From Nereocystis luetkeana (taxonomy: Eukaryota > Sar > Phaeophyceae > Laminariales > Laminariaceae), in the NCBI GenBank assembly GCA_031213475.1, contig JARUPZ010000004.1, positions 6,023,169 through 6,087,168 on the forward strand: a stretch of DNA of 64,000 nt, read 5' to 3'. This document shows positions 1 to 64,000 of this stretch, piece after piece. A program made the translations under genes and the position numbers. How positions within the stretch are numbered: position 1 is the first letter of the stretch; the number at the start of each line of letters is the position of its first letter. The notes below the pieces were generated by a model. It saw only the letters and a list, made by a program, of their open reading frames with translations. It did not search any database and had not been told where the DNA came from.

Positions 1-66
1 AGGGAGGGCATCAGTACCTTGGCCACCATCGTGTCCCTTGCGGCTGCCCAACTGCAGCTGCTCTAG
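1..66 (+). CDS. Possible 3' end of a gene entering from the left edge
   Basis: Frame 1 is open from the first base to a TAG at 64-66 and reads as a small hydrophobic, Ala/Leu-rich tail ending QLQLL. Codon use is GC-rich like the real exons further right. There is no family match and the stretch is only 21 codons, so this could be chance. Confidence 0.25.
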   Translation, partial: REGISTLATIVSLAAAQLQLL

Positions 67-475
67 GCAAAACAACTTTGGAAACGAATAGGACGAGACT
101 ACAGCAGCAGTATCAAAACAATCAAACGGTATTTTTCTGACTACGACCGCCGCAAGCCGCGAAGGCGAGAGCTCCTTGCTGGTCCAGCGACTAGCAAACC
201 CCTTACGCAGCTCCCCAGGGGGTTCCACATTCCGCTGCTTCCTTCGAGGAGCTGGTGGTGAAGGTTGGTCGCCCAACCCGGCGTGAGCGACTCTCGTTCG
301 TGTCGTGGTCCACGTGGAGTTCAAAATGTCGGTTGTGTTCTGTTTTTTTAGTTCTCCCATGAAATAAAACCAAAATCACGATAAGACGGCACATGGCGCA
401 CCGATCTGGTGTGGCTTTTTGCCGGTGGAAAACCCGACTTCCTGCCTTTTTCAATCACTCAAAAAAAATTGCATA
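67..475. other. No gene seen
   Basis: Short overlapping frames on both strands. None has splice sites, a recognisable domain or coding bias. Confidence 0.5.
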
Positions 476-1160
476 AGACCCAGCCTTACACCCGGTCGAA
501 AATAAGAGAAGAAAAAATTGCACAGAAGAGCTTCTCTCTCAGCCTCGTACGCCGCCCGCCCCTCTCGCGACCACCTCGCTACCGATTCGGTCCGGGTAAA
601 GCTTTTATCACTCTCTGCCACAATCAGCCCCGTCGCCCGCCTCGCGTGAAGCCCGGTGCTCACCGTAGCCGTCGTTCGCCAGCTCGATAACGTTGGTGTT
701 CAAACTGCACACCTCCCTCTTTCAACTTCAGCGTGGTCGCAAAAATAAGCACCGCTTGAATATTATCTTGCCCTCCCGAACGACCTTCATAACTCGTACA
801 TACTCTATCAACAATCATAAATCGAAGCCAGACAAAGCCCGTTCATGCATCCCTCTTGTCTCGAGGCACACGCGACGCCTAGGCACGAAAGCGACGACCG
901 CGCTCCTTGCAACCCCCCCTCTACCCGCCAGCACCCGCTGGCACCCGCGACGGTGCCGGGTCCTCCCGCGATGCCGTGCTCGGAGAAAACGCTCGCACAC
1001 GAAACGAAAGAAGAAAAAAGGAAGAAAGGACCGAGAAAACAAAGAACTGCTGGAAAGGTCCGGCAAGTAATGAAAGGAGGCGGTTTGGAAGTGGGAGCTC
1101 TGAGAGGCCAGAGATGCACCAACCGAGCACGCTCAGGGGTTGTGATCTAAGTATGTAGTT
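476..1160 (+). repeat. Dispersed repeat R1, copy 1
   Basis: About 690 bp that recurs at 61,505-62,327 (same strand) and, with a different far end, at 50,805-51,480 (opposite strand). Copies 1 and 2 run in parallel from CCTTACACCCGGTCGAAAA to AAGTATGTAGTTCTATA. Open frames on both strands are not conserved as protein between copies, so I read it as a non-coding element or LTR-like fragment of unknown class. Confidence 0.75.
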
Positions 1161-1179
1161 CTATATATACGGTGCACCG

Positions 1180-1600
1180 TAGAGAAAAGCGTGTGTTGTA
1201 CGGCTTCCCTACGGGGATTGGAACCGCACCGTAGAAAAACCGATTCAACGGGGAACCGAACCGAACCGGACCGTATGATATATCACTAAACCGAACCGCG
1301 CACCGTAAGATCTCCGATTCTCTAGAACCGTATCGAGCCGCACCGTAGGATTTCCGATTTCTGAAAACCGCACCGAATCGCACCGTAGGATTTATCACAA
1401 AACCGAACCACACCGTAGGATTCACAATATCTGAAAACCGCACCGAACCGCACCGTAGGATTTCTGAATTTTAAAAACCGCACCGAACCGCACCGTAGGA
1501 TATATCTCAAAACCGAACCGCACCGTAGGATTTACAATACCTGAAAACCGCACCGAACTGGACCGTAGGATTTTCGATGTAAAAAAACCGCACCGTGCAC
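1180..1600. repeat. Minisatellite, ACCGCACCGTAGGATT-type units
   Basis: Tandem diverged units built around AACCGCACCGTAGGATTT with short variable AT-rich spacers. It starts directly after R1 copy 1. The frames on the minus strand (RFSDI..NPTVRFG repeats) are products of the repeat, not a protein. Confidence 0.85.
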
Positions 1601-1619
1601 GGACGGATAACCGTAAAGA

Positions 1620-1768
1620 TCCCTGGAAAATTTGGCACGGTAGATATGAGCACCTTGGTACACTCCCGTAAGTGTGCCAAAGCGGCAGCACTTTCCGCGT
1701 CCTCCTTCGGGGCCTACCTCATCGCTGAAATTTGAAAACGTGGTTCCAGGCGCTTGAATTTTCGGTTT
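1620..1768 (-). repeat. Inverted-repeat arm, partner at 2,640-2,795
   Basis: The reverse complement matches 2,640-2,795 over about 150 bp, including CAAGCGCCTGGAACCAC and a shared GGAAAGTGCTG(T/C)CGCTTTGGCAC-like stretch. The arms are diverged. The minus-strand frame of this arm and the plus-strand frame of the partner both give a short peptide ending TGVYQGAH / TGVHQGAH, hinting at an old coding segment. Confidence 0.65.
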
Positions 1769-1779
1769 CCCGTACCTGG

Positions 1780-2088
1780 TACTGTTTTTTCCTAGAGTTT
1801 TCCTTTTTCTCCCTCGTTTTGTGTGTTTGTTTTCTGTTTTTTTGTTCTTGTTTTCTCTCTTTCGTGTATTGAGTATGTCGCGCCTGTCGTATGCAGTACG
1901 ATGACATGGCATTGCGTTTGCATTGTCTACTCTGCGTACTGCACAGCAATGTAGTATCGTATCTCTGTGTCGTAGTTTTGCGACCACAGAACTAGTATCT
2001 AGTTTTGAATAATCGGCTCGGAGACTGGTTGTGTGCTGGATGTCGACGGGGGCAGGAAGAACTGTTGAATGTGAAGAACACACACCCT
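1780..2088 (+). repeat. Dispersed repeat R2, copy 1
   Basis: A T-rich block followed by TGACATGGCATTGC, a GCGACCACAGAACT block and a terminal AATGTGAAGAACACACAC. The same order is seen in both arms of the large inverted repeat at 43.57-44.75 kb and in fragments at 44,876-44,925 and 55,020-55,165. No coding capacity. Confidence 0.75.
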
Positions 2089-2096
2089 ACAGCTTG

Positions 2097-2264
2097 CAAA
2101 GATGTCGGGAGACATGTCAAGCAAGGCAAAACATGCGGTGTCAAGGGTGCACGTAGGGCAGAAGTGTTCCACACTAAAACCTAGTAGTTTGGTGTCAGTG
2201 ACGGCATGTCAAGGCAAAGCTGCTGTCTGTCAAGGGTTGAAAGTCCTGTCTCCCGACATCTTTG
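2097..2264. mobile_element. 168-bp hAT-like MITE with 8-bp target duplication
   Basis: Perfect 18-bp terminal inverted repeats CAAAGATGTCGGGAGACA at 2,097-2,114 and (inverted) 2,247-2,264. They are flanked by the direct repeat ACAGCTTG at 2,089-2,096 and 2,265-2,272. An 8-bp duplication with CA..TG ends is the hAT signature. The next base also matches, so a 9-bp (Mutator-type) duplication cannot be excluded. Non-coding; it sits exactly at the end of R2 copy 1. Confidence 0.75.
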
Positions 2265-2273
2265 ACAGCTTGC

Positions 2274-3794
2274 GGCCAACAAGGACTGTTTTTTTGTGCT
2301 GTAGATCGAGCAGGAGGAACGCAGAACGCAGGAGGAGCTGCTGTACATACTTAAGTTACTCGTGCATACAGGTGTAGAAAATGAAAGTGTGCCCCGTTGT
2401 TCTATCGCTGCTCTATCCAAGAGCACACAGCCAGCCCACATTCTCGAGGCCTGCACACGACGTGCTCTCTATTTGGGCATGGGGAGAAAAAACGGAGTTT
2501 ATTGGCATGTTTCTACTGGCGCAAGCGAGAGCACGCGACTCGAATTGTGTACAGCATATTGTGAGTTGTGAGTACGCGGGCGTACGTACAGATTCTGCGT
2601 TCCCCCTCCTCGTTCTACAGCCGAAAACAACAATGGCTGGAACCAGAAACCGAAAATCCAAGCGCCTGGAACCACATTTCCAAACTCCAGCGACAAGATC
2701 CGCCGAGGACATGGAAAGTGCTGTCGCTTTGGCACTCACGGGAGTGCACCAAGGAGCTCATGTGTGCCCTGCCAAAAAATTGGCCCGATGGGAACGTTCG
2801 GAGCTGCTGGCTGTAGAGCAGCAAAACAAATATCCTCAGGAAAAAGAACGAACGCAGACGTGGTTCCAGTGCCTTTGTTTTATGGGGTTTTGGCAGTATC
2901 AGCTTTTCTTGTTGGCAGGGCAACACATATGGCATTTGGATCCGTCTAATTTCGTAGACGGAGTGACCCTTATCCCTGGTAAAAAAATCCTCACTATGTA
3001 CTGTATGTGGAAACCCTCTTGTGTGTGGGGGGATAGCCTGTTGTACGCGGTGATCTGCGATGAACAGTAGATGTGGTTCGTGGCGTACGTGCAGTTGGCT
3101 TTGTCGAGAGGATAGCTGAAAAATGTCTTCATTGTGTCGCTGCGGGTGTGCAGAAGATGAGGGAGAACGATGGACTGGCGAGAGGGGGCGGGGGCAACTC
3201 CTCCCACTTGCTCGTCTGTCTCGCTTTACATACCAACTACTCCGACTATGCCGTTCCTATTCTATGCATGCTCGTGGGAAGAGCTTGGTCTACCTCCTGC
3301 TAGCGGTTGGTCAACGTCCCTCCCGTGCCGAGACAACGAGGCAGAATAAGAGGAATACTTCTACTATTAATAGTCTCTCTTCAACATACCCTTTCTAGCT
3401 CTCCTATTGTAGTACCTAGTATTTATCCTATCAGCGGTTGTCGTTTCTGGGTACAAAATGACGTGTATAGATCTCTCCCAGGTACTGCTGTTGATTGGCC
3501 TACTACGCCTATTCTCTCTGACCAATTCTCAAAAAAAAATTGTCTCGTGTAGCTCACATCCACACCGAGAGATACTACTGCTGTGGAGACTTGGTCTTGA
3601 AGCAACTCTCCGATTTTGGCCTAGAAACTACAAGCACCCTATTGGAACGCCCTATTAATAATAATCTTGATTGAAACCCTTGCTTCACGTGCTACAGCGC
3701 TACAGCAGTAGTTCCCGATGACTAACACGTCTATACTAAACGCGAGAGAAAACCAATTTCGCCACACGTGTGGTGGGAGTCGAGTTTGTAAGCC
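2274..3794 (+). other. No supported gene; contains the 2,640-2,795 inverted-repeat arm
   Basis: A 229-codon frame at 2,381-3,070 runs through, but it reads straight across the inverted-repeat arm at 2,640-2,795 and has no domain. I see no splice-bounded exons here. Confidence 0.45.
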
Positions 3795-3895
3795 TTGACC
3801 TCTGGTAGCGCTCGTTACGTGACATATTTACGGAACATTTTTATTAATAGTCTACTTTTCCCTTCAGTGGCGTCGACGGCAGGGCGTGAGAATAT
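3795..3895 (+). repeat. Dispersed repeat shared with 57.2 kb
   Basis: The stretch from TAGCGCTCGTTACGTGACAT to GGCGTCGACGGCAGGGCGTG matches 57,210-57,285. This copy carries an extra TATTAATA scar at 3,842-3,849, where the 57-kb copies have a single TA. Confidence 0.7.
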
Positions 3896-4287
3896 GAAGA
3901 GCGAGGTCCGAACACGGAGTAAAAGTCCCCGTTTTTTTTTTTTTTTTTACTGCATCGCCAAAAGATTGAAAAGCTTGAACTGACTACCTGTTTGCATCTT
4001 CGTATCTTGTATCTTCCTTGTTTCTTGTTATTTTATCTACGACAAATGTTTTTTTGTTCAATGAAACGATTCCGAGTATTGAGCCGCACCGTTCTTGGGC
4101 GTGTACACATCGAAACAGCCTCAAGGAGTGGGTGTGTCTGTATTTTGGGGGGGAAAGAACAAAATATATGTTCGATGTTGCACGTAGCTTCCTACGAGTG
4201 GGCAATTTTTCCGCTGTGTATTTCGTGCCTGGTGGTACTGTTTTACATATGTATCATGCTGACATGTTGAAGCATCCTGTTTCCTAC

Positions 4288-4731
4288 TTTTTTTTTTTTT
4301 TTGCTCATCCCATTTGTTATCTTCGCACATCTTCTCTCTCTCTCTCCTCCCAACTCGTAACTCAGATCCGGGGTCACATAGCAGGCTCTTCTACCCCCTT
4401 CCCGCTACGGTACGTGCCTTCATTTTTTATCGCGAAAATATCTCAGCATTTTCTTCCCTCGTCGACTCGCATCGAATCGTGCCTACCCAGGCCGCAAGGC
4501 GCTCTCAACAATTGAATCCTTCTTTTCTTTTTTTTTTGCAAATTAAGTCAAATGTCCGACCCACTTGGGGCTCGAACCCAGCACTCAAACACAAGTAGAA
4601 TTCGAGGTTAACCCCTTTAGAACCGCTGTCCCTGTTTTGGGGACAAACTACATAAAATTTGAGTGGTTTGTCCCCAAAACGGGACTGCGGTTCTAAAAGG
4701 GTTAACCACTTGAACCACCGGGGCGACCGGC
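4288..4731 (-). mobile_element. SINE1, copy 1 (tRNA-headed SINE, interrupted by MITE-B)
   Basis: On the minus strand: a tRNA-like head with a B box GGTTCGAG inside a T-arm-like hairpin, a ~250-bp body, and a poly(A) tail (poly-T at 4,288-4,302 on the plus strand). CCTGTTTCCT(A/G)C occurs at 4,276-4,287 and 4,740-4,751, a probable 12-bp target duplication with a few extra bases at the 5' end. MITE-B is inserted in the tRNA head at 4,612-4,701, so it is younger than this SINE. Confidence 0.85.
4612..4701. mobile_element. MITE-B copy 1, piggyBac-like, TTAA target
   Basis: A near-perfect palindrome of 90 bp, CCCTTTAGAACCGC...GCGGTTCTAAAAGGG, flanked by TTAA at 4,608-4,611 and 4,702-4,705. Removing it with one TTAA restores the SINE1 head seen in the other copies, which proves insertion. 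TTAA duplication with ends starting CCC is the piggyBac superfamily pattern. Confidence 0.9.
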
Positions 4732-4982
4732 GTTTCCGACCTGTTTCCTGCTATAAGCATGTCGCCCATTGATGTATGTATGCATGATGTGTATCTACGA
4801 TGCGTTGACAGAACACAAGGCGTACTTCGCGGTCCTGGCGGTGCTTTTCCAGCCCTTGGCCTGCCTGGAAGCTTCTCCGGAGAGCCTCGCGGCTCGCCGA
4901 GGGATCCTCAAGCGTCTCAAGAGGTATGGTGGTGTGGCGGCACTATAACATGGTCGGTTGTACGGGCAGTGTGACACAGAAG

Positions 4983-4983
<1 letters not shown>

Positions 4984-5016
<33 letters not shown>

Positions 5017-5148
5017 ATTGTTGTTGTTGTTGTTGTGGTTGTTCTCGCATTAATTCGTCGCCACAACAATAATGCAGTCTCGTGGTCAAAGGACAGGCTC
5101 CAGTAGTGTATGGTACGGAGATACCTCGGGGGGGGGGGGGGGGGGGGG
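4984..5148. repeat. (TTG)n microsatellite and a 20-G run
   Basis: About 55 bp of TTG/GTT repeats from 4,984, then an uninterrupted G run near 5,129-5,148. The minus-strand poly-Thr frame comes from these repeats. Confidence 0.9.
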
Positions 5149-5680
5149 AATATGAACGGGAGAAAGTAATACACTCACGTACGTTCATACTGCTCGCAAT
5201 AACTGTAACAAATCGTATACTATTAGTACTATATGATACCTCAGACAAAAAGGAAATTGAGATGAGCACACGCACTGGTGTACGAGTAGTACCGGGGTGC
5301 AGGTCCCCGGTCCTGTAATATGGAGCACCTGCTGTCGTGATCAACACCATATCGTACGTATACCCAGGTATATCGAAACATACTGCTGTAGATAGATGTT
5401 GATATTGCGATACATCGTGTCGCACGCGCTTTGCCTTACATCCCCCTGGCATCCCCGCGTTTTTTTGTTTTTTATGCTGACACTGAACGAAAGCTTCGAT
5501 AGCATGATACATCGAAAATCGTACGAGTGTATAACCCGTACGGGTATCGATCTGTACACGGTTAGTACGTGCGTAGCCCTTTCGTTTCTCGGTACGCCTG
5601 GTACAGAACTCGAGTCTCTTTTGATACACCGCTCTTTTTTCGGAAATATAAGAACCGCTTCGTCTTCAGGTTACACATGG
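5149..5680. other. No gene seen
   Basis: AT-richer DNA with several TA-bounded short motifs (see findings) and no exon-like segment. Confidence 0.5.
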
Positions 5681-5771
5681 CCCTTTTAGGGAACGCAGTC
5701 CCGTTATGGGGGCTAACCAATCTAATTCCAAGTAGTTGTTCCCCTAAACGGAAACGCGGTACTAAAAGGGG
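5681..5771. mobile_element. MITE-B copy 2
   Basis: Palindrome CCCTTTTAGGGAACGCAGTC ... CGCGGTACTAAAAGGGG. The TTAA flanks are mutated. The core GTCCCGTT..GGGG pattern matches the other copies. Confidence 0.75.
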
Positions 5772-5910
5772 GAAAAAAAAGGTACTTCCGGCCAGAGTGG
5801 TCTAACAATATTAAAAATTCGAGCCGTTAGGGTCGCGACCTTAGCGAGGGCTGTTTTTTAGGGTTTTTTCAGTATTTTCCCGAAATTCTCGGTGTTTGTC
5901 GGTGTTTTCC

Positions 5911-5941
5911 TTTAGGGTTAGGGTTAGGGTTAGGGTTAGGG
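5911..5941 (+). repeat. Interstitial telomere-like (TTAGGG)n
   Basis: Five uninterrupted TTAGGG units. It is too short and internal to be a chromosome end. Related TCAGGG/TTAGGG tracts lie at 52.7 and 63.6 kb. Confidence 0.9.
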
Positions 5942-6473
5942 AAATAGGAAAATACCAGACCTTCGGGAAAGTACGTACTCTGAAAAACTGAAAAACACTC
6001 CTCGTTAAGATCGACCCTTTACCAGGGGCTGCAATATTTCTTCGTTCTATGTGGGCAAGAAGAGAGGCCCTCCTCGGTAAAAAAGCGGAGGGTAAGAGAG
6101 AGTGAGAGCTCGGACGGGGCAACTAGACCCGTTTCGGCTTTCTGGACCTCGGGTGGTATCGTAGACGGTAAGTATGAGTAGTTATTGACACCGAGTATAA
6201 ATTCGTCAGCTGTGAGTCCGACCGATTGAGTGGTTGATGGTCGAGTTATCATACCGAGTACAGCAGTTCGCCGGGAAGATCGTCCGGCAGGGTTTTACGT
6301 CCCCAAAATAATGATGAAATATATATATATATATAACCTGGTATATTTTTCATGGTCCGTGTACTTCGTCCCAGCGTACAGCCGCAATGGATTTCCTGAA
6401 GAGTTACATTACACTCTCGGAATATATGCTCTCGTACCGCAAGCAGCCGTTCAAGGGGTAATCACGCGGTGCG

Positions 6474-6770
6474 TGTGCTTCCGTGTTCGACAACGGCGAC
6501 GACGACGACGGCTCCTCCGAGCCCGTTGGCGAGTCATGTGGCTCCGTAGCCACGGGCAGCCCCTCGAAGAGAAGGTCGATGTTTGTTGGAGAGGTTCGTC
6601 GGGGCGAGGGGGGAGTGGCTGTCGCCGGAGTCGGGCTGTGCGAGGGGAGATCCGCTGCTCCCGCCGGACGCCGAGTTTGTTCCGGGGGCTGTCCGTGGCC
6701 GCGGGGCCACGTGATTCGACGAGGGGCCCGTAGGAGGCGTCGTCGCCGTCGTCGTCGAACACGGAAGCAC
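6474..6770. repeat. Inverted repeat whose two arms encode related peptides
   Basis: Arms 6,474-6,570 and 6,676-6,770 are imperfect reverse complements separated by about 105 bp. Read outward-in, each arm encodes a similar peptide (VFDNGDDDDGSSEPVGES against VFDDDGDDASYGPLVES, both followed by A-T-[GD]-S-P-[SR]). This looks like an inverted duplication of a former exon. No intact gene is evident. Confidence 0.6.
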
Positions 6771-7473
6771 GCGCGCCGCCTTATTCCTTCTTGAGTAGGT
6801 GGTTGTGGTACTGAATGAACTGTGTAAAGCGTGATTGTGGTACTGAATGAACTGTGTAGAGCGTTTGTAAATCTAATTATTCGGTAATGCGTTGCTGCTG
6901 GAAAAAAAAAAAGCGATACGTATCTGGTATAAATGCTTGAAAAACGATTTTTAAGTAATTTCAAGAAAATAATTTTTCTACAGCAGTACGATCAGTGCGT
7001 TTTTTTTTTCGTGCGATTTGAATTTTCGCTGAAAATTCTAGTGCTCAGAATCCCGCCGCATGTGAAACCGCTATTTGCGGCAGTACGTGGTGATACGTGG
7101 CCACCAGTACGGACTTCTGGTATCAGTCAACACATCGCACGTCGCCCGCAGCAAGCAGCACAACACGTCGTACACCTCCACACTATAGCTTTCCACGAGA
7201 GCATGGTCATCGACACACCTCGGCGAGGAGGACGGTGTGCGTGGAAATAGTGACTGAAAAAAAAAAAAAACTTTAGTAAAGTGATAACTACCAGGTATGT
7301 ATTTTTGCAGACGCGGACCGGGACCCCTCGCAGAGCTCGCCGAGCGGATGCGCGGGAGTTCCCACGCAGCCGGCTGATCACGCATGCCCATCGCCACCAC
7401 ACACACACGATTTTGAGGAGTAAGCCGTCACCAATAGTACTATTAATAATGCTGTGTAGCTAGCTTGGACTCG
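6771..7473. other. Upstream region of the Tudor-knot gene
   Basis: A direct repeat of about 30 bp built on GTGGTACTGAATGAACTGTG occurs at 6,806-6,830 and 6,836-6,860. Otherwise there are A/T runs and no recognisable exon. Promoter elements cannot be assigned from sequence alone. Confidence 0.4.
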
Positions 7474-8637
7474 ATGGCAACGGACCGAGACGCCGCCGCT
7501 TTCGACTGGGAGCGAGTTCTCGCTTCAGGAGGATCGGGCGACACTCATGTCTCCCAGGTCGGGGTACACCCAGTGTTTCTTTCCTTGAAACACGTCTCCT
7601 ATATTTTGGGTCTGAGGCCGGCTGGCTTGAGCTCATTTTTATCGGAGAGTGTTTTTTCCATAATTTCCAAGTATGGAAATAATTGGAGATATAAATATCC
7701 CTGAAATTCTCCAGAACCTTAAAATCAAGTTAAATTTCACACATTTGGAAAAAAAAAACAGGAAAATATGGACATTTTTTTCGCGCAATTTTTCAATCTT
7801 CCATATTTTCCTGTTTTTTCCCCCCCAAATATTGGAGTGTTTACGAACTTGATATTTTTGGTTCTGGAGAATTTCACGAATAGTGACAGAACGCCTCCGT
7901 ATATTGACACACACCTCCAATTAACTCCAAACTTTGGAAACTATGGAAAAAACGCTCTCCGATAAGAATGAACCTTAGTGGGTGGTCCGCGTGGCTATCA
8001 AGCTCAATAACGTGGGTTCGAGTCTTAACGAGTGCATGCTCGTAGCGACCTTTTCTTGCATAAACAATGATTAGCGGAAAATCGCGAGAGCGTGAGTTAG
8101 CTGCATTCGATGAAAATCGACGAGCCGTGGGAATACTGAACCCTGTGCGCGACAAAAAAATGAAGGCACGTACCGGGGGGGGAGAAGGGTAGACACCCTG
8201 TGACCACGGCTGGACCACGGCTTGTCCAGGAGATCGCTGAGGGTAAAACCTCCCACGAGTGGCTGGAAAGTGGAAGTGATGAATTAAAAAGCAATAAATA
8301 AACCGCGCAAGCACCCTTGATTGTCCTGTCTGTTGTGCGGCAGACCAGTCGCTAGCTAGCTGTTATTTCACACGTTTTTTTTCCAAACTCGACGTCTCTC
8401 ACTGTGTTTGATGCGAGGGACTAATAGTCATGTGACTGAGACGGCCATGCATGATATCGAGTACACCCCAACCCCCCTTGCGCCTCAGAACTGGGCCGAC
8501 CCAGCGGCACTGTCCGTGAACATTATTTGGAGAGTATTTTTGGCTGAAGGAGTAACCGACCCGTCCACCCCCACCCCTCAATCCGCTCACTCTCGCGCGC
8601 CCGATTCGCTCGCGCTGCCTTTTTGTCGTCTCTCTTT

Positions 8638-8675
<38 letters not shown>

Positions 8676-11309
8676 GCTGTTGTTGTTGGTGTCTCTCCAG
8701 GGAGCTGCACATACCGGACTCCGTGTCTGACGCTATCGACAGGTGAGCGGTCAGCAAGGTCACTGTCGTCTCGAAACAAGGGGGTTCGCGGTTTGTTTTT
8801 CGTTTTTTGTCTGTTGGTGAAGTTCACCGGGACGATGTCCGATGTCAGCGATGGGGCACAAACGGCTGTGTATCTACCCAGGGTGCACGTTTTTTTGTTG
8901 TTTTTTTTTGCGTGTGTGATGCGAATCACTATTGTTTTTTTAGCTGCGGCTCAATCTCGCGGGAACTTTTTTCATCTTTTTTCGCGCTCGTCGGCCTTTT
9001 TTTTTGGTTGCAGGTTGGATTCATCATGGCCGGCGTTGCTGCCCATGTGGCCGTTCTCTCGTGACGCGTCGCCGTTTCCTCTTGTGTTGTTGTTTCGCGC
9101 TCTCCCTATGTCACATTTTCCCTCTCCTTTCCCGTCCCCGTCCCCCGTCCCCCTCTCCCCCTCCCTTCTGCGCTCAGCGCGCTGAAGTCAGACACACCGG
9201 AGAACTGGCAGAAGTCGCTGTCCGCCCTGGGAAACAAGGTCAAGGCGAAGCTCCCAGAGAGCGCTCCGCTAATGCTTGGTGAGGGTTGTCGGGGGGGGGG
9301 GGTGCAAGGGTGGGGTGGATAGGGGGGGGGGGGTTACTCACGTCCTGCATGACTGTAGTCACATGACCATAGTACCTCGCATCCCTGCAATGCCGGGACG
9401 GAGCACCTCGGGTATTTCGCCCAGCAGACAGACGTTGCTAGCGCCAAGCGCGAAGCGCCTTGAGGTGTTTGGCGAGTCGCATGGGACCAGGGAGGGGGGG
9501 GGGGGATTGTTGGATCATCAAAAACGCTCGTTGCTTGTCTGACAGGAGTCTACGAGGGGTATGATGTACTCATTCAATTTTTCGGCTGTTCGTATTCTGA
9601 CTATTTCTTGTCCTCTTCGATAGCTCGGTTTTTCGATTTTTTTTTTTTCTCGGTGCTTCCATCCTTGTGATACTAGAAGTATGATTACGTCCTTGAAATG
9701 ATTGGATACCTCTTGTGTATTTGTTTAGAAGCTTTTAGATCGCCGAAAAAAACGCGGCGTTATTTCTGACGATAGCACATGAAACCACACCACATCTAGT
9801 CTCGTGTGCGGTGTTTCTTGTTCTGGCCCCCGATTCGCATCGAAACCCAGCCTCCCTTAACCTCGCCCTCCTAACCTCCCACTCGCAAACCCGTCCCTTC
9901 GCACCCCCTCCCGCCCATCCCCATGGCCTCCACGTGCGTCTCCCCCTCCCCACACATATCGCGGTGACGTTGGTCTTATGGTCCGTCTCCTGTCAGGAAA
10001 CCTTGAGCTGTGCCCGGGAGCGGACGTGGACGTGAAAGACTTTCAGGACAACTGGCTGCCCGGCAAGATTAACGGATTGCAGGGCTCGACGGTGAGAGAG
10101 AGAGAGAAAGAGAGGCACCCTCTGCCGCCCTGTCGGTCGGTAGATCGTTCTGTCGGTTGATCGGTGGGGTTCGCCTGGTCCGTAGGCAGATCGGTCGGTG
10201 GATCGGTCGGTGTGTCGACTATTAACGGTCGGTACAAGGGTGGGTCCGTCTGTGTGTTGGTTGTCTGCAGTAGTGTTGATGATCGAACGAGAAATCGAGT
10301 TCGATATACCTGCCACGCGATATATACCGATGAACGAACAAAAACAATCGATACCAGCTACGGTTTCGATCTTCTAATACATGGGAGCTTTCGTTCAGGG
10401 TCAGCTTGCAAGCTCCAAGGGGATGCCTGGGGGCGGAGGTCAAAGCACATTCGATTCGATATCCAGCACTGGTTGATTGGTTGGTGTATAGGTCGGTCGC
10501 TAAGTCTGCCATTCGGTCCGTGGGTGGGTAGGTGGGTCGGTCGGTACGTCCAACGTGGATATCCGACCTGCACGTGAACTAGTGCACGGTTCCCAGCTCG
10601 GGTCACGTCCATGTAGGGTGTTCTATCGCGATGTATTTCGTACCAGGTGTAGGTTTAGGTTTCTGCAGCACCGACAATATATACTTCGTTGCTCAACCCC
10701 CTCCGCGCCCCCTCCCCCTCCTTTCAAGCCCTCGTGACCCCCCCCGGTGAAAATCCGATGTGCTCCGTCCCGGCATTGTAGGGATGCGAGGGTCTATGGT
10801 CAAACGATTACGGCCATGCACGATCATGAGTACACCCCCCCCGCGCCCCTCCTCTCCCCTAACCCAAGTGCGAGAAAAGCCACCTCACAAGCTCCCCATT
10901 TTTGCGACTCGCCGAATACCTCACGGTGCTTGGCACTTGATGCAAGCTATGTCTGTCTGGTCAGTGAAAATCCGATGTGCTCCGTCCCGGCATTATAGGG
11001 ATGCGGGGGTCGATGGTCATACGACGACTACGGCCATGCATGAAATCGAGTACATGTCTCCTGTCGAGTACACCCCCCCCCCCCCCCCCCCCCCCACCCC
11101 CCCTCCTTTCACCGCAACGCCTTCGTGACCCCCCCCCCCCCCTCACTCCTGCCTGCTTTGCATTTCAGCTCTGCATCCACTATCACGGCTGGGCAACTAA
11201 ATGGGACGAGTGGGTTGATGTGTCCCACGGCCGCGTGGCTCCCCGCGAGACTTACACGTCTAAGGCTGCGTGGGGCAGGCGCAAGCAAAACGGGAAGCAG
11301 CGGGTTTAG
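7474..11309 (+). CDS. Tudor-knot / chromo-barrel domain protein, five exons
   Basis: Exons by hand: 7,474-7,557, 8,705-8,742, 9,178-9,278, 9,997-10,091 and 11,169-11,309. Together they make 459 nt (152 aa plus TAG) and all phases join. The N-terminal half is charged and helical with no family match. The C-terminal half (about residues 75-140) is a Tudor-knot/chromo-barrel fold: DVDVKDFQDNWLPGKI supplies the first strands, and HYHGWATKWDEWVDV carries the diagnostic H-Y-x-G-W and W-D-E-W signatures, followed by V-A-P. Relatives occur in histone acetyltransferase and chromatin-reader complexes, so a nuclear methyl-lysine or nucleic-acid binding role is inferred. Exon 2 has two possible acceptors (CAG at 8,700, GGGAG at 8,704); only the second keeps frame. 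The ATG at 7,474 is the first in frame. The introns hold a MITE, a SINE and four R4 repeats. Alternative 5' exons are possible. Confidence 0.7.
7629..7974. mobile_element. MITE-C copy 1 (full foldback form), in intron 1
   Basis: 346 bp. The right terminus TCTCCGATAAGAATGAACC is the inverse of the left (A)TCGGAGAG..., and the two halves fold on each other almost end to end. TTA follows the right end. Copies 2 and 3 (49,637 and 60,315) are shorter, about 241 bp, lacking most of one arm. Confidence 0.8.
7979..8262 (+). mobile_element. SINE2 copy 1, 5'-truncated, in intron 1
   Basis: Matches 46,352-46,661: remnant tRNA head with GTGGGTTCGAGTCTTAACGAG (B box), then TCGACGAGC, the ATGAAGGCACGTACCG core and ATCGCTGAGGGTAAAACCT. 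It begins only four bases after MITE-C. Confidence 0.8.
8404..8476 (+). repeat. R4 fragment, in intron 1
   Basis: The 3' part only: GATGCGAGGG...GGCCATGCATGATATCGAGTACACCCC, then a C-rich tail. Same family as 10.7-11.1 kb. Confidence 0.7.
8636..8690 (+). repeat. (TTG)n microsatellite just upstream of exon 2
   Basis: About 17 TTG units within the last 70 bp of intron 1. It acts as a T-rich tract ahead of the tandem acceptors. Confidence 0.9.
9340..9490 (-). repeat. R4 copy in intron 3
   Basis: Minus-strand copy: GTGCTCCGTCCCGGCATTGC...ATGCAGGACGTGAGTAACCCCCCCCCC. The poly(C) tail (poly-G on the plus strand) ends the element at about 9,329. Confidence 0.8.
10130..10240 (+). repeat. GGTCG-rich simple repeat in intron 4
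   Basis: Irregular (GTCGGTAGATCG/GATCGGTCGGTG) units. A second patch lies at about 10,465-10,555. Both are intronic. Confidence 0.7.
10742..10845 (+). repeat. R4 copy in intron 4 (3' half)
   Basis: TGAAAATCCGATGTGCTCCG...CCATGCACGATCATGAGTACACCCCCCCC. It ends in a C run. Confidence 0.85.
10866..11095 (+). repeat. R4 copy in intron 4 (nearly full length)
   Basis: About 200 bp from CCACCTCACAAGC through GGTGCTTGGCACTTGATGCA and TGCTCCGTCCCGGCATT to ATCGAGTACACC. It is followed by a long C run (11,075-11,095), and exon 5 follows 73 bp later. This is the best copy for defining the family. Confidence 0.85.
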
Positions 11310-11934
11310 GTTTATACAGGCGGAGTGGGGTGAGGGGGGGGGGGGGGGGGGGGGCTGCCTTGGTTGGCGCAGGGTCGTGGGCGAGGCGGGGGTGGCGGCG
11401 GGTTTGAGGTTTTGGACTTCGCCGTAACATTCTCGAAGCCGTCCGATCGCTTAGCTGATTGGTTGGTTGGTTGGTTGGTTGATTGATGGATTGATTGATT
11501 GATTGATTGATTGGGTGAGTGATATAGTTGGTTGATGAATCGGTGGTTAGTTGGTTAGTCGGTTGATCAAGTGGTTGATTCCATCGATTAAGTGCTTGCG
11601 TGCTTGCTAGCTTGGCTGGTTGATCGATGAATTGATTGTATGATCGATTGATTGATTGATTGATTGATTGATCGGTTGGTAAGTTGAGTGAGCTGCTGGT
11701 TAAACGAGTGGTCGCTTGATCGACTGGCTGGTTACACGTTTTGGCTGGTCTAAAGCTATGGCGAGAGGCGGAGTCACACAATGCTCCCTCCGACATCGCC
11801 CCCCTCATCCCCGGGGTGAATATTTGCTCCATATAATATTATACCGGGTGGACCCTATCCTGCTCGCCCTGCGATGGCTGACATTGGGGGAGGAGGGGGG
11901 GGGGAGGGGGGGGGGCAATACATGAGTTTATCTG
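11310..11934. repeat. Intergenic (TTGA/TTGG)n tetranucleotide array
   Basis: A 22-G run at about 11,335-11,354, then irregular TTGGTTGATTGATT units from about 11,455 to 11,735. The minus-strand Asn/Gln/Thr-rich frame of 190 codons is a product of this array and not a gene. Confidence 0.8.
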
Positions 11935-12112
11935 TAACCGTAGTGGAGGCACGTAAAGTCAATGAGGGGTAAAAACAGCAGTGGCCCCCATATAGTGCCG
12001 GCATCATATGCGCCAGCCAACAATATCAGCTCTACTCCGCACACTTAGTCACCGAGTTATTTCACCGGCACCAGCGCTATGTAGGGCAGCCGGTACTATA
12101 CAGGGGCCACCA
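11935..12112 (-). repeat. Dispersed repeat R3, copy 1
   Basis: Minus-strand match to 18,358-18,540 and 51,726-52,065 (blocks GTGGCCCCT, AGTRCCGGCTGCC, GCCGGTGAAATAACTC, TTGTTGGCTGGCGC). Confidence 0.65.
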
Positions 12113-12254
12113 CCGGTATTCCTTTTCGAACAAGAAAAAAAAAAACGGCCTCCGCACGTGAGCCCAGTGCATGGTGGGGTTGGGTTTGGTTTTGAACTAG
12201 TTTGTTGCTGTCACTTTTTTGAGTGGGGTCCGGGAGGGAACCGGCAGCGAGTGG

Positions 12255-12600
12255 AGTGGGTTCTGGGAGGGGGTGCTGGGGGTGCTGGGGGTGCTGGGGG
12301 TGCTGGGGGGGGAGGGGGGGGAGGGGAAGGGGAAGGGGGGTGGCGGCGGCAGCCAGCAAGAGGTGGCATTTCGTATATAGTATGTCAGTTTTCTTGCTCA
12401 TGTAGGAGGCACGGCGGAACGCACAGGTGGCGCGTGTTCTGCGGTGTATGTGGTGTTTCTGAAACGCGAACACGCGCTTTGATGCCCTTGCGGTGGTCGT
12501 CGTGGCGGCATGGCGTTCTGGCGATGGTGGTGGCGGCGAGCAAGGAAGGAAGGAAGGAAGGAAGGAAGGAAGGGAGGGAGGGAGGGAGGGAGGGAGGCAA
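12255..12600. repeat. GGTGCTGGG and GGAA/GGGA simple repeats
   Basis: Four GGGGGTGCT units at 12,270-12,310 with G-rich flanks, and GGAAGG then GGGAGG tetranucleotides at 12,541-12,597. The Gly-rich frames over them are products of the repeats. Confidence 0.85.
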
Positions 12601-12697
12601 CGCGCCTTGTGTCGGTTGACACGGACGTTTTTGTTTGTTCGTTTTTTTCACCCTCCCCTCCACGGAGCGTCCGAATCTTCCGTCCTCTTCCCTCTAC

Positions 12698-12763
12698 CGG
12701 TACATCGGCCGTTTGTCCCGGCTCTTGGGCCGGTACATCGGCCGTTTGTCCCGGCTCTTGGAG
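12698..12763 (+). repeat. Tandem duplication of a 33-bp unit
   Basis: CCGGTACATCGGCCGTTTGT plus 13 further bases occurs twice head to tail with no mismatches. Confidence 0.9.
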
Positions 12764-12769
12764 AGAGCT

Positions 12770-15045
12770 TTTTTTTTTCGATCGCTGATTCGGTGTCTGC
12801 GCAACGTGGCGGGGGTAGTTTAATCATACCAGAGGGGGGAGGGGGAGAAAACGAGCCGACCAATCGGTCGGTGATATCAGGTTGTTTTTATGCAAGCATC
12901 GTTCCAGGAGTACTCCGTGACCATTCTGTATGCAGTCGCTCCCGATGCGCGGAGAGAGGAAAGTAGGTGCGAGGTTTTGGTATGGAAGGCGGTCCCAGAC
13001 GGCGTTTTGCGCCAACAACGCCGCACGCGCGCAGGGCGTTTTGGCTGTTGATTGGTTGCTTTTGTGGGGGCAGACATAGCATGCACCCCCCCCCATTCTG
13101 ATTGTGGTTGGGATTGTGGAACAGACCAGAGAAGGGCAGACAATTTGCTCCTTTTATGGTTCGTTTGGTTGGGGCGCAGGGCAGAGGAACGCAGAACCAG
13201 AGCAGAGCAGAGCAGACACAACCCGTAGAGATGTGTCTCGATTGCTTCGTGCAGCAAACGCCAGCGTACTCGTGCATAGCGAGTCACTACAAACAAGGTC
13301 GGGAATTGGTTACCTCCCATATTGGTCAAAGCGCGCGCCCGCCTGCTACCGCTACACCTCCTGCGTTCGCTTCCTCCTCCGAAGGTGCAGCGCGGGGGTG
13401 CACCATCGCGAAGGAGGCTGGGTGGAGTTGTGGTGGGAGTGAGGCGGTAGGGGGGGGGGGGGGGGGGTCTAGGGTGTGTGTGCTTGACTTAGTATTGCTG
13501 CTGCTGCTACGAGTGCTAACTGCCGTGTGTATTCGAGAGACTGTATCGGTACCTTCTCAAGAGGCAGTATTCGGTGAGCTCGTATGTCCTCATCAAGGTG
13601 CGATGTGCGTGTAGCAAGCGACTTGCAGCTGATTACCCTCGTGTTGCATCGGCATCTGTCGCGTCGTCGTCGTTGATATTTCAAAGCAGTTTGTTTTACG
13701 TACCTCTTTTTTTGTTTTTGAGGGCATTTTTTGTGTTGTTTTTGCTGTGGTGGGGATGCTTGTATTTCTGTGCAAGGAGCTTGTTGTCTGCTCTTAGCCG
13801 GAACGGAAGGGGCGGCGCGGTGCGGGGTTTCTGTGTGACAGGCTTTTTATGTTGGCGAGATTGGAGCGGGGGGCGGGGGTCGCGGTGGATCGCCGCAGTC
13901 GTCGTACACGAAGAAACTGGGGGTCTATTATTTGGCTTTGTTTCTGTGGTGACATGGTGTGTACGCACGTTGATTCTGTACCGAGTGTTTTTTTTTTTTC
14001 ATTTATTTTTTCAATGCAGGTTTTCTGTCTTTCGGGAGGTACTGCTTCTTCTGCTGTTCGTGCTCGCTGCAGACGTTATTGGGGTGCTCTGCTGATTATA
14101 TGAGGGTTTTTTATTATTGCAAAACAAAAACAAGTAGACCAGCAGCACAGCAAGCAGTAGCATCAAGGTGGCAGTATGATGTAGATGGGTCACATTTAGG
14201 GCACACGCACCCGTCGTATTTTTCCCCTGCTCGGCACCCACCTGTACAGCCGTGGACAGCCGGGGTGTGTTTGATTTCCCGTGAACCGCGGACCCCCTAT
14301 GGCTGATTAGGTGGGGGGCCCGCTTTAGTACACAGAAATAATACGAGGATTTTTCAGGACGTCGCACGAGAAAAACACATAAAAATATCGTTTTATCATA
14401 CCATCGTACGTACGAGGAATACAACGGCTCCTCTCCTCTCGAGGAGCACACTGATGATCGAAGCACATAAATACGCGGCGTCAATTCGATCGCATACATG
14501 TTTTTTTTTTCTGCTGTTTGTATAGTCTCAGCTATCTCTGCTCGTTCACACACCGCCGAAGGTAACGTCCATCCGATTCCTGCATTTTTTCAGGAGTCTT
14601 GCTTGCTCGGCGTTGTATTGAGATCGGGGTCAAGATTAGCAACCATTATCACCATTATTGATGTTTCCATTTACAGTTATCGTCCTTGTGTTGCAGTAGT
14701 ACTGTAGTAGTTGCTTGCTTGCTCACCGGATGGATGTCTTCTGAACGGAGGGGAGGGATATTCATCAGTCAGGCAGGTGATGCAGGCGATAGCGCCTGAC
14801 AGGTATATTAATGATGAGGGGACTTGCTACAAATCATAACGCCGCAACAGGAGAGAGGGGATACCATGACACTAGCCCACCCTGAAGGGCCGTATGTGCT
14901 GATTCGTCGAAAATCCAGATAGGAACCAAGCCCATCCGGAGAATTCGGAGAATGGGTCGAAGATGCCGCGCTTTACAACCCACTCCCACACTTCTAACTT
15001 GCAAGGCAGAAACCGATGATACGTGTACACAGCAATCGTGCCTTT
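12770..15045. other. No supported gene
   Basis: Several frames of 80-170 codons on both strands (e.g. 13,102-13,614 and 13,574-14,095 plus; 14,011-14,553 minus). I see no domain, no phase-compatible splice pairs and many homopolymers. 5' exons of the gene at 20.2-28.6 kb could hide here but I could not identify one. Confidence 0.4.
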
Positions 15046-15165
15046 CATTTTTTTGGCGAGAAGACTCCAGCCCTTTCTTCCCTCGTGGACTCCGGGCGAA
15101 TCGCGCCTATACTACTACTACTACTACTACAACTACAACTACTACTACTACTACTACTGTCGTAG
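15046..15165 (-). mobile_element. SINE1 fragment followed by (CTA)n
   Basis: TTTCATTTTTTTGGCGAGAA and CCCTTTCTTCCCTCGTGGAC match the minus-strand body of SINE1 over about 65 bp. A CTA/CAA trinucleotide repeat follows at 15,109-15,163. Confidence 0.65.
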
Positions 15166-16139
15166 TGCTGTATGAGTAGTCTATTCCTATTTTCTTTTTC
15201 TTTAAACGTTTGGTAAATCAGCGCACCATCTCACCAAACTCCAGAATCAACGCTATTATTAATAATAGTGCCATTCGAGGGCAGCCACTAGACCACCGGA
15301 GCGAGCTTGCTTCATGAAAAGGGGTCAATTTCCTCAGTCATTTGAGATTTACAGCAGTAGCGCGGACGGAAAGCCCGAGAGAAAACTCTTAGGAAATCAC
15401 GACCATAACCCCGTTCTTGCTTTTAGAACTCGAATTACTCTCTTCACGACCATAGCCACTTGGGTATAGCACAAAGACGCTAGATTAACTCCTACTACTG
15501 TATCGTAGGGAAGAGCTACTACAGCAGTATACAATCATCATCGGCGTACTCTTTAATCTGTTTTATCAGGCGCCTCCTCTACGTTTATGTATATCAAAGA
15601 ACACCATTTTTGATCGAACGTGACGTAATTGTTTGTGTTGAGTTTTTTTCACTGCGTTGAAAGGCGGTCGGCGAGGAATCGGAAAAATATTACAAAACAA
15701 TATGTTGTACTTTTACTTGCCCACACGCACCTCGAACACACGTGTGCAGCAACGCCAGCTGCAACAATAACAACACCAGTAGCAGCAGCGGCAGCAGCAG
15801 CAACAACAACAGCAACAACAGAACATCTACCACGTATTGGAACGGAGTTCTCAAAGCACACACGTCGCGAACGCCCACACCCCCCCCCACGGACCCCACC
15901 CTTCCTATGCATAGCTCGGACAAGACGACACCCACTCCCACGCACAAGACACACGCGTCGCTCAACATAACGTGATGCAACAAGTTTTTTCAAGGCTTGC
16001 TGTACTGTTGTTGCAAAGCCCTGAAGATGTTTGGAACCATAATATCAACTGTAGACGTAAAAAGTCGGGCTGAGTACCGTCGGTCGTGGATAAGGAGCAT
16101 CGGGACGCGACGGGTCAGTGGGAGGGAGAACACCTCGAC
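15166..16139. other. No gene seen
   Basis: AT-rich DNA, then a CAA/CAG-rich patch at 15,755-15,825 giving Asn/Ser- and Thr-rich frames on both strands. No coding support. Confidence 0.45.
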
Positions 16140-16425
16140 TCAAAGGAAAGCCATTCGCCTTCGAAACCCTGTGCGTCCGACGTAACGTTTTCTAAACAGC
16201 TACGGGTTTAGGCGTGCGTGTGTCATTGTATTGTACCCCGCCATCGCTAACGACACCCCTTCCACAATGCTCCATCCTCAGACCTCGCCCAAAGGAAAGC
16301 CAATAGCCTTCGAAACCCTGCTCGCCCCATGGAACAGATTCCGAACACATGCAGGTACATACGGCACCTACGTGATAAGTATCGTACCCCGTCATCGCTG
16401 GCCGCATCCCCTCCACAGTTTTCCG
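16140..16425 (+). repeat. Diverged tandem duplication, ~145-bp unit
   Basis: CAAAGGAAAGCCATTCGCCT...GTACCCCGCCATCGCTAACG and CAAAGGAAAGCCAATAGCCT...GTACCCCGTCATCGCTGGCC are two successive related units. Confidence 0.65.
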
Positions 16426-17232
16426 TTCCCTCCCCTTCCCCCTCGGTGGCAAAAAGCTGCGAGTTGGCTATTGGGTGGAAAAAATAACAAAGCTACCACC
16501 CACCCCACCCCACCCCACCCCCAACCTTATGCTAGGCAGCGCTATGCCGAGGAAAATTCGAAAACGAATGTGTTTCTGAGTTTCTGAACGAAACGACGCC
16601 AAAATAATAATCAAACAAGCGTGCAAGGGAAAAGAAGAGGAAAAAAAAAAAAAACAGGAGGAAGAAGACGGACAAAAAAAAGTGATGATGGTTTTTACAG
16701 TGTGCTGCGTGAAAACGATCGATCTGCACCGCACATCCACAGCCTGGAAAAAAAATCCCCTGAGTTAATGCTGGGCTTTTAAACCGGGTGTGCGTATAAA
16801 AGAAAACAAAATAACATCGTGTCAGACGCCGGTGTGTTACGTTTCTTTTATACTAATTGTAGCAAGTAACACGGCGGAAGCCAAAACTTCGGAATCTAAA
16901 GCAGCATGGTACCAGTGAGCAGGTGCTACAAGGCACCACTGTAAGCGCACCAAGTACTACTACACCTCTGATTGAATAGCAGCTTTTGAACCTGTTCAGC
17001 TGTTGCTACGGCTGCTGCTTCTACTGCGGCTGCCGTTTGCTGCCGGCAGAAGGATCCCCAACCACCACCACCACAGCCCAGCCCACCCCACCCCACCCCA
17101 CCCGCCGACCCTTCTTTTGTAACGAAACCCCCTTTTTCATTCGTGCAAACTATACTGCACACTCCCGCTCTATTTCCGAGTACTTTATCCCCCAAAATTT
17201 TGGGTGCAGTGCAGAAGAAAATAGCAGCATGT
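16426..17232. other. No gene seen; CCCAC simple repeats
   Basis: CCCAC pentanucleotide tracts at about 16,497-16,520 and 17,078-17,102. Otherwise unremarkable. Confidence 0.45.
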
Positions 17233-17379
17233 TCATTCTTCCTTAGTCTTGACCCCGACGGCACCGCCGCCATCACGCGTGGCTAGCCACTTCGTCCGCA
17301 TGGCCAACGCCCACGCCAGGCAAGGCGGGAAAGGGGCGAACACTACCCAAGCCCCCTCAACGGCCCCCACGTTGAAGCA
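17233..17379 (-). CDS. Probable terminal exon of an unidentified minus-strand gene
   Basis: On the minus strand a long C/T tract (about 17,385-17,420) and ...CCGGCAG form a strong acceptor at 17,380. The following 147 nt are open to a TGA at 17,233. The 48-residue tail is hydrophobic in the middle (WVVFAPFPPCLAWALAM), so it may contain a membrane segment, and it ends in a charged stretch (VKTKEE). I do not recognise the family. An upstream minus-strand frame at 18,838-19,192 is also hydrophobic (YLVCSLILAVLLALDKVGF), which might be an earlier exon of the same membrane protein, but I could not join them in phase. Confidence 0.35.
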   Translation of the reverse strand, partial: CFNVGAVEGAWVVFAPFPPCLAWALAMRTKWLATRDGGGAVGVKTKEE

Positions 17380-17384
17380 CTGCC

Positions 17385-18357
17385 GGGTTTTCAAAAGGGA
17401 AGGAAGGGAAGGGGGAGGAGGAGGGCATGGGGTTGGGGAAGAGGCGGGGAGGCTCCTACTAATACTGTAATTGCACACTAGGTATCTTACTACCGTATGC
17501 AGATAGCGCTGCCGGGTTGCCATCAGAGGAGAAAGGGGAGGGGAAGGGGGGGTTGGGGGGGGGGGGGGGGGCGGGCTGTTGGATGGCGCCTTCGTACTGA
17601 AATGGCAAGCTGGGTACTGCTGTATGCAAACACAACTCCGCACACGCCGGATGCCTATAAAAAAATCAAGAAGTACCCAAAACATAGGTGTTTCGGGGGG
17701 GGGGGGGGTCAGGGATAGAGAGCCCCCCACCAAACATATGGTCGAAGTTATTAAACCAACAGACGCAAGGTACTGAGCTTACGCAGGGATGTACATATGA
17801 CACCTATTTGCAGATCCGGTATGCAATTAGCCGTGCCCCAGCTGAGGCAAGCTTTCCCTGAAGGAACACGGCAAGAGGGTGGCGCTCCCCGACGAACACA
17901 ACTGGTACAACACAGTCAATAAATATAGAGTTGTACCTGGTACATCCGTATCAAACTTACAGTGCGCAGTGCTGTACGGTAACGAACCAGGTGGGTATGG
18001 TTACCGTTGTGCACCAGGTGCGTGATACAGTACCAGCATATTATTGTATCATGAGGAAAGCCTGAAAGAAAGCAGGAAAGCCTGAAAGAAAGCAGGGAAG
18101 CCCGGAGCGTGGGCGACTGACCCCATGCTACTCCACGCACAGCAGCAGCGAAGACTGCTGGCTGCGGTAAGGATGGAAGCGACGAAAGTTCCACGGTGCC
18201 AAACGTAAGCCCACAGGACCACGGGCCGTTACCTGGTACCTGGTGTGTGTTTTTTCTCGTACATATCGTACGTCGTAATATTGTATATACGAGTACGCAG
18301 ATAAAGAGTACAGCAGCATACCAGGGTATACAGCAGTAGTATTAATAGTAGTATTAA
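17385..18357. other. No further exon resolved
   Basis: G/C runs (17,557-17,572 and 17,697-17,708) and a short 19-21 bp tandem repeat AGCCTGAAAGAAAGCAGG at 18,058-18,097. The presumed upstream exon of the 17.2-kb terminal exon was not found. Confidence 0.4.
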
Positions 18358-18540
18358 TAGTGGCCCCTCTTCTATAAGTGCCGGCTGCGTAGTGCCGGCT
18401 GCCCGCAATAGTGCCTGTGAAATCGCTTGGCGCAAGTGGGATTAACCGGAGTGGCGATGTGCTATTGATGGTGCCGGTTGCGGCAACAGTGCCGATATCG
18501 TGGGTTGGCGCTCGTGATGCCGGCCGGCACTACGAATGCG
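18358..18540 (+). repeat. Dispersed repeat R3, copy 2
   Basis: GTGGCCCCTCTTC...AGTGCCGGCTGCCCGCAATA...GTGATGCCGGCCGGCAC. It is preceded by two TATTAATA scars (18,337-18,358). Confidence 0.7.
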
Positions 18541-19280
18541 TACAGCGACCATTTTGCTGTACACGTCCAGCAGTACAAACCCGCGAGTAACAAGAGAGCA
18601 GACTGTTTGTGATAAGAACCATGAAGCACTACTTTTTGGGGGACGCCAAGAAAAGCGGAATAAGAGATCGTGCTCAGCGGCGAGCGCTGCGCTAAACCCA
18701 ACTGGCATACCCGGTAACATAATAGCCTCGTTCGTATGCTCAAGGCCAAGGCCGATCACGGATGGCGATGTGCTAAGGATGGCGCGCCCATGGTGCAGTT
18801 GTACACGAGGACACTATTAATACGAGTATTAATAGTTTCAAGCTTCTGGCAGGTTTGGGTTTAAATCGCGATGGACGTTTTCCACCGATACCCACGAGTT
18901 CGCTACAGCAGTGCAGATTAAATACATGTCTGGTACGAACTCAAAGGTACCCGGTGCTGAATCGTACCAATAGCCGCGGACCGCAGACAGCCACAGCGGC
19001 AGTCCGCCGGCATTCGGGATTGCCACGCGAGTGCAAACGTCCGTACGTTGTGGAAACAGCGTGGAACAACGTGAAACCCACCTTATCCAATGCCAGGAGA
19101 ACCGCCAGTATAAGGGAGCAGACTAGATACGCCCCGGAAACGAAATTATAGTTGATTCCAGGGGACGGTGTTGTCAAGGGGAAGACCATCACGAAGATCG
19201 GGAGGTAGCTGGCTCAGTAGAGAGCACCACCCACGCAGCACCTTTGGTCTAAAGTCCTCTGTTGCATCTCACTATCTCAC

Positions 19281-19850
19281 TCATTGGGTTTCCAGTGTAT
19301 TCGGGGGCGTTATTAAAAAGGGATGATCTGAACCGGCCGCCGAACGTATCCGAGCGCGAGTAGCTTCCAGAGCCATGGCTTTGGGGACGTCAGCACCGGG
19401 ATTATACTTGTAGGTCTCCTGGGTGGCTGTGCTTACTCGGTGAAAGCTATCCTCGACGTCCACAAGGCACAAGTGCTGGCGTAACATATCAAGATCTACC
19501 AGGAATAAAGACGTAAACTCCTGTCCTATCATACACGATCCTTTGCGTTCATCGATCCTCACCGAGCGCGGTCTTGCCAAGTACGTGGGAAGGGTTGGGG
19601 TCAATCGGAGCCCAGAGGAGGTACATGCCATGGTGGGTGCTACCTCGCCAAGATATCTCGACGGTGCTGGTGTCGGTGCCGACGACAATATGGCGTCGGG
19701 ACGCCTCCTGGCACATGACGCAGATACTGCGCAGGAGGAGCTTGACCATGAGCTACGGACGCAGCCGCTTCTCGATTCCGTCCGGAGTAAGACTGCTCGT
19801 ATTAAATGCTGTGTTCCTTCGGTATAGATCTTGCTGTTGCCCGTCATTAA
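19281..19850 (-). pseudogene. Decayed Ddi1-type retroviral-like aspartic protease
   Basis: The minus-strand frame ending at 19,281 contains DLDMLRQHLCLVDVEDSF followed by TATQETYKYNPGADVPK. This matches the end of the aspartic protease domain of Ddi1-family ubiquitin-shuttle proteins, whose hallmark is GLDMLxRHQxxIDLxxNxL and a closing F-L-P-E-x-(E/D)-x-P. Upstream RYLGEVAP resembles the R-(F/W)-x-G-x-A block. Between them another minus frame (19,549-19,749) takes over part of the alignment, suggesting a frameshift, and no catalytic D-S-G-A is visible. Ddi1 enzymes cleave ubiquitin-marked proteins at the proteasome; this copy should be inactive. No UBL or UBA domain is seen nearby. The family match is good over about 40 residues. 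The call as a pseudogene is inference. Confidence 0.5.
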
Positions 19851-20168
19851 ACCGTACCAGGTATCTACAGCAGTAGGTGTTCATGAGTGCGTGTGCGCAT
19901 CGAACCTCACAAACAGTAACTGTTCTCCTCGGAGTCCCCACTCCGCATAAAGCGTGCAGATGGCAACACTTTATTAGGGGAACGCTGGGCTTATTTATCA
20001 TACGAGCACCGCCGTACGAATACTGCTTTGAAGTTCGGGTGTCGAACTCTAGGAATACGAGCAAACGTAGAAGTGTTGCAGGCACAGGCGGCAGGAGGTA
20101 AACTGGTGTGCTCCTCCCCCTACGTGTATATATACTTCGTATGTGCATCTACGCTGTATACCGTTTAG

Positions 20169-23100
20169 GCTTGGTGAATAAGGAGCGGGAACTTGCGGGT
20201 CTTCAGCTGGAAGAGAAGGACCGCGAAGCTCAGCTTTGGAGAATTAAATATCTCCAGCTTCAGGTGATTCCTCGATCGACAATCGCTACCTGGCGTATCG
20301 TATACAGCACCCTTCTTGTGACGTTACACGACTGCGCAGTCAAGTCTCGGGGACTTATTTTCTGAAAAGAACCTTCTGTGGCCCGCAACCTTTACTAGTC
20401 GACGACTGCAAAACAGTCCCAGTATGAAACAGATGTTCTCTGTACAATACAGGGAGAGATTTTAATCATTTTCTCCGCCGTACTTTCTCCGTGTATCGCT
20501 TGCCGTTTCCACGGCCGAGCAGGGCCAAACCGGGCGCGCTGATCCTGCGACCGGACGAGGGGGAAGGAACCTTGCCGCGGAGTCGAATCACTGGAACCGC
20601 GGAGGGTTGGACGACGACTGGTGAGAGGTGAAATAAGGCAGAGGTGGCTATATGTTCCCGCGTTGGGCCGATGTTTTGTTTCAGCCACCGGAGGTGAATT
20701 TTGCATTTGCCACCGGTGGCGTTCCCTCCCGATTCGCTATGTGTGCGTACATGCGTTGCCTACCAAGGCGGGGCGGGCTGGGGCAAGGTTAGCAAAAGCG
20801 ACCGCCAATTGGTTGTGGAAAACCTTGTCCGCACCCGCAGTTACCAGTGTCTGTATTTTTGTCATTGGCAGTGTTCCTCCGGCTCGGTTTTCCATGAGTA
20901 CTTGAGTACCCTACCGGGGCGGTGCGAGGAGGCGCGGGGTTGGTAACGGTATTGTCGAAACCCTATCTCTTACACTGCACTACATACGGTCAGGGACAAC
21001 CTTCAGGCGGCGACGAAGAAGGCGAGCGACGCCTGCCTCGGAAAGCTGAGGAAACAAGAGAGTCTCGACTTTTCGCGTCGTGGGATCGGAGTGCAGGAAT
21101 TGGGAGGTGAGGTTGAACGAACGAACTAAAACACCGACCAGAACAGTACAATCAGCAAAAAAACTGAAAAACGTTGAAAAAAACACAGTGCAGCAAACAT
21201 GGCAACATCCTCAAGAACGCAGACAGCAGCAGCAACAACAAAAACAGCGGAAGACAACTCCATGAATATTCAACGCCCCCCCCCACCCCTGGCCTCTCTC
21301 GCCCTCTCGCCTTTGCCCTCTCGCCTTCGCCCGGCCCTACACCCATGTCTGTAACCAACCCAACGCAACCTAACCCACCGCCACATCTACTGGTACGGCC
21401 ACCTTCGATGTGTCCAACGCTCCCCGCTGTTCCGGTCCCCCCGCCACCTCGTCCAGTAAAGCCTCCCCCAAGGTATACTCGAGGCTGTCATCTGTATGCA
21501 AGACAGTACACACAAAGTGCCGAAAGTCGACTCACAAGCGGTTCTTAGTAGGATGCACCCTTCATCCGACTTGCCTCACACCTCACAGCAGTGATTCGCG
21601 CTTGGTGCAAGCTCAAGCGATGTCTGCCTAGTCGATGAACACCCCCACGTGCTCTGTTCCAGTACTTGAGGGATTTGAGGGTCAATGGCCATACGACTAC
21701 CACCATGCATGCCGTGTGTATGCCACCTCGGCCCCCTAGCCCCTCCCCCCCCCCCCTCCTCCCTTTATCGACCTCCGCTCCGTTGTGTGTGGCGTCGGGC
21801 CTCACAAAAAAAGGCGTCGTTACGAAGCTGAAGTGGCTAAGGGGGTTCACTTCGGTCGACTTGTCCGGAAATACTATCGACGACGCCTGCGCGGTGCATC
21901 TAAGGAATCTTGTCGCGCTCAGGCAGCTTCGGCGCCTCGACCTGAGGGGGAACGACATCGGACCCTCAGCTGGAATCGCGCTGATTGAGGCGCTGCCGCG
22001 GTGCAGGGGTCTACAGGTGTGAAACGTTAGGGGTAAGGGGGAGGGAGGGAGGGAGGGAGGGATTGGATGGGATAGGATCCGATGAGAGGGAGGGAGGGAG
22101 GGAGGGAGGGAGGGAGGGAGGGAGGGAGGGAGGGAGGGAGGGAGGGAGGGAGGGAGGGAGGGAGGGAGGGAGGGAGGGAGGGAGGGAGGGAGGGAGGGAG
22201 GGAGGGAGGGAAGGATTGGATGGGATAGGATCCGATGAGAGGGAGGGAGGGAGGGATAGGACGAGCAGAGAGGAGGGGAAAGAGAGGACAGAGGAGAGAG
22301 AAGAGAGAGAAAACGAGTGGGAAGTTACGTGTCGTGCTGTGCCGTAACGTCGCGGGTGGTTTATTCCAAAGACGAACGTCAGTCAAGGCTGACCGAGGCG
22401 TTGTTTAAGCTGTCATTGACTAGTTCGCTGGCTGGCCGAGTATCTGAATGGCTGAATGGATCGGATGCGTAAGTCATAAACCGACTCGTTCGTAGCACTC
22501 ATGTGCTTTTTTTCCTACTCTTAAATTTCCTATGACGGTTTACGACACCTTACATTTCTCTTCAGTACGAATACATTTGACTCGCTCGTTTTTACCTTGC
22601 ACGACTCGGGCGATGAAAGAGAGGGAGAGGGTGCGAGTCGGAGGGGAAGAGATGCGAGGATAGGGAGGGGGGTCGGGAGGAAAACGAGAGGGGGGGGGGG
22701 GGGGGGATGTCTTCCAAATCACAGAAACTCCGGAGTCATAACCGAGCCTCAGGAATATTGGCAGATCATACAGTATTCACATTTTTTATGTAGACCTGCC
22801 ACACGGATCCAACCTATAGCGTATGTTTCCTACAGGTGATCCGCCTGGAAGGTAATGCCGCCTTCGCTCGAGCGCCGGGCATGGGTGCCCGCCTCGCCGC
22901 CGGCCTACGGGCGGCCGTCAGAGGCGGGGGCTGCAGACACCTGTGGAGCCTAAGCGTCACCCTCGACGACTTCGACGGCAGCCACTTCCCGAACGCACCT
23001 CGAAAGGGCGCCACCACCACATCCGTCTCGGGACGTCGGACGGAAGCCCGCCGACGGTCGGCAACCGGCGGGGGCGGAGAAAGAGAGTACCCCACCGCGG

Positions 23101-26100
23101 GGCGGGGTCGCAGTGCTGCTGCCGTCGTTGCCGCTGCCGCATCCGACCGTAGGGTAGCGCCACCTCCACCCCACCTACGAATAGCCCCGGCGCACCCGAT
23201 GAACGCCCTCGGACTCGCGCGAGCGTTTCATCCAGGAGCGCCCGACGGCGGGGTGGGGGCCTTGCTGAATGAGGGTGGGGAGGGGCTAGTGGGTGGCCCC
23301 AGCGGAGGTGGCGGTGGCGGCGGCGTCGGGGGCGGTGCTCGGGGCGGAGATAGCGGCGCCGGTACCGGTGCCGGAGCCGGCGCGGGCAGAGGCGCAATCA
23401 CTTCTCTGGGGCTTCCGTACGCGCGGCTGCACCCGCGGTCGATCGAGGCGATCACCGCGCACGCGATATCGTCGCTCACTCATCTCGACCTGTCTTTCTG
23501 CTTCGTGGGCCCCGCCGGCGCATGTGCACTCGCGCTCGGGCTAGAGGCCGCTACCGACGATGGTGGTGACGGTGGCGGTGGCGTTGACGTTGGCAACAGC
23601 GTTGGGGGTGGTGGGGGTAGAGGCGGCAGCGGCACCGGCCTCCGCGGTCGCGGATCCCGCTCGCTGCGCTCGCTAAAGCTGCCGCACAACGCTATCGGAG
23701 ACTCCGGCGCCTGCGCACTGGCTCGAGCTCTCTCGACCAACCGCTGCCTCACCTACCTCTCCCTCGCGTCCAACGGCATCGGCTTCGCCGGCGGGCGTTC
23801 GCTGGCGTCGTCTTTTTCCGGCGACGCCGTCGTGCTCACGCGAATGGACGTGGGAGATAACCCTCTGGGAGAAGCGTCCGCGCGATTGCTCGTGGAGGCT
23901 GCGGCCGCGGCGGCCGCTACTAACAGAAGTCGGACTAGCGACGAGCGTGGTGGTGGTGGTGGTGGTGGTGGTGGTGGTGGTGGTGGTGGTGGTGGTGGTA
24001 GCGGCAGCGGTGGTAGCGGAGGCGCTGCGATTATCCAAATCCTTGGCCTTGATCGTGTGGCTGGAGCCACGTCGGCTACGAGGGAGGCCGCGAGACACGC
24101 AGCCGCGAGCGCGAGGGAATGTGGGACCGGGGACAGAGTTATGGGACCGCACGGTGCGGCGGTGGGGGGGGGTGGCGGAGCGGAGAAGGGGGCGTCCGCT
24201 GCAGTGCTGGCCGTGGAAGAGGAAGTGTCTGTCCAGTCTGAGGGTATCAACAATGGCCACGGACTTGCCCAGGTGGAGATGACGGGGAGGCAAAATAACG
24301 ATTGAGAGAGGCGCGCATTTACTGCCCCTGATTTTTGAAGCTTAGAACCGAGAGTAAGCCAGTGTTTGTGTTGTTTTCTAGCGCTTTATTTTTACCTTCC
24401 AATAGACAGGGGAAGGGAGGTGACGTGTTGCACTGTGGTGTTTATTTCGGTATTATACCACACGACCACACGACTCCGTAGTGAAGCGAACAAAACATTT
24501 TGATTATTTTTTTACGTCCTTTACGGTGGGTATGTACCAAAATATTTGAAGTAGTAGCCTTGCGTTCGAGATTTATTAGGGGTACCCTACTGTGAATTGC
24601 GTTATTTTTCGATAACATCACTGTGCAAGCCTCCCCCCGCCCCCCCGATTCGGATGTTCAAGCTCCAACATTTCTTTCGTACATACCGTACTAACAAAAC
24701 AGGTGTACCAGATACTGCTTGATTCACGCTTTCAACCGCCCGCCAATCAAAGCATCACCGGCGGTAGCGACGAAGGGGGGGGAGAAAACGTTACCCTAGA
24801 GATCGAGTGGCAATTTGCGTCAGCCAAGTCCGACAGACGATCGGCGGCATCGGCGACGGCGATGACAGCGACGACGGCACCCGACACTTGCGAGTGGCGA
24901 GTGTCTCGGTGCCGACAGAACGAGGGGGAATTCCCGGTGAAAGAGGGGGTTGGCGCAGAGCGGGGCTTGGAAGAGTCGGCCGGAGGTGTCGGCGTCAAGA
25001 CGAAGGACGGTTACAGGTAATGCCACGCGTAATGGTACCAGGCATGTACCACTACAGCAGTGAATTGCAGCGCAGTGCAGTACCGGAAAGAGGAGGGTGG
25101 TGTTTGTCGGAGGTTGGTGTTGTCTACGGCGCATGGTGATATTTTTAGCGGCGCACGATGTTGTCAGCGGTGCACATTGCAGAAAAATCGCCGAGTGTAA
25201 AACCTACTTACGAGTGTGGAGCTGGAAACAAGACATCATGGCTTATAAAAAGCCAAGCGTCCTGCAAAGCAAGGATCCGTACGGCCCGTGCGTAGGCATC
25301 CTCTTTCTGATACTGAAAAGACTAAAAGCAAACAGTTCCCGAGACAGGGCTTCAGGAACAAAATATACGCGTCTCGTCTGCATACCCGTTCACGCTTTTG
25401 TCGCCTGTTGCTCTTCGCCCGTTGTCCCCCCTTCCACTCGATACCCACCCGTACCCACGTCTCGTTCTGACTCACCCCCCCCCCCCCCCCCTCCCTCGAC
25501 ACGGACCTCCCGCCCCCTCGCCCGCCAACTCCCAGCCTTGTCCGCCTGATGTGCAACGGATGGAAGAAGCACGACGTTCTCAAGATATTCGCGCGACCTA
25601 GTAGGGGTGGCGGGGGTGGCGGCGGCGGTGCGGGGGGTTTCAACTGCCGTGGTCTGGCCATCCGCGCCGTGCATCGCGCTTCGTCGTTATCGTCGTCGCC
25701 ACTACCACCACCACGACTACCACTAGTACTACCGCCCTCCTCTGCTTCGCCAAAGACAGCCTACGGAGTGCTGTGGGCCGATCCCGCGGCCTCTGAAAGC
25801 GGCGGCTTCGAAGGTGGCGGCCGTTGGAGGAGGGAGGAAGACGTGAGTTATTGAGTCGAGCTTTTCCTTGGCCATGAAAGGGGACCAGGGCGGGCGGGCT
25901 GATTGATTTATTGATTTGTTGGTTGATTGATTGGTTGATTGTCAATTGGATGATTGATTGACTAGTTGACTGATGGGTTTACTGACTAATCGATTGATTG
26001 GTTGACCGATTGACCGACTGAGTGATTAATTGATTGATTAATTGGCTGTTGACGCCTGTGAGATACTTGGGGGGCAATGGCGTCGAAGGTGTCTTGTTGA

Positions 26101-28647
26101 TCTTGGCTATATCGTACACTGTTATTACCAGGATCGGTATATGTTTCCGAACCCCCCTCTCGATTCCTATTAATGTTGGCTTCCTTTGGATTCCTCGTCC
26201 CTCTTGTTATCTCAGCTACCAATGAACATCTGCAGTAGTAAACAGCGGTCCTTTCCTTCGACTTGTGGCAGTGTATGTGTGATAGCATTACCACCTTTCT
26301 CCGCTCTCCTACCCGCTTTGAACCCCCCCCCTCCCCCCCTGCTATACCAGAAAAACAATATCGGCTTTGTCATTCATCAAGAAAGTCCGCCTCACAAGCA
26401 AGTTTTAGTAGGATGCAGCCCACCCTTCATCCGACTCGCCCAACACCTCACGGCGCTTGTTACTTGGTGCAAGAAAAGCCAATGTCTGTCTGGTCGGCGA
26501 AAACCCATTGTGGTACGTCCCGGCATTGCAGGAATAGGAGGGTCTAGTGTCATACAACTACGGCCATGCATGACATGAATGAGTACAACCCCCCTACCCC
26601 CCGCCGCCGGCGCGCTCCACTCGTCTTGAAGCCTCTCCAACTCCCATCCTTCCGCCCAGTTTTTGGTCGGTTTTAACAAAGCTCTGCCGCTAGCTTAAAA
26701 TGATCCACTCATCTTGACGCCCCCCTCCGCCCCCGGCTCCCCCCCCTCTACACATAAAAAACAACTGAATCCGGATGTTGTCTTACAAGAACCCTTCGTG
26801 TTGATGCCCCCCGGTCTCCCTCCCGTCTTTTCGTCGGCTTGAACAAAACTCTGTTGCTATCTAAGAATAGAGTCTACTCGTCTTGACGTGCTCTCCCCTC
26901 CCCCCCCGGCCTCCCTCCCTCCCTCCCTCCCTCCCTCCCTCACGCCTTCTTTGTCGGTTTTTCATCGAAATTGTGCTCCCTGTCTTCAAACAACAACAAG
27001 AGTCCACGTGCTCCAACGGTAGCGGAATGCGTACACGTGGAACACCAGTGGTCCAAAATCCTGCGCACGCTGGCATCCCCCGGGGTAAAGGCAGGGGCGA
27101 AGGTGGGGGTGAGAGCGCGGTCGAGGTCCATGGAGAGAGGCGACGACATCGAACTTCATCACGACGACGTCGGCAGCGGCGCCGGCGCCGGGGGCGGCGG
27201 CGGCGGTGGCGGCGGCGGTGGTAGCGATGACTACGGAAATACCACTAAACCTTGTATTCTCACGCATCGCCGCCTCCGGCACGTCCATGTCGCGTTTGGC
27301 GGTCGCATCCTCGCTTCTTGGCAGGCTGTGCTCGCCACCGCCGCCGCCGTGAGGTACCCTTTCCATCACGCTGTACATGGTAGCGGCGGTGGCGGTAGGG
27401 GCGTCGGTGGTGGTGGTGGTGGTGGTGGTGGTAGTGGTAGTGGTGGTGTCGGTGGCGATGGGGGAACGAGGCGCGGAAGGAGCTTGCCTTACGGGTACTC
27501 GTGGGCGATCGTGAGAACACGGGGAACGGCAGCCGACGGCGCCGGTGGCAGCGGCAGCGTCGGTGGTAGTGGCGGCGGTGAGAGTCGTGGAGAGATGGGC
27601 TGGCTCTGCACCGACCCATCCGTCCCAGGCTACTATGCACCGCCCTCGTCGAGCGTGATTCTGGCAGGTTCTGTCGTAGACAGCTCCTTGGTTCCTCCTT
27701 CGTCTTCTCTTCCTATTGGCAGTGGAGGCTCATCGGGGAATACTGCGTCGGGAGCAGCGGCAGCGGGGGCGGCGGCAGCAGCAGTGGCGGCAGCGAGGGC
27801 GCAATCGAGGACAGCAGCAACAGCAGTTTCAGTAAGTCACGCAGGCGACGAAAGCCATAGAAGCAAGGGAAACGACACAGCCAACATCGCCGACAAGGCC
27901 AGTGTACGCGGCGGCGGTGGCGACGGAGGACCTACCTTGTCGAAGATGTCTCCGTCGACACCGCCGGCGCGGCTGCGCCAGCTTTCGTCGGAGGGGTCGT
28001 CTCCCTGGCGCTGGCAACAGCTCGAGGCGGAGACGACGGGCTGGCTCCCGGGAGACCTGCTCAGCCTGTGGGTGCGGCTCGACTACCACCCTCAATACTC
28101 CCCCTATCCCCACCACATCACGGCCGCGGGTGGTAGCGGTAGTGGCGGTGGTGATGGTATTGGTGGTGATGGTGGTGACGGTGGACCAGGACAAGCAGCA
28201 AGAGGAGGAGACATTATGCTCTCGCCAGAATTTCGTCGCTCACCGCCACCGCCGCCGTGTGTTCGTGTTCGGGCGTTCGAGCTAACGCTCGTCGACGATG
28301 CGAGAGCCGACGCTATCGCCAGCCGCGCGCGTGGTTGTTTTCGGAGGCGGTACTTCGACCCAGCCAGTGAGAAGAGGGCGGGGTTGGGGGACGCGGCGTC
28401 GGGTAGAGGGCGCGACGGCAACGCACGCGAGGTGGCGGCGGCGGTGGCATTGAGGGAGGCGGGGGGCGGGACAGGGGCCGGTTGTTCCGTCCCTCCCTCG
28501 TATTCCGCGGCCGCAGAAGGGGGAGGAGGAGGAGGAGCCGGAGGAGAAGGAGACTGGGCTACGGCGCGAGGTTGCGCTACGGTCCAGCTGGACTTTGCAG
28601 CGGTCTGCCCAATGAACCTGGCCGCGGCGGGGGGCACTTGGGCCTAG
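20169..28647 (+). CDS. Large coiled-coil / leucine-rich-repeat protein, eight exons, 5' end missing
   Basis: Exons by hand: 20,169-20,263, 20,523-20,620, 20,994-21,106, 21,814-22,016, 22,836-24,272, 24,703-25,016, 25,536-25,842 and 27,001-28,647. All phases join, giving about 1,403 aa. Residues 1-100 are charged and helical (coiled coil, ELAGLQLEEKDREAQLWRIK). Residues 102-380 hold ribonuclease-inhibitor-type LRRs, e.g. LRRLDLRGNDIGPSAGIAL, LTHLDLSFCFVGPAGACALA and LTYLSLASNGIGFAGGRSLA. Long Gly-rich loops interrupt them, including a run encoded by (GGT)n at 23,949-23,999. The last 650 residues (exons 6-8) match nothing I know; they keep structured islands (LVRLMCNGWKKHDVLKIFAR, WLPGDLLSLWVRLDYHP, CVRVRAFELTLVDDARADA) between Gly/Ser/Ala repeats. 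An LRR binding or scaffold role is inferred. Exon 4 uses an A-rich acceptor (CACAAAAAAAG). The first exon needs an upstream exon in phase 1, not found. Confidence 0.65.
21535..21725 (+). repeat. R4 copy in intron 3 of the LRR gene
   Basis: CACAAGCGGTTCTTAGTAGG...GTGCTCTGTTCCAGTACTTG...CCATGCATGCCGTGT. It is followed within 25 bp by a C-rich run. Confidence 0.8.
22037..22260 (+). repeat. (GGGA)n array in intron 4 of the LRR gene
   Basis: About 45 GGGA units between two copies of GGATTGGATGGGATAGGATC at 22,055 and 22,212. Both strands give long periodic frames that are not genes. Confidence 0.95.
22680..22700 (+). repeat. G run in intron 4
   Basis: Uninterrupted run of G (about 17) near 22,690. 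It could form a G-quadruplex. Confidence 0.8.
25905..26050 (+). repeat. (TTGA)n array in the last intron of the LRR gene
   Basis: Irregular GATTGATTGATT units, similar in character to 11.45-11.73 kb. Confidence 0.9.
26390..26592 (+). repeat. R4 copy in the last intron of the LRR gene
   Basis: CTCACAAGCAAGTTTTAGTA...ACGTCCCGGCATTGCAGG...GAGTACAACCCCCC. Nearly full length, C-rich tail. Confidence 0.85.
26593..26960 (+). repeat. Diverged ~125-bp intronic tandem units and (CCCT)n
   Basis: ACTCGTCTTGA(A/C)G..TTTTGTCGG(C/T)TT..AACAAA(A/G)CTCTG recurs about three times between 26,615 and 26,890. A CCCT tetranucleotide run follows at 26,903-26,940. Confidence 0.55.
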
Positions 28648-29360
28648 ACCCACGACCTTCTTCCTTTTTTACTGTACTTCCGTATGATGCTATAAATTCG
28701 TTGGCTACTACTGCAGTAGTTGTGAGTGCAACCAGTTTATCTGCTGACGGGGTTGCAGCTCTTGGCTTGGGCTTGGCTGGGCTGTACCCAGCGTGCTTTT
28801 GTCGTTTTTTTTACTTTTCGTACTTTTGTTGGTTCCTCTGACGCATCAGGCGATAACCGACAAGTGTGCACAACACTCTTAGCATTCTACAGTAGGGAGT
28901 CACGCAAACTCAGTCGGTCCATGTCGGCATACTCGCTTACAGGAAAAATATTGGTTTCACGCGTTGGGGTTTTGCTCAAACCCTCTCACGAGTTGCAAAG
29001 ATGAAAATTGCCGACAAAGAAGTGACGAATACACCGACCGCCACTGCGCAATTGGGGGATGGCACACGTTGGTGTCCGAGATACAATGGTTGAGTGCAAG
29101 GAGGTATACCGCACGGGTGCGACGTGATCTTGCTGGTACTTGGGGGCCCTCACGCTGCTCGCAGGCGGTTGATAACGACAATGTTATCATTGTTTAGGTC
29201 GCTAGCTATCTCATGGATGCTGAAGGTGCTAACGCATTTTGTTTTACGAGGGTCGAAAAATGTAAATAAATGTGGCCGTGGCGGCGGCCGTGGCGTCGGC
29301 GACACGGACAACTGAAAATGCGAAAATATCAAGGATGTTCACGGGTCATCATCCGTTGAC
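28648..29360. other. No gene seen between convergent genes
   Basis: 3' flank of the LRR gene. No exon-like segment and no clear polyadenylation pattern that I can assign. Confidence 0.45.
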
Positions 29361-29910
29361 CCGGGGGTCGGGTCAGATGGTCTTGAAACGCTAACGGGTC
29401 GGATCGGGTTAGGCCAGGAGGTATTCGAAATTTCACAGGTCAGATCGAGTCGGGTCAGGACAGGTTAGGTGATCCCATCCAACCCGACCCGACCGCGAAC
29501 TTTTAAATACGCAGTGAATACCGCCAAGAGTTGACCCAAAACGACTCCCGACAAAAGCAGTGACGGGCTGCGCTCCTCGGGCATGTGGGTGAAAACATAC
29601 AATAAAGCGCGTGGACGTAACGGACTCTCATAAAACCGGGGGTCGGGTCAGATGGTCTTGAAACGCTAACGGGTCGGATCGGGTTAGGCCAGGAGGTATT
29701 CGAAATTTCACAGGTCAGATCGAGTCGGGTCAGGTCAGGTTAGGTGATCCCATCCAACCCGACCCGACCGCGAACTTTTAAATACGCAGTGAATACCGCC
29801 AAGAGTTGACCCAAAACGACTCCCGACAAAAGCAGTGACGGGCTACGCTCCTCGGGCATGTGGGTGAAAACATACAATAAAGCGCGTGGACATAACGGAC
29901 TCTCATAAAT
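29361..29910 (+). repeat. Near-perfect tandem duplication, 275-bp unit x2
   Basis: Units 29,361-29,635 and 29,636-29,910 differ at only three or four bases. The unit starts CCGGGGGTCGGGTCAGATGG, is rich in GGGTCGG/ACCCGACC and ends CGGACTCTCATAAA. No frame is conserved. The near identity marks a recent event. Confidence 0.95.
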
Positions 29911-30145
29911 ATCTAGACGGATGATGCGCATATAGAGTTGGCAAGACCACGGGCGGAGGGAGGGAGGATCGGAGGGAGGGTGGACAAGCGTATAAATGTT
30001 TCCGGAAAAGCCCGGGTCGGATGATGGACAGAGAGTTGGGCGCGATCATGGGCCGAGGCAATTCAAATAGCGTGCAGGTACGTAGAAAATTCTCGGAGAG
30101 TTCAATTCTCAGACGGATTATGGACATAGAGCTCACGAGGCCATG
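29911..30145 (+). repeat. Three degenerate units after the tandem duplication
   Basis: AGACGGATGATGCGCATATA, CGGATGATGGACAGAGAG and CAGACGGATTATGGACATAG each lead into a GAGCTCACGAGGCCATGGGC-like block. Confidence 0.6.
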
Positions 30146-31150
30146 GGCGGAGAGACGAGCGTACGCATAATATAATCAGTTCCCCTCGAAAAGTTCGCGC
30201 AGGTTTATTTTCCTTTTCTTTTTTCTAGCGACGAAGAACACGCGAGAAGACGGCTTTTTGCGAGACGCGCGCAGATGAAACGCCCGCTCGACTGCTGATC
30301 CCGAGAGACGGGCAAAAAACGGGGCCCACGCATAATTTACTGCGTACAGGTACATGTTAAGCACATGCCGGAAGGATGCAAGAAACACCCGCAAAGGGAG
30401 CGAGTTGAAAAACAATAACACGGCCCTCCTGAAAAACAGGGGGCCCTATCGAGCTTAATTTAGTATAGCCCTGCGGGACCCCGAGATATGCGACCGAAAC
30501 AACGACGACAACTTTAGTGTCACCGACCCGTGTAGGAGTAGCGGGAGCGCCGAGCAGTATCCGGGTAGGATCACGCCGCCTGCGCCCATGCCGCGCGACT
30601 CCTGGCCTTGCAACTCGGACACCAAGCTTGTACTATCCCCCCAATCACGTCACGGCGTAGTTAGTCGTCGCCGTAGGCGTCACATTGTATGGTTCATTTC
30701 CCCTCCTCTGAGGCCCCGAAAGAGGGATCATGGAAAGCCGGGGTTCTGAAACCGGATCTCCGCCACCGTTCGAGCAAGAATATTTCCATTTTTTTTTTTT
30801 ACCACCCATCACGGCAAAGCAATCAAAATGAGCCACAAGCCAAACAATACTTCTTAATATGCCTTCTTCCACCAGCACCTATGCATACAGTTGACGTCAG
30901 TTACACGCAAATTTTTCCACCAGAGCAGGTTCTTAGTGAGAGCTGTATACCAAAAAATGTAAGCATGTTGGAGGCGACCATTCGTCAACTAAACACGCAA
31001 AAACAGTCCGATAACCCGACACGTCTTCTCATCATGTTGGCGACATAGACGGACAAGCTATATCTTCTTTGACACGCCGACACGAAACCCGTAAATTTTA
31101 TTCACACCAATTCAAAAAAACAAAAACAAAACAAAATCATTCACGTACGT
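30146..31150. other. No gene seen
   Basis: Frames up to 120 codons without domain or splice support. Confidence 0.45.
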
Positions 31151-31239
31151 ATATAACCTCTGGTAAATTTTACGGCCGTGCAGGCTAACCGGTGCAAAAT
31201 ATTGCGGTGCCGGCAGAAAGAGCAAACACCTTCCAAACT

Positions 31240-31600
31240 GCCGCATCGCACAGCAGTATCGAATCGTTCCGCTCCGTGTCGTTCCGTTCCGTGCCGTCCT
31301 GTACCGTTCCATATCGTGCCGTCCCGTACTGTCCCGTACCGTTCCCTTCCGCACCGTACTGTTCCGCTCCGTGTCGTTCCGTTCCGTCCTGTACCGTTCC
31401 ATACCGTGCCGTCTCGTACCGTCCTGTGCCGCCCCGTACCGTCCTGTGCCGTCCCGTACCGTCCTGTACCGTCCCGTACCGTTCCCTTCCGCACCGTACC
31501 GTTTCACTCCGTACTGTACCGCCCCGTACCGTGCCGTTCAGTTCCGTACCTTATCACATGTTACCGTACCATACGTTACCGCAACATACCGTCATGTCCC
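31240..31600 (+). repeat. Minisatellite CCGTACCGTCC / CCGTTCCGT
   Basis: Irregular 5-10 bp units of CCGT(A/T)CCGTNC over about 360 bp, immediately beyond the 3' end of the glycerate kinase gene. Long Arg/Ser/Val/Pro (plus) and Arg/Gly/Thr (minus) frames follow from it and are rejected. Confidence 0.95.
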
Positions 31601-31650
31601 AAAGTGCCTACCACACCGAACGCACCCTACGGAGTACCGTGACGCTGATT

Positions 31651-34339
31651 TCAACTGATTGGGTTTCTGTCTCTTCCGATCTCGATGACCAGGGCCTCTT
31701 CGATCCCCCGCCTGCCCCGTCCCCTCCTTCCCCCTCCCCGCCCGCCCCGACCGACCGGCGACTGTCGCCGTCTGCCTTCGTCCCCATTCCCATCGCCAAT
31801 ATCATCCCCACCCCTATTCCCATTCCCATCTCCGTCTACCATGGTGGCAGAAGCACCCCCCGAAGAGGCAGAAGCACCAGCAGCAGCAGAAGCAGCAGAA
31901 ACAGCGTCGGTAGAACCAGTAGAGGCGGTGGTAGAGCAGGTAGAGCCATCAGTACGAGCAGCAGAGGCCACAGCAGCAGAAGCAGCAGCAGCAACAGCAG
32001 CAGAAGCAGCAGAAGCAGCAGCAGAAGCAGCAGCAGAAGCAGAAGAAGCAGCAGCACCACCAGCTGCATCAGCAGTAGCGCCAGCAGCGCCGGGAGAAGA
32101 AGCAGCGGCAGCGCGCTGGTACAGGCCGGGTAGGTACGCGCGGTAGGCCGGCATGTACCTCGAGCAGAAGTCACGGACTTCGTCCTCGGACATTCCCGGC
32201 CGCCCGGCCTCCCGCATGCGACGCTCTGCCTCAGCTCGCCACTCGAAGACCGTCCCCGGATCGGCCGTCTAATTTCGTCGGGGGAGGAGGCGGGGGGGAG
32301 GGGGACGAAAAGAGTAAAATGCGTGTGGAAATCGGCCCACACAACATCAAAATAAAGACCAAGAAAAGAGCTGAACCGAACCGAACCGAACCGGACTGAG
32401 CCGAACCAAGCCGAACCGAGCGGAACCGACAAACCGAACCGGACCGAACCGAACCGAATCGAACCGAACCGAATCGAGAAGAAAAGAGACGAGCCGAACT
32501 AAGCCGAGCCCAAGAGTCCCAAATGGAAGCGGATATACACGAACACTACATTGCCTGCCAGAGTAGTGATATTCTAGAAAAGAGCGTCAACACAAAACGA
32601 ACAGAACTAAAAAATCTCCGGACTTCGTAACAGGTTTATTAACAAAAACAAAAAACCTTTGAGGAGCGACGACGACCTCAAGTTCGCAGCGAGGGCCAGC
32701 AACGATGAAAAAAAGAAAAGGAAAAAACAAAATGCGGCCCCACCCACTCGTTTTCGGCGCTGACATCCATATGGAATAAAAAAGAAAGTACGTACAAGGT
32801 GCTGAAATCCTCCCATCACCCGGTTCTTAGTGTACAGAACATGCAGCGCACCGCTTCATGCGACTCGTTGAACGCCTGACGTGCGCTTCGCGCTTGATGT
32901 AGAGCAAAAGGCAACGTCTGCGAGGTCGATGAAAACCCGACGTGCTCTGTCCCGGCATTGCGGGGACGCGAGGGTCTATCGGTTCATACGACCAGGGCCA
33001 TGCACGGATGACAAATACCGACTACAAACGATACGCCCGCACCTACCTTCAGGACCAGCCACGCGTCGACCTCGTCGTGCAGCTCCGAGTAGCCCTTCAG
33101 AAAGTCGTTCACGACGCCGAGACCGCTAGAGACGGCGCCAGCGCTCCCACCGGTGCCCATTCCTTTTGGTTTATGGCAGCAGCGGCAGCGGCAGCAGTAG
33201 TAGCAGCAGCGGCAGCGGCAGCAGTAGTAGCAGCAGCAGCAGCGGCAGCAGTAGTGGCAGCAGCAGCAGCGGCGGCAGCAGTAGTAGCAGCAGCAGCGGC
33301 GGCAGCAGTAGTAGCAGCAGCAGCGGCAGCAGTAGTAGCAGCAGCAGCGGCAGCAGAAGTAGCAGCAGCAGCGGCAGCAGTAGTAGCAGCAGCAGCAGCA
33401 GCAGCAGTAGCGACGGAACGGGAGAGACAAGAAGTGGTCAGCAACCAAAACACGCTCCGTATAAACAAATACGCAGGGGGGCGGCCTTACTGGGCGCCGA
33501 CGCGTGCTATGATGCGACAGGGGTATGCTGTACTCATCACATTTTTTTGTCAAAATCTCTTTCATGACGAGCGGAGCTCTTCAAACACCACACCACGCCA
33601 TACCACACCATACCATACCCGTCCCGGCAACGTCTACGTACATGGATGCGAGGGTCTATGGCCGTACGACTGCGGCCATACATGACAATGACTACACCTC
33701 CCCCTCACCCCCCTTCTCTCCTCCTTCTTCTCTACCCTTCTACTACATACACTAACTCACCTACGCCTTCCCCATCTTTCTCCTCACCCCCCCCCCTCCT
33801 CTGGAGCGGCCAGGAGGACGGGGCTGTCGTCGGGGAGGGCCTCGAATCCCAACATCCACCCCTCCAGCAGTACGATCTCCGGTCGCGCCGACACAACCTC
33901 CCACTCCTCCTCCGGCGCACGGTCCCCCCTTCCCCCCCTCGCCGACTTGTCGTAGCGGGGAATCCGAACTTCCTCCCCCTCCCCCTCCCCCCCCCTTCCC
34001 CCCCGCCTCCTCCTCCTCCTCCTTCTCCAACCTCTCCTCCCCCTCCCCTACCTCTCTGGCGACCACCGGCACCTCGATCGCTGCCACTACTGGCGATGTT
34101 GGGTCTTTCACCGTCGCCGCTACTGCTTTCGCCGTGATTGTTGGGTTTCCACTAGACTCGGGAGGGGCCGGGGGGGGGGAGAAGGGGGGGAGGGATGGCG
34201 AAACATCGTTCCCACCGGTGATATCGCCGCGCCGTTTCAACGCGCGGACCGTTCGGATGGCGAGGTCGAGGTCGTGAGTCCCGGCGTTTCCCCTCACCTG
34301 CAGCAGCGGGTTCGTTGGGTATCTGGCCGCCAGGGCGTC
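31651..34339 (-). CDS. GLYK: D-glycerate 3-kinase, last four exons
   Basis: Minus-strand exons 34,339-34,216, 33,968-33,788, 33,125-33,047 and 32,268-31,651 join in phase to 333 codons plus stop. The product phosphorylates D-glycerate to 3-phosphoglycerate, the last step of photorespiration, in plastids of plants and algae. Plant-type signatures run in order: VRGNAGTHDLDL (residues ~14-25), PRYDKSARGGRGDRAPEEEW (~45-64), EIVLLEGWMLGFEALP (~74-89), VVNDFLKGYSELHDEVDAW (~106-124), TVFEWRAEAERRMREAGRPG and RYMPAYRAYLPGLY (~165-178), and the C-terminal LVIEIGRDRNPI. Between the last two is a 140-residue Ala/Ser/Gly/Arg-rich insertion (DNA 31,696-32,115), absent from plant enzymes. The P-loop and SIDDFYLT-type exons upstream were not found before 39 kb; they may lie beyond a large TE-filled intron or be lost. 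The second exon's acceptor follows a purine, not pyrimidine, tract. Introns carry R4 and a CAG microsatellite. Confidence 0.85.
32368..32478 (+). repeat. (CCGAA)n tract in the last GLYK intron
   Basis: GAACCGAACCGAACCGAACC and variants over about 110 bp. Confidence 0.9.
32815..33015 (+). repeat. R4 copy in the last GLYK intron (opposite to the gene)
   Basis: CGGTTCTTAGTGTACAGAAC...GTGCTCTGTCCCGGCATTGC...GGGCCATGCACGGATGAC. Full length; the tail is not C-rich here and abuts the exon at 33,047. Confidence 0.8.
33175..33415 (+). repeat. (CAG/TAG)n microsatellite in a GLYK intron
   Basis: About 240 bp of GCAGCAGCGGCAGCAGTAGT-type trinucleotides. All six frames stay open for 60 or more codons (poly-Ala, poly-Ser, poly-Cys), which explains the many spurious frames. 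Confidence 0.95.
33618..33712 (+). repeat. R4 fragment in a GLYK intron
   Basis: CCCGTCCCGGCAACG...GGATGCGAGGGTCTATGGCC...CATGACAATGACTACACC, then CCCCC-rich DNA. Confidence 0.75.
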
Positions 34340-34390
34340 CTTGAGAGACGCAAGAGGGCAGGGAGGGAGTTGATAGGCGGAAGTGACGGA

Positions 34391-34430
<40 letters not shown>

Positions 34431-34505
34431 AGGAGGCGTACTCATTCGTTGCTTGTCTTAGTCGTTTGACCATTGACCACGCATCCCTTTCGAGACGGAG
34501 CAGGG
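34391..34505 (-). repeat. R4 copy with ~39-nt poly(C) tail
   Basis: On the plus strand an uninterrupted G run (about 34,391-34,429) leads into GGCGTACTCATTCGTTGCTT...GCATCCCTTTCGAGACGG. On the minus strand this is an R4 3' half ending in GAGTACGCC plus poly(C), upstream of the first GLYK exon found. Confidence 0.85.
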
Positions 34506-34824
34506 TGGGAGGGGGAGGGCGGGAGGGGAGGGGGGATGGAGTGGGAGCAAGGAGGAAGGGGGGGGGGGGGGGAGGAGTGCAGTATTACACTATGTACCAA
34601 TATGGTCGGAAACGTAAGGACCGTTTGGTACTCCCATTAATGTTAAGACGATCCCTATATTTGTGGGCATAGAGTAGATAGGGGTACAGGAGACCGGTCT
34701 TTTGGGGACGCGTCAAGGTCTCTTTAGTTCTTAATACGCTAGTTTTAGTGCGGGGGCGGTTACTCAGGGAGACCAAACCCGCGGTCTTCTATGTACTGTA
34801 GCATTTATAATATTTGTTGTGGGG
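34506..34824. other. G-rich spacer, no gene
   Basis: Another 14-G run at 34,559-34,572, then unrecognised DNA. No upstream GLYK exon seen. Confidence 0.45.
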
Positions 34825-34985
34825 GGCGCACTCCTTTTGTTGCTTGCTTTAGTCATTTGACCATTGACCACGCATCTCTTTCGAGACGGATTGGGGGGGG
34901 GGGGGGGGGGCGTACTCATTTGTTGCTTGCCCTAGTCATTTGACCATTGACCACGCATCCCTTTCGAGACGGAGCACCGTTACTA
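34825..34985 (-). repeat. Two further R4 3' halves with G/C-run ends
   Basis: 34,825-34,890 (GGGGGGCGCACTCCTTTTGT...CATCTCTTTCGAGACGG) and 34,892-34,975 (19-G run, GCGTACTCATTTGTTGCTTG...CATCCCTTTCGAGACGG). They are almost identical to the copy at 34.44 kb, so the three form a short local array. Confidence 0.85.
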
Positions 34986-35029
34986 TTCCTAATAGAGACA
35001 TACCAGGTATCCAACAGTAGGGCGCTCAG

Positions 35030-35215
35030 GGGGGGGGGAGGTATCCACTATCATGCACGGCCGTAGTCGTAGGATGTACTCACTATCATGCGTGGCCGCA
35101 GTCGTATGACCATACAGACCCTCGCATCCCTACAATACCGGGACTGAGCACGTCGGGTTTCACCGACCGGGAAGACATCGCTACATAGCACCAAAAGCGC
35201 CGAAAGGTATCATGG
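35030..35215 (-). repeat. R4 copy, nearly full length
   Basis: G run at 35,030-35,039, then the tail part duplicated (CACTATCATGCACGGCCGTA / CACTATCATGCGTGGCCGCA), GCATCCCTACAATACCGGGA and the TGCTATGTAGCGATGTC part. A second G run follows at 35,214-35,230. Confidence 0.85.
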
Positions 35216-35361
35216 GGGGGGGGGGGGGGGCGTGAAACACCAAAACGCCAGCCGTGGGTACATTATTAACTACTGTACCTGCTATTTATACAGATGTACC
35301 GTACCGTACTTACCTTGCCGTCATACCAGATACCACTGCCCCTAAGCACAAGGCTTGGTTA

Positions 35362-35440
35362 GTACCGCAGTCCCGTTTTGGGGCCAAACCACTCTAATTC
35401 CAAGTGTTTCGTCCCCAAAACGGGACTGCGGTCCTAAAAG
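35362..35440. mobile_element. MITE-B copy 3
   Basis: TACCGCAGTCCCGTTTTGGG...CAAAACGGGACTGCGGTCCT palindrome. The terminal CCCTTTT/TTAA has been lost on the left. Confidence 0.8.
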
Positions 35441-35877
35441 TCCGAATATCCCTGGACAGATTGGTAGTTGATACCAAAGTCTCCCATTCTTCGGGAATAT
35501 CGTCGTGACTTAAATCCCGGGGGGGGGGGGGGGGGGGTCGCAAGCTGAAAAGGAGAGAGCACGGCAGGAGGCGTTCGTTCCTCCTATACCAGCTATATAC
35601 GCGTACTTCGTACGTACGGCAGCCACCGGGCAAAAACGAACAATATGGTTAAAAAAAATACTGCTTGGAAAGCTCAAGCTCAACTATATAGGTCAAAAGA
35701 AAGCAGTCACGGGTTAAAAGTAACCGGGGCGAGCAGGTGACACCGACTAGCCCAAACGAGTTTATAGTTATTTCATACGTTGTTCTATTCAGCGCTCTTA
35801 TTGTTTCGGTAAAATACATTTTCCTTTGCATGCCCATGCGCACCGAACTTTCCACATCTGAGACAATTCTTGAACTA
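35441..35877. other. No gene seen
   Basis: 17-G run at 35,520-35,537. No exon found. Confidence 0.45.
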
Positions 35878-36085
35878 GATCATTTATCATGTAGATAATT
35901 TATCATCTAGATCATCTATCATCTAGATCATCTATCATCTAGATCATCCATCATCTATATCATCTATCATCTAGAACATCTATCATCTAGATCATCAAGT
36001 TCCTCGCCTGCCTTCGTGAGAGGGTGTTCATGATCTGTGTGGTAACAGATCATCCAGATCATCCAGATCATCGTACGTATCATAC
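35878..36085 (+). repeat. Tandem ATCATCTAGATC array, GATC-rich family
   Basis: Units of TCATCTAGATCATCTA repeat about nine times at 35,878-35,995, then a unique CTCGCCTGCCTTCGTGAGAG block and a second short array, CATCCAGATCATCCAGATC. Related blocks occur at 49,141-49,420 and 52,250-52,410. There are no spacers, so this is not a CRISPR. Confidence 0.85.
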
Positions 36086-36116
36086 ATTGATAAATCTGCC
36101 TCGAAGGAACTAGATC

Positions 36117-36383
36117 ATGAAGCGCGGGAACTACTATCTCTGGTCCGTACGAGGCGCGGAACTCTCCCTACTCAAAATACACAATGATGCTACCACGTAC
36201 CCCCCCCCCCCCCTCCCGCTACCCCGCGGTCAACAAAATGTTAATACAAGCCAGCAGCAGAGTCAAATCAACAATCAAAATGACAATTCGCTTCAAACTA
36301 ACACCGCACAGGCAGTAAAACGAGCCGAGGACATCCTGGGCAAGGTCACCAAAAAAGCCGCAGCAAAAGATCTACTGCCGTAG
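36117..36383 (+). CDS. Hypothetical 88-aa Gln/Asn-rich ORF
   Basis: ATG at 36,117 to TAG at 36,381-36,383. The middle is Gln/Asn/Ser-rich and the tail is a charged helix (AVKRAEDILGKVTKKAAAKD). It is not made of simple repeats apart from a short C run. It may be the end of a spliced gene rather than a stand-alone ORF. No family recognised. Confidence 0.25.
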   Translation: MKRGNYYLWSVRGAELSLLKIHNDATTYPPPPLPLPRGQQNVNTSQQQSQINNQNDNSLQTNTAQAVKRAEDILGKVTKKAAAKDLLP

Positions 36384-36477
36384 TGCGTCCAGCTCTCTTC
36401 TAAGCGGAGCGGGCAGGCGCAGTTACTTCTTCCGCAATTGATTCTTGCGCAATTAATTGTTCCGCAATTAATTGACG

Positions 36478-36612
36478 CGGGGAGTCGACGAGGGAAGAAA
36501 AAGCTGAAGCCTTCTTCTCGCGGCGCAAACGAAGGCACTAACCGCACGAGTGGGATGAGGGAGGAGGAGGAGAGCCTGCTGTATATATGACCCCCGGATC
36601 TGACTCACGACT
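36478..36612 (+). mobile_element. SINE1 body fragment
   Basis: GAGTCGACGAGGGAAGAAAA, GAAGGCAC and GAGAGCCTGCT...CCCCGGATCTGACTCACGAC align with the SINE1 body. The tRNA head is replaced by CGCAATTAATTG repeats at 36,432-36,475. Confidence 0.7.
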
Positions 36613-37486
36613 ACTATAGAAGGGAAAGAACAAAAAGTGTGGGCAGGCGGGGCACGCAGGACACCTTATTTCATCTGTCGGGTTCAAACCAATGCACTAA
36701 GGCGAAGACTAATACCACGGTGAACGGGAAGAAAAGCAAAAAAACAAACAAACATACAAACAAACAAACAAACAAACAGGGAAAACGTACAAGAAAAATA
36801 AGGGAAAAAAAAAAAATGCCAGGAATATAATAAAAAAATTGTGAAATACCATCAGCCCCCCCACCCGCAGAACGGCCCCAGTGCTGGGGGGGATGACCCT
36901 ACAATTAATAGTTGCAGTAATAAGATTGCCAAGGGTCATCCTCCCTTGATAGACGCAGTGTACTTCATCGCACCTTCCTTCCGATCACCCCAATGTGTGC
37001 TCCCGGTGTGTACTCGTGCGTGTATATGATCTACTGCTGTATGAACAGCTCATGCTGCCGGGTGTAACCTGTGACCTGCCTGATGATCTACATGGGGATA
37101 TATTTCCCTGGGTTGGATCTGCTGTACTGCTGCTGTACAGGCCAGGCCCGTGCGCAACAACTCACAACCGCGGGCTACGCTACGATCTACATGATCTACG
37201 TAGATCACGATCTTTCCGACGCGCGTAATCTTTCGAACGTGCCTTTCTTTGGAGCAGATACTGACAGTAGTTGTGACAATTTCAAACGCGATAGCAGCGT
37301 AGTGAGGTATACTACCAGGGACGCATGACATTACAACTTCAGACGTGCGCTTCTTCCAACTGTTTTGGTTGTTGATGTTGTTTCTGTTGTTGTCGTTTTC
37401 GCTTTTCATTTTGTTTTTCAGGGTTGTCGAAAGGCGGGAACATAAACGCGAACTTGATGCCGGAAAAAAAAACGTATGGCAGACTG
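36613..37486. other. No gene; GATC-rich family copy at 37,040-37,230
   Basis: Contains GATGATCTACATGGGGAT...TGGGTTGGATCTGCTG, related to 38,395-38,450 and 52,270-52,340. A (CAAA)n tract lies at 36,740-36,778. Confidence 0.5.
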
Positions 37487-37576
37487 CAGATCAGTCCCGT
37501 TTGGGGGACAAACCAGTCGAATTCTAAATAGTTTGTCCCCAACACGGGCTGACTGCGGTTTGCCCTGAAGGGTTAA
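37487..37576. mobile_element. MITE-B copy 4
   Basis: CAGTCCCGTTTGGGGGACAA...GTCCCCAACACGGGCTGACT, ending GAAGGG followed by TTAA (37,573-37,576). Confidence 0.75.
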
Positions 37577-37762
37577 GGCTGCACTCCCGTTTCGGGTAGA
37601 AATTACTTGAAATTAGACTGAGATATTTGGTTGTGTGCACTGCAGCGGTAAAACAGGGTTAGCACCCATGCACGTGCGTAGACGCCTGCAAAACAGATCA
37701 CGCAATAATACCAAGCCGCACGTACATATAATATACTTCGTATATATATGTATATACCTGGT

Positions 37763-37868
37763 ATGACGGGGGACCATACTTAATAGGATCTATGGTACAC
37801 ACAATTACCTGTATATTTCCGTATTGTTACTATTAATATTTGGTCCTATTTACTATGGTCCTCCGAAA
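37763..37868. mobile_element. MITE-A copy 1 (Tc1/mariner-like)
   Basis: ACGGGGGACCATACTTAATA...TTGGTCCTATTTACTATGGT inverted ends with a ~55-bp centre. This is the leftmost member of a family with copies from here to 60 kb. Confidence 0.8.
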
Positions 37869-39289
37869 TATATATACCCGTAAAAAAGCGTGGCAGCGGG
37901 TTATAGGCCCACGGTAAAAAGTTTCAAAACAATCAACAGCGGTCAATCAAGGCAAAAACAACTAAAATCGAGTCAGCAAGCAAGCACCACCCCACCCCAA
38001 CCCACACACACCACCCCACACCACACCACAGCAATAAATCAACGCGACAAAAAAAAAGACGCGTCGGAGTGATCAATCAATTTTCCACATAATAAATTGA
38101 ATCTGTTTACCAGGGCTTCCAGGGGAAAGATGATTCCTGTTCTGTACCAGATACCAGGTTTCATTCCCCCCGGTGACAATATGTCCCGAAATGTAAGGAA
38201 CCGTATGTTTTCATATTTATGCTTGAACCATCCCTGTATTTCCGGACGTAGTGGTATTTACTACCTCTCCGTCCCGCAATATACTCACCGTTTGGTTTAA
38301 CAATTAGTGTAAGACCGTTGCCTATATAATGGGCCAGAATGGTAAAACCGTACTGGTACCTGGTAGTTCGGATGGGATCCGCATGCACACTCCGCATGAT
38401 CTGCTATAAGGGCATGCCTCCCTGGGATGGATCTGTACACACACAGATCCTGTATCTGTGCTGTTACCGGGGGGACAGAACAATCAGGACCAAATACATA
38501 CACATATGCTCTGATAAAAATACCAGTATAGGGAGGGTGCCTCCATTGGTGGTGTCGGCCTTGTCGTAGTGTTGGACGGGGTTGGCCGAGGCCTTGACGT
38601 GCACGTCTTCTTTCGTGATATGTGGCGAGGAGGTGCCTCCACAAGCCTCCCTCGCGTCTCGCAAGGAGAGAGCTCATACCGCTTGTGAGAGTGCGGGTCC
38701 TTCTCCGAATGTCAACCATTTTCTTGCTCCCCTGGCGCGTTCGGAACTCATGGCCCGAACGTCAACCATTTTATGAAGGTCCATCAGTGATGGCGGATCT
38801 CACAGACCGGACGTTGGTTGACGTTTCTTCATGGTTGGCACTTGAGATCGGAGATTGGCGGTATCTACGTGCCCTGTCCTCCACAATTATGTTTTTTCGT
38901 AAAAATACTGGAATGTATGGGCGTGTGCGTACATGTTGCTGGAATGTACAGGATTTTGTGTACATGATGCTGGAATGTATAGTTTTTTTTGTTTTTTGTG
39001 TACATGCTGGGGTCCTGATCACCGCCGTTACCACGGTCCTCCGTAACCCACAAAAATCCTGCATCTGCACGACAAGGATCCAGCACGGCATACCATAACG
39101 GCAGGTTACGATCTATCTTTGTAGATGATCTATTGAGCTAGATGATCTGTAGATGATCTGCTGTGAAGAGCAGTGTTTATTTAGGTCGTGATTCGTTCGA
39201 CGCGTGCAACAAGCAGTACGACCTCTCCCTCGGAGGCCACGAAAAACCAGCAGCACCAACAAAATGCTGCGAGTGCGAGTACGGCCGTG
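37869..39289. other. Repeat-derived DNA, no supported gene
   Basis: (CACCAC)-rich patch at 37,986-38,030 and a GATC-family piece at 38,385-38,470. A minus-strand open stretch at about 38,527-38,660 (HITKEDVHVKASANPVQHYD) looks protein-like but has no family or splice partner. Three copies of a ~20-bp unit (TGTACATG.TGCTGGAATGTA) lie at 38,908-39,010. Confidence 0.4.
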
Positions 39290-39410
39290 GTGGTGGTCCC
39301 TCTATTAATGCCGGGTGAAAATTGCCGGTCGCATGCTGTACGTGGCGCCTGGAGAATCGCATCGCACATATGGGGGATTGACAGGGCTTGGCGGTGTGTT
39401 GAGAGTAGTG
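39290..39410 (+). repeat. R3 fragment
   Basis: GTGGTCCCTC..GCCGGGTGAAAATTGCCGGTCGCATGC...CCTGGAGAATCGCATCGCAC aligns with R3 at 18.36 and 51.73 kb, with TATTAAT where the others read TA-containing sequence. Confidence 0.5.
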
Positions 39411-39456
39411 CCGGATGCTATCACGGGGACCATAGCTATAAGGACCGCGTGGGGGG

Positions 39457-39890
39457 GTGGTGATGTTTTTTCTTCTGAACCCCGATGCCGAGGAGTTCAT
39501 CCCTCAGGCGGGACGGGTACATCACCACAGCAGAGAGCGCTACGTGGGCAGCCGGTGGAGTGGAGAGACTGACCACAGCGTGGGTATGCATGCACGACAG
39601 GGAGGAAATGAGTGTCGGCGTGGGTTGGGACGGCTGCACCCAGCCAACTGGAAACCAAGGCGCGTACCGGGCTACGAAACGGATAGCCACTTTCGCCATA
39701 GAGAAGAAGAAGAAAAAAAACAAAAGAATAAAAAAAGGCGGGGACGAGCCTCACGTCGGCTGGCAAAGAAAGCAGCACGCGAGGCTCGTAAGAGACAGAA
39801 GGAGGCACTTGTGGCGGTAGCGACCTACAATGTGCGCACCCTGGCTGTAAAGGGGAAGACGAGCGCGTACTGGCGAAGGGACGGCAACTC
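39457..39890 (+). pseudogene. LINE leader and start of the endonuclease domain
   Basis: The frame at 39,457-40,017 carries a Lys/Arg-rich stretch (EEEEKKQKNKKRRGRASRRL) and then VAVATYNVRTLAVKGK, the first strand of the APE endonuclease with its catalytic Asn. The domain continues in another frame from about 39,870, so a short deletion or frameshift lies between. Confidence 0.7.
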
Positions 39891-40830
39891 GGCTGTGACT
39901 TCATTGGCTTGCAGGAAACTCGGAGGCCCGGCAGCACGACGTTTCGTGCGGCAGGGTATCGCGTTTACTGTTCAGGACATGAAAAAACAGCTACCAGGCA
40001 AGGGGTGTGCGGAGTAGGCCTAGCTGTCAAGGAATCGTTGTGCAGTAAGTCTGTGTACACTCATCAGTTAGTTGACGAGCGGCTAATGTCTACTGGTATG
40101 CGCTTTGAGTTGGCTGGTAAATGCGAGGCAGTCAATTTCGTCGTCGCGTATGCTCCAACTCATTGTACCAAGGACGCCGCACTGAAACGTATAATCTGGC
40201 AGAAGCTGGAGGACTTGGTGGAAAAGATCCCGACGAAAAAGTGTCTGTTTGTACTGATGGATGCCAACGCGCGAACTGGACAGAGGAAGGAAGGGTGCGG
40301 TGATGAAAGTAGAGTGCTGGGAGTGTATGGACGTGATGTTTGTAACGAAAATGGCAGACGGCTCCTGTCGTTCGCCACCAACTGCAAGTTAGCTCTCACC
40401 AACACGTTTTTCAGCACGCGCAAGGGTGGGATATCGCATGCACACAACGGCACCAGCCCGAATGACCGTAAGCGAATCGACTACATCCTAACCCGTCAAG
40501 CCCACCGACCTAGAGTACAAGATGCTACAGTTGTCCCACAGCCTCCTGCCCCAGCTAAGGCTGACTCAGACCATAACATCTTGTATATCAAAGTCCGACT
40601 CGGTGGCCACTTTGCGCCCAACAGACAAGTACGTAGACCGACAAAACGCCGAGAGTTCGACAGGCAGCTTTTTATGTCCGATGGAAAGTGTCGTGAACGA
40701 GTAGTCGCCAGGGTCATTTCCACTCTCAACCAGCCTATCCAGCCCCGAAATACGTCTGGTATGGTTGAGTTTTTCACTACGGCTATTATTGATGCGGTCG
40801 AAAAAGAGGTACCACCCCCTGCACGTTGCC
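39873..40830 (+). pseudogene. LINE APE-type endonuclease domain
   Basis: After the shift: GCDFIGLQETRRPG (catalytic Glu), VNFVVAYAPT, FVLMDANARTG (D-x-N), KRIDYILTRQ and a closing SDHNILYIKVRL (S-D-H). All the main catalytic motifs of the endonuclease/exonuclease/phosphatase fold are present. Role: nicks target DNA to prime reverse transcription. Confidence 0.85.
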
Positions 40831-41200
40831 ACCGCAGACATGGATGGTGTGAGTACCGAAACCTTGGCCGCATTCATACCAGCATGGACATCGAGGGAGG
40901 ATGCACGGCAATTTTTGCGTGCTCACCCCCGGGATAGAACCGCGTGGAAGATACTGAGATCTGTGTGTGCGAACCTGCAGAAGGGGATTACCGCAGGACT
41001 GCATGCGTACTTCGAAGCGTACCTTGCCGAAACCGAACGACTCCTAGCGAACAACGACCAGAGAGGCTTTTACAAGCACCTTAAGAGTACGGTAGGATTG
41101 GAAGGGACAAAAGCGAGGAGCGAACAGTTCATTAGGGACAAGAATAGCACGCTCTTACGGGAAAAGGTGCGAATTCGTGACCGATGGGCGGGGTTTTTTC
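40830..41200 (+). pseudogene. LINE linker between endonuclease and reverse transcriptase
   Basis: Frame 1 (ORF 40,765-41,274): helical linker ending [10 protein letters not shown]. The match then continues as HKLLNTKS in frame 2, so the break lies at the T6 run near 41,190, a homopolymer one base off. Confidence 0.75.
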
Positions 41201-42157
41201 CACAAACTCTTGAACACGAAGTCGCTGAAACTCGATCCCACGATCATCGACCTCTTGCCACCGCGACCGCCTAAACTGTCGCTTGAAGATGAACCATCCA
41301 TGGACGAGATGACAAAAGCACTAAAGGGGATGTCAAATTCGAAAGCTGCCGGGCCAGATGGTCTCCCGGCTGAACTCCTAAAAATCGACCACCCGGCATT
41401 CGCTCAGTGCTTTCACAACATCCTTGTCACTGTTTGGTTAACTGGAGAAGTCCCCCAGGAATGGAAAGATGCGACCATCAGGGTATTTCACAAAAAGAAG
41501 GACCGAGCTGACTGCAACAACTACCGAGGGATTTCGCTTGTTGCCCACGCAGGCAAAGTTTTGTTGAAAATCGTCGCGTCCCGCCTCAGCAACTATTGCG
41601 AGACCGAGGAACTACTCCCTGAGGAACAGTGCGGCTTCCGCCCCGCACGATCAACGATTGATATGTTGTTCGTCGTGCGCCGGTTGCAAAAGCTCGGACG
41701 ACAGAGGAAAATCCCCTTGTACGTGTGCTTCATCGATCTGCAGAAAGCGTACGACTCTGTCGACCGAGAGCTGTTATGGAACGGACTCACACGCTTTGGC
41801 GCACCAATCAAGATGTTGAGAATTATCCGTAATTTCCACGATGGCATGCGGGCTCGCGTGCGTACTGATGACGGCGAGCACTCGGAATGGTTTGATGTCA
41901 CGCAGGGGCTGCGGCGAGGCTGTGTACTATCACCGTTACTGTTCAACTTATTCTTCGCTGCAGCGTTACACGTCGTACTAGTACGCTTCAGCCAAGACGA
42001 AGCCATCGTAAGGGATTTGGTCCAACTCAGTGATGCTGGAGTAGTTCGAACAGAGAAGCAGGAGCCGTTGGCGTGCGTGCGAAGGGCTGTATGGGGCATG
42101 TTGTACGCCGATGATGCAGGAATGTCTCGAAGTCGGCCTACGGGCTCGCGAAAATGA
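41177..42157 (+). pseudogene. LINE reverse transcriptase domain
   Basis: Hallmarks in order: [37 protein letters not shown] with [37 protein letters not shown] (first Asp), [17 protein letters not shown], and GMLYADDAG (Y-A-D-D active site). The frame stops soon after YADD at 42,155. The continuation is in frame 1. Confidence 0.9.
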
Positions 42158-43173
42158 TGACAGTCGTCGTGACTGTCTTCGAAGCAGCAGGCCTCACCGT
42201 ATCGGAAAAGAAGACAGAGACAATGCTCCTACAAACACCAGAACAGACAACCCTCGCACCACCGCTCGTCATCGAAGCGGCAGGCCAGAGGTATAAGCAG
42301 ACGACCCAGTTATTATACCTAGGCGACATTATCCACGAAAACGCTGACCTCTCGCTCGAAATCGACCGACGGATCCGCCTCATGCGAGCATGCCTCAAAC
42401 GGTTCGGCCCGGAGATGTATGATAGGACGACCGCCCCCCTTAGCCTTAAAGTCCGAATGCTGAAGGCCGAGGTGATTGAGACCCTGCTGTACGGGTGTGT
42501 AACGTGGACCCTCAGAGCGGAACACTTTACCAAGCTTCGAACGGTTCACCACCGAGTCCTGTTGCGAGTCGTTGGCTTCCGGCGCCGACTTCGTGCTGAC
42601 CATGCCACCCTCTCGTCTGCGAAGGCCCTCAAGATTACACGTTGCGAGAGCATCGAAACGACCATTCGTAAACGGCGGCTCTTCTTTGCGGGGGGCGTGG
42701 CACGGCAAAGCAAGGAGCGATTACCCAGTCGGGCAATGTTCGGGACGATAGCTGGTGGGGAGAACCCGAGACCAGGAGGACAGTGTAAGACTTGGCATAG
42801 ATGCATGGTCGAAGACCTTAGGGAGTTCCGAGCCACCGAAGGGTCGACGGAAGTTGCCCCCTTGGTGTTTGGAATTGAGACCGCGTTGTGGTCCACTGCA
42901 GCCAAAAAGGCGGGGAAGTGGTACCGGGGGATCCTTGAAGCAGCCGAACGGTTCATGGTGAGGTGGCACGAGGCTGAGGCTGAGATGAGTAGGCAGCGTC
43001 GCGCATCCGCCGTGGTTGGTGTCCAAGGGAACGGGGGCGGGGGGGGCAACAGGAGGAGTGGCAGAAAACCCGACCAAGGAAATGCGGAGAGGGGGGGGGA
43101 CAGGAGGAGTAGAAGGGAAACTGCGGTAGGCGAAAGTAGGAAGGAGATGACAGACAGGGTAGCAAGGCACTAG
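42136..43173 (+). pseudogene. LINE C-terminal domain
   Basis: Picks up directly after YADD with [19 protein letters not shown] and KKTETM, then YLGDIIHENADLSLEIDRRI (thumb/connection) and LLYGCVTWTLRAEH. A long Arg-rich C-terminus ends at TAG 43,171-43,173. A single missing base near 42,135 separates it from the YADD frame. Confidence 0.85.
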
Positions 43174-43550
43174 GCCGACTAGGAAGTAGAACATGACCAT
43201 ACTACTAGTGCCACCAACTGGTGCAGCTGGTTCGAACGTGGTCTTCCGTTGTCTTCCCTTTTTTTCCTTTTTTTCTCTCTCTTGCGCTGATTCTCCGTGA
43301 TTTCCATATTATTTTTCCTCTTCCTCTTCCTTTTCTGATTGATAAGCCGTACTGAAGGAGGCGTGTGGCGTGGTTGGATGACGAACCTGCTCCGCTCGTT
43401 TCATGTTGTCTGACGTCAAGGGGCTGGGCATAGTTGGCGAACGCAGGGTAGAGACGGCAGCCTGGGTAGCAGGGTACCAGGCGGATTAGTAGGGAGAACC
43501 TGGCTATACTACTCGTACCACAAACTGCTGCCACCGCACCTGGAGGGTTC
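43130..43550 (+). repeat. Duplicated LINE 3' tail
   Basis: About 100 bp at 43,120-43,225 (GGTAGCAAGGCACTAGGC...CATACTACTAGTGCCACC) recurs diverged at 43,440-43,550 (GGTAGCAGGGTACCAGGC...TATACTACTCGTACCAC). Either a tandem tail or an older 5'-truncated copy sits directly downstream. Confidence 0.75.
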
Positions 43551-43570
43551 TTGGGCTTTGGCCTGCCAGT

Positions 43571-44162
43571 TATTTTCCCTTTGTTGTTTTTTCCTTGGTT
43601 CTTTGTCATACTCTGTTTACGAGCAGCGGTGTTTTTGGTATTTTTTATCTTCTTTTCTTTCCAGCTCGTTCTTTTTCAAGTGTTGGCCACCTCGCCTGCG
43701 GGGGGGGGGGGCACGACCGATTGTTTCTTCTAGTTTTTTGTTTATTTTTTTCATTTTCTCTTTCGAGTTGTCTTCTTTGTTTTTGTTTTCTCCTTGATTG
43801 TTTCCTTTCGTTTCTCTATTTCATAGAGTGTTTACGTCGTGCCTGTCGTACCTAGTATGATGACATTTCCTCCTCATCCCATTCATTATCTTCGCACATC
43901 TTCTTCTCTCTCTCCTTCCAACTCGTAACTCAGATCCGGGGTCACATAGCCGGCTCTTCTACCCCCTTCCCGCTACGGTTGGCATTGCTTTGTGTGCTTA
44001 CTGCATACCAGGTACGTGGCAACGTGGTATATCTGTGGCGTAGCTTTGTGACCACAGAACTGGTATCTCTTCTAGGATTGAACAATCGGCACGGACACTG
44101 GTTGTGCTGGATGTCGACGGGTAGAAAGAACGGTTTAATGTGAAGAATACACACATACCTGG
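43571..44162 (+). repeat. R2, left arm of a large inverted repeat
   Basis: TTTTCCCTTTGTTGTTTTTT ... GTTTAATGTGAAGAATACAC, with a SINE1 fragment inserted. The other arm is 44,264-44,745. A MITE-A lies at the centre. Confidence 0.85.
43868..43979 (-). mobile_element. SINE1 3' fragment inside R2
   Basis: CTCATCCCATTCATTATCTT...CTTCCCGCTACGGT. Only the tail-proximal 110 bp. R2 arm B lacks it, so it arrived after the R2 duplication or was removed from arm B. Confidence 0.85.
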
Positions 44163-44252
44163 TAGTTAATAGGATCAAATACTGATAGGTAAATGTATAC
44201 CTGGTAGGTTTTAGTGTGTACCGTAGGTCCTATTTACTATGGTCCCCCGTAA
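44163..44252. mobile_element. MITE-A copy 2, left-truncated, centre of the inverted repeat
   Basis: TAGTTAATAGGATCAAATAC...GGTCCTATTTACTATGGTCC then CCCGTAA. It carries a TACCTGGTA scar at 44,198-44,206 where other copies have TA. Confidence 0.85.
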
Positions 44253-44263
44253 TACTACGTATG

Positions 44264-44745
44264 AATGTACGTGTGTGTTCTTCACATTAAACCGTTCTTT
44301 CTACCCGTCGACATCCAGCACAACCAGTGTCCGTGCCGATTCTCCAATCCTAGAAGAGATACGAGTTCTGTGGTCACAAAGCTACGCCACAGCAGAGATA
44401 CTACGTTGCCACGTGTGCAGTATGCACTGCAGTGGGCAATGCAAACAAAGCCATGTCATCATACTAGATACGACAGGCACGACATACACAATCTATGAAA
44501 TAGTGAAACGAAAAGAAACAATCAAAGAGAAAACAAAAACAAAGTAGACAAATCGAGAGAGAAAAAGAAGAAAAATGAAAGCAAAAACAAGGAGAAACAA
44601 TCTGTCGTGCCCCCCCCCCCGCAGGCGAGGTGGCCAACACTTGAAAAAAAAACGAGCTGGAAAAAAGAAAAAGAAAAAAAAAAACACCACTGCTTGTAAA
44701 CAGAGTGAGACAAAGAACCAAGGAAAAAAATAACAAAGGAAAAAT
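44264..44745 (-). repeat. R2, right arm of the large inverted repeat
   Basis: TGTGTGTTCTTCACATTAAA ... CAAGGAAAAAAATAACAAAG. Reverse complement of 43,571-44,162 without the SINE1 fragment. Confidence 0.85.
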
Positions 44746-44764
44746 AACAAAACGTACGCACATA

Positions 44765-44875
44765 TTACGAGGGACCATAGTTAATAGGACCTACCAGGTA
44801 TGGTATACATAAAAACTACCAAGTACCTGGTATATATTTGACCATTTTTACCAACAATATTTGGTCCTGTTAACT
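44765..44875. mobile_element. MITE-A copy 3, right-truncated, with three micro-insertions
   Basis: TTACGAGGGACCATAGTTAA...ATATTTGGTCCTGTTAACT. Compared with other copies it has TACCAGGTA at 44,792-44,800 and the double TACCAAGTACCTGGTA at 44,817-44,832. An R2 fragment (44,876-44,925) follows. Confidence 0.85.
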
Positions 44876-45022
44876 GTGTGTGTTCTTCACATTAAACCGT
44901 TCTTTTTACCCGTCGATAGTTAACCATGGCACCATCACTACTGCTGCACAACGCTAACAACACGACTGCTGCCTCTTTATGCCACCGGGAGAGACGACAC
45001 GAGGTCTGCTCCTGTTTGTTTG

Positions 45023-45361
45023 TTTTTTTTTTTTTTTTCTCATCCCATTCATCATCTTCGCACATCTTCTCCTCTCTCTCCTTCCAACTCGTAACTCAGA
45101 TCCGGGGTCACATAGCAGGTTCTTCTCCCCCCTTCCCGCTACGGTACGTGCCTTCATCTTTATAGCGAGAAGATTTCAGCCTTTTCTTCCCTCGTCGACT
45201 CGCATCGAATTGTGCCTACCCACGCTGCAAGGCGCTCTCAACAATTGAATCCTTTTTTATTTTTGCAAATAAAGTCAAAGTCCGACCCACCTGGGGGTCG
45301 AACCCAGGACTCAAACAAGTAGAATTCGAGGTTAAGCACTTGAACCACCGGGACGACCGGC
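45023..45361 (-). mobile_element. SINE1 copy
   Basis: Full length: poly-T (tail) at 45,023-45,038, body, and tRNA-like head to CCGGTCGTCCCGGTGG (minus strand). The head has lost one base relative to other copies. Confidence 0.9.
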
Positions 45362-45507
45362 TGTACGTACATTTCATCGGTCGAATAGCGCCACTCAGCC
45401 GTGTCATCCATCACGCACCACGACATCACAAAAAAACAATAACATTATATCAAACGTAACTCAAAAATAAGCATTTTTTAATTATTATACCGATGCTTTT
45501 CATCAGC

Positions 45508-45849
45508 CGGTCGCCCCGGTGGTTCAAGTGGTTAACCTCGAATTCTACTTGTTTGAGTCCTGGGTTCGAGCCCCAGGAGGGTCGGACTTTGACTTTATTT
45601 GCAAAAATAAAAAAAGGGATTCAATTGTTGAGAGCGCCTTGCAGCGTGGGTAGGCACAATTCGATGCGAGTCGACGAGGGAAGAAAAGGCTGAAATCTTC
45701 TCGCGATAAAAATGAAGGCACGTACCGTAGCGGGAAGGGGGGAGAAGAGCCTGCTACGTGTCCCCGGATCTAAGTTACGAGTCGGAAGGAGAGAGAGAAG
45801 AAGATGTGCGAAGATAATGAATGGGATGAGAAAAAAAAAAAAAAAAAAA
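45508..45849 (+). mobile_element. SINE1 copy (reference for the family)
   Basis: Plus-strand copy: head CGGTCGCCCCGGTGGTTCAA (A-box region), B box GGGTTCGAGCCCC, body, 20-nt poly(A). Target duplication ATCAGC at 45,502-45,507 and 45,850-45,855. Heads like this drive RNA polymerase III transcription; mobilisation would need LINE enzymes. Confidence 0.92.
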
Positions 45850-45855
45850 ATCAGC

Positions 45856-46351
45856 TGTCTACACACCGATAAGCATAAGGGTTGCCGATTATGTTGCAGC
45901 CTTCAATAAGTGGGTTATTACGGCGGTTTACTGCGGTATCATATACTCTTTCATTCACGGATGCGGAGCGCACCCGTACAGCAGAAAGCAGCATCGATCC
46001 AAGGCGGCCAATCTGGAGTTCGTCGGGATCGAATCTTCATGTCGACAAATCATGTACCGCTTTTTTGTCCCGACAGATGAGGAAAGTTTTTTATCTTACG
46101 ATTTCATCAAACAAACCGCCCTCTGCATGTGGGAATAGAGCGGCAACACTTACCAGTACCAGCACCATACACCAGCAATACAGCAGTAGCAGGTGTAGTT
46201 CCCTTGTAAGGGACTCTGCGACAAGGGAAAGCGGTAAAAAAGGGGGTATAAAACTCCCGCGCACCGTTTTTCTCCCACCGCTGACTGACTGCAAGGGATA
46301 GGCACCAAATCTGACAAAGAAACCGTCTTGTTGGATGAGGGACCTCTAGCC
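45856..46351. other. No gene seen
   Basis: One 139-codon frame (45,882-46,301) without domain or splice support. Confidence 0.4.
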
Positions 46352-46661
46352 GGCGCCCCCGGTGGCTCGGTAGGTGGTCCGCGTGCCTACTAAGATCACT
46401 TTATTTCGTGGGTCCGAGTCTCACCGAGTGCACACACATATAGGGACTTTTCTTGCACACAAATGGGTCGGCGGTAAGCGCGAAAGCGTGCGTGAGTTAG
46501 CACCACCAACATTCGATCAAAATCGACGAGCGGTGGGAATGCTGGACCATTACGCGCGATAAAAAATGAAGGCACGTACCGGGAGGGGGGGGGGAAGAAG
46601 GGACGACACCTGTGACCTGTGAACACGGCTTGTCCAGAAGATCGCTGAGGGTAAAACCTTC
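46352..46661 (+). mobile_element. SINE2 copy 2 (full head)
   Basis: Head GCGCCCCCGGTGGCTCGGTA and GGTCCGAGTCTCACCGAG (B-box-like), then AAAATCGACGAGC, core ATGAAGGCACGTACCGGGAG, end ATCGCTGAGGGTAAAACCTT. MITE-A begins three bases later. Confidence 0.85.
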
Positions 46662-46663
46662 TA

Positions 46664-46769
46664 TTACGGGAGACCATATTAAACAGGACCTACGGTACAC
46701 ACAAAAAGCTATGTATTTCGCTTTTTTTACCAACAATATTTGGTCCCATTTTCTATGCCCCCCCCGCAA
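46664..46769. mobile_element. MITE-A copy 4
   Basis: TTACGGGAGACCATATTAAA...TTGGTCCCATTTTCTATGCC. TA precedes the left end. Confidence 0.85.
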
Positions 46770-46779
46770 TACGAGTTAA

Positions 46780-46868
46780 CCCCTTTAGTACTGCAGTCCC
46801 CATTTGGGGACAAACCACTCTAATTCCAAGTGTTTTGTCCCCAAAACGGCACTGCAGTGCTATAAGGG
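46780..46868. mobile_element. MITE-B copy 5
   Basis: TTAA (46,776-46,779) then CCCCTTTAGTACTGCAGTCC...CAGTGCTATAAGGG and TT. The right TTAA is mutated. Confidence 0.85.
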
Positions 46869-46945
46869 TTGGGGACAAAAAAAACAACTCTAGTGTATTT
46901 CCAAGTGGTTTTTCCCCAAAACGGGACTGCAGTACTACAGCAGTA
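46869..46945. mobile_element. MITE-B copy 6, partial
   Basis: GGGGACAAAAAAAACAACTC...TCCCCAAAACGGGACTGCAG. Adjoins copy 5 directly. Confidence 0.75.
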
Positions 46946-46949
46946 TACA

Positions 46950-47047
46950 TTACGGGGGACCATAGTGAGTAGGACCTACGGTACTCACAAAGCCTATATA
47001 AATCGCTATTTTTACTAACACTATTGGGTCCTATTGCCCCCCGCATT
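46950..47047. mobile_element. MITE-A copy 5
   Basis: TTACGGGGGACCATAGTGAG...TTGGGTCCTATTGCCCCCCG. A small deletion in the right arm. Confidence 0.85.
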
Positions 47048-47142
47048 AGATGCTCTTTGAGCACTGCAGTCCCGTTTTGGGGACAAAACACTTGGAATTA
47101 GTGTGGTTTGCCCCCTGAACGGGACTGACTGCAGGTTGCCCT
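47048..47142. mobile_element. MITE-B copy 7
   Basis: GAGCACTGCAGTCCCGTTTT...GAACGGGACTGACTGCAGGT. Termini degenerate. Confidence 0.75.
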
Positions 47143-47144
47143 GT

Positions 47145-47250
47145 TTACGGGGGATCATAGTAAATAGGACCTACGGTACACACAAAAAGCAATACATCGC
47201 CGTATTTTTACCAACAAATATTTTGTCCTATTTACTATGCCCCCTCGAAC
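47145..47250. mobile_element. MITE-A copy 6
   Basis: TTACGGGGGATCATAGTAAA...TTGTCCTATTTACTATGCCC. Confidence 0.85.
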
Positions 47251-47282
47251 ATAAAAGGAATTGATTGAGCACTGCACTCCAT

Positions 47283-47629
47283 TTTTTTTTTTATTATTAT
47301 TATCCCATTTATGATCTTCGCCCATCTTCTTCTCTCTCTCCTTCCAACTTGTAACTCAGATCCGGGGTCACATAGCAGGCTCTTCTACCCCCTTCCCGCT
47401 ACGGTACGTGCCTTCATTTTTATCGCGAGAAGATTTCAGCCTTTTCTTCCCTCGTCGATTCGCATCGAATTGTGCCTACCCACGCTGCAAGGCGCTCTCA
47501 ACAATTGGATCCTTTTTTATTTTTATTTTTGCAAATAAAGTCAAAAGTCCGACCCACCTGGGGCTCGAACCCAGGACTCAAACACAAGTAGAATTCGAGG
47601 TTAACCACTTGAACCACCGGGGCGACCGG
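47283..47629 (-). mobile_element. SINE1 copy with 6-bp target duplication
   Basis: Full length; CTCCAT at 47,277-47,282 and 47,630-47,635 flanks it. The tail is poly-T with ATT interruptions on the plus strand. Confidence 0.92.
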
Positions 47630-47743
47630 CTCCATAGGTTGCGAATAGGCGCCGTCGTTTTTAAGTGGCTATGTATGCACGTAGCTTCCCACTTTATTCC
47701 AGATATGGTCGAGGGTCGAATACCGTACAATTAGTATCATTAA

Positions 47744-47832
47744 CCCCTTTAGAACCGCAGTCCCGTTTGGGGGACAAACTACTTGAAATTTGACTAGTTT
47801 GTCCCCAAAATGGGACTGCGGTTCTAAAAGGG
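47744..47832. mobile_element. MITE-B copy 8 with intact TTAA duplication
   Basis: CCCCTTTAGAACCGCAGTCC...ACTGCGGTTCTAAAAGGG between TTAA at 47,740-47,743 and 47,833-47,836. The cleanest copy after the one at 4.6 kb. Confidence 0.92.
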
Positions 47833-47864
47833 TTAAATATAGCATAACTGTTGTGGTCGCCCTG

Positions 47865-47973
47865 TATCGGGGGGGCATAGTAAATAGGACCAAATATTGT
47901 TAGTAAAAATAGGGAAGTACTTGGTATACAGGTTTTTGAGTTTACCGTAGGTCCTATTTACTATGGCCCCCCG
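47865..47973. mobile_element. MITE-A copy 7
   Basis: ATCGGGGGGGCATAGTAAAT...GTCCTATTTACTATGGCCCC. It carries a TACTTGGTA scar at 47,918-47,926. Confidence 0.85.
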
Positions 47974-48127
47974 GAAGTAGGGACTCGTACTGCTGTTGTT
48001 GTCGCTACGTATAATAGGGAGTCGCGCAGAAGGAAAAGGTCCTATTTACTATGGCCCCCCGGAAGTAGGGACTCGTACTACTGCTGTTGTTGTCGCTTCG
48101 TATAATAGGGAGTCGCGCAGCAGGAAA
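47949..48127 (+). repeat. Tandem duplication of ~89 bp including a MITE-A end
   Basis: AGGTCCTATTTACTATGGCC...AATAGGGAGTCGCGCAG occurs twice (47,949-48,037 and 48,038-48,127). The second has an extra CTG/TAC triplet. The MITE end was duplicated with its flank. Confidence 0.85.
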
Positions 48128-49140
48128 TTTATAGACTGGTCGTCAACTTGTCTGCGTTGCTGGACGTTAGGCCGTCGTGGTACAGCAGCAGCAGTACGAG
48201 TCGTTGTTTGTTGTCGCGTCGACACCGCAAACTATGTTTCGCTGTAAAAACAGGTTTATGGTTGTTTTAAGACAGAAGACATCGGCAAGGTCCAATACGC
48301 TACCACTGCAGCTGCCGTGCTGATATTGCTGTGGTATACCGCACACAAGAGGGAGGACATCCGGATCAGGGATCAGGCTCGTTGTACTGCTGTGTCGTCT
48401 ACGAATAGCACGACGTACTTGTACAGCAGTAGTACCACATAGCAACAACAGCATTACCGCTGCTGCAACATGCTATTAATAGTATACATAGGTGCGTACA
48501 ACTGGTATGACGTCGTTCTGGAGTCTGGAGTCGACCTCGACTGGGAAAAAACAAAACCAGGAACAGCGGGATGCTGCTGTTTGCTGCAGCTGGAGCTAGC
48601 TCCTGGAGTGTTAGGGTCGAGGCTGCCGTTATGTAGCTGTCTCGCCATGGCCCAGCAATCGTACAGGAAAAAGTACACCAACGAGGCGGAGCCCAGAGGC
48701 GCAGTTCAGGCGGCTCCCATTGCGGCTCTGGGCGCGCAGCGGCGGCGGCGCTGTTCAGCTGCTTATCGTTCGATCGATAGCTGCTCCGTGCTTGCTCGTG
48801 TTTTTTTTTTTTTTTTTTCGTTTTTTTTTTGGTATTTCAAACCCGGGGGCACAAAACCCCGTAAGTTGTCTTTCAGAAACGCCTTATTTTTTCGGCGTAT
48901 TTCCAACTTGAACTAGCATTCGCTCGTGATAATAGAAGTAAACGGAAAGCTGTCCATACTTGAAAGGTAACTAACTGCAACAGTTTTACAAATTGCAACC
49001 GGAATAATTTTAGAACTGCGTCCACGTATGTTTTTTGTCGGTGGGAACGAACTAGCTTGGAAATTCGCGTGGCTTCGTTTTTTTGCAGTGTCACATTACT
49101 ACTGCTGCTGCTGCTGCGGATGTGAAGATTACACGCCTCG
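48128..49140. other. No supported gene
   Basis: A 148-codon frame at 48,470-48,916 crosses a T18 run and has no domain. There are several TA-bounded motifs (TACAGCAGTA, TATTAATA). Confidence 0.45.
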
Positions 49141-49420
49141 GATAGAAAGATCATGATCTATCTGATCTATCTGTCTACAGCAGATCATCCATTTTCTCAC
49201 CTGCCGTCGTCGTGAGAGGTTGCGGAGGATCTGCGTAGTACATATCCAACCAAGGAGACAGGTGCTACAACACGCGGATCATACGTACGGGTGCCCCACT
49301 CGGGAACACGAGCTAGATCCTACAAGGGTCATATATAGATATATCTATCTGCCATTGAAATATCTAGATCATCGAAGTGGATAAACGATGATTTATCTGT
49401 ACGAGGGGCGGAAGAATAGG
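49141..49420 (+). repeat. GATC-rich family copy
   Basis: GATCATGATCTATCTGATC, CACCTGCCGTCGTCGTGAGA, GAGGATCTG and TATCTAGATCATCGAAG. Shares the CTGCC.TCGTGAGAGG block with 36.01 kb and 52.34 kb (inverted there). Confidence 0.65.
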
Positions 49421-49636
49421 ATTGAGCGGTAAAACGGCTTTGATCGAGCGGTGGTCGGCGAAATTATTTACGTATCCGGTCCGAACTGTGCCCAGGGGGG
49501 GGTATTTATTGCTGCTGTTGTGGTCGACTTCACACTACCTAACGCATCGCCATACCGCTGTCACAAGACAGGCGCCAGTAATCGTGCCTGGAGTGTGTCG
49601 TATATGATTGTACCAGGTACCAGGTATACATAATAA

Positions 49637-49879
49637 GGTTCATTCTTATCGGAGAGCGTTTTTTCCAAAATTTCCAAAGTTTGGAAATAGTTGGAGATAT
49701 GTATCAATATACGGAGGCGTTCTGTCTCTATTCGTGAAATTCTCCAGATAAGCAAAAATATCAAGTTCGTTAACATTCCAATATTTGGAAAAAAAAAAAC
49801 AGGAAAATATGGAAGATTAAAAAATTGCACGAAAAAAATGTCAAAAATTTGGACAAAAAGCTCTCCGATAAGAATGACC
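49637..49879. mobile_element. MITE-C copy 2 (short form)
   Basis: GGTTCATTCTTATCGGAGAG ... CTCTCCGATAAGAATGACC. Preceded by TAA. Internally deleted relative to 7.6 kb. Confidence 0.85.
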
Positions 49880-50168
49880 TGAACGAACCTGGTGTAAGAT
49901 AAATGAACGAACTTGGTGAAAGCACCATTTGTTTCATTTATACTCCGCCCTTTTCATTTCCAGACAGGAGTGGTACAGCAGTAGACTTAGGGTCAGCAAC
50001 ACCCGGTGCATTATATACACTCCGAGCCGGAAAAACGGAGAGACGGGGCGGTTACTTTGCTGCAGCACTTGGATATCATAGACTGTGTACATACCAAGCA
50101 CATGCAGCTTTTCGCTGTATTATACGCACGCAACATTGCGAGTCAGATACTCGTTTAGAGGAAACTGA
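49880..50168. other. No gene seen
   Basis: Short AT-rich stretch with a TACAGCAGTA motif. Confidence 0.4.
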
Positions 50169-50170
50169 TA

Positions 50171-50517
50171 TTTTTTTTTTTTTTTTTTTTTTCTCATCCC
50201 ATTCATTATCTTCGCACATCTTCTTCTCTCTCTCCTTCCGACTCGTAACTTAGATCCGGGGACACGTAGCAGGCTCTTCTCCCCCCTTCCCGCTACGGTA
50301 CGTGCCTTCATTTTTATCGCGAGAAGATTTCAGCCTTTTCTTCCCTCGTCGACTCGCATCGAATTGTGCCTACCCACGCTGCAAGGCGCTCTCAACAATT
50401 GAATCCCTTTTTTTATTTTTGCAAATAAAGTCAAAGTCCGACCCTCCTGGGGCTCGAACCCAGGACTCAAACAAGTAGAATTCGAGGTTAACCACTTGAA
50501 CCACCGGGGCGACCGGC
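50171..50517 (-). mobile_element. SINE1 copy
   Basis: Full length, tail as T22 on the plus strand. The body is nearly identical to the copy at 45.5 kb (shares AAGTTACGAGTCGGAAGG and the B-box spelling GGGTTCGAGCCCCAGGAGGG), so these two are the closest relatives. Confidence 0.92.
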
Positions 50518-50804
50518 TTACATATATCTGGTATATAAACATACTTACGTTTGCCCTTTTCCTAAAATCGCTTGATTAGAAGAACCTGCCTCACGCTCAG
50601 CGAGTCTCCCACGATTTTTTGTCGCTTCTACGATATTTGCTTTCTTCGCGCCCTTTGCTTTCTTTGCGTGCTTGCTTCTCGTGCCACACTTTTTTTCCCG
50701 GAACAATAGAAAAAAAAACTCGGAAAAAGAAAAAGTCGATTTGGCTTTTTCAGCGGTTTGGGAGGCTCTCTTTCGCTTTTTTTCACCGGCTGGTTGAAAT
50801 TTCT

Positions 50805-51480
50805 TTTGCACTTTCAGTTCTTTTTCCCTTTTTCTTCTTCCGTTTCGTGTGCGTGTGTGTAGACGGAGCACGGCGACGCGGGCGAGCCCGGCGCCGTCGT
50901 GGGTGTCGGCGGATGCTGGCGGGTAGAGGGGGGGTTGCAAGGAGTGCGGTCGCAGTTTTCGTGGCTAGGCGTCGTGTGTGCCTCGAGACACAAGGGAAGC
51001 ATGACTGGGCTCTGTTTTATCTCCATCTGAAAAACTAGACTGAGTATGTACGAGTCCATAAGGGTCGTTCGGGATTGCAAGCTAACATTCAAGCGGTGCT
51101 TATTTTTGCGACCACGCTGAACTATACACAGAGACGAACGCCGTCTGACCATCGACATCGTCAAGCTGGCGAACGAGGGTCACGGTGAGCACCGGGCTTC
51201 ACGCGGGGCAGGCAACGGGGGTCACTGTGACACAGAGGGACCAAAGCTTTAACCGGACCGAATCGGTTACGAGGTGGTCGAGAGAGGGGCGGGCGGCGCC
51301 CGAGGCTGAGAGAGAAGCTCTGCTGTTCATTTTTTTTCTTTTTTATTCTTTGACTGGTGCAAGGTGTTCCAGGGGCAGACACTTATTACATGAGAGGGGA
51401 CACGGATTTTTTCTCTTTCCGATTTTTTGGGTTTCATTTTGCTGCTGCTGTGCCATGCTGTGCTTTCTCGTGACCAGGTA
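50805..51480 (-). repeat. R1 copy 3, inverted, different 3' end
   Basis: Matches R1 from the upstream CTCGTGCAATAATG-like part to ACACACGCACACGAAACG, then continues into unrelated Lys/Glu-coding purine-rich DNA to about 50,545. R1 copies therefore differ at one end. Confidence 0.75.
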
Positions 51481-51725
51481 CATATCCTACAGCATATCGA
51501 AAGAAGAAAATCAGTACCGTACGTACCTGGGGTATGTATGTACGTACGTACGTACGTACGTACGGAATGTGACTCTTGGCATTGTCAAGTCGCCAATTTG
51601 CAACTATTAATACAACAATCATAAAAGTATATGTTCAATCATCGACCTTCTGTCCGCTTCGCGTAATACGAGGTACTTTTTCTTCCTGAGCGAAGCGCCT
51701 TGTATGTATACTTCGTATACAGCCA
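51481..51725. repeat. (TACG)n microsatellite and flank
   Basis: ACGTACGTACGTACGTACG at 51,540-51,562. No gene. Confidence 0.85.
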
Positions 51726-52065
51726 GTAGTGGTCCCTCCACAGTGCCGGATGAGTAGTGCTAGTTGCCCGCTTGTATACAGCAGTGCCTGTGGAATCGCT
51801 TGGCACCGGTGAGATTCACCAGTACATAGCGTGGTACGTAGTATTAATAGTAAGCGTAGTATTACGGGGGTCCATATTAAATAGGACCTACGATAGACAC
51901 ATAATCCTATATATTTAGCTATTTTTACTGACAGCATTTGGTTCTATTTACTATGGTCCCCCGTAGTAGAGCCGGTTGCCGCTGTACATGGTGCCGGTAT
52001 TGTTGCCTGACGCATATGATACCGACGCCATAAAGGGACTGGCACTGCCGTACCGCATACCAGCA
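51726..52065 (+). repeat. R3 copy interrupted by MITE-A
   Basis: AGTGGTCCCTCCACAGTGCC...GTGCCTGTGGAATCGCTTGG, then TAGTATTAATAGTA, MITE-A (51,862-51,966), and the remainder GAGCCGGTTGCCGCTGTACA...GGTGCCGGTATTGTTGCCTG. Confidence 0.75.
51862..51966. mobile_element. MITE-A copy 8 with TA duplication
   Basis: TTACGGGGGTCCATATTAAA...TTCTATTTACTATGGTCCCC, with TA at 51,860-51,861 and 51,967-51,968. Nested in R3. Confidence 0.9.
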
Positions 52066-52110
52066 ACACGAAAGAAAACACCCCCCCCCCCTTTTTGAGA
52101 CGAATTCGTG

Positions 52111-52134
52111 AAAACACACACACACACACACACA
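52111..52134 (+). repeat. (CA)n microsatellite
   Basis: About ten CA units, next to a 10-C run at 52,081-52,090. Confidence 0.9.
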
Positions 52135-52249
52135 ACTCGCACAGATAGATGGTCGACTCCAACAGCAGTTCTTCTACAGCAGTAGATACCGACCCTTCAA
52201 GGCAGACCTACTCAATATCTTGGATAATCTAGCTCATTTTTCCGGGTAG

Positions 52250-52410
52250 GACAGGACCCCGTATACCGTACACTCTGCATGATCTTCGCATCTATTAATA
52301 GCACCTGTTTCCTGGTTTGGATCTGTACGGTAACAGATCCCACACAACCTCTCTCAGCGGCAGGCGACGAACTAGATCATCTATTTGCAGACAGATCAGA
52401 TAGATCATGA
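52250..52410 (-). repeat. GATC-rich family copy, inverted
   Basis: TTTGGATCTGTACGGTAACA, CCTCTCTCAGCGGCAGGCGA and GACAGATCAGATAGATCATG. Inverse of the 36.0 and 49.2 kb arrangement. It contains TATTAATA at 52,292-52,299. Confidence 0.65.
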
Positions 52411-52417
52411 TCTGTAT

Positions 52418-52660
52418 GTCCGAGGTGCGCATTTTCCCCAATAAAAAACCAAGGGGGGCGTACGTACCCAATGAAATGTGGCGGCTTTAGGAGATCTAGT
52501 CGAAACCGTTTCCAGTGGAGCTTTATATACCACTTCACTTCCGAGGTGCCCATTCCCCCCCCCGAAACCAAGGGGAAAAACCAAGGGGGGCGTGCCCAAT
52601 GAAAAATGGCGGCTTTGGGAGATGTCGTCGACAGCGTTTTCAGTGAATCTTTACCACACT
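52418..52660 (+). repeat. Tandem duplication of ~120 bp
   Basis: CCGAGGTGCGCATTTTCCCC... and CCGAGGTGCCCATTCCCCCC... each continue through CCAAGGGG, CCCAATGAAA, TGGCGGCTTT and a TTTCAGTG-like end. The first copy has a TACGTA where the second has TG. Confidence 0.8.
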
Positions 52661-52674
52661 AAATTCGAGATTTG

Positions 52675-52800
52675 ATCTGATTGGTTTGGGGCCAGGGTCA
52701 GGGTTGAGTCTGATTGGCTTAGGGTCAGGGTTAGGGTTGCATCTGATTGGCTCAGGGTCAGGGTTAGGGTTGCTCTGTTGGGGTTTAAGCTTAAGGTTAG
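52675..52800 (+). repeat. 33-bp minisatellite with telomere-like core
   Basis: Three units of TCTGATTGGCTTAGGGTCAG plus GGTTAGGGTTGCA. TTAGGG/TCAGGG is embedded in each. Confidence 0.9.
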
Positions 52801-53713
52801 GTACTACTGCTGTACATAGTTATATCCGTCTCGTGCACAGCAGCGTGTGTCGACGACCTTCTCGAGTAAAGCGGTAAGCTACTTTACCCTCGACTTTCCG
52901 AATAAACGCGTCGCTCGGCGTTCAGGGTTGCTTGCTTCCATTCTTCCCGTTGTTCCCGACTAAGATCGGCTCTTGGAGGTTTCGTCCGGGGGGAGGGGGG
53001 GGGTGCGTTAGCTTGTGCTACGTACAGCAGTAGCCGCATGTGTAACACATCTTGTTTTCTTTTTTGTACACAGCGAACGAGTGCCTCGGGCGTCATACCC
53101 ACCACACCCCCGACGGTTGGGAAAATACGAAGCCTGGTACCGGTATATTCGTGCTATATATAAATCAATGCGGGTACGAGTATACACGTGCTGTAGACTA
53201 CACCCCAGATGATACAAAAAAACGGGGAGGCTTCGAAGCCGTAAAAATGTTGCGTGCGTCAGAAAAAGTTTGTTTTCTTTTTCTTCATCGTCATTTTTGC
53301 CTTAAACAGACAAAACGGAAAAATGAGAACGAAACAAAAAATGGGAACGGACGTTTTTTTTTAGAAAGCAAACCAATTGTGTACAACTCCAAGAAAAAAA
53401 GTTGACAGTCCTGTGAGGCTGTACAGCAGCCTTCGAATGAGCTGTCGCTCAGGCTGGAAGTCCTCGGCATCGCCGCGGTAGCCAGCATCTAGAGAAATCA
53501 CAATAGAGCCAGCGTATATCGCTTTTTGCGCCCACCCGAAGGCACGAGATGGAGCATGACCGTTCTGACGAGCTCCTCTCACAGGGCTGGCCAAGGGGTT
53601 TCGCAGGATCATTTTGGTTCTCTGATACACCACATGGTTCTGGAGATACGGCTTGGTTCTCATTTTAGGCTTCGTTCCCATTTTTCCGATTTGTCTGTTC
53701 TTACAGCTTGGCT
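52801..53713. other. Unknown; one protein-like open stretch on the minus strand
   Basis: The minus-strand frame 53,361-53,747 contains a non-repetitive stretch (AFGWAQKAIYAGSIVISLDA, then YRGDAEDFQPERQLIRRLLY) at about 53,415-53,565. It reads like a real protein fragment but matches nothing I can name, and no splice partners are seen. Confidence 0.3.
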
Positions 53714-54001
53714 TGGAGGTTTTTACCCACAGCGATCTTCTGGACACGCCGTGGTCACAGGTGTCGTCCCCTCTCCCACCCTAACCCTGTATGTGCCATT
53801 ATTTTTATCGCGCATAGGATCCCACTGCTCGTCGATTTTCATCAAATGTTGGCTATAACTCACGCTCTCGCGCTTTTCCGCTAATCATTTTTCATGCAAG
53901 AAAAAAAACTTACGAGTACGTATGCACTCGCTGAGTCTCGAACCCACGAAATTGATCTTGTAGGCACGCGGACCACCTATTAATACCAAGCCACCGGGTA
54001 C
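53714..54001 (-). mobile_element. SINE2 copy 3 with a TATTAATA scar in the head
   Basis: Minus strand: CCCGGTGGCTTGGTATTAAT, GGTGGTCCGCGTGCC, GGGTTCGAGACTCAGCGAG, core and GGGTAAAAACCTCC end. The scar at 53,979-53,986 is absent from the copy at 46.35 kb. Confidence 0.88.
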
Positions 54002-54054
54002 GGCTCTACAGGATACGAACGAGTTCAGCAGTAAAACAGAAGTATATGCTAATA

Positions 54055-54155
54055 CTACGGGGGACCATAATAAACAGGACCTACGGTGAACACAAAAACC
54101 TCTATATTTACCTATTTTTACTATTAATAACAATATTAGGCCCTATTTACTGTAA
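54055..54155. mobile_element. MITE-A copy 9, right end truncated, with TATTAATA scar
   Basis: CTACGGGGGACCATAATAAA...CAATATTAGGCCCTATTTAC. Scar at 54,122-54,129. Confidence 0.85.
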
Positions 54156-54346
54156 GTATGATGCTCGTAGCAGTACGTGAAATCAGGTGGAGGAGCTAAA
54201 TAAAAAAACGCTTTGGACGTAACTAAAAGGGTCGTTTGGTCTTCATATTTACTTCTACACGATCCTTATTATTTCCGCCCAGAGTGGTGATCGATATGAA
54301 CTCAAGGAACGTTCTTGGAAGTAGACTCGGATCCTGTGTCCATTAA
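54156..54346. other. No gene seen
   Basis: Short spacer without recognisable features. Confidence 0.4.
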
Positions 54347-54444
54347 CCCTTTTGAGGTAAACTGCTAAAGTCCCGTTTGGGTAAAAAATACTTAGATTTT
54401 GACCGGTTTCTCCCCAAAACGGGACCGCAGTTACTCCTAAAGGG
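54347..54444. mobile_element. MITE-B copy 9, TTAA-flanked
   Basis: CCCTTTTGAGGTAAACTGCT...GACCGCAGTTACTCCTAAAG. TTAA at 54,343-54,346 and 54,445-54,448. Confidence 0.88.
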
Positions 54445-54448
54445 TTAA

Positions 54449-54537
54449 ACCCTTCTAGGACCGCAGTCCCGTTTTGGGGACAAACTACTTGGAAATAGTG
54501 TGGTTTATCCCCACAAACGGGACTGCAGTAATACCGT
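54449..54537. mobile_element. MITE-B copy 10, shares a TTAA with copy 9
   Basis: ACCCTTCTAGGACCGCAGTC...CCACAAACGGGACTGCAGTA. Its left TTAA is the right TTAA of copy 9, i.e. a head-to-tail pair. Confidence 0.85.
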
Positions 54538-54557
54538 AGAGAGCGTCGTTTATTTCT

Positions 54558-54894
54558 TCTTTTTTTTGCTCATCCCATTTATTATCTTCGCACATCTTCT
54601 CTTTCTCCTTCCAACTCGTAACTCAGATCTGGGGTCACATAGCAGGCTCTTCTACCCCCTTCCCGCTACGGTACGTGCCTTCATTTTTATCGCGAGAAGA
54701 TTTTAGCCTTTTCTTCCCTCGTCGACTCGCATCGAATTGTGCCTACCCACGCTGCAAGGCGGTCTCAACAATTGAATCCTTTTTTTTTTTTTTTTTTGTA
54801 AATTAAGTCAAAAGTCCGACCCACCTGGGGCTCGAACCCAGGACTCAAACACAAGTGGAATTCGAGGTTAACCACTTGAACCACCGGGGCGACC
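54558..54894 (-). mobile_element. SINE1 copy
   Basis: Full length; head ends GGGGTCGCCCCGGTGG (minus strand). An A/T run replaces part of the A-rich linker (T21 at 54,779-54,799). No clear target duplication. Confidence 0.9.
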
Positions 54895-55278
54895 CCGTAT
54901 CGAGTACGATGACATGGCTTCGGAGTGGTTATTAATAGTCAGTCTGTTTCCTGAATTGTCAATGTAATACGTACTGAGTACTGGAGGTAAACTATTGTAG
55001 AAAAAAATATCAATATTGATATTAAGAGTACCTCTGGTCTGTGGGGTAGTTTTGCGACCACAGAGCTTGTTGTACCATTCATATCTACTATCTATCCTTC
55101 TTGGGCTGAAGAACAATGAATCGGCACGGACGCAGACGCTTGGTTGTGCCGGATATCGGCGTAAATAACGGTTCACGCACACAGGGGGGACGGGGGGACA
55201 GCAGTCAGCACGATCGTCGTTTCAGCACTTGGTTTTCGCAGAACGGGAGGGCTGCCAACACCGAAAAACATTGCGACC
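54895..55278 (+). repeat. R2 fragment (55,020-55,165) and spacer
   Basis: GTAGTTTTGCGACCACAGAG and AATCGGCACGGACGCAGACG...GGTTGTGCCGGATATCGGCG align with R2. The rest is unassigned. Confidence 0.6.
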
Positions 55279-55353
55279 AAAACTGCAGTCCCGTTTTGGG
55301 GGGACAGACCAAGTCACACTCCGGTAGTTTGTCCCCAAAACGGGACTGCAGCA
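55279..55353. mobile_element. MITE-B copy 11, partial
   Basis: AACTGCAGTCCCGTTTTGGG...TCCCCAAAACGGGACTGCAG. Terminal CCCTTT lost. Confidence 0.8.
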
Positions 55354-55574
55354 CCGAACGAGTCGAGGGGCTTCCGGAAAAATGATTCGGTCGAGAAAAA
55401 GTCACCCGAAAGTCTACTTGTGTTGTTCGGCTTTAGGCAAGAGCGCTGAAAAAAACGATCGAAGCCCTACCCGGGCGAACTCGGCGCTTTCCACCTCTTT
55501 ACGGTATACCGGTACATATGTTTACGTATGCTGTACACCAGGTAGCAAAAAATACCGGTTGACGCCAACAACAA

Positions 55575-55620
<46 letters not shown>

Positions 55621-56047
55621 CGCGGTGATCTTTGAACCGTAAAAACGACGCATGTATGTGCGAAAAACGAAAAATACTGTTCGGTGCCAGGTGCCAGGCG
55701 GAGGGGGTGAACTCAAAAACATGTAATACGTAACGTATTTTACACCCAAGGAATATGTAATACGTACACATGCAAGAAACTCGGGTCTTTAGTCCACATC
55801 AGGTACCGCTGTGATCGGAAACATAAGCCACGTTCGATAAGCTCACCAGAGTCCAACAAACGGGGGCTATGTTCCCCTTCAGATTGGAACGATACAGTAG
55901 TATAAAACAAGTTCCGCGACGGCGAACCCCACCGAAATACAGACGATATACGTATCCATAATATCGTGGGTGTAGGTACCCAAGAAGATCCTTGCGGTGA
56001 TCTCCGGATATGTGCAGCTTGGACGAGGCATGGCTCTCACATTACTA
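55354..56047. repeat. (CAG)n at 55,578-55,620; no gene
   Basis: About 14 CAG units preceded by CAACAACAACAAC. The poly-Ala/Cys/Gln frames follow from the repeat. The remaining DNA is unassigned. Confidence 0.85.
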
Positions 56048-56152
56048 TTACGGGGGACCATAGTAAATAGGACCAAATATTGCCAGTAAAAATACGTGTA
56101 TATAAAGGTTTTTGTGTGTACCGCAGGTCCTATTTACTATGGTCCCCCGTAA
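56048..56152. mobile_element. MITE-A copy 10 (cleanest, TA duplication)
   Basis: TTACGGGGGACCATAGTAAA ... TTTACTATGGTCCCCCGTAA, TA at 56,046-56,047 and 56,153-56,154. The arms match for about 30 bp. Confidence 0.93.
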
Positions 56153-56271
56153 TAGTAGAATACATCGCGGACAAAAAAAAAAAACACATCTTCACACGAA
56201 TGCAGAATTGTTTCTACAGTATATATATCCCGCAATATCCACCACGCCCGTTGAGTGTCCGCACAGCACTA

Positions 56272-56376
56272 TTACGGGGGACCATAGTTAGTAGGACCAA
56301 ATATTCTTAGTAAAAATGGTGAAATATATAGTTTTTTATGTATACCATAGGTCCTATTAACTAGGGTCCCCCGTAA
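56272..56376. mobile_element. MITE-A copy 11 (TA duplication)
   Basis: TTACGGGGGACCATAGTTAG...CCTATTAACTAGGGTCCCCC then GTAA; TA on both sides. Confidence 0.92.
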
Positions 56377-57179
56377 TACAAATTGCCCCTATACCTGGTG
56401 TACAGCAGAGCACCAGGCACCTGATAACAACACGAGGAAAAAGGATGGCAGGCCGCCAATGACGCGAAGATAAGAAATTTGGGGCTCGTTGTATTGATGT
56501 TCGCTGTAGGACGCGCCCATTCTCAAAACAAAAAATCCAGCCTGGACTATTTGAAGTTTTCCTGCCTTCTATTACTTGATTTTTTCCTGCCGACGACGCC
56601 ACTTGTTATGCTCAAGGTATGGACGCTTGTATTCCCTGGACAGGTTCGCCTTTTAAGTCGGTACTCGTTGGTGCTCACGTGTGTTGTTTGCTTAAGAGAT
56701 AGAAGAAGAGCGACTTTATCTAATTCGTGCACGCGTTGACCGAGAGCCAAGCTCGTGCCTCGCTGGGAAAATTCCATCTGAGCTACGCCTCCCAAGCACT
56801 ACGAATACGACCCCAATACTTGAACCCAGGTAATTACCGGGCTTGCCTCATTCAAGACAGTATCATAGCATACCACGTAGGCGTCCCGTACACTTACAGT
56901 ACTCTTGATATATTACAATGTGCGAGCCGTCGAACGAAAAAAAACACAGAGGATCCGTCTCCGAGAGCGCGTGTGTCGTCCTTCGTGTCGGAGCAGTTAT
57001 CAACAAGCTTTATGCACTCCACCGTATGCTTCACTTGTCTACAGGAGCAGCACTATGTCTCTTTCCTGAGGGCGACTTCAACCTCAATCAAAGTCGCTCT
57101 CTCCACGACGCATGCTTTATTTGTATATCCCCTAACCGAACATGTCTTCCACACGTGTTGAGATTCAACCCCTCTCTGT
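56377..57179. other. No supported gene
   Basis: A 144-codon frame (56,727-57,161) and a 119-codon overlapping frame lack domains and splice sites. Confidence 0.4.
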
Positions 57180-57612
57180 GGAGGAAAGCGAGTTTAGAAG
57201 CCTTAAATTTGAGTAGCGTTTGTGACGTAACATTTTTAGTCTACATTCCCTACAATGGCGTCGACGGCAGGACGTGAGATTCTGAAGAGCGAGGTCCGTG
57301 GTTCGATTCTCGCCTTCATCCCCGAAGAAAGGAAAAAAAGGGGAATATCTCATATTCAAGAGCCTGTAAAACTCACTCACTTAGAAAACACCCAGGAAGG
57401 AACGATGAGAGCAATGCGATCATTGCATACTGAGTCCGGTACCGGAAAATCGGAGGTAAAACTTGGATAATCAGAGTCTCATCGGGTTCCTGACTTTCTC
57501 GCACGGAGAGATAAGTCAGGTTTAGTGAGGGAGAATGTGGTGGAAAGCGAGTTTAGAAGCCTTAAATTCGAGTAGCGTTTGTTACGTAACATTTTTAGTC
57601 TACATTCCCTAC
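57180..57612 (+). repeat. 73-bp direct repeats 287 bp apart
   Basis: GGAAAGCGAGTTTAGAAGCC...CATTTTTAGTCTACATTCCC at 57,180-57,252 and 57,540-57,612, with only two differences. The first is followed by ATGGCGTCGACGGCAGGACG, as at 3,871. This may be the scar of a larger direct-repeat-bounded element. Confidence 0.85.
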
Positions 57613-58379
57613 ATCTCCACACAAAATCCCAGATTTTCCACGGCAGGTTCAACTTTTAAACGGCATCCGCAACGAACGCGAACAAAAAAATAATCATGAC
57701 AAAAAGAAAACACGGTTCGTGGGGATATCAGGCCCCCTTCCCCTGTAGATACCGCCGCCTCTTTGCACACAAGTTGCTTTGTACACAAGTTGAAGTTCAC
57801 ACCCAAGTTCTGTCATTGCGTTCCCTTTAGACCCGAGGTGCCGACCAAACTCGGTGTGTACTCCCTACCACAGCCGCCCAAAGAGAGTACACGCATGGGG
57901 CGTCCGCCCCACATTGGTGTCGATGGCAGGACTCACTTTTGTAAAATGGCGTTATACTCGTACGTACCTGGTATAGTTTATTTCATGTCACCTTACCAAA
58001 AAATATATATCACATTTTCACTTGTCTCAGATCGTGGCATCAACTAATTTTTTTTTCATGTTTTTCGAAAAAAAAAAATCAATGTAACTCACGATTCGGG
58101 AAAAATGTCATGTCGATGGGATCCGTGACATTTTTCGTTTGTTCGTTCAGAATGACCCTTATTTACGGACATCGTTTTTCTATCCATCAAGACACCCGGC
58201 ATACAGCTTGTCCGTGAGGTCACCTCTTTGTCGTTGCTGGTCGATGGGTCTAAGTCGCCTCGGCGGGCTTTTTGCCCCAAGGAGCTGGCAGCAGGTGACC
58301 AACGCACGGCACGACTAGCTCGCAGCAGTCGACGTACGCATAAGCCCTAGCGCCCAAGGCACACACCGTAGGCGGCGTA
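57613..58379. other. No supported gene
   Basis: The minus-strand frame 58,089-58,307 is polar and protein-like but unrecognised. Confidence 0.35.
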
Positions 58380-58900
58380 AGGCGCGTGGAGTGAAGGGTA
58401 CCGTCGGCAAAAAAAATGGAGCAAGGCGCCTTATGTGCCTTTTTATGCCTTTCTATACCTTTTTATGCCTTCAATGCCCTATCTGGATAAGGCAAATGCC
58501 TACAAAAGTGCCTTGGACGTGGCACTGCCTTTCTCTCCCCAAAATGCGGTTTGCACTTGAACATAGTATGCGATCGTCTGGGCACCACCTGGTATTTTAA
58601 AGGCAAGTCTAAACGAGGCATTTAAGGCATGAAAAGGAGCTCGAGTCAAAGAGTGCCGTACATCGTGCCTGCGACTCGATTACACCTTACGCGGCCCCGA
58701 ACCCCGCCTTGAGGGAGATCGTAGCTATGACCGCGTTATTTTGGAGCACAAGGTGTGCCTTGCAGCCCCTTCTCAGGCACAGGTACGTTGGCCTACGCAA
58801 GTACCAGGTGAGGCATACATACACGCATCAAATAGTTTGTGAGCCAAGCCTCTGCTGGGAAAGGGCTCTGCGGCAATATTTAAGGTGTGCCTTGAGCGCT
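58380..58900. repeat. AGGCA/TGCCT-rich region
   Basis: At least twenty copies of AAGGCA or TGCCTT, in both orientations, over about 520 bp, e.g. TATGCCTTTCTATACCTTTT and GAGGCATTTAAGGCATG. Dense short subterminal motifs of this sort are typical of hAT-type transposon ends; termini not found. Confidence 0.5.
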
Positions 58901-58985
58901 AGGGCTATTGGACGCACGGCACGACTAGCCCGTACTTCGTCAGCAATCACATCGTTAGCAATTACAGAAATTCGTACTCAGGCAC

Positions 58986-59965
58986 CTGACAGCTGTGACA
59001 GCAAATAAATGCACACATATCATACAACAGTAGTAGTTCAACACGGTAACAATTTCGTCCGTACCCCGGCCTCGACAACACAATCAGCAACACAAGGAAC
59101 CATACTGCGGCAAAATCTGCGAACACCGAGAAGAGCACGGGGAAACGGCGGTCGTCGTTTGCTCGTCGTCGCCGCTTGCCTCTGCTCCCGAGCCGTTGCC
59201 TGCCACACCTTCTACCCGAATTGCGCCAGGAACGGCGGTGCGCATTCATCTGACAGCTGTGACAGCGCGTGTGCGCATACGAAGTGTAGTATCAATACTG
59301 TTTGTAGCACAGTAACAATTCACAGAAACAATTCAGTCCGTACCCCGGCCTTAAAAATAACAGCATTGAGGGCCACAAGGAACTGCAATACTGCTACAAT
59401 ATATCTACTATTAGGGGGGACCATACTAAGTAGGACCAAATTTTCTTCGTAAAAATAGCGAAATATATAGGTTTTTGTGTGTACCGTAGGTCCTATTTAA
59501 TATGGTCCCCCGTAATAAATGAATACTGAGAAGAGCACGTGAAAAAGTTCGCCCTTGTCTGCTTGTCGTCGTCGCCTGCCTCTGCCTTGCTTGAAGCAGT
59601 CGCCTGCTACCTTGCTACTACTCCTTGCCGCGCATCGTCAGCAATGGCAGAACACGCAGTACGCATTGATCTGACAGCTGTGACAGCAAACGTACGCATA
59701 CACAGCAGCAGTATACAGCAGTAGTAGTAGTCCACCGCGTTGACAACAGCAGCAAATCAGTCCGCCCCCCAGCTTCAAGAACAGCAGCAACAACCAATCA
59801 GCACCACAAGGAGCTATATATGAAAAATACGCGGATGAATACGTACCGAGGATGACACGCGAGGGGGAAAAACAAAAACAAACAAAAAACTCATCGTTTT
59901 CGCCTGCTGGTCGTGTCGGGGGAGCGTCGGCTTCATCGCTTGCCTGCTTGCTTCGAAGCCAACGC
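58986..59965 (+). repeat. Three diverged tandem units starting CTGACAGCTGTGACAGC
   Basis: Units begin at 58,986, 59,250 and 59,670. Each runs CTGACAGCTGTGACAGC, a CATACA block, GTCCGTACCCCGGCC, CACAAGGA, GAAGAGCACG and a TCGTCGTCGCC block. Unit 2 contains a MITE-A. CAGCTGTGACAG is itself palindromic. Confidence 0.8.
59411..59515. mobile_element. MITE-A copy 12 (TA duplication), inside tandem unit 2
   Basis: TTAGGGGGGACCATACTAAG...CCTATTTAATATGGTCCCCC then GTAA; TA at 59,409-59,410 and 59,516-59,517. Confidence 0.92.
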
Positions 59966-59980
59966 CGGCTACTATTAATA

Positions 59981-60087
59981 TTACGGGGGACTAAAGTAAG
60001 TAGGACCAAAAATCTGTCAGTAAAAATAGCGAAATATATAGTCTCTTGTGTGTACCGTAGGTCCCTATTTAATATGGTCCCCCGTAA
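59981..60087. mobile_element. MITE-A copy 13, next to a TATTAATA
   Basis: TTACGGGGGACTAAAGTAAG...ATTTAATATGGTCCCCCGTA. The left flank is CTATTAATA, so this copy sits on one TA of a TATTAATA motif. Confidence 0.92.
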
Positions 60088-60314
60088 TACCACCGCATCA
60101 CACGTCACACGGGTGACAGGATAACGCACCGCCTGGGACGAATTCCCGAGACGGCTTTCTCCAAAAGCAGGGGGGGGGACACCCGCGCAACGTAAACGGT
60201 GTTTTTTTTTAATATCGACGATATTTTGTTTCCGCAAGACACATCGCTTCGACGTTCAGGTCTTTCCCGTTGTCGAGCAAATAAGCTTCGAAGTTCGTCC
60301 GAGGTGGAGTGTTA

Positions 60315-60555
60315 GGTTCATTATTATCGGAGAGCGTTTTTTCCAAAATTTCCAAAGTTTGGAAGTAATCGGAGATATGTATCAATATACGGAGGCGTTC
60401 TGTCACTATTCGTGAAATTCTCCAGAACCAAAAATATCAAGTTCGTTAACATTCCAATATTTTGAAAAAAAAAACAGGTAAATATGGAAGATTGAAAAAT
60501 TGCGCGAAAAACATGTCGAAAATTTGGAAAAAAAGCTCTCCGATAAGAATGACCC
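60315..60555. mobile_element. MITE-C copy 3 with TTA target duplication
   Basis: GGTTCATTATTATCGGAGAG ... CTCTCCGATAAGAATGACCC flanked by TTA at 60,312-60,314 and 60,556-60,558. A 3-bp TTA duplication points to PIF/Harbinger-type mobilisation. Confidence 0.88.
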
Positions 60556-60690
60556 TTACTTACGTATCACACGTGTTTACACGGTATATACTCCTGCTAC
60601 GACCACTCTTTCGACTATGTACGATACTGCTGTAAAGTCCTTCTCGATCCCGACCATGGGGCGAGGCACCCCCCCCCCCTTCCTCCCGAC

Positions 60691-60753
60691 CTGACTAAAA
60701 TCGCCACCTTCCCCGGCTAGCTCGACCAGCAGCTGTTGATAGCTGGTTGCCAT
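60691..60753 (-). CDS. Candidate first coding exon, unidentified gene
   Basis: ATG at 60,753 (minus strand) opens 21 codons (MATSYQQLLVELAGEGGDFS, then Q) ending CAG|GTCGGG, the same donor type as exon 1 of the gene at 7.5 kb. No downstream exon was found, since what lies beyond is MITE DNA. Confidence 0.2.
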
Positions 60754-61504
60754 GGCGCAAGGCAGGCTAAGAAGCGAGCACTCCCGCAACGTTCGATATT
60801 TATACAAGTCAACCCCGACCGAGGGACAAGGCGCGGAGACTCCGACTTGCCTGCAGTCGACCTCTTCGCCTCTCAGGGGTCCCCGTCGGAAGCGCCGCCG
60901 GAGGCAAAGCAAATGTTCATAGGCGTTGTCGCTTCTTTGCCCATCGGGGGGGGGGCTCAATACTGTATTGGTCAGGGGTAGTTGGGTGGTTGCGGGCATC
61001 GACACAGAAAATGTCGGGAGAAAACATATTTACGTACCAAGAAAAAAACAAACAAATCAAGAATGCCAAGAAAACGATGTACTGGTCGTATGGGAATTGT
61101 GGCGACGATGGGACGGTCTTACTTCGTTGTGTGGTTTGTCTCTCCTCTATCCTCTCGGAGCTCCTTTTTATAGTTTTCCGTCATATGATACGGCGTATTT
61201 CTCGGATTTAATACAGTAATACATACAAGGCGCTTCGCTCCGCGGGCGGCCTACGCCGCCCGCTACGCTCGCTCAGGAAGGGAAAAAGTACATCAAATTA
61301 AGCGAAGCGAACAGAGGTCCACGATTGAATTTAGTTTTTGCAAGGATCGTAATTGCAAACCGGCGACTTGATAATGCCAAGAGTCCCGCCGCCGTGCTTC
61401 AGGAAAAAACAGCTCCGACGTCAGCTCGGACACCACATAATACTGCTGTACTTATTTTCTTATTTTGATATGCTCTACCAGGTATGTCTGTACTCGTATG
61501 TACG
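60754..61504. other. No supported gene
   Basis: One plus-strand frame (60,736-60,981) looks GC-rich and polar but has no partner exon. A GCGGGCGGCCTACGCCGCCC palindrome lies at 61,241-61,260. Confidence 0.35.
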
Positions 61505-62327
61505 AAGAAAGCGAAAGCACAGCACGGCACAGCAGCAAAAACAATGAAAATGAAACCGAAAATTCGGAAAGAAAAAAAATCCCCATCCCCTCTCGTGCAA
61601 TAATGTTCTGCCTGATTGGAACACCTTACACCCGGTCGAAAAGAAGAAAATAAAAAAATCGCACAGAAGAGCTTCTCTCTCAGCCTCGTACGCCGCCCGC
61701 CCCTCTCGCGACCACCTCGCCACCCATTCGGTCCGGGAAAAGCTTTTATCACTCTCTGCCACAATCAGCCCCGTCGCCCGCCTCGCGTGAAGCCCGGTGC
61801 TCACCGTGGCCGTCGTTCGCCAGCTCGATAACGTTGGTGTTCAAACTGCCCAGCTCCCTCTTTCAACTTCAGCGTGGTCGCAAAAGTAAGCACCGCTTGA
61901 ACATTATCTTGCCATCCCTAACGACCTTTATCACTCGTACATACTCTTATCAAAAATCACAAACGGAAGCCAGACAAAGCCCGTTCATGCATCCCTCGTG
62001 TCTCGAGGCACACGCGACGCCTGGGCACAAAAGCGACGACCGCGCTCCTTGCAACCCCCCTTCTACCCGCCAGCACCCACTGACATCCGCGACGGTACCG
62101 GGCTTTCCCGCGGTGCCGTACTTGGAGTACACGCACGCACATGAAACGAAAGAAGAAAAAAGGAAGAAAGGGCCGAGAGTGCCAAGATAAATGGAGAAAA
62201 CAAAGAACCGCTGGAAAGGTCCGGCAAGTAATGAAAGGAGGCGGTTTGGAAGTGGGAGCTCTGAGAGGCCAGGGATGCACCAACCGAGCACGCTCAGGGG
62301 TTGTGATCTAAGTATGTAGTTCTATAC
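61505..62327 (+). repeat. R1 copy 2 (longest)
   Basis: Runs from about GAAAGCACAGCACGGCACAG (shared with copy 3) to AAGTATGTAGTTCTATA (shared with copy 1), over 90 per cent similar to copy 1 by eye. Confidence 0.8.
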
Positions 62328-63423
62328 TGAACAACGTCAAATCTACTGGCAGCATGCTCTGGCAGGCTCAATCGGTAGAATATTACTGGCACTATACTCT
62401 GGCAGTGCGCAGCCCGTACGATTTGGCGTGGTTCTCGAACGTCTTACAAGCATACCTGGCAAGCAATATCAAGTCTACCAGCAGCATATACTGCCATGTT
62501 CATTCAGCAAAAATCTACTGGCAGTATATACTGCCAGTCCGCAACCCTACCCACACTGCCAGCGCGCAGCCCAGAGTAGTAGTACCGCTCTGGTACTTGT
62601 ATCAATGTTGTTGTTGTTCTCACATTATGGCGTTTGCGAAGTTCAGATTGTGGTTTGGTTTGGCCTATGTCTATTCTCCCGATCCCAAAAAATAATCAAC
62701 TCCCCAAAATCAGGACTCAAAATCGGCCCATATGGCCCATATCTTCACAATTTTTTCGGGTTGGGTTTGGCTTTTTGGGGTTTCGATTAGGATCGTCAAG
62801 TTATTGGTCAGGACAACCCGGATCGCCCCGGACGAATGAAAACATCGTATTTGGCAAGAAATCATAATCGTCTACGTCAGGTTCTCATCGCACAGCGTGC
62901 AGCAGCAGCCAGAAGGAGTGAGGCATGATACATGAGTTGTCTCTCACCATCAAAGCTATCTAACCAAGCGCACGGCCCATTCGGCGAGTCCGTGTCAACG
63001 CGAAGCCCTCGTTATGGCTGGCAAAGGGATACGGCCATATGCGGCGGAGGGCTGGCAGGGTGCAGCTTCAACATCGTTGACGGCGCCGTGTGCGTTGTGG
63101 GCTGCTGCTGAAAGTTGTTGCTCTGCTGTGCTGCTTGTTGTTGCTGCGGCAACAAAGCAGCGGTACTCTGGGCTCTGGGGCGTGTTACCGCACCACAGGC
63201 ACACCCACAGCACATGCCTACGCACGCACTGCACAACAGGCCCCGGTCGCATCGATTGACACTCTTCGTATGACTGCCATAGAGCACACAGAGCAGACAC
63301 AAACGCAGCGAGCCTCGCAGCAGCAGCAGGGAGCAGCATCTCGTGCGAAGCCGTTGGTGCCCCCTTTTTCATACTTGTATGTCGTTATTTGTCATTATAT
63401 TCCTAGAATTTTATTTCCAGATT
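62328..63423. other. No supported gene
   Basis: ACTGGCAGTATA/TACTGGCAGCAT repeats at 62,343-62,545. Overlapping frames on both strands at 63,010-63,440 (Ala/Ser/Gln-rich) cannot be distinguished from chance. Confidence 0.4.
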
Positions 63424-63822
63424 CAAAACCGAAATGATCGTTTTGGGTTCTCGCAGAGTAGGTTTAGCAGTCTGGGAGAAGGGATCTTTAGGGATTTTTT
63501 TTACTTGAAAAATGTGTTGCGTGGTCTGCACTTCGGAATAGTCGTCCGCATCTGAGAAATTTCCTGGTTCGATGCAAACTCGGCGTAGCCTCGTTTATGG
63601 CGAGTTTTGGCCCGTTTCGCTGCGGTTTGGGGTTAGGGTCAGGGTCAGGGTCAGGGTTCGGGTTAGGGTTAGAGTCAGGGGTTGGGTCTTCGTCCGTGCC
63701 TTGATCCCAACAGGAACCAAAACATCCGAACAGCCTACCAACCTAAAGATCCCTTCTCCCAGATTGTTAAAGGTCCTCTTCTCGCAAGCAGTTTCAAACC
63801 CGATTATGTTTTCGGTTTGGTG
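63424..63822. mobile_element. TIR element (~400 bp) with internal TTAGGG/TCAGGG repeats
   Basis: TCTGGGAGAAGGGATCTTTAGG at 63,472-63,493 is repeated inverted at 63,742-63,763. Outside these, CAAAACCGAAA...TTTTGGGTTCTCGCAGAG at 63,429-63,458 matches, inverted, CTTCTCGCAAGC...CGATTATGTTTTCGGTTTGG at about 63,778-63,820. The centre holds GGTTAGGGTCAGGGTCAGGG at 63,633-63,680. No target duplication identified. Confidence 0.6.
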
Positions 63823-63965
63823 AGTAGCCTGTGGTTCGCGACCCAACCATAAGCGGTTCTTTCGCAAACACCCTCTGCCCTATTAACTCTCTGACGAAGG
63901 AGCCCGTGGTCACACAAAGGTGCTGGAGCCCTCGTATGAAGATCCGAAAAACCATGGTACCACTC

Positions 63966-64000
63966 TTTTTTTTTTTTTTTTTTTTGCTCCTCCCATTTAT
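63966..64000 (-). mobile_element. SINE1 copy, cut by the window end
   Basis: T22 followed by GCTCCTCCCATTTAT, the tail-proximal start of a minus-strand SINE1. Confidence 0.8.

Follow-up and report, generated by a model that had tools for sequence, protein, structure and literature searches.

In the window (the whole 64-kb stretch of DNA analysed here), copies of a short repeat, MITE-A, differ from one another by an extra unit, CCWGGTA, that follows directly upon a TA dinucleotide. What activity leaves such units behind? We consider that they are probably footprints left by the excision of a cut-and-paste DNA transposon targeting TA. MITE-A is 103 bp long, has TA at both ends and is nearly palindromic, and the strand given to its copies is therefore arbitrary. 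The sites in the window are listed below, each an exact match unless another basis is given, with the strand where one was assigned.

1773..1781, TACCTGGTA, footprint-like site
7289..7297, TACCAGGTA, footprint-like site
17934..17942, TACCTGGTA, footprint-like site
18230..18238, TACCTGGTA followed directly by CCTGGTG, a possible decayed double
18319..18328, plus strand, TACCAGGGTA, 6-nt polar variant (sequence match; polarity from the genome-wide counts)
19855..19863, TACCAGGTA, footprint-like site
35001..35009, TACCAGGTA, footprint-like site
37755..37763, TACCTGGTA, adjoining a MITE-A copy (37,766-37,865)
38357..38365, TACCTGGTA, footprint-like site
44006..44014, TACCAGGTA in one arm of the R2 inverted repeat
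44156..44164, TACCTGGTA at the edge of a MITE-A copy
44163..44251, plus strand, MITE-A copy with a footprint-like unit (comparison of repeat copies)
44198..44206, TACCTGGTA inside a MITE-A copy, outside the eight sites of the strict empty-site test below
44766..44878, minus strand, MITE-A copy with three footprint-like units (comparison of repeat copies)
44792..44800, TACCAGGTA (18 paralogues in the sample have a clean plain TA)
44817..44832, double TACCAAGTACCTGGTA
47868..47973, plus strand, MITE-A copy with TACTTGGTA (comparison of repeat copies)
47918..47926, TACTTGGTA, a one-mismatch unit within MITE-A (exact letters)
49611..49626, tandem double TACCAGGTACCAGGTA
57965..57973, TACCTGGTA, footprint-like site
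61476..61484, TACCAGGTA (three paralogues have a clean plain TA, one of them in L025 at 93%)

The five sites that the first-pass annotation had placed in MITE-A and R2 copies proved exact in every coordinate when the letters were checked. Its statement that the extra sequence is always 7 bp holds for the single units; the double adds 14 bp. The flanks of the double at 44,817-44,832, joined around one TA, match a paralogue in L008 at 90.6%, the alignment having a gap of a single base next to the TA, and a paralogue of the R2 site at 44,006-44,014, in L007, reads GCATACGTGG, a plain TA, this site lying outside the eight that pass the strict test. The motif had also been said to occur dozens of times elsewhere in the window, which overstates it: 17 exact copies of TACCWGGTA are present, and 22 when TACYWRGTA is allowed. 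Even so, the mean of 100 shuffles is 0.34 and the maximum 2. Of the 9-mers that occur at least 10 times in the window, CTATTAATA shows the strongest enrichment (20 versus 0.38).

The motif is abundant throughout the genome. A count over the whole assembly (465,085,209 bp in 1,987 contigs) gave 182,395 places for TACCWGGTA, versus 1,744 for the same pattern written backwards, an enrichment of 105-fold; about 3,500 would be expected at equal base use. This amounts to one site per 2.5 kb, and the exact copies alone make up about 0.27% of the genome. Finer comparisons were made in a sample that combined the window with 20 stretches of 10 kb from predefined places, five more stretches and six loci of 3 kb, each excised around the motif (L005 and L006 were left out, overlapping L004; L007 and L008 share 1,223 bp that hold no motif copy, and both were retained). 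The first sample comprised 27 stretches (282,054 bp, including 2,500 N) and the later one 32 stretches (332,054 bp), about 0.07% of the genome.

TACCWGGTA has a fixed short core with TA on both sides. In the 282-kb sample, TA flanks 112 of the 641 occurrences of CCWGG (11 of the 112 come from the six loci chosen for holding the motif), while the next most frequent flank pair accounts for only 14. The motif ranks first among all TA-N5-TA words seen at least eight times, with 112 occurrences versus 2.4 expected from an order-3 Markov model on both strands. In the same sample, TATTAATA occurs 136 times versus 12, and TACWGTA, the would-be 3-nt footprint of CAG-ended elements, 105 times versus 43 expected. 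One AT-rich segment, L018:1828-1870, holds the motif three times within 43 bp.

Whether the units were gained or the plain TA arose by later deletion was addressed by joining the flanks of 127 motif sites around one TA and seeking paralogues of the joined sequence. A site was scored as clean and empty if an ungapped paralogue had TA at the junction and showed at most 4 differences in 22 bases. Such a paralogue was found for 8 of the 25 TACCWGGTA sites whose junction was spanned, compared with 12 of 241 for other TA-N5-TA words, 0 of 34 for TACSGTA, 3 of 28 for TACWGTA, 0 of 2 for TAGWCTA and 1 of 19 for TAGGWCCTA. The difference is significant against other TA-N5-TA words (Fisher P = 1.2e-4) and against TACSGTA (P = 4.9e-4), with sites treated as independent. 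A looser version of the test, without the mismatch limit, gave 7 of 19 for TAGGWCCTA and 11 of 25 for the CCWGG motif; the limit of 4 in 22 lowers these to the figures given above, and the stricter figures are used throughout. MITE-A accounts for three of the eight sites (L017 at 7306, L026 at 7056 and the window at 44,792), and the other five (L003, L014, L015, L030 and the window at 61,476) bring the total to about six repeat families, the displayed paralogues for L014, L015 and L030 lying in the same stretch as the site. A single TA is thus seen at the empty sites, all of which are paralogous, and paralogues within one family are not independent of each other.

The MITE-A copies themselves point in the same direction. 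Among the 38 near-full-length copies (40 copies were found), eight carry the motif with at most one mismatch (in five of them it is exact), and the other 30 lack it. The units lie at positions 35, 45, 46, 50, 53, 56 (three copies), 69 and 78 of the element. Units scattered over single copies, together with a majority of copies in the empty state, argue against later deletion, and insertion, as the first-pass annotation had proposed, fits these sequence comparisons better. A census of indels of 4-12 bp yielded 300 entries, 39 of them of 7 bp; the TA-CCWGG class contributes eight entries from four sites and is exceeded by a 6-bp TA-CGAC class with ten.

The units also occupy a preferred target. 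Both sides of the motif were symmetrised for this test, giving 214 half sites, and their flanks depart from the base composition around all TA sites at positions +1, +2, +3, +6, +7, +8 and +9 (χ2 from 14 to 86, 3 df), with values of at most 7.6 at the remaining positions. Position +1 favours T or C (χ2 of 37), +2 favours A (26), both +3 and +6 favour T (27 and 68, respectively) and +7 favours A or T (86), with 3 df in each case; at +7, C and G together amount to 16% near the motif versus 48% at all TA sites. The leading bases are unchanged when the 45 of 107 sites that have a CCWGG-like word within 12 bp are removed. Local GC content is 0.44 around the motif versus 0.48 around 804 drawn TA sites.

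A longer form of the unit has a polarity. TACCAGGGTA, with the 6-nt core CCAGGG, occurs at 11,422 places in the genome (control 409), and TACCTGGGTA, with the core CCTGGG, at 1,578 (control 362). A slip of one G between paired CCAGG overhangs yields CCAGGG and not CCTGGG, and the polarity therefore supports an element end that reads CCAGG; alternatively, the polar form may be the footprint of a second element. No clean empty paralogue was found at the two variant sites spanned in the strict test of the sample. A tandem array that bears the variant, with TACCAGGGTA every 528 bp seven times in succession, lies at G000:C1:1305185-1308362.

Doubles of the unit (TACCWGGTACCWGGTA) are found at 15,917 places in the genome, versus 2 for the control. 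Among the 59 plus-strand doubles listed for one contig, the two centres are alike in 40 and unlike in 19 (P = 0.009 against half), and the unlike ones read A then T in 14 cases and T then A in five. Unlike centres need two events, because copying one unit cannot make them. The excess of like centres indicates that doubles are not independent pairs, and perhaps a third of them arise through copying of a unit. A 29-bp unit in L007 was considered as an element candidate, but a pair of decayed units is the best reading of it; the double motif also occurs in nine stretches of IMG/VR, without clustering, which we take as chance.

The route that we envisage is as follows. A transposon would integrate at a TA within a symmetric AT-rich target and duplicate the TA. 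At excision, the non-transferred strand would be cut five bases inside each end, which would leave 3' overhangs of 5'-CCAGG-3' on both flanks. These could anneal with each other (C:G, C:G, A:A, G:C, G:C) and be ligated, and repair of the central A:A mismatch to A or T would produce TA-CCWGG-TA. If the GG pairing slipped by one base, the polar variant TACCAGGGTA would result, and many doubles would represent later insertions at the TA of an existing footprint. Observed directly are the added CCWGGTA at TA when paralogues are compared, its uniform sequence, its number in the genome, the target preference and the polarity of the variant; the former presence of the transposon, the length and strand of the overhang and the repair route are inferred. 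The first-pass annotation had likewise read the units as what repair of an excision at a duplicated TA would leave; the scale, the target preference, the polar variant and the empty sites in six families lend it support, and the element with matching ends is the part of that account that was not found in the 332-kb sample or at the four DDE_1 loci inspected. The annotation further supposed that the family once moved at very high frequency, which is not required, as the count would be no different had many jumps accumulated over a long period.

In the Sleeping Beauty footprint, the central base may be either A or T. The nicks made by the Sleeping Beauty and mariner transposases lie three bases within the element and create 3' overhangs of 3 nt, to which the footprint corresponds (PMC7827188, available text); for Sleeping Beauty this footprint is CAG (PMC8151067, available text). 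As far as these texts describe it, the present unit resembles that of Sleeping Beauty, a Tc1/mariner element, in lying between two TA and would conform to this rule, but with five bases, the proposed 5-nt overhang being longer than the 3 nt given for Sleeping Beauty and mariner. It differs in its core of 5 rather than 3 nt and in its some 1e5 copies in one genome; moreover, no parent element was identified here, and no DDE_3 transposase was matched. In grasses, the footprints of Stowaway and Osmar5 mariner elements are also bounded by TA, but the available portion of that report describes them as variable fragments of the terminal inverted repeat, with 1 to 4 bp retained (PMC1925063), whereas one sequence dominates here. 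Excisions in rice are nearly always accompanied by deletions or filler DNA, according to the accessible part of PMC4423477, and set beside these grass and rice data the uniformity seen here is notable. Non-canonical footprints have been described for Hsmar2 (PMC3770610, in the part available). Two of the 120 relatives listed for the reverse transcriptase of the window bear an organism name, Ectocarpus sp., and the host is probably a brown alga. A study of Ectocarpus transposons distinguishes 17 Mariner-Tc1 families, and its main text, in the form accessible, does not contain the word 'footprint' (PMC12477816). Among the literature matches listed, with preprints outside the scope, no title concerned such a footprint population; novelty is not established by this. 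By analogy, the logic of Sleeping Beauty with a 5-nt overhang is the best reading of the unit. Of the features of Tc1/mariner, a TA target site duplication can be deduced from the footprint, and a six-frame search without introns gave 0 matches to DDE_3 (PF13358) in the genome from 30 candidates.

The full element with TA-CCWGG ends implied by the first-pass annotation was recognised neither in the 332-kb sample nor at the four of 28 genomic DDE_1 transposase matches that were inspected, where CCAGG ends were seen at 0 of 4. In the sample, the best 40 of 12,697 inverted pairs TACCWGG...CCWGGTA with mismatches allowed and the best 15 of 708 exact pairs were inspected, and matching of joined flanks for 8,529 pairs gave 460 matches, from which 31 distinct pairs were inspected. 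The best inverted pair, at 145 and 2206 of L030 (12 of 15 matching), looks like two related exons in inverted orientation with splice donors CAG|GTAAGY. The segment 37,313-38,427 of the window, which begins TACCAGGG, was ruled out, being a mosaic of other repeats. As the sequence read amounts to about 0.07% of the genome, the absence of a parent is weak evidence; the parent may be lost, rare or located in the unread part.

A complete-looking DDE_1 element at L046:923-3154 (G000:C1:21356922-21359153), which we take to be pogo/Tigger-like, has TA at both sides, as in the model, but its ends are CAGTACCGG... and not CCAGG. The ends read CAGTACCGGCCCGC, and its transposase match lies on the minus strand with one internal TAG. 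Five other DDE_1 matches (G000: C2:7920664, C809:24564, C872:9120, C1099:19071 and C1378:5152) share their score, frame length and three TAG stops and resemble recent copies of one element; at one of them, L045, no clear ends were seen.

The body of a transposon could also have been lost through microhomology-mediated joining. A near-palindromic CCWGG tip forms a 5-bp near-direct repeat at both ends, being direct and inverted repeat at once, and an internal break could collapse the element to TACCWGGTA, the same product, without any 5-nt staggered cut; the 6-nt variant would follow from GG microhomology. Such joining should, however, give a broad set of remnants, whereas among words of the form TACC-n-GGTA in the sample n = 1 dominates with 124 places, compared with 15, 17, 9, 1, 6, 11, 7 and 21 for n = 0, 2, 3, 4, 5, 6, 7 and 8 (the last swollen by doubles). 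We regard this route as unlikely.

Somewhat more doubtful still is the direct insertion of 7 bp without a long element, for example by abortive integration of a processed transposon tip, which would add CCWGG and a duplicated TA at preferred TA targets. The lack of a parent in the sample and at the four DDE_1 loci would be expected from it, as would the uniform product, the symmetric target preference and the clustering of the sites (20 of 86 successive gaps in the sample are shorter than 100 bp, versus 3.9% expected). However, known footprints already explain the uniformity, the missing parent counts for little at the fraction of the genome read, and we know of no enzyme that adds such a unit directly. 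With these two routes weighed, excision footprints remain our preferred reading. A bolder reading is offered tentatively, as something that may well not hold: a transposon lineage with an unusual 5-nt stagger, extinct or nearly so here and known only from some 2 to 4 x 10^5 scars, or, failing that, an unknown activity by which a near-palindromic 7-bp unit enters TA sites with no element involved.

The mismatched copies bear on both the number and the age pattern of the units. Beyond the 112 exact copies of the 282-kb sample, there is a surplus of 88 one-mismatch copies over expectation, of which about 60% are transitions. This excess is uneven: the outer positions are the most variable and the inner positions 4 and 6 the least, with the greatest excess in the TA 5' of the core on the A-centred strand. 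On that strand, the left TA has an excess of about 34 versus 10 for the right TA. In the two-mismatch class there is no such excess: the value is -10.5, compared with about +34 under simple decay. A simple decay model puts the total near 4e5, a rough figure given the uneven mismatches.

A low variability of positions 4 and 6 would also be expected of a conserved core, and a palindrome of such abundance might be a functional binding or methylation motif under selection; we consider this very improbable, as the unit appears as an extra in single copies of six repeat families and in a somewhat AT-richer setting. That TACCWGGTA is a 7-bp satellite spread by replication slippage is scarcely credible, despite the many doubles and their like centres, as no more than about 17% of the 182,395 copies can lie in doubles, the single ones cannot have been started by slippage, and single copies in repeats whose paralogues have a plain TA rule it out as the principal process.

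Excision footprints are usually studied locus by locus. If the present reading is correct, they would form a record of past jumps that can be read statistically, and target preference, repair fidelity, the polarity of end processing and tempo could be taken from the scars. Cut-and-paste activity could then be counted even when the element has vanished or become rare, and frame-shifting 7-bp insertions at TA would be a major class of mutation in this lineage. A near-palindromic overhang of 5 nt would broaden the pattern known from Sleeping Beauty, in which the two ends rejoin cleanly with one another.

The window contains other repeats. Inverted tRNA-like repeats (GGTCGCCCCGGTGGTTCAAGTGGTTAACC...) lie at 45250-45640 and 47530-47630, where ARAGORN calls no tRNA, and the segment 39792-43170 holds frames for the endonuclease (PF03372) and the reverse transcriptase (PF00078) of a LINE-type element.
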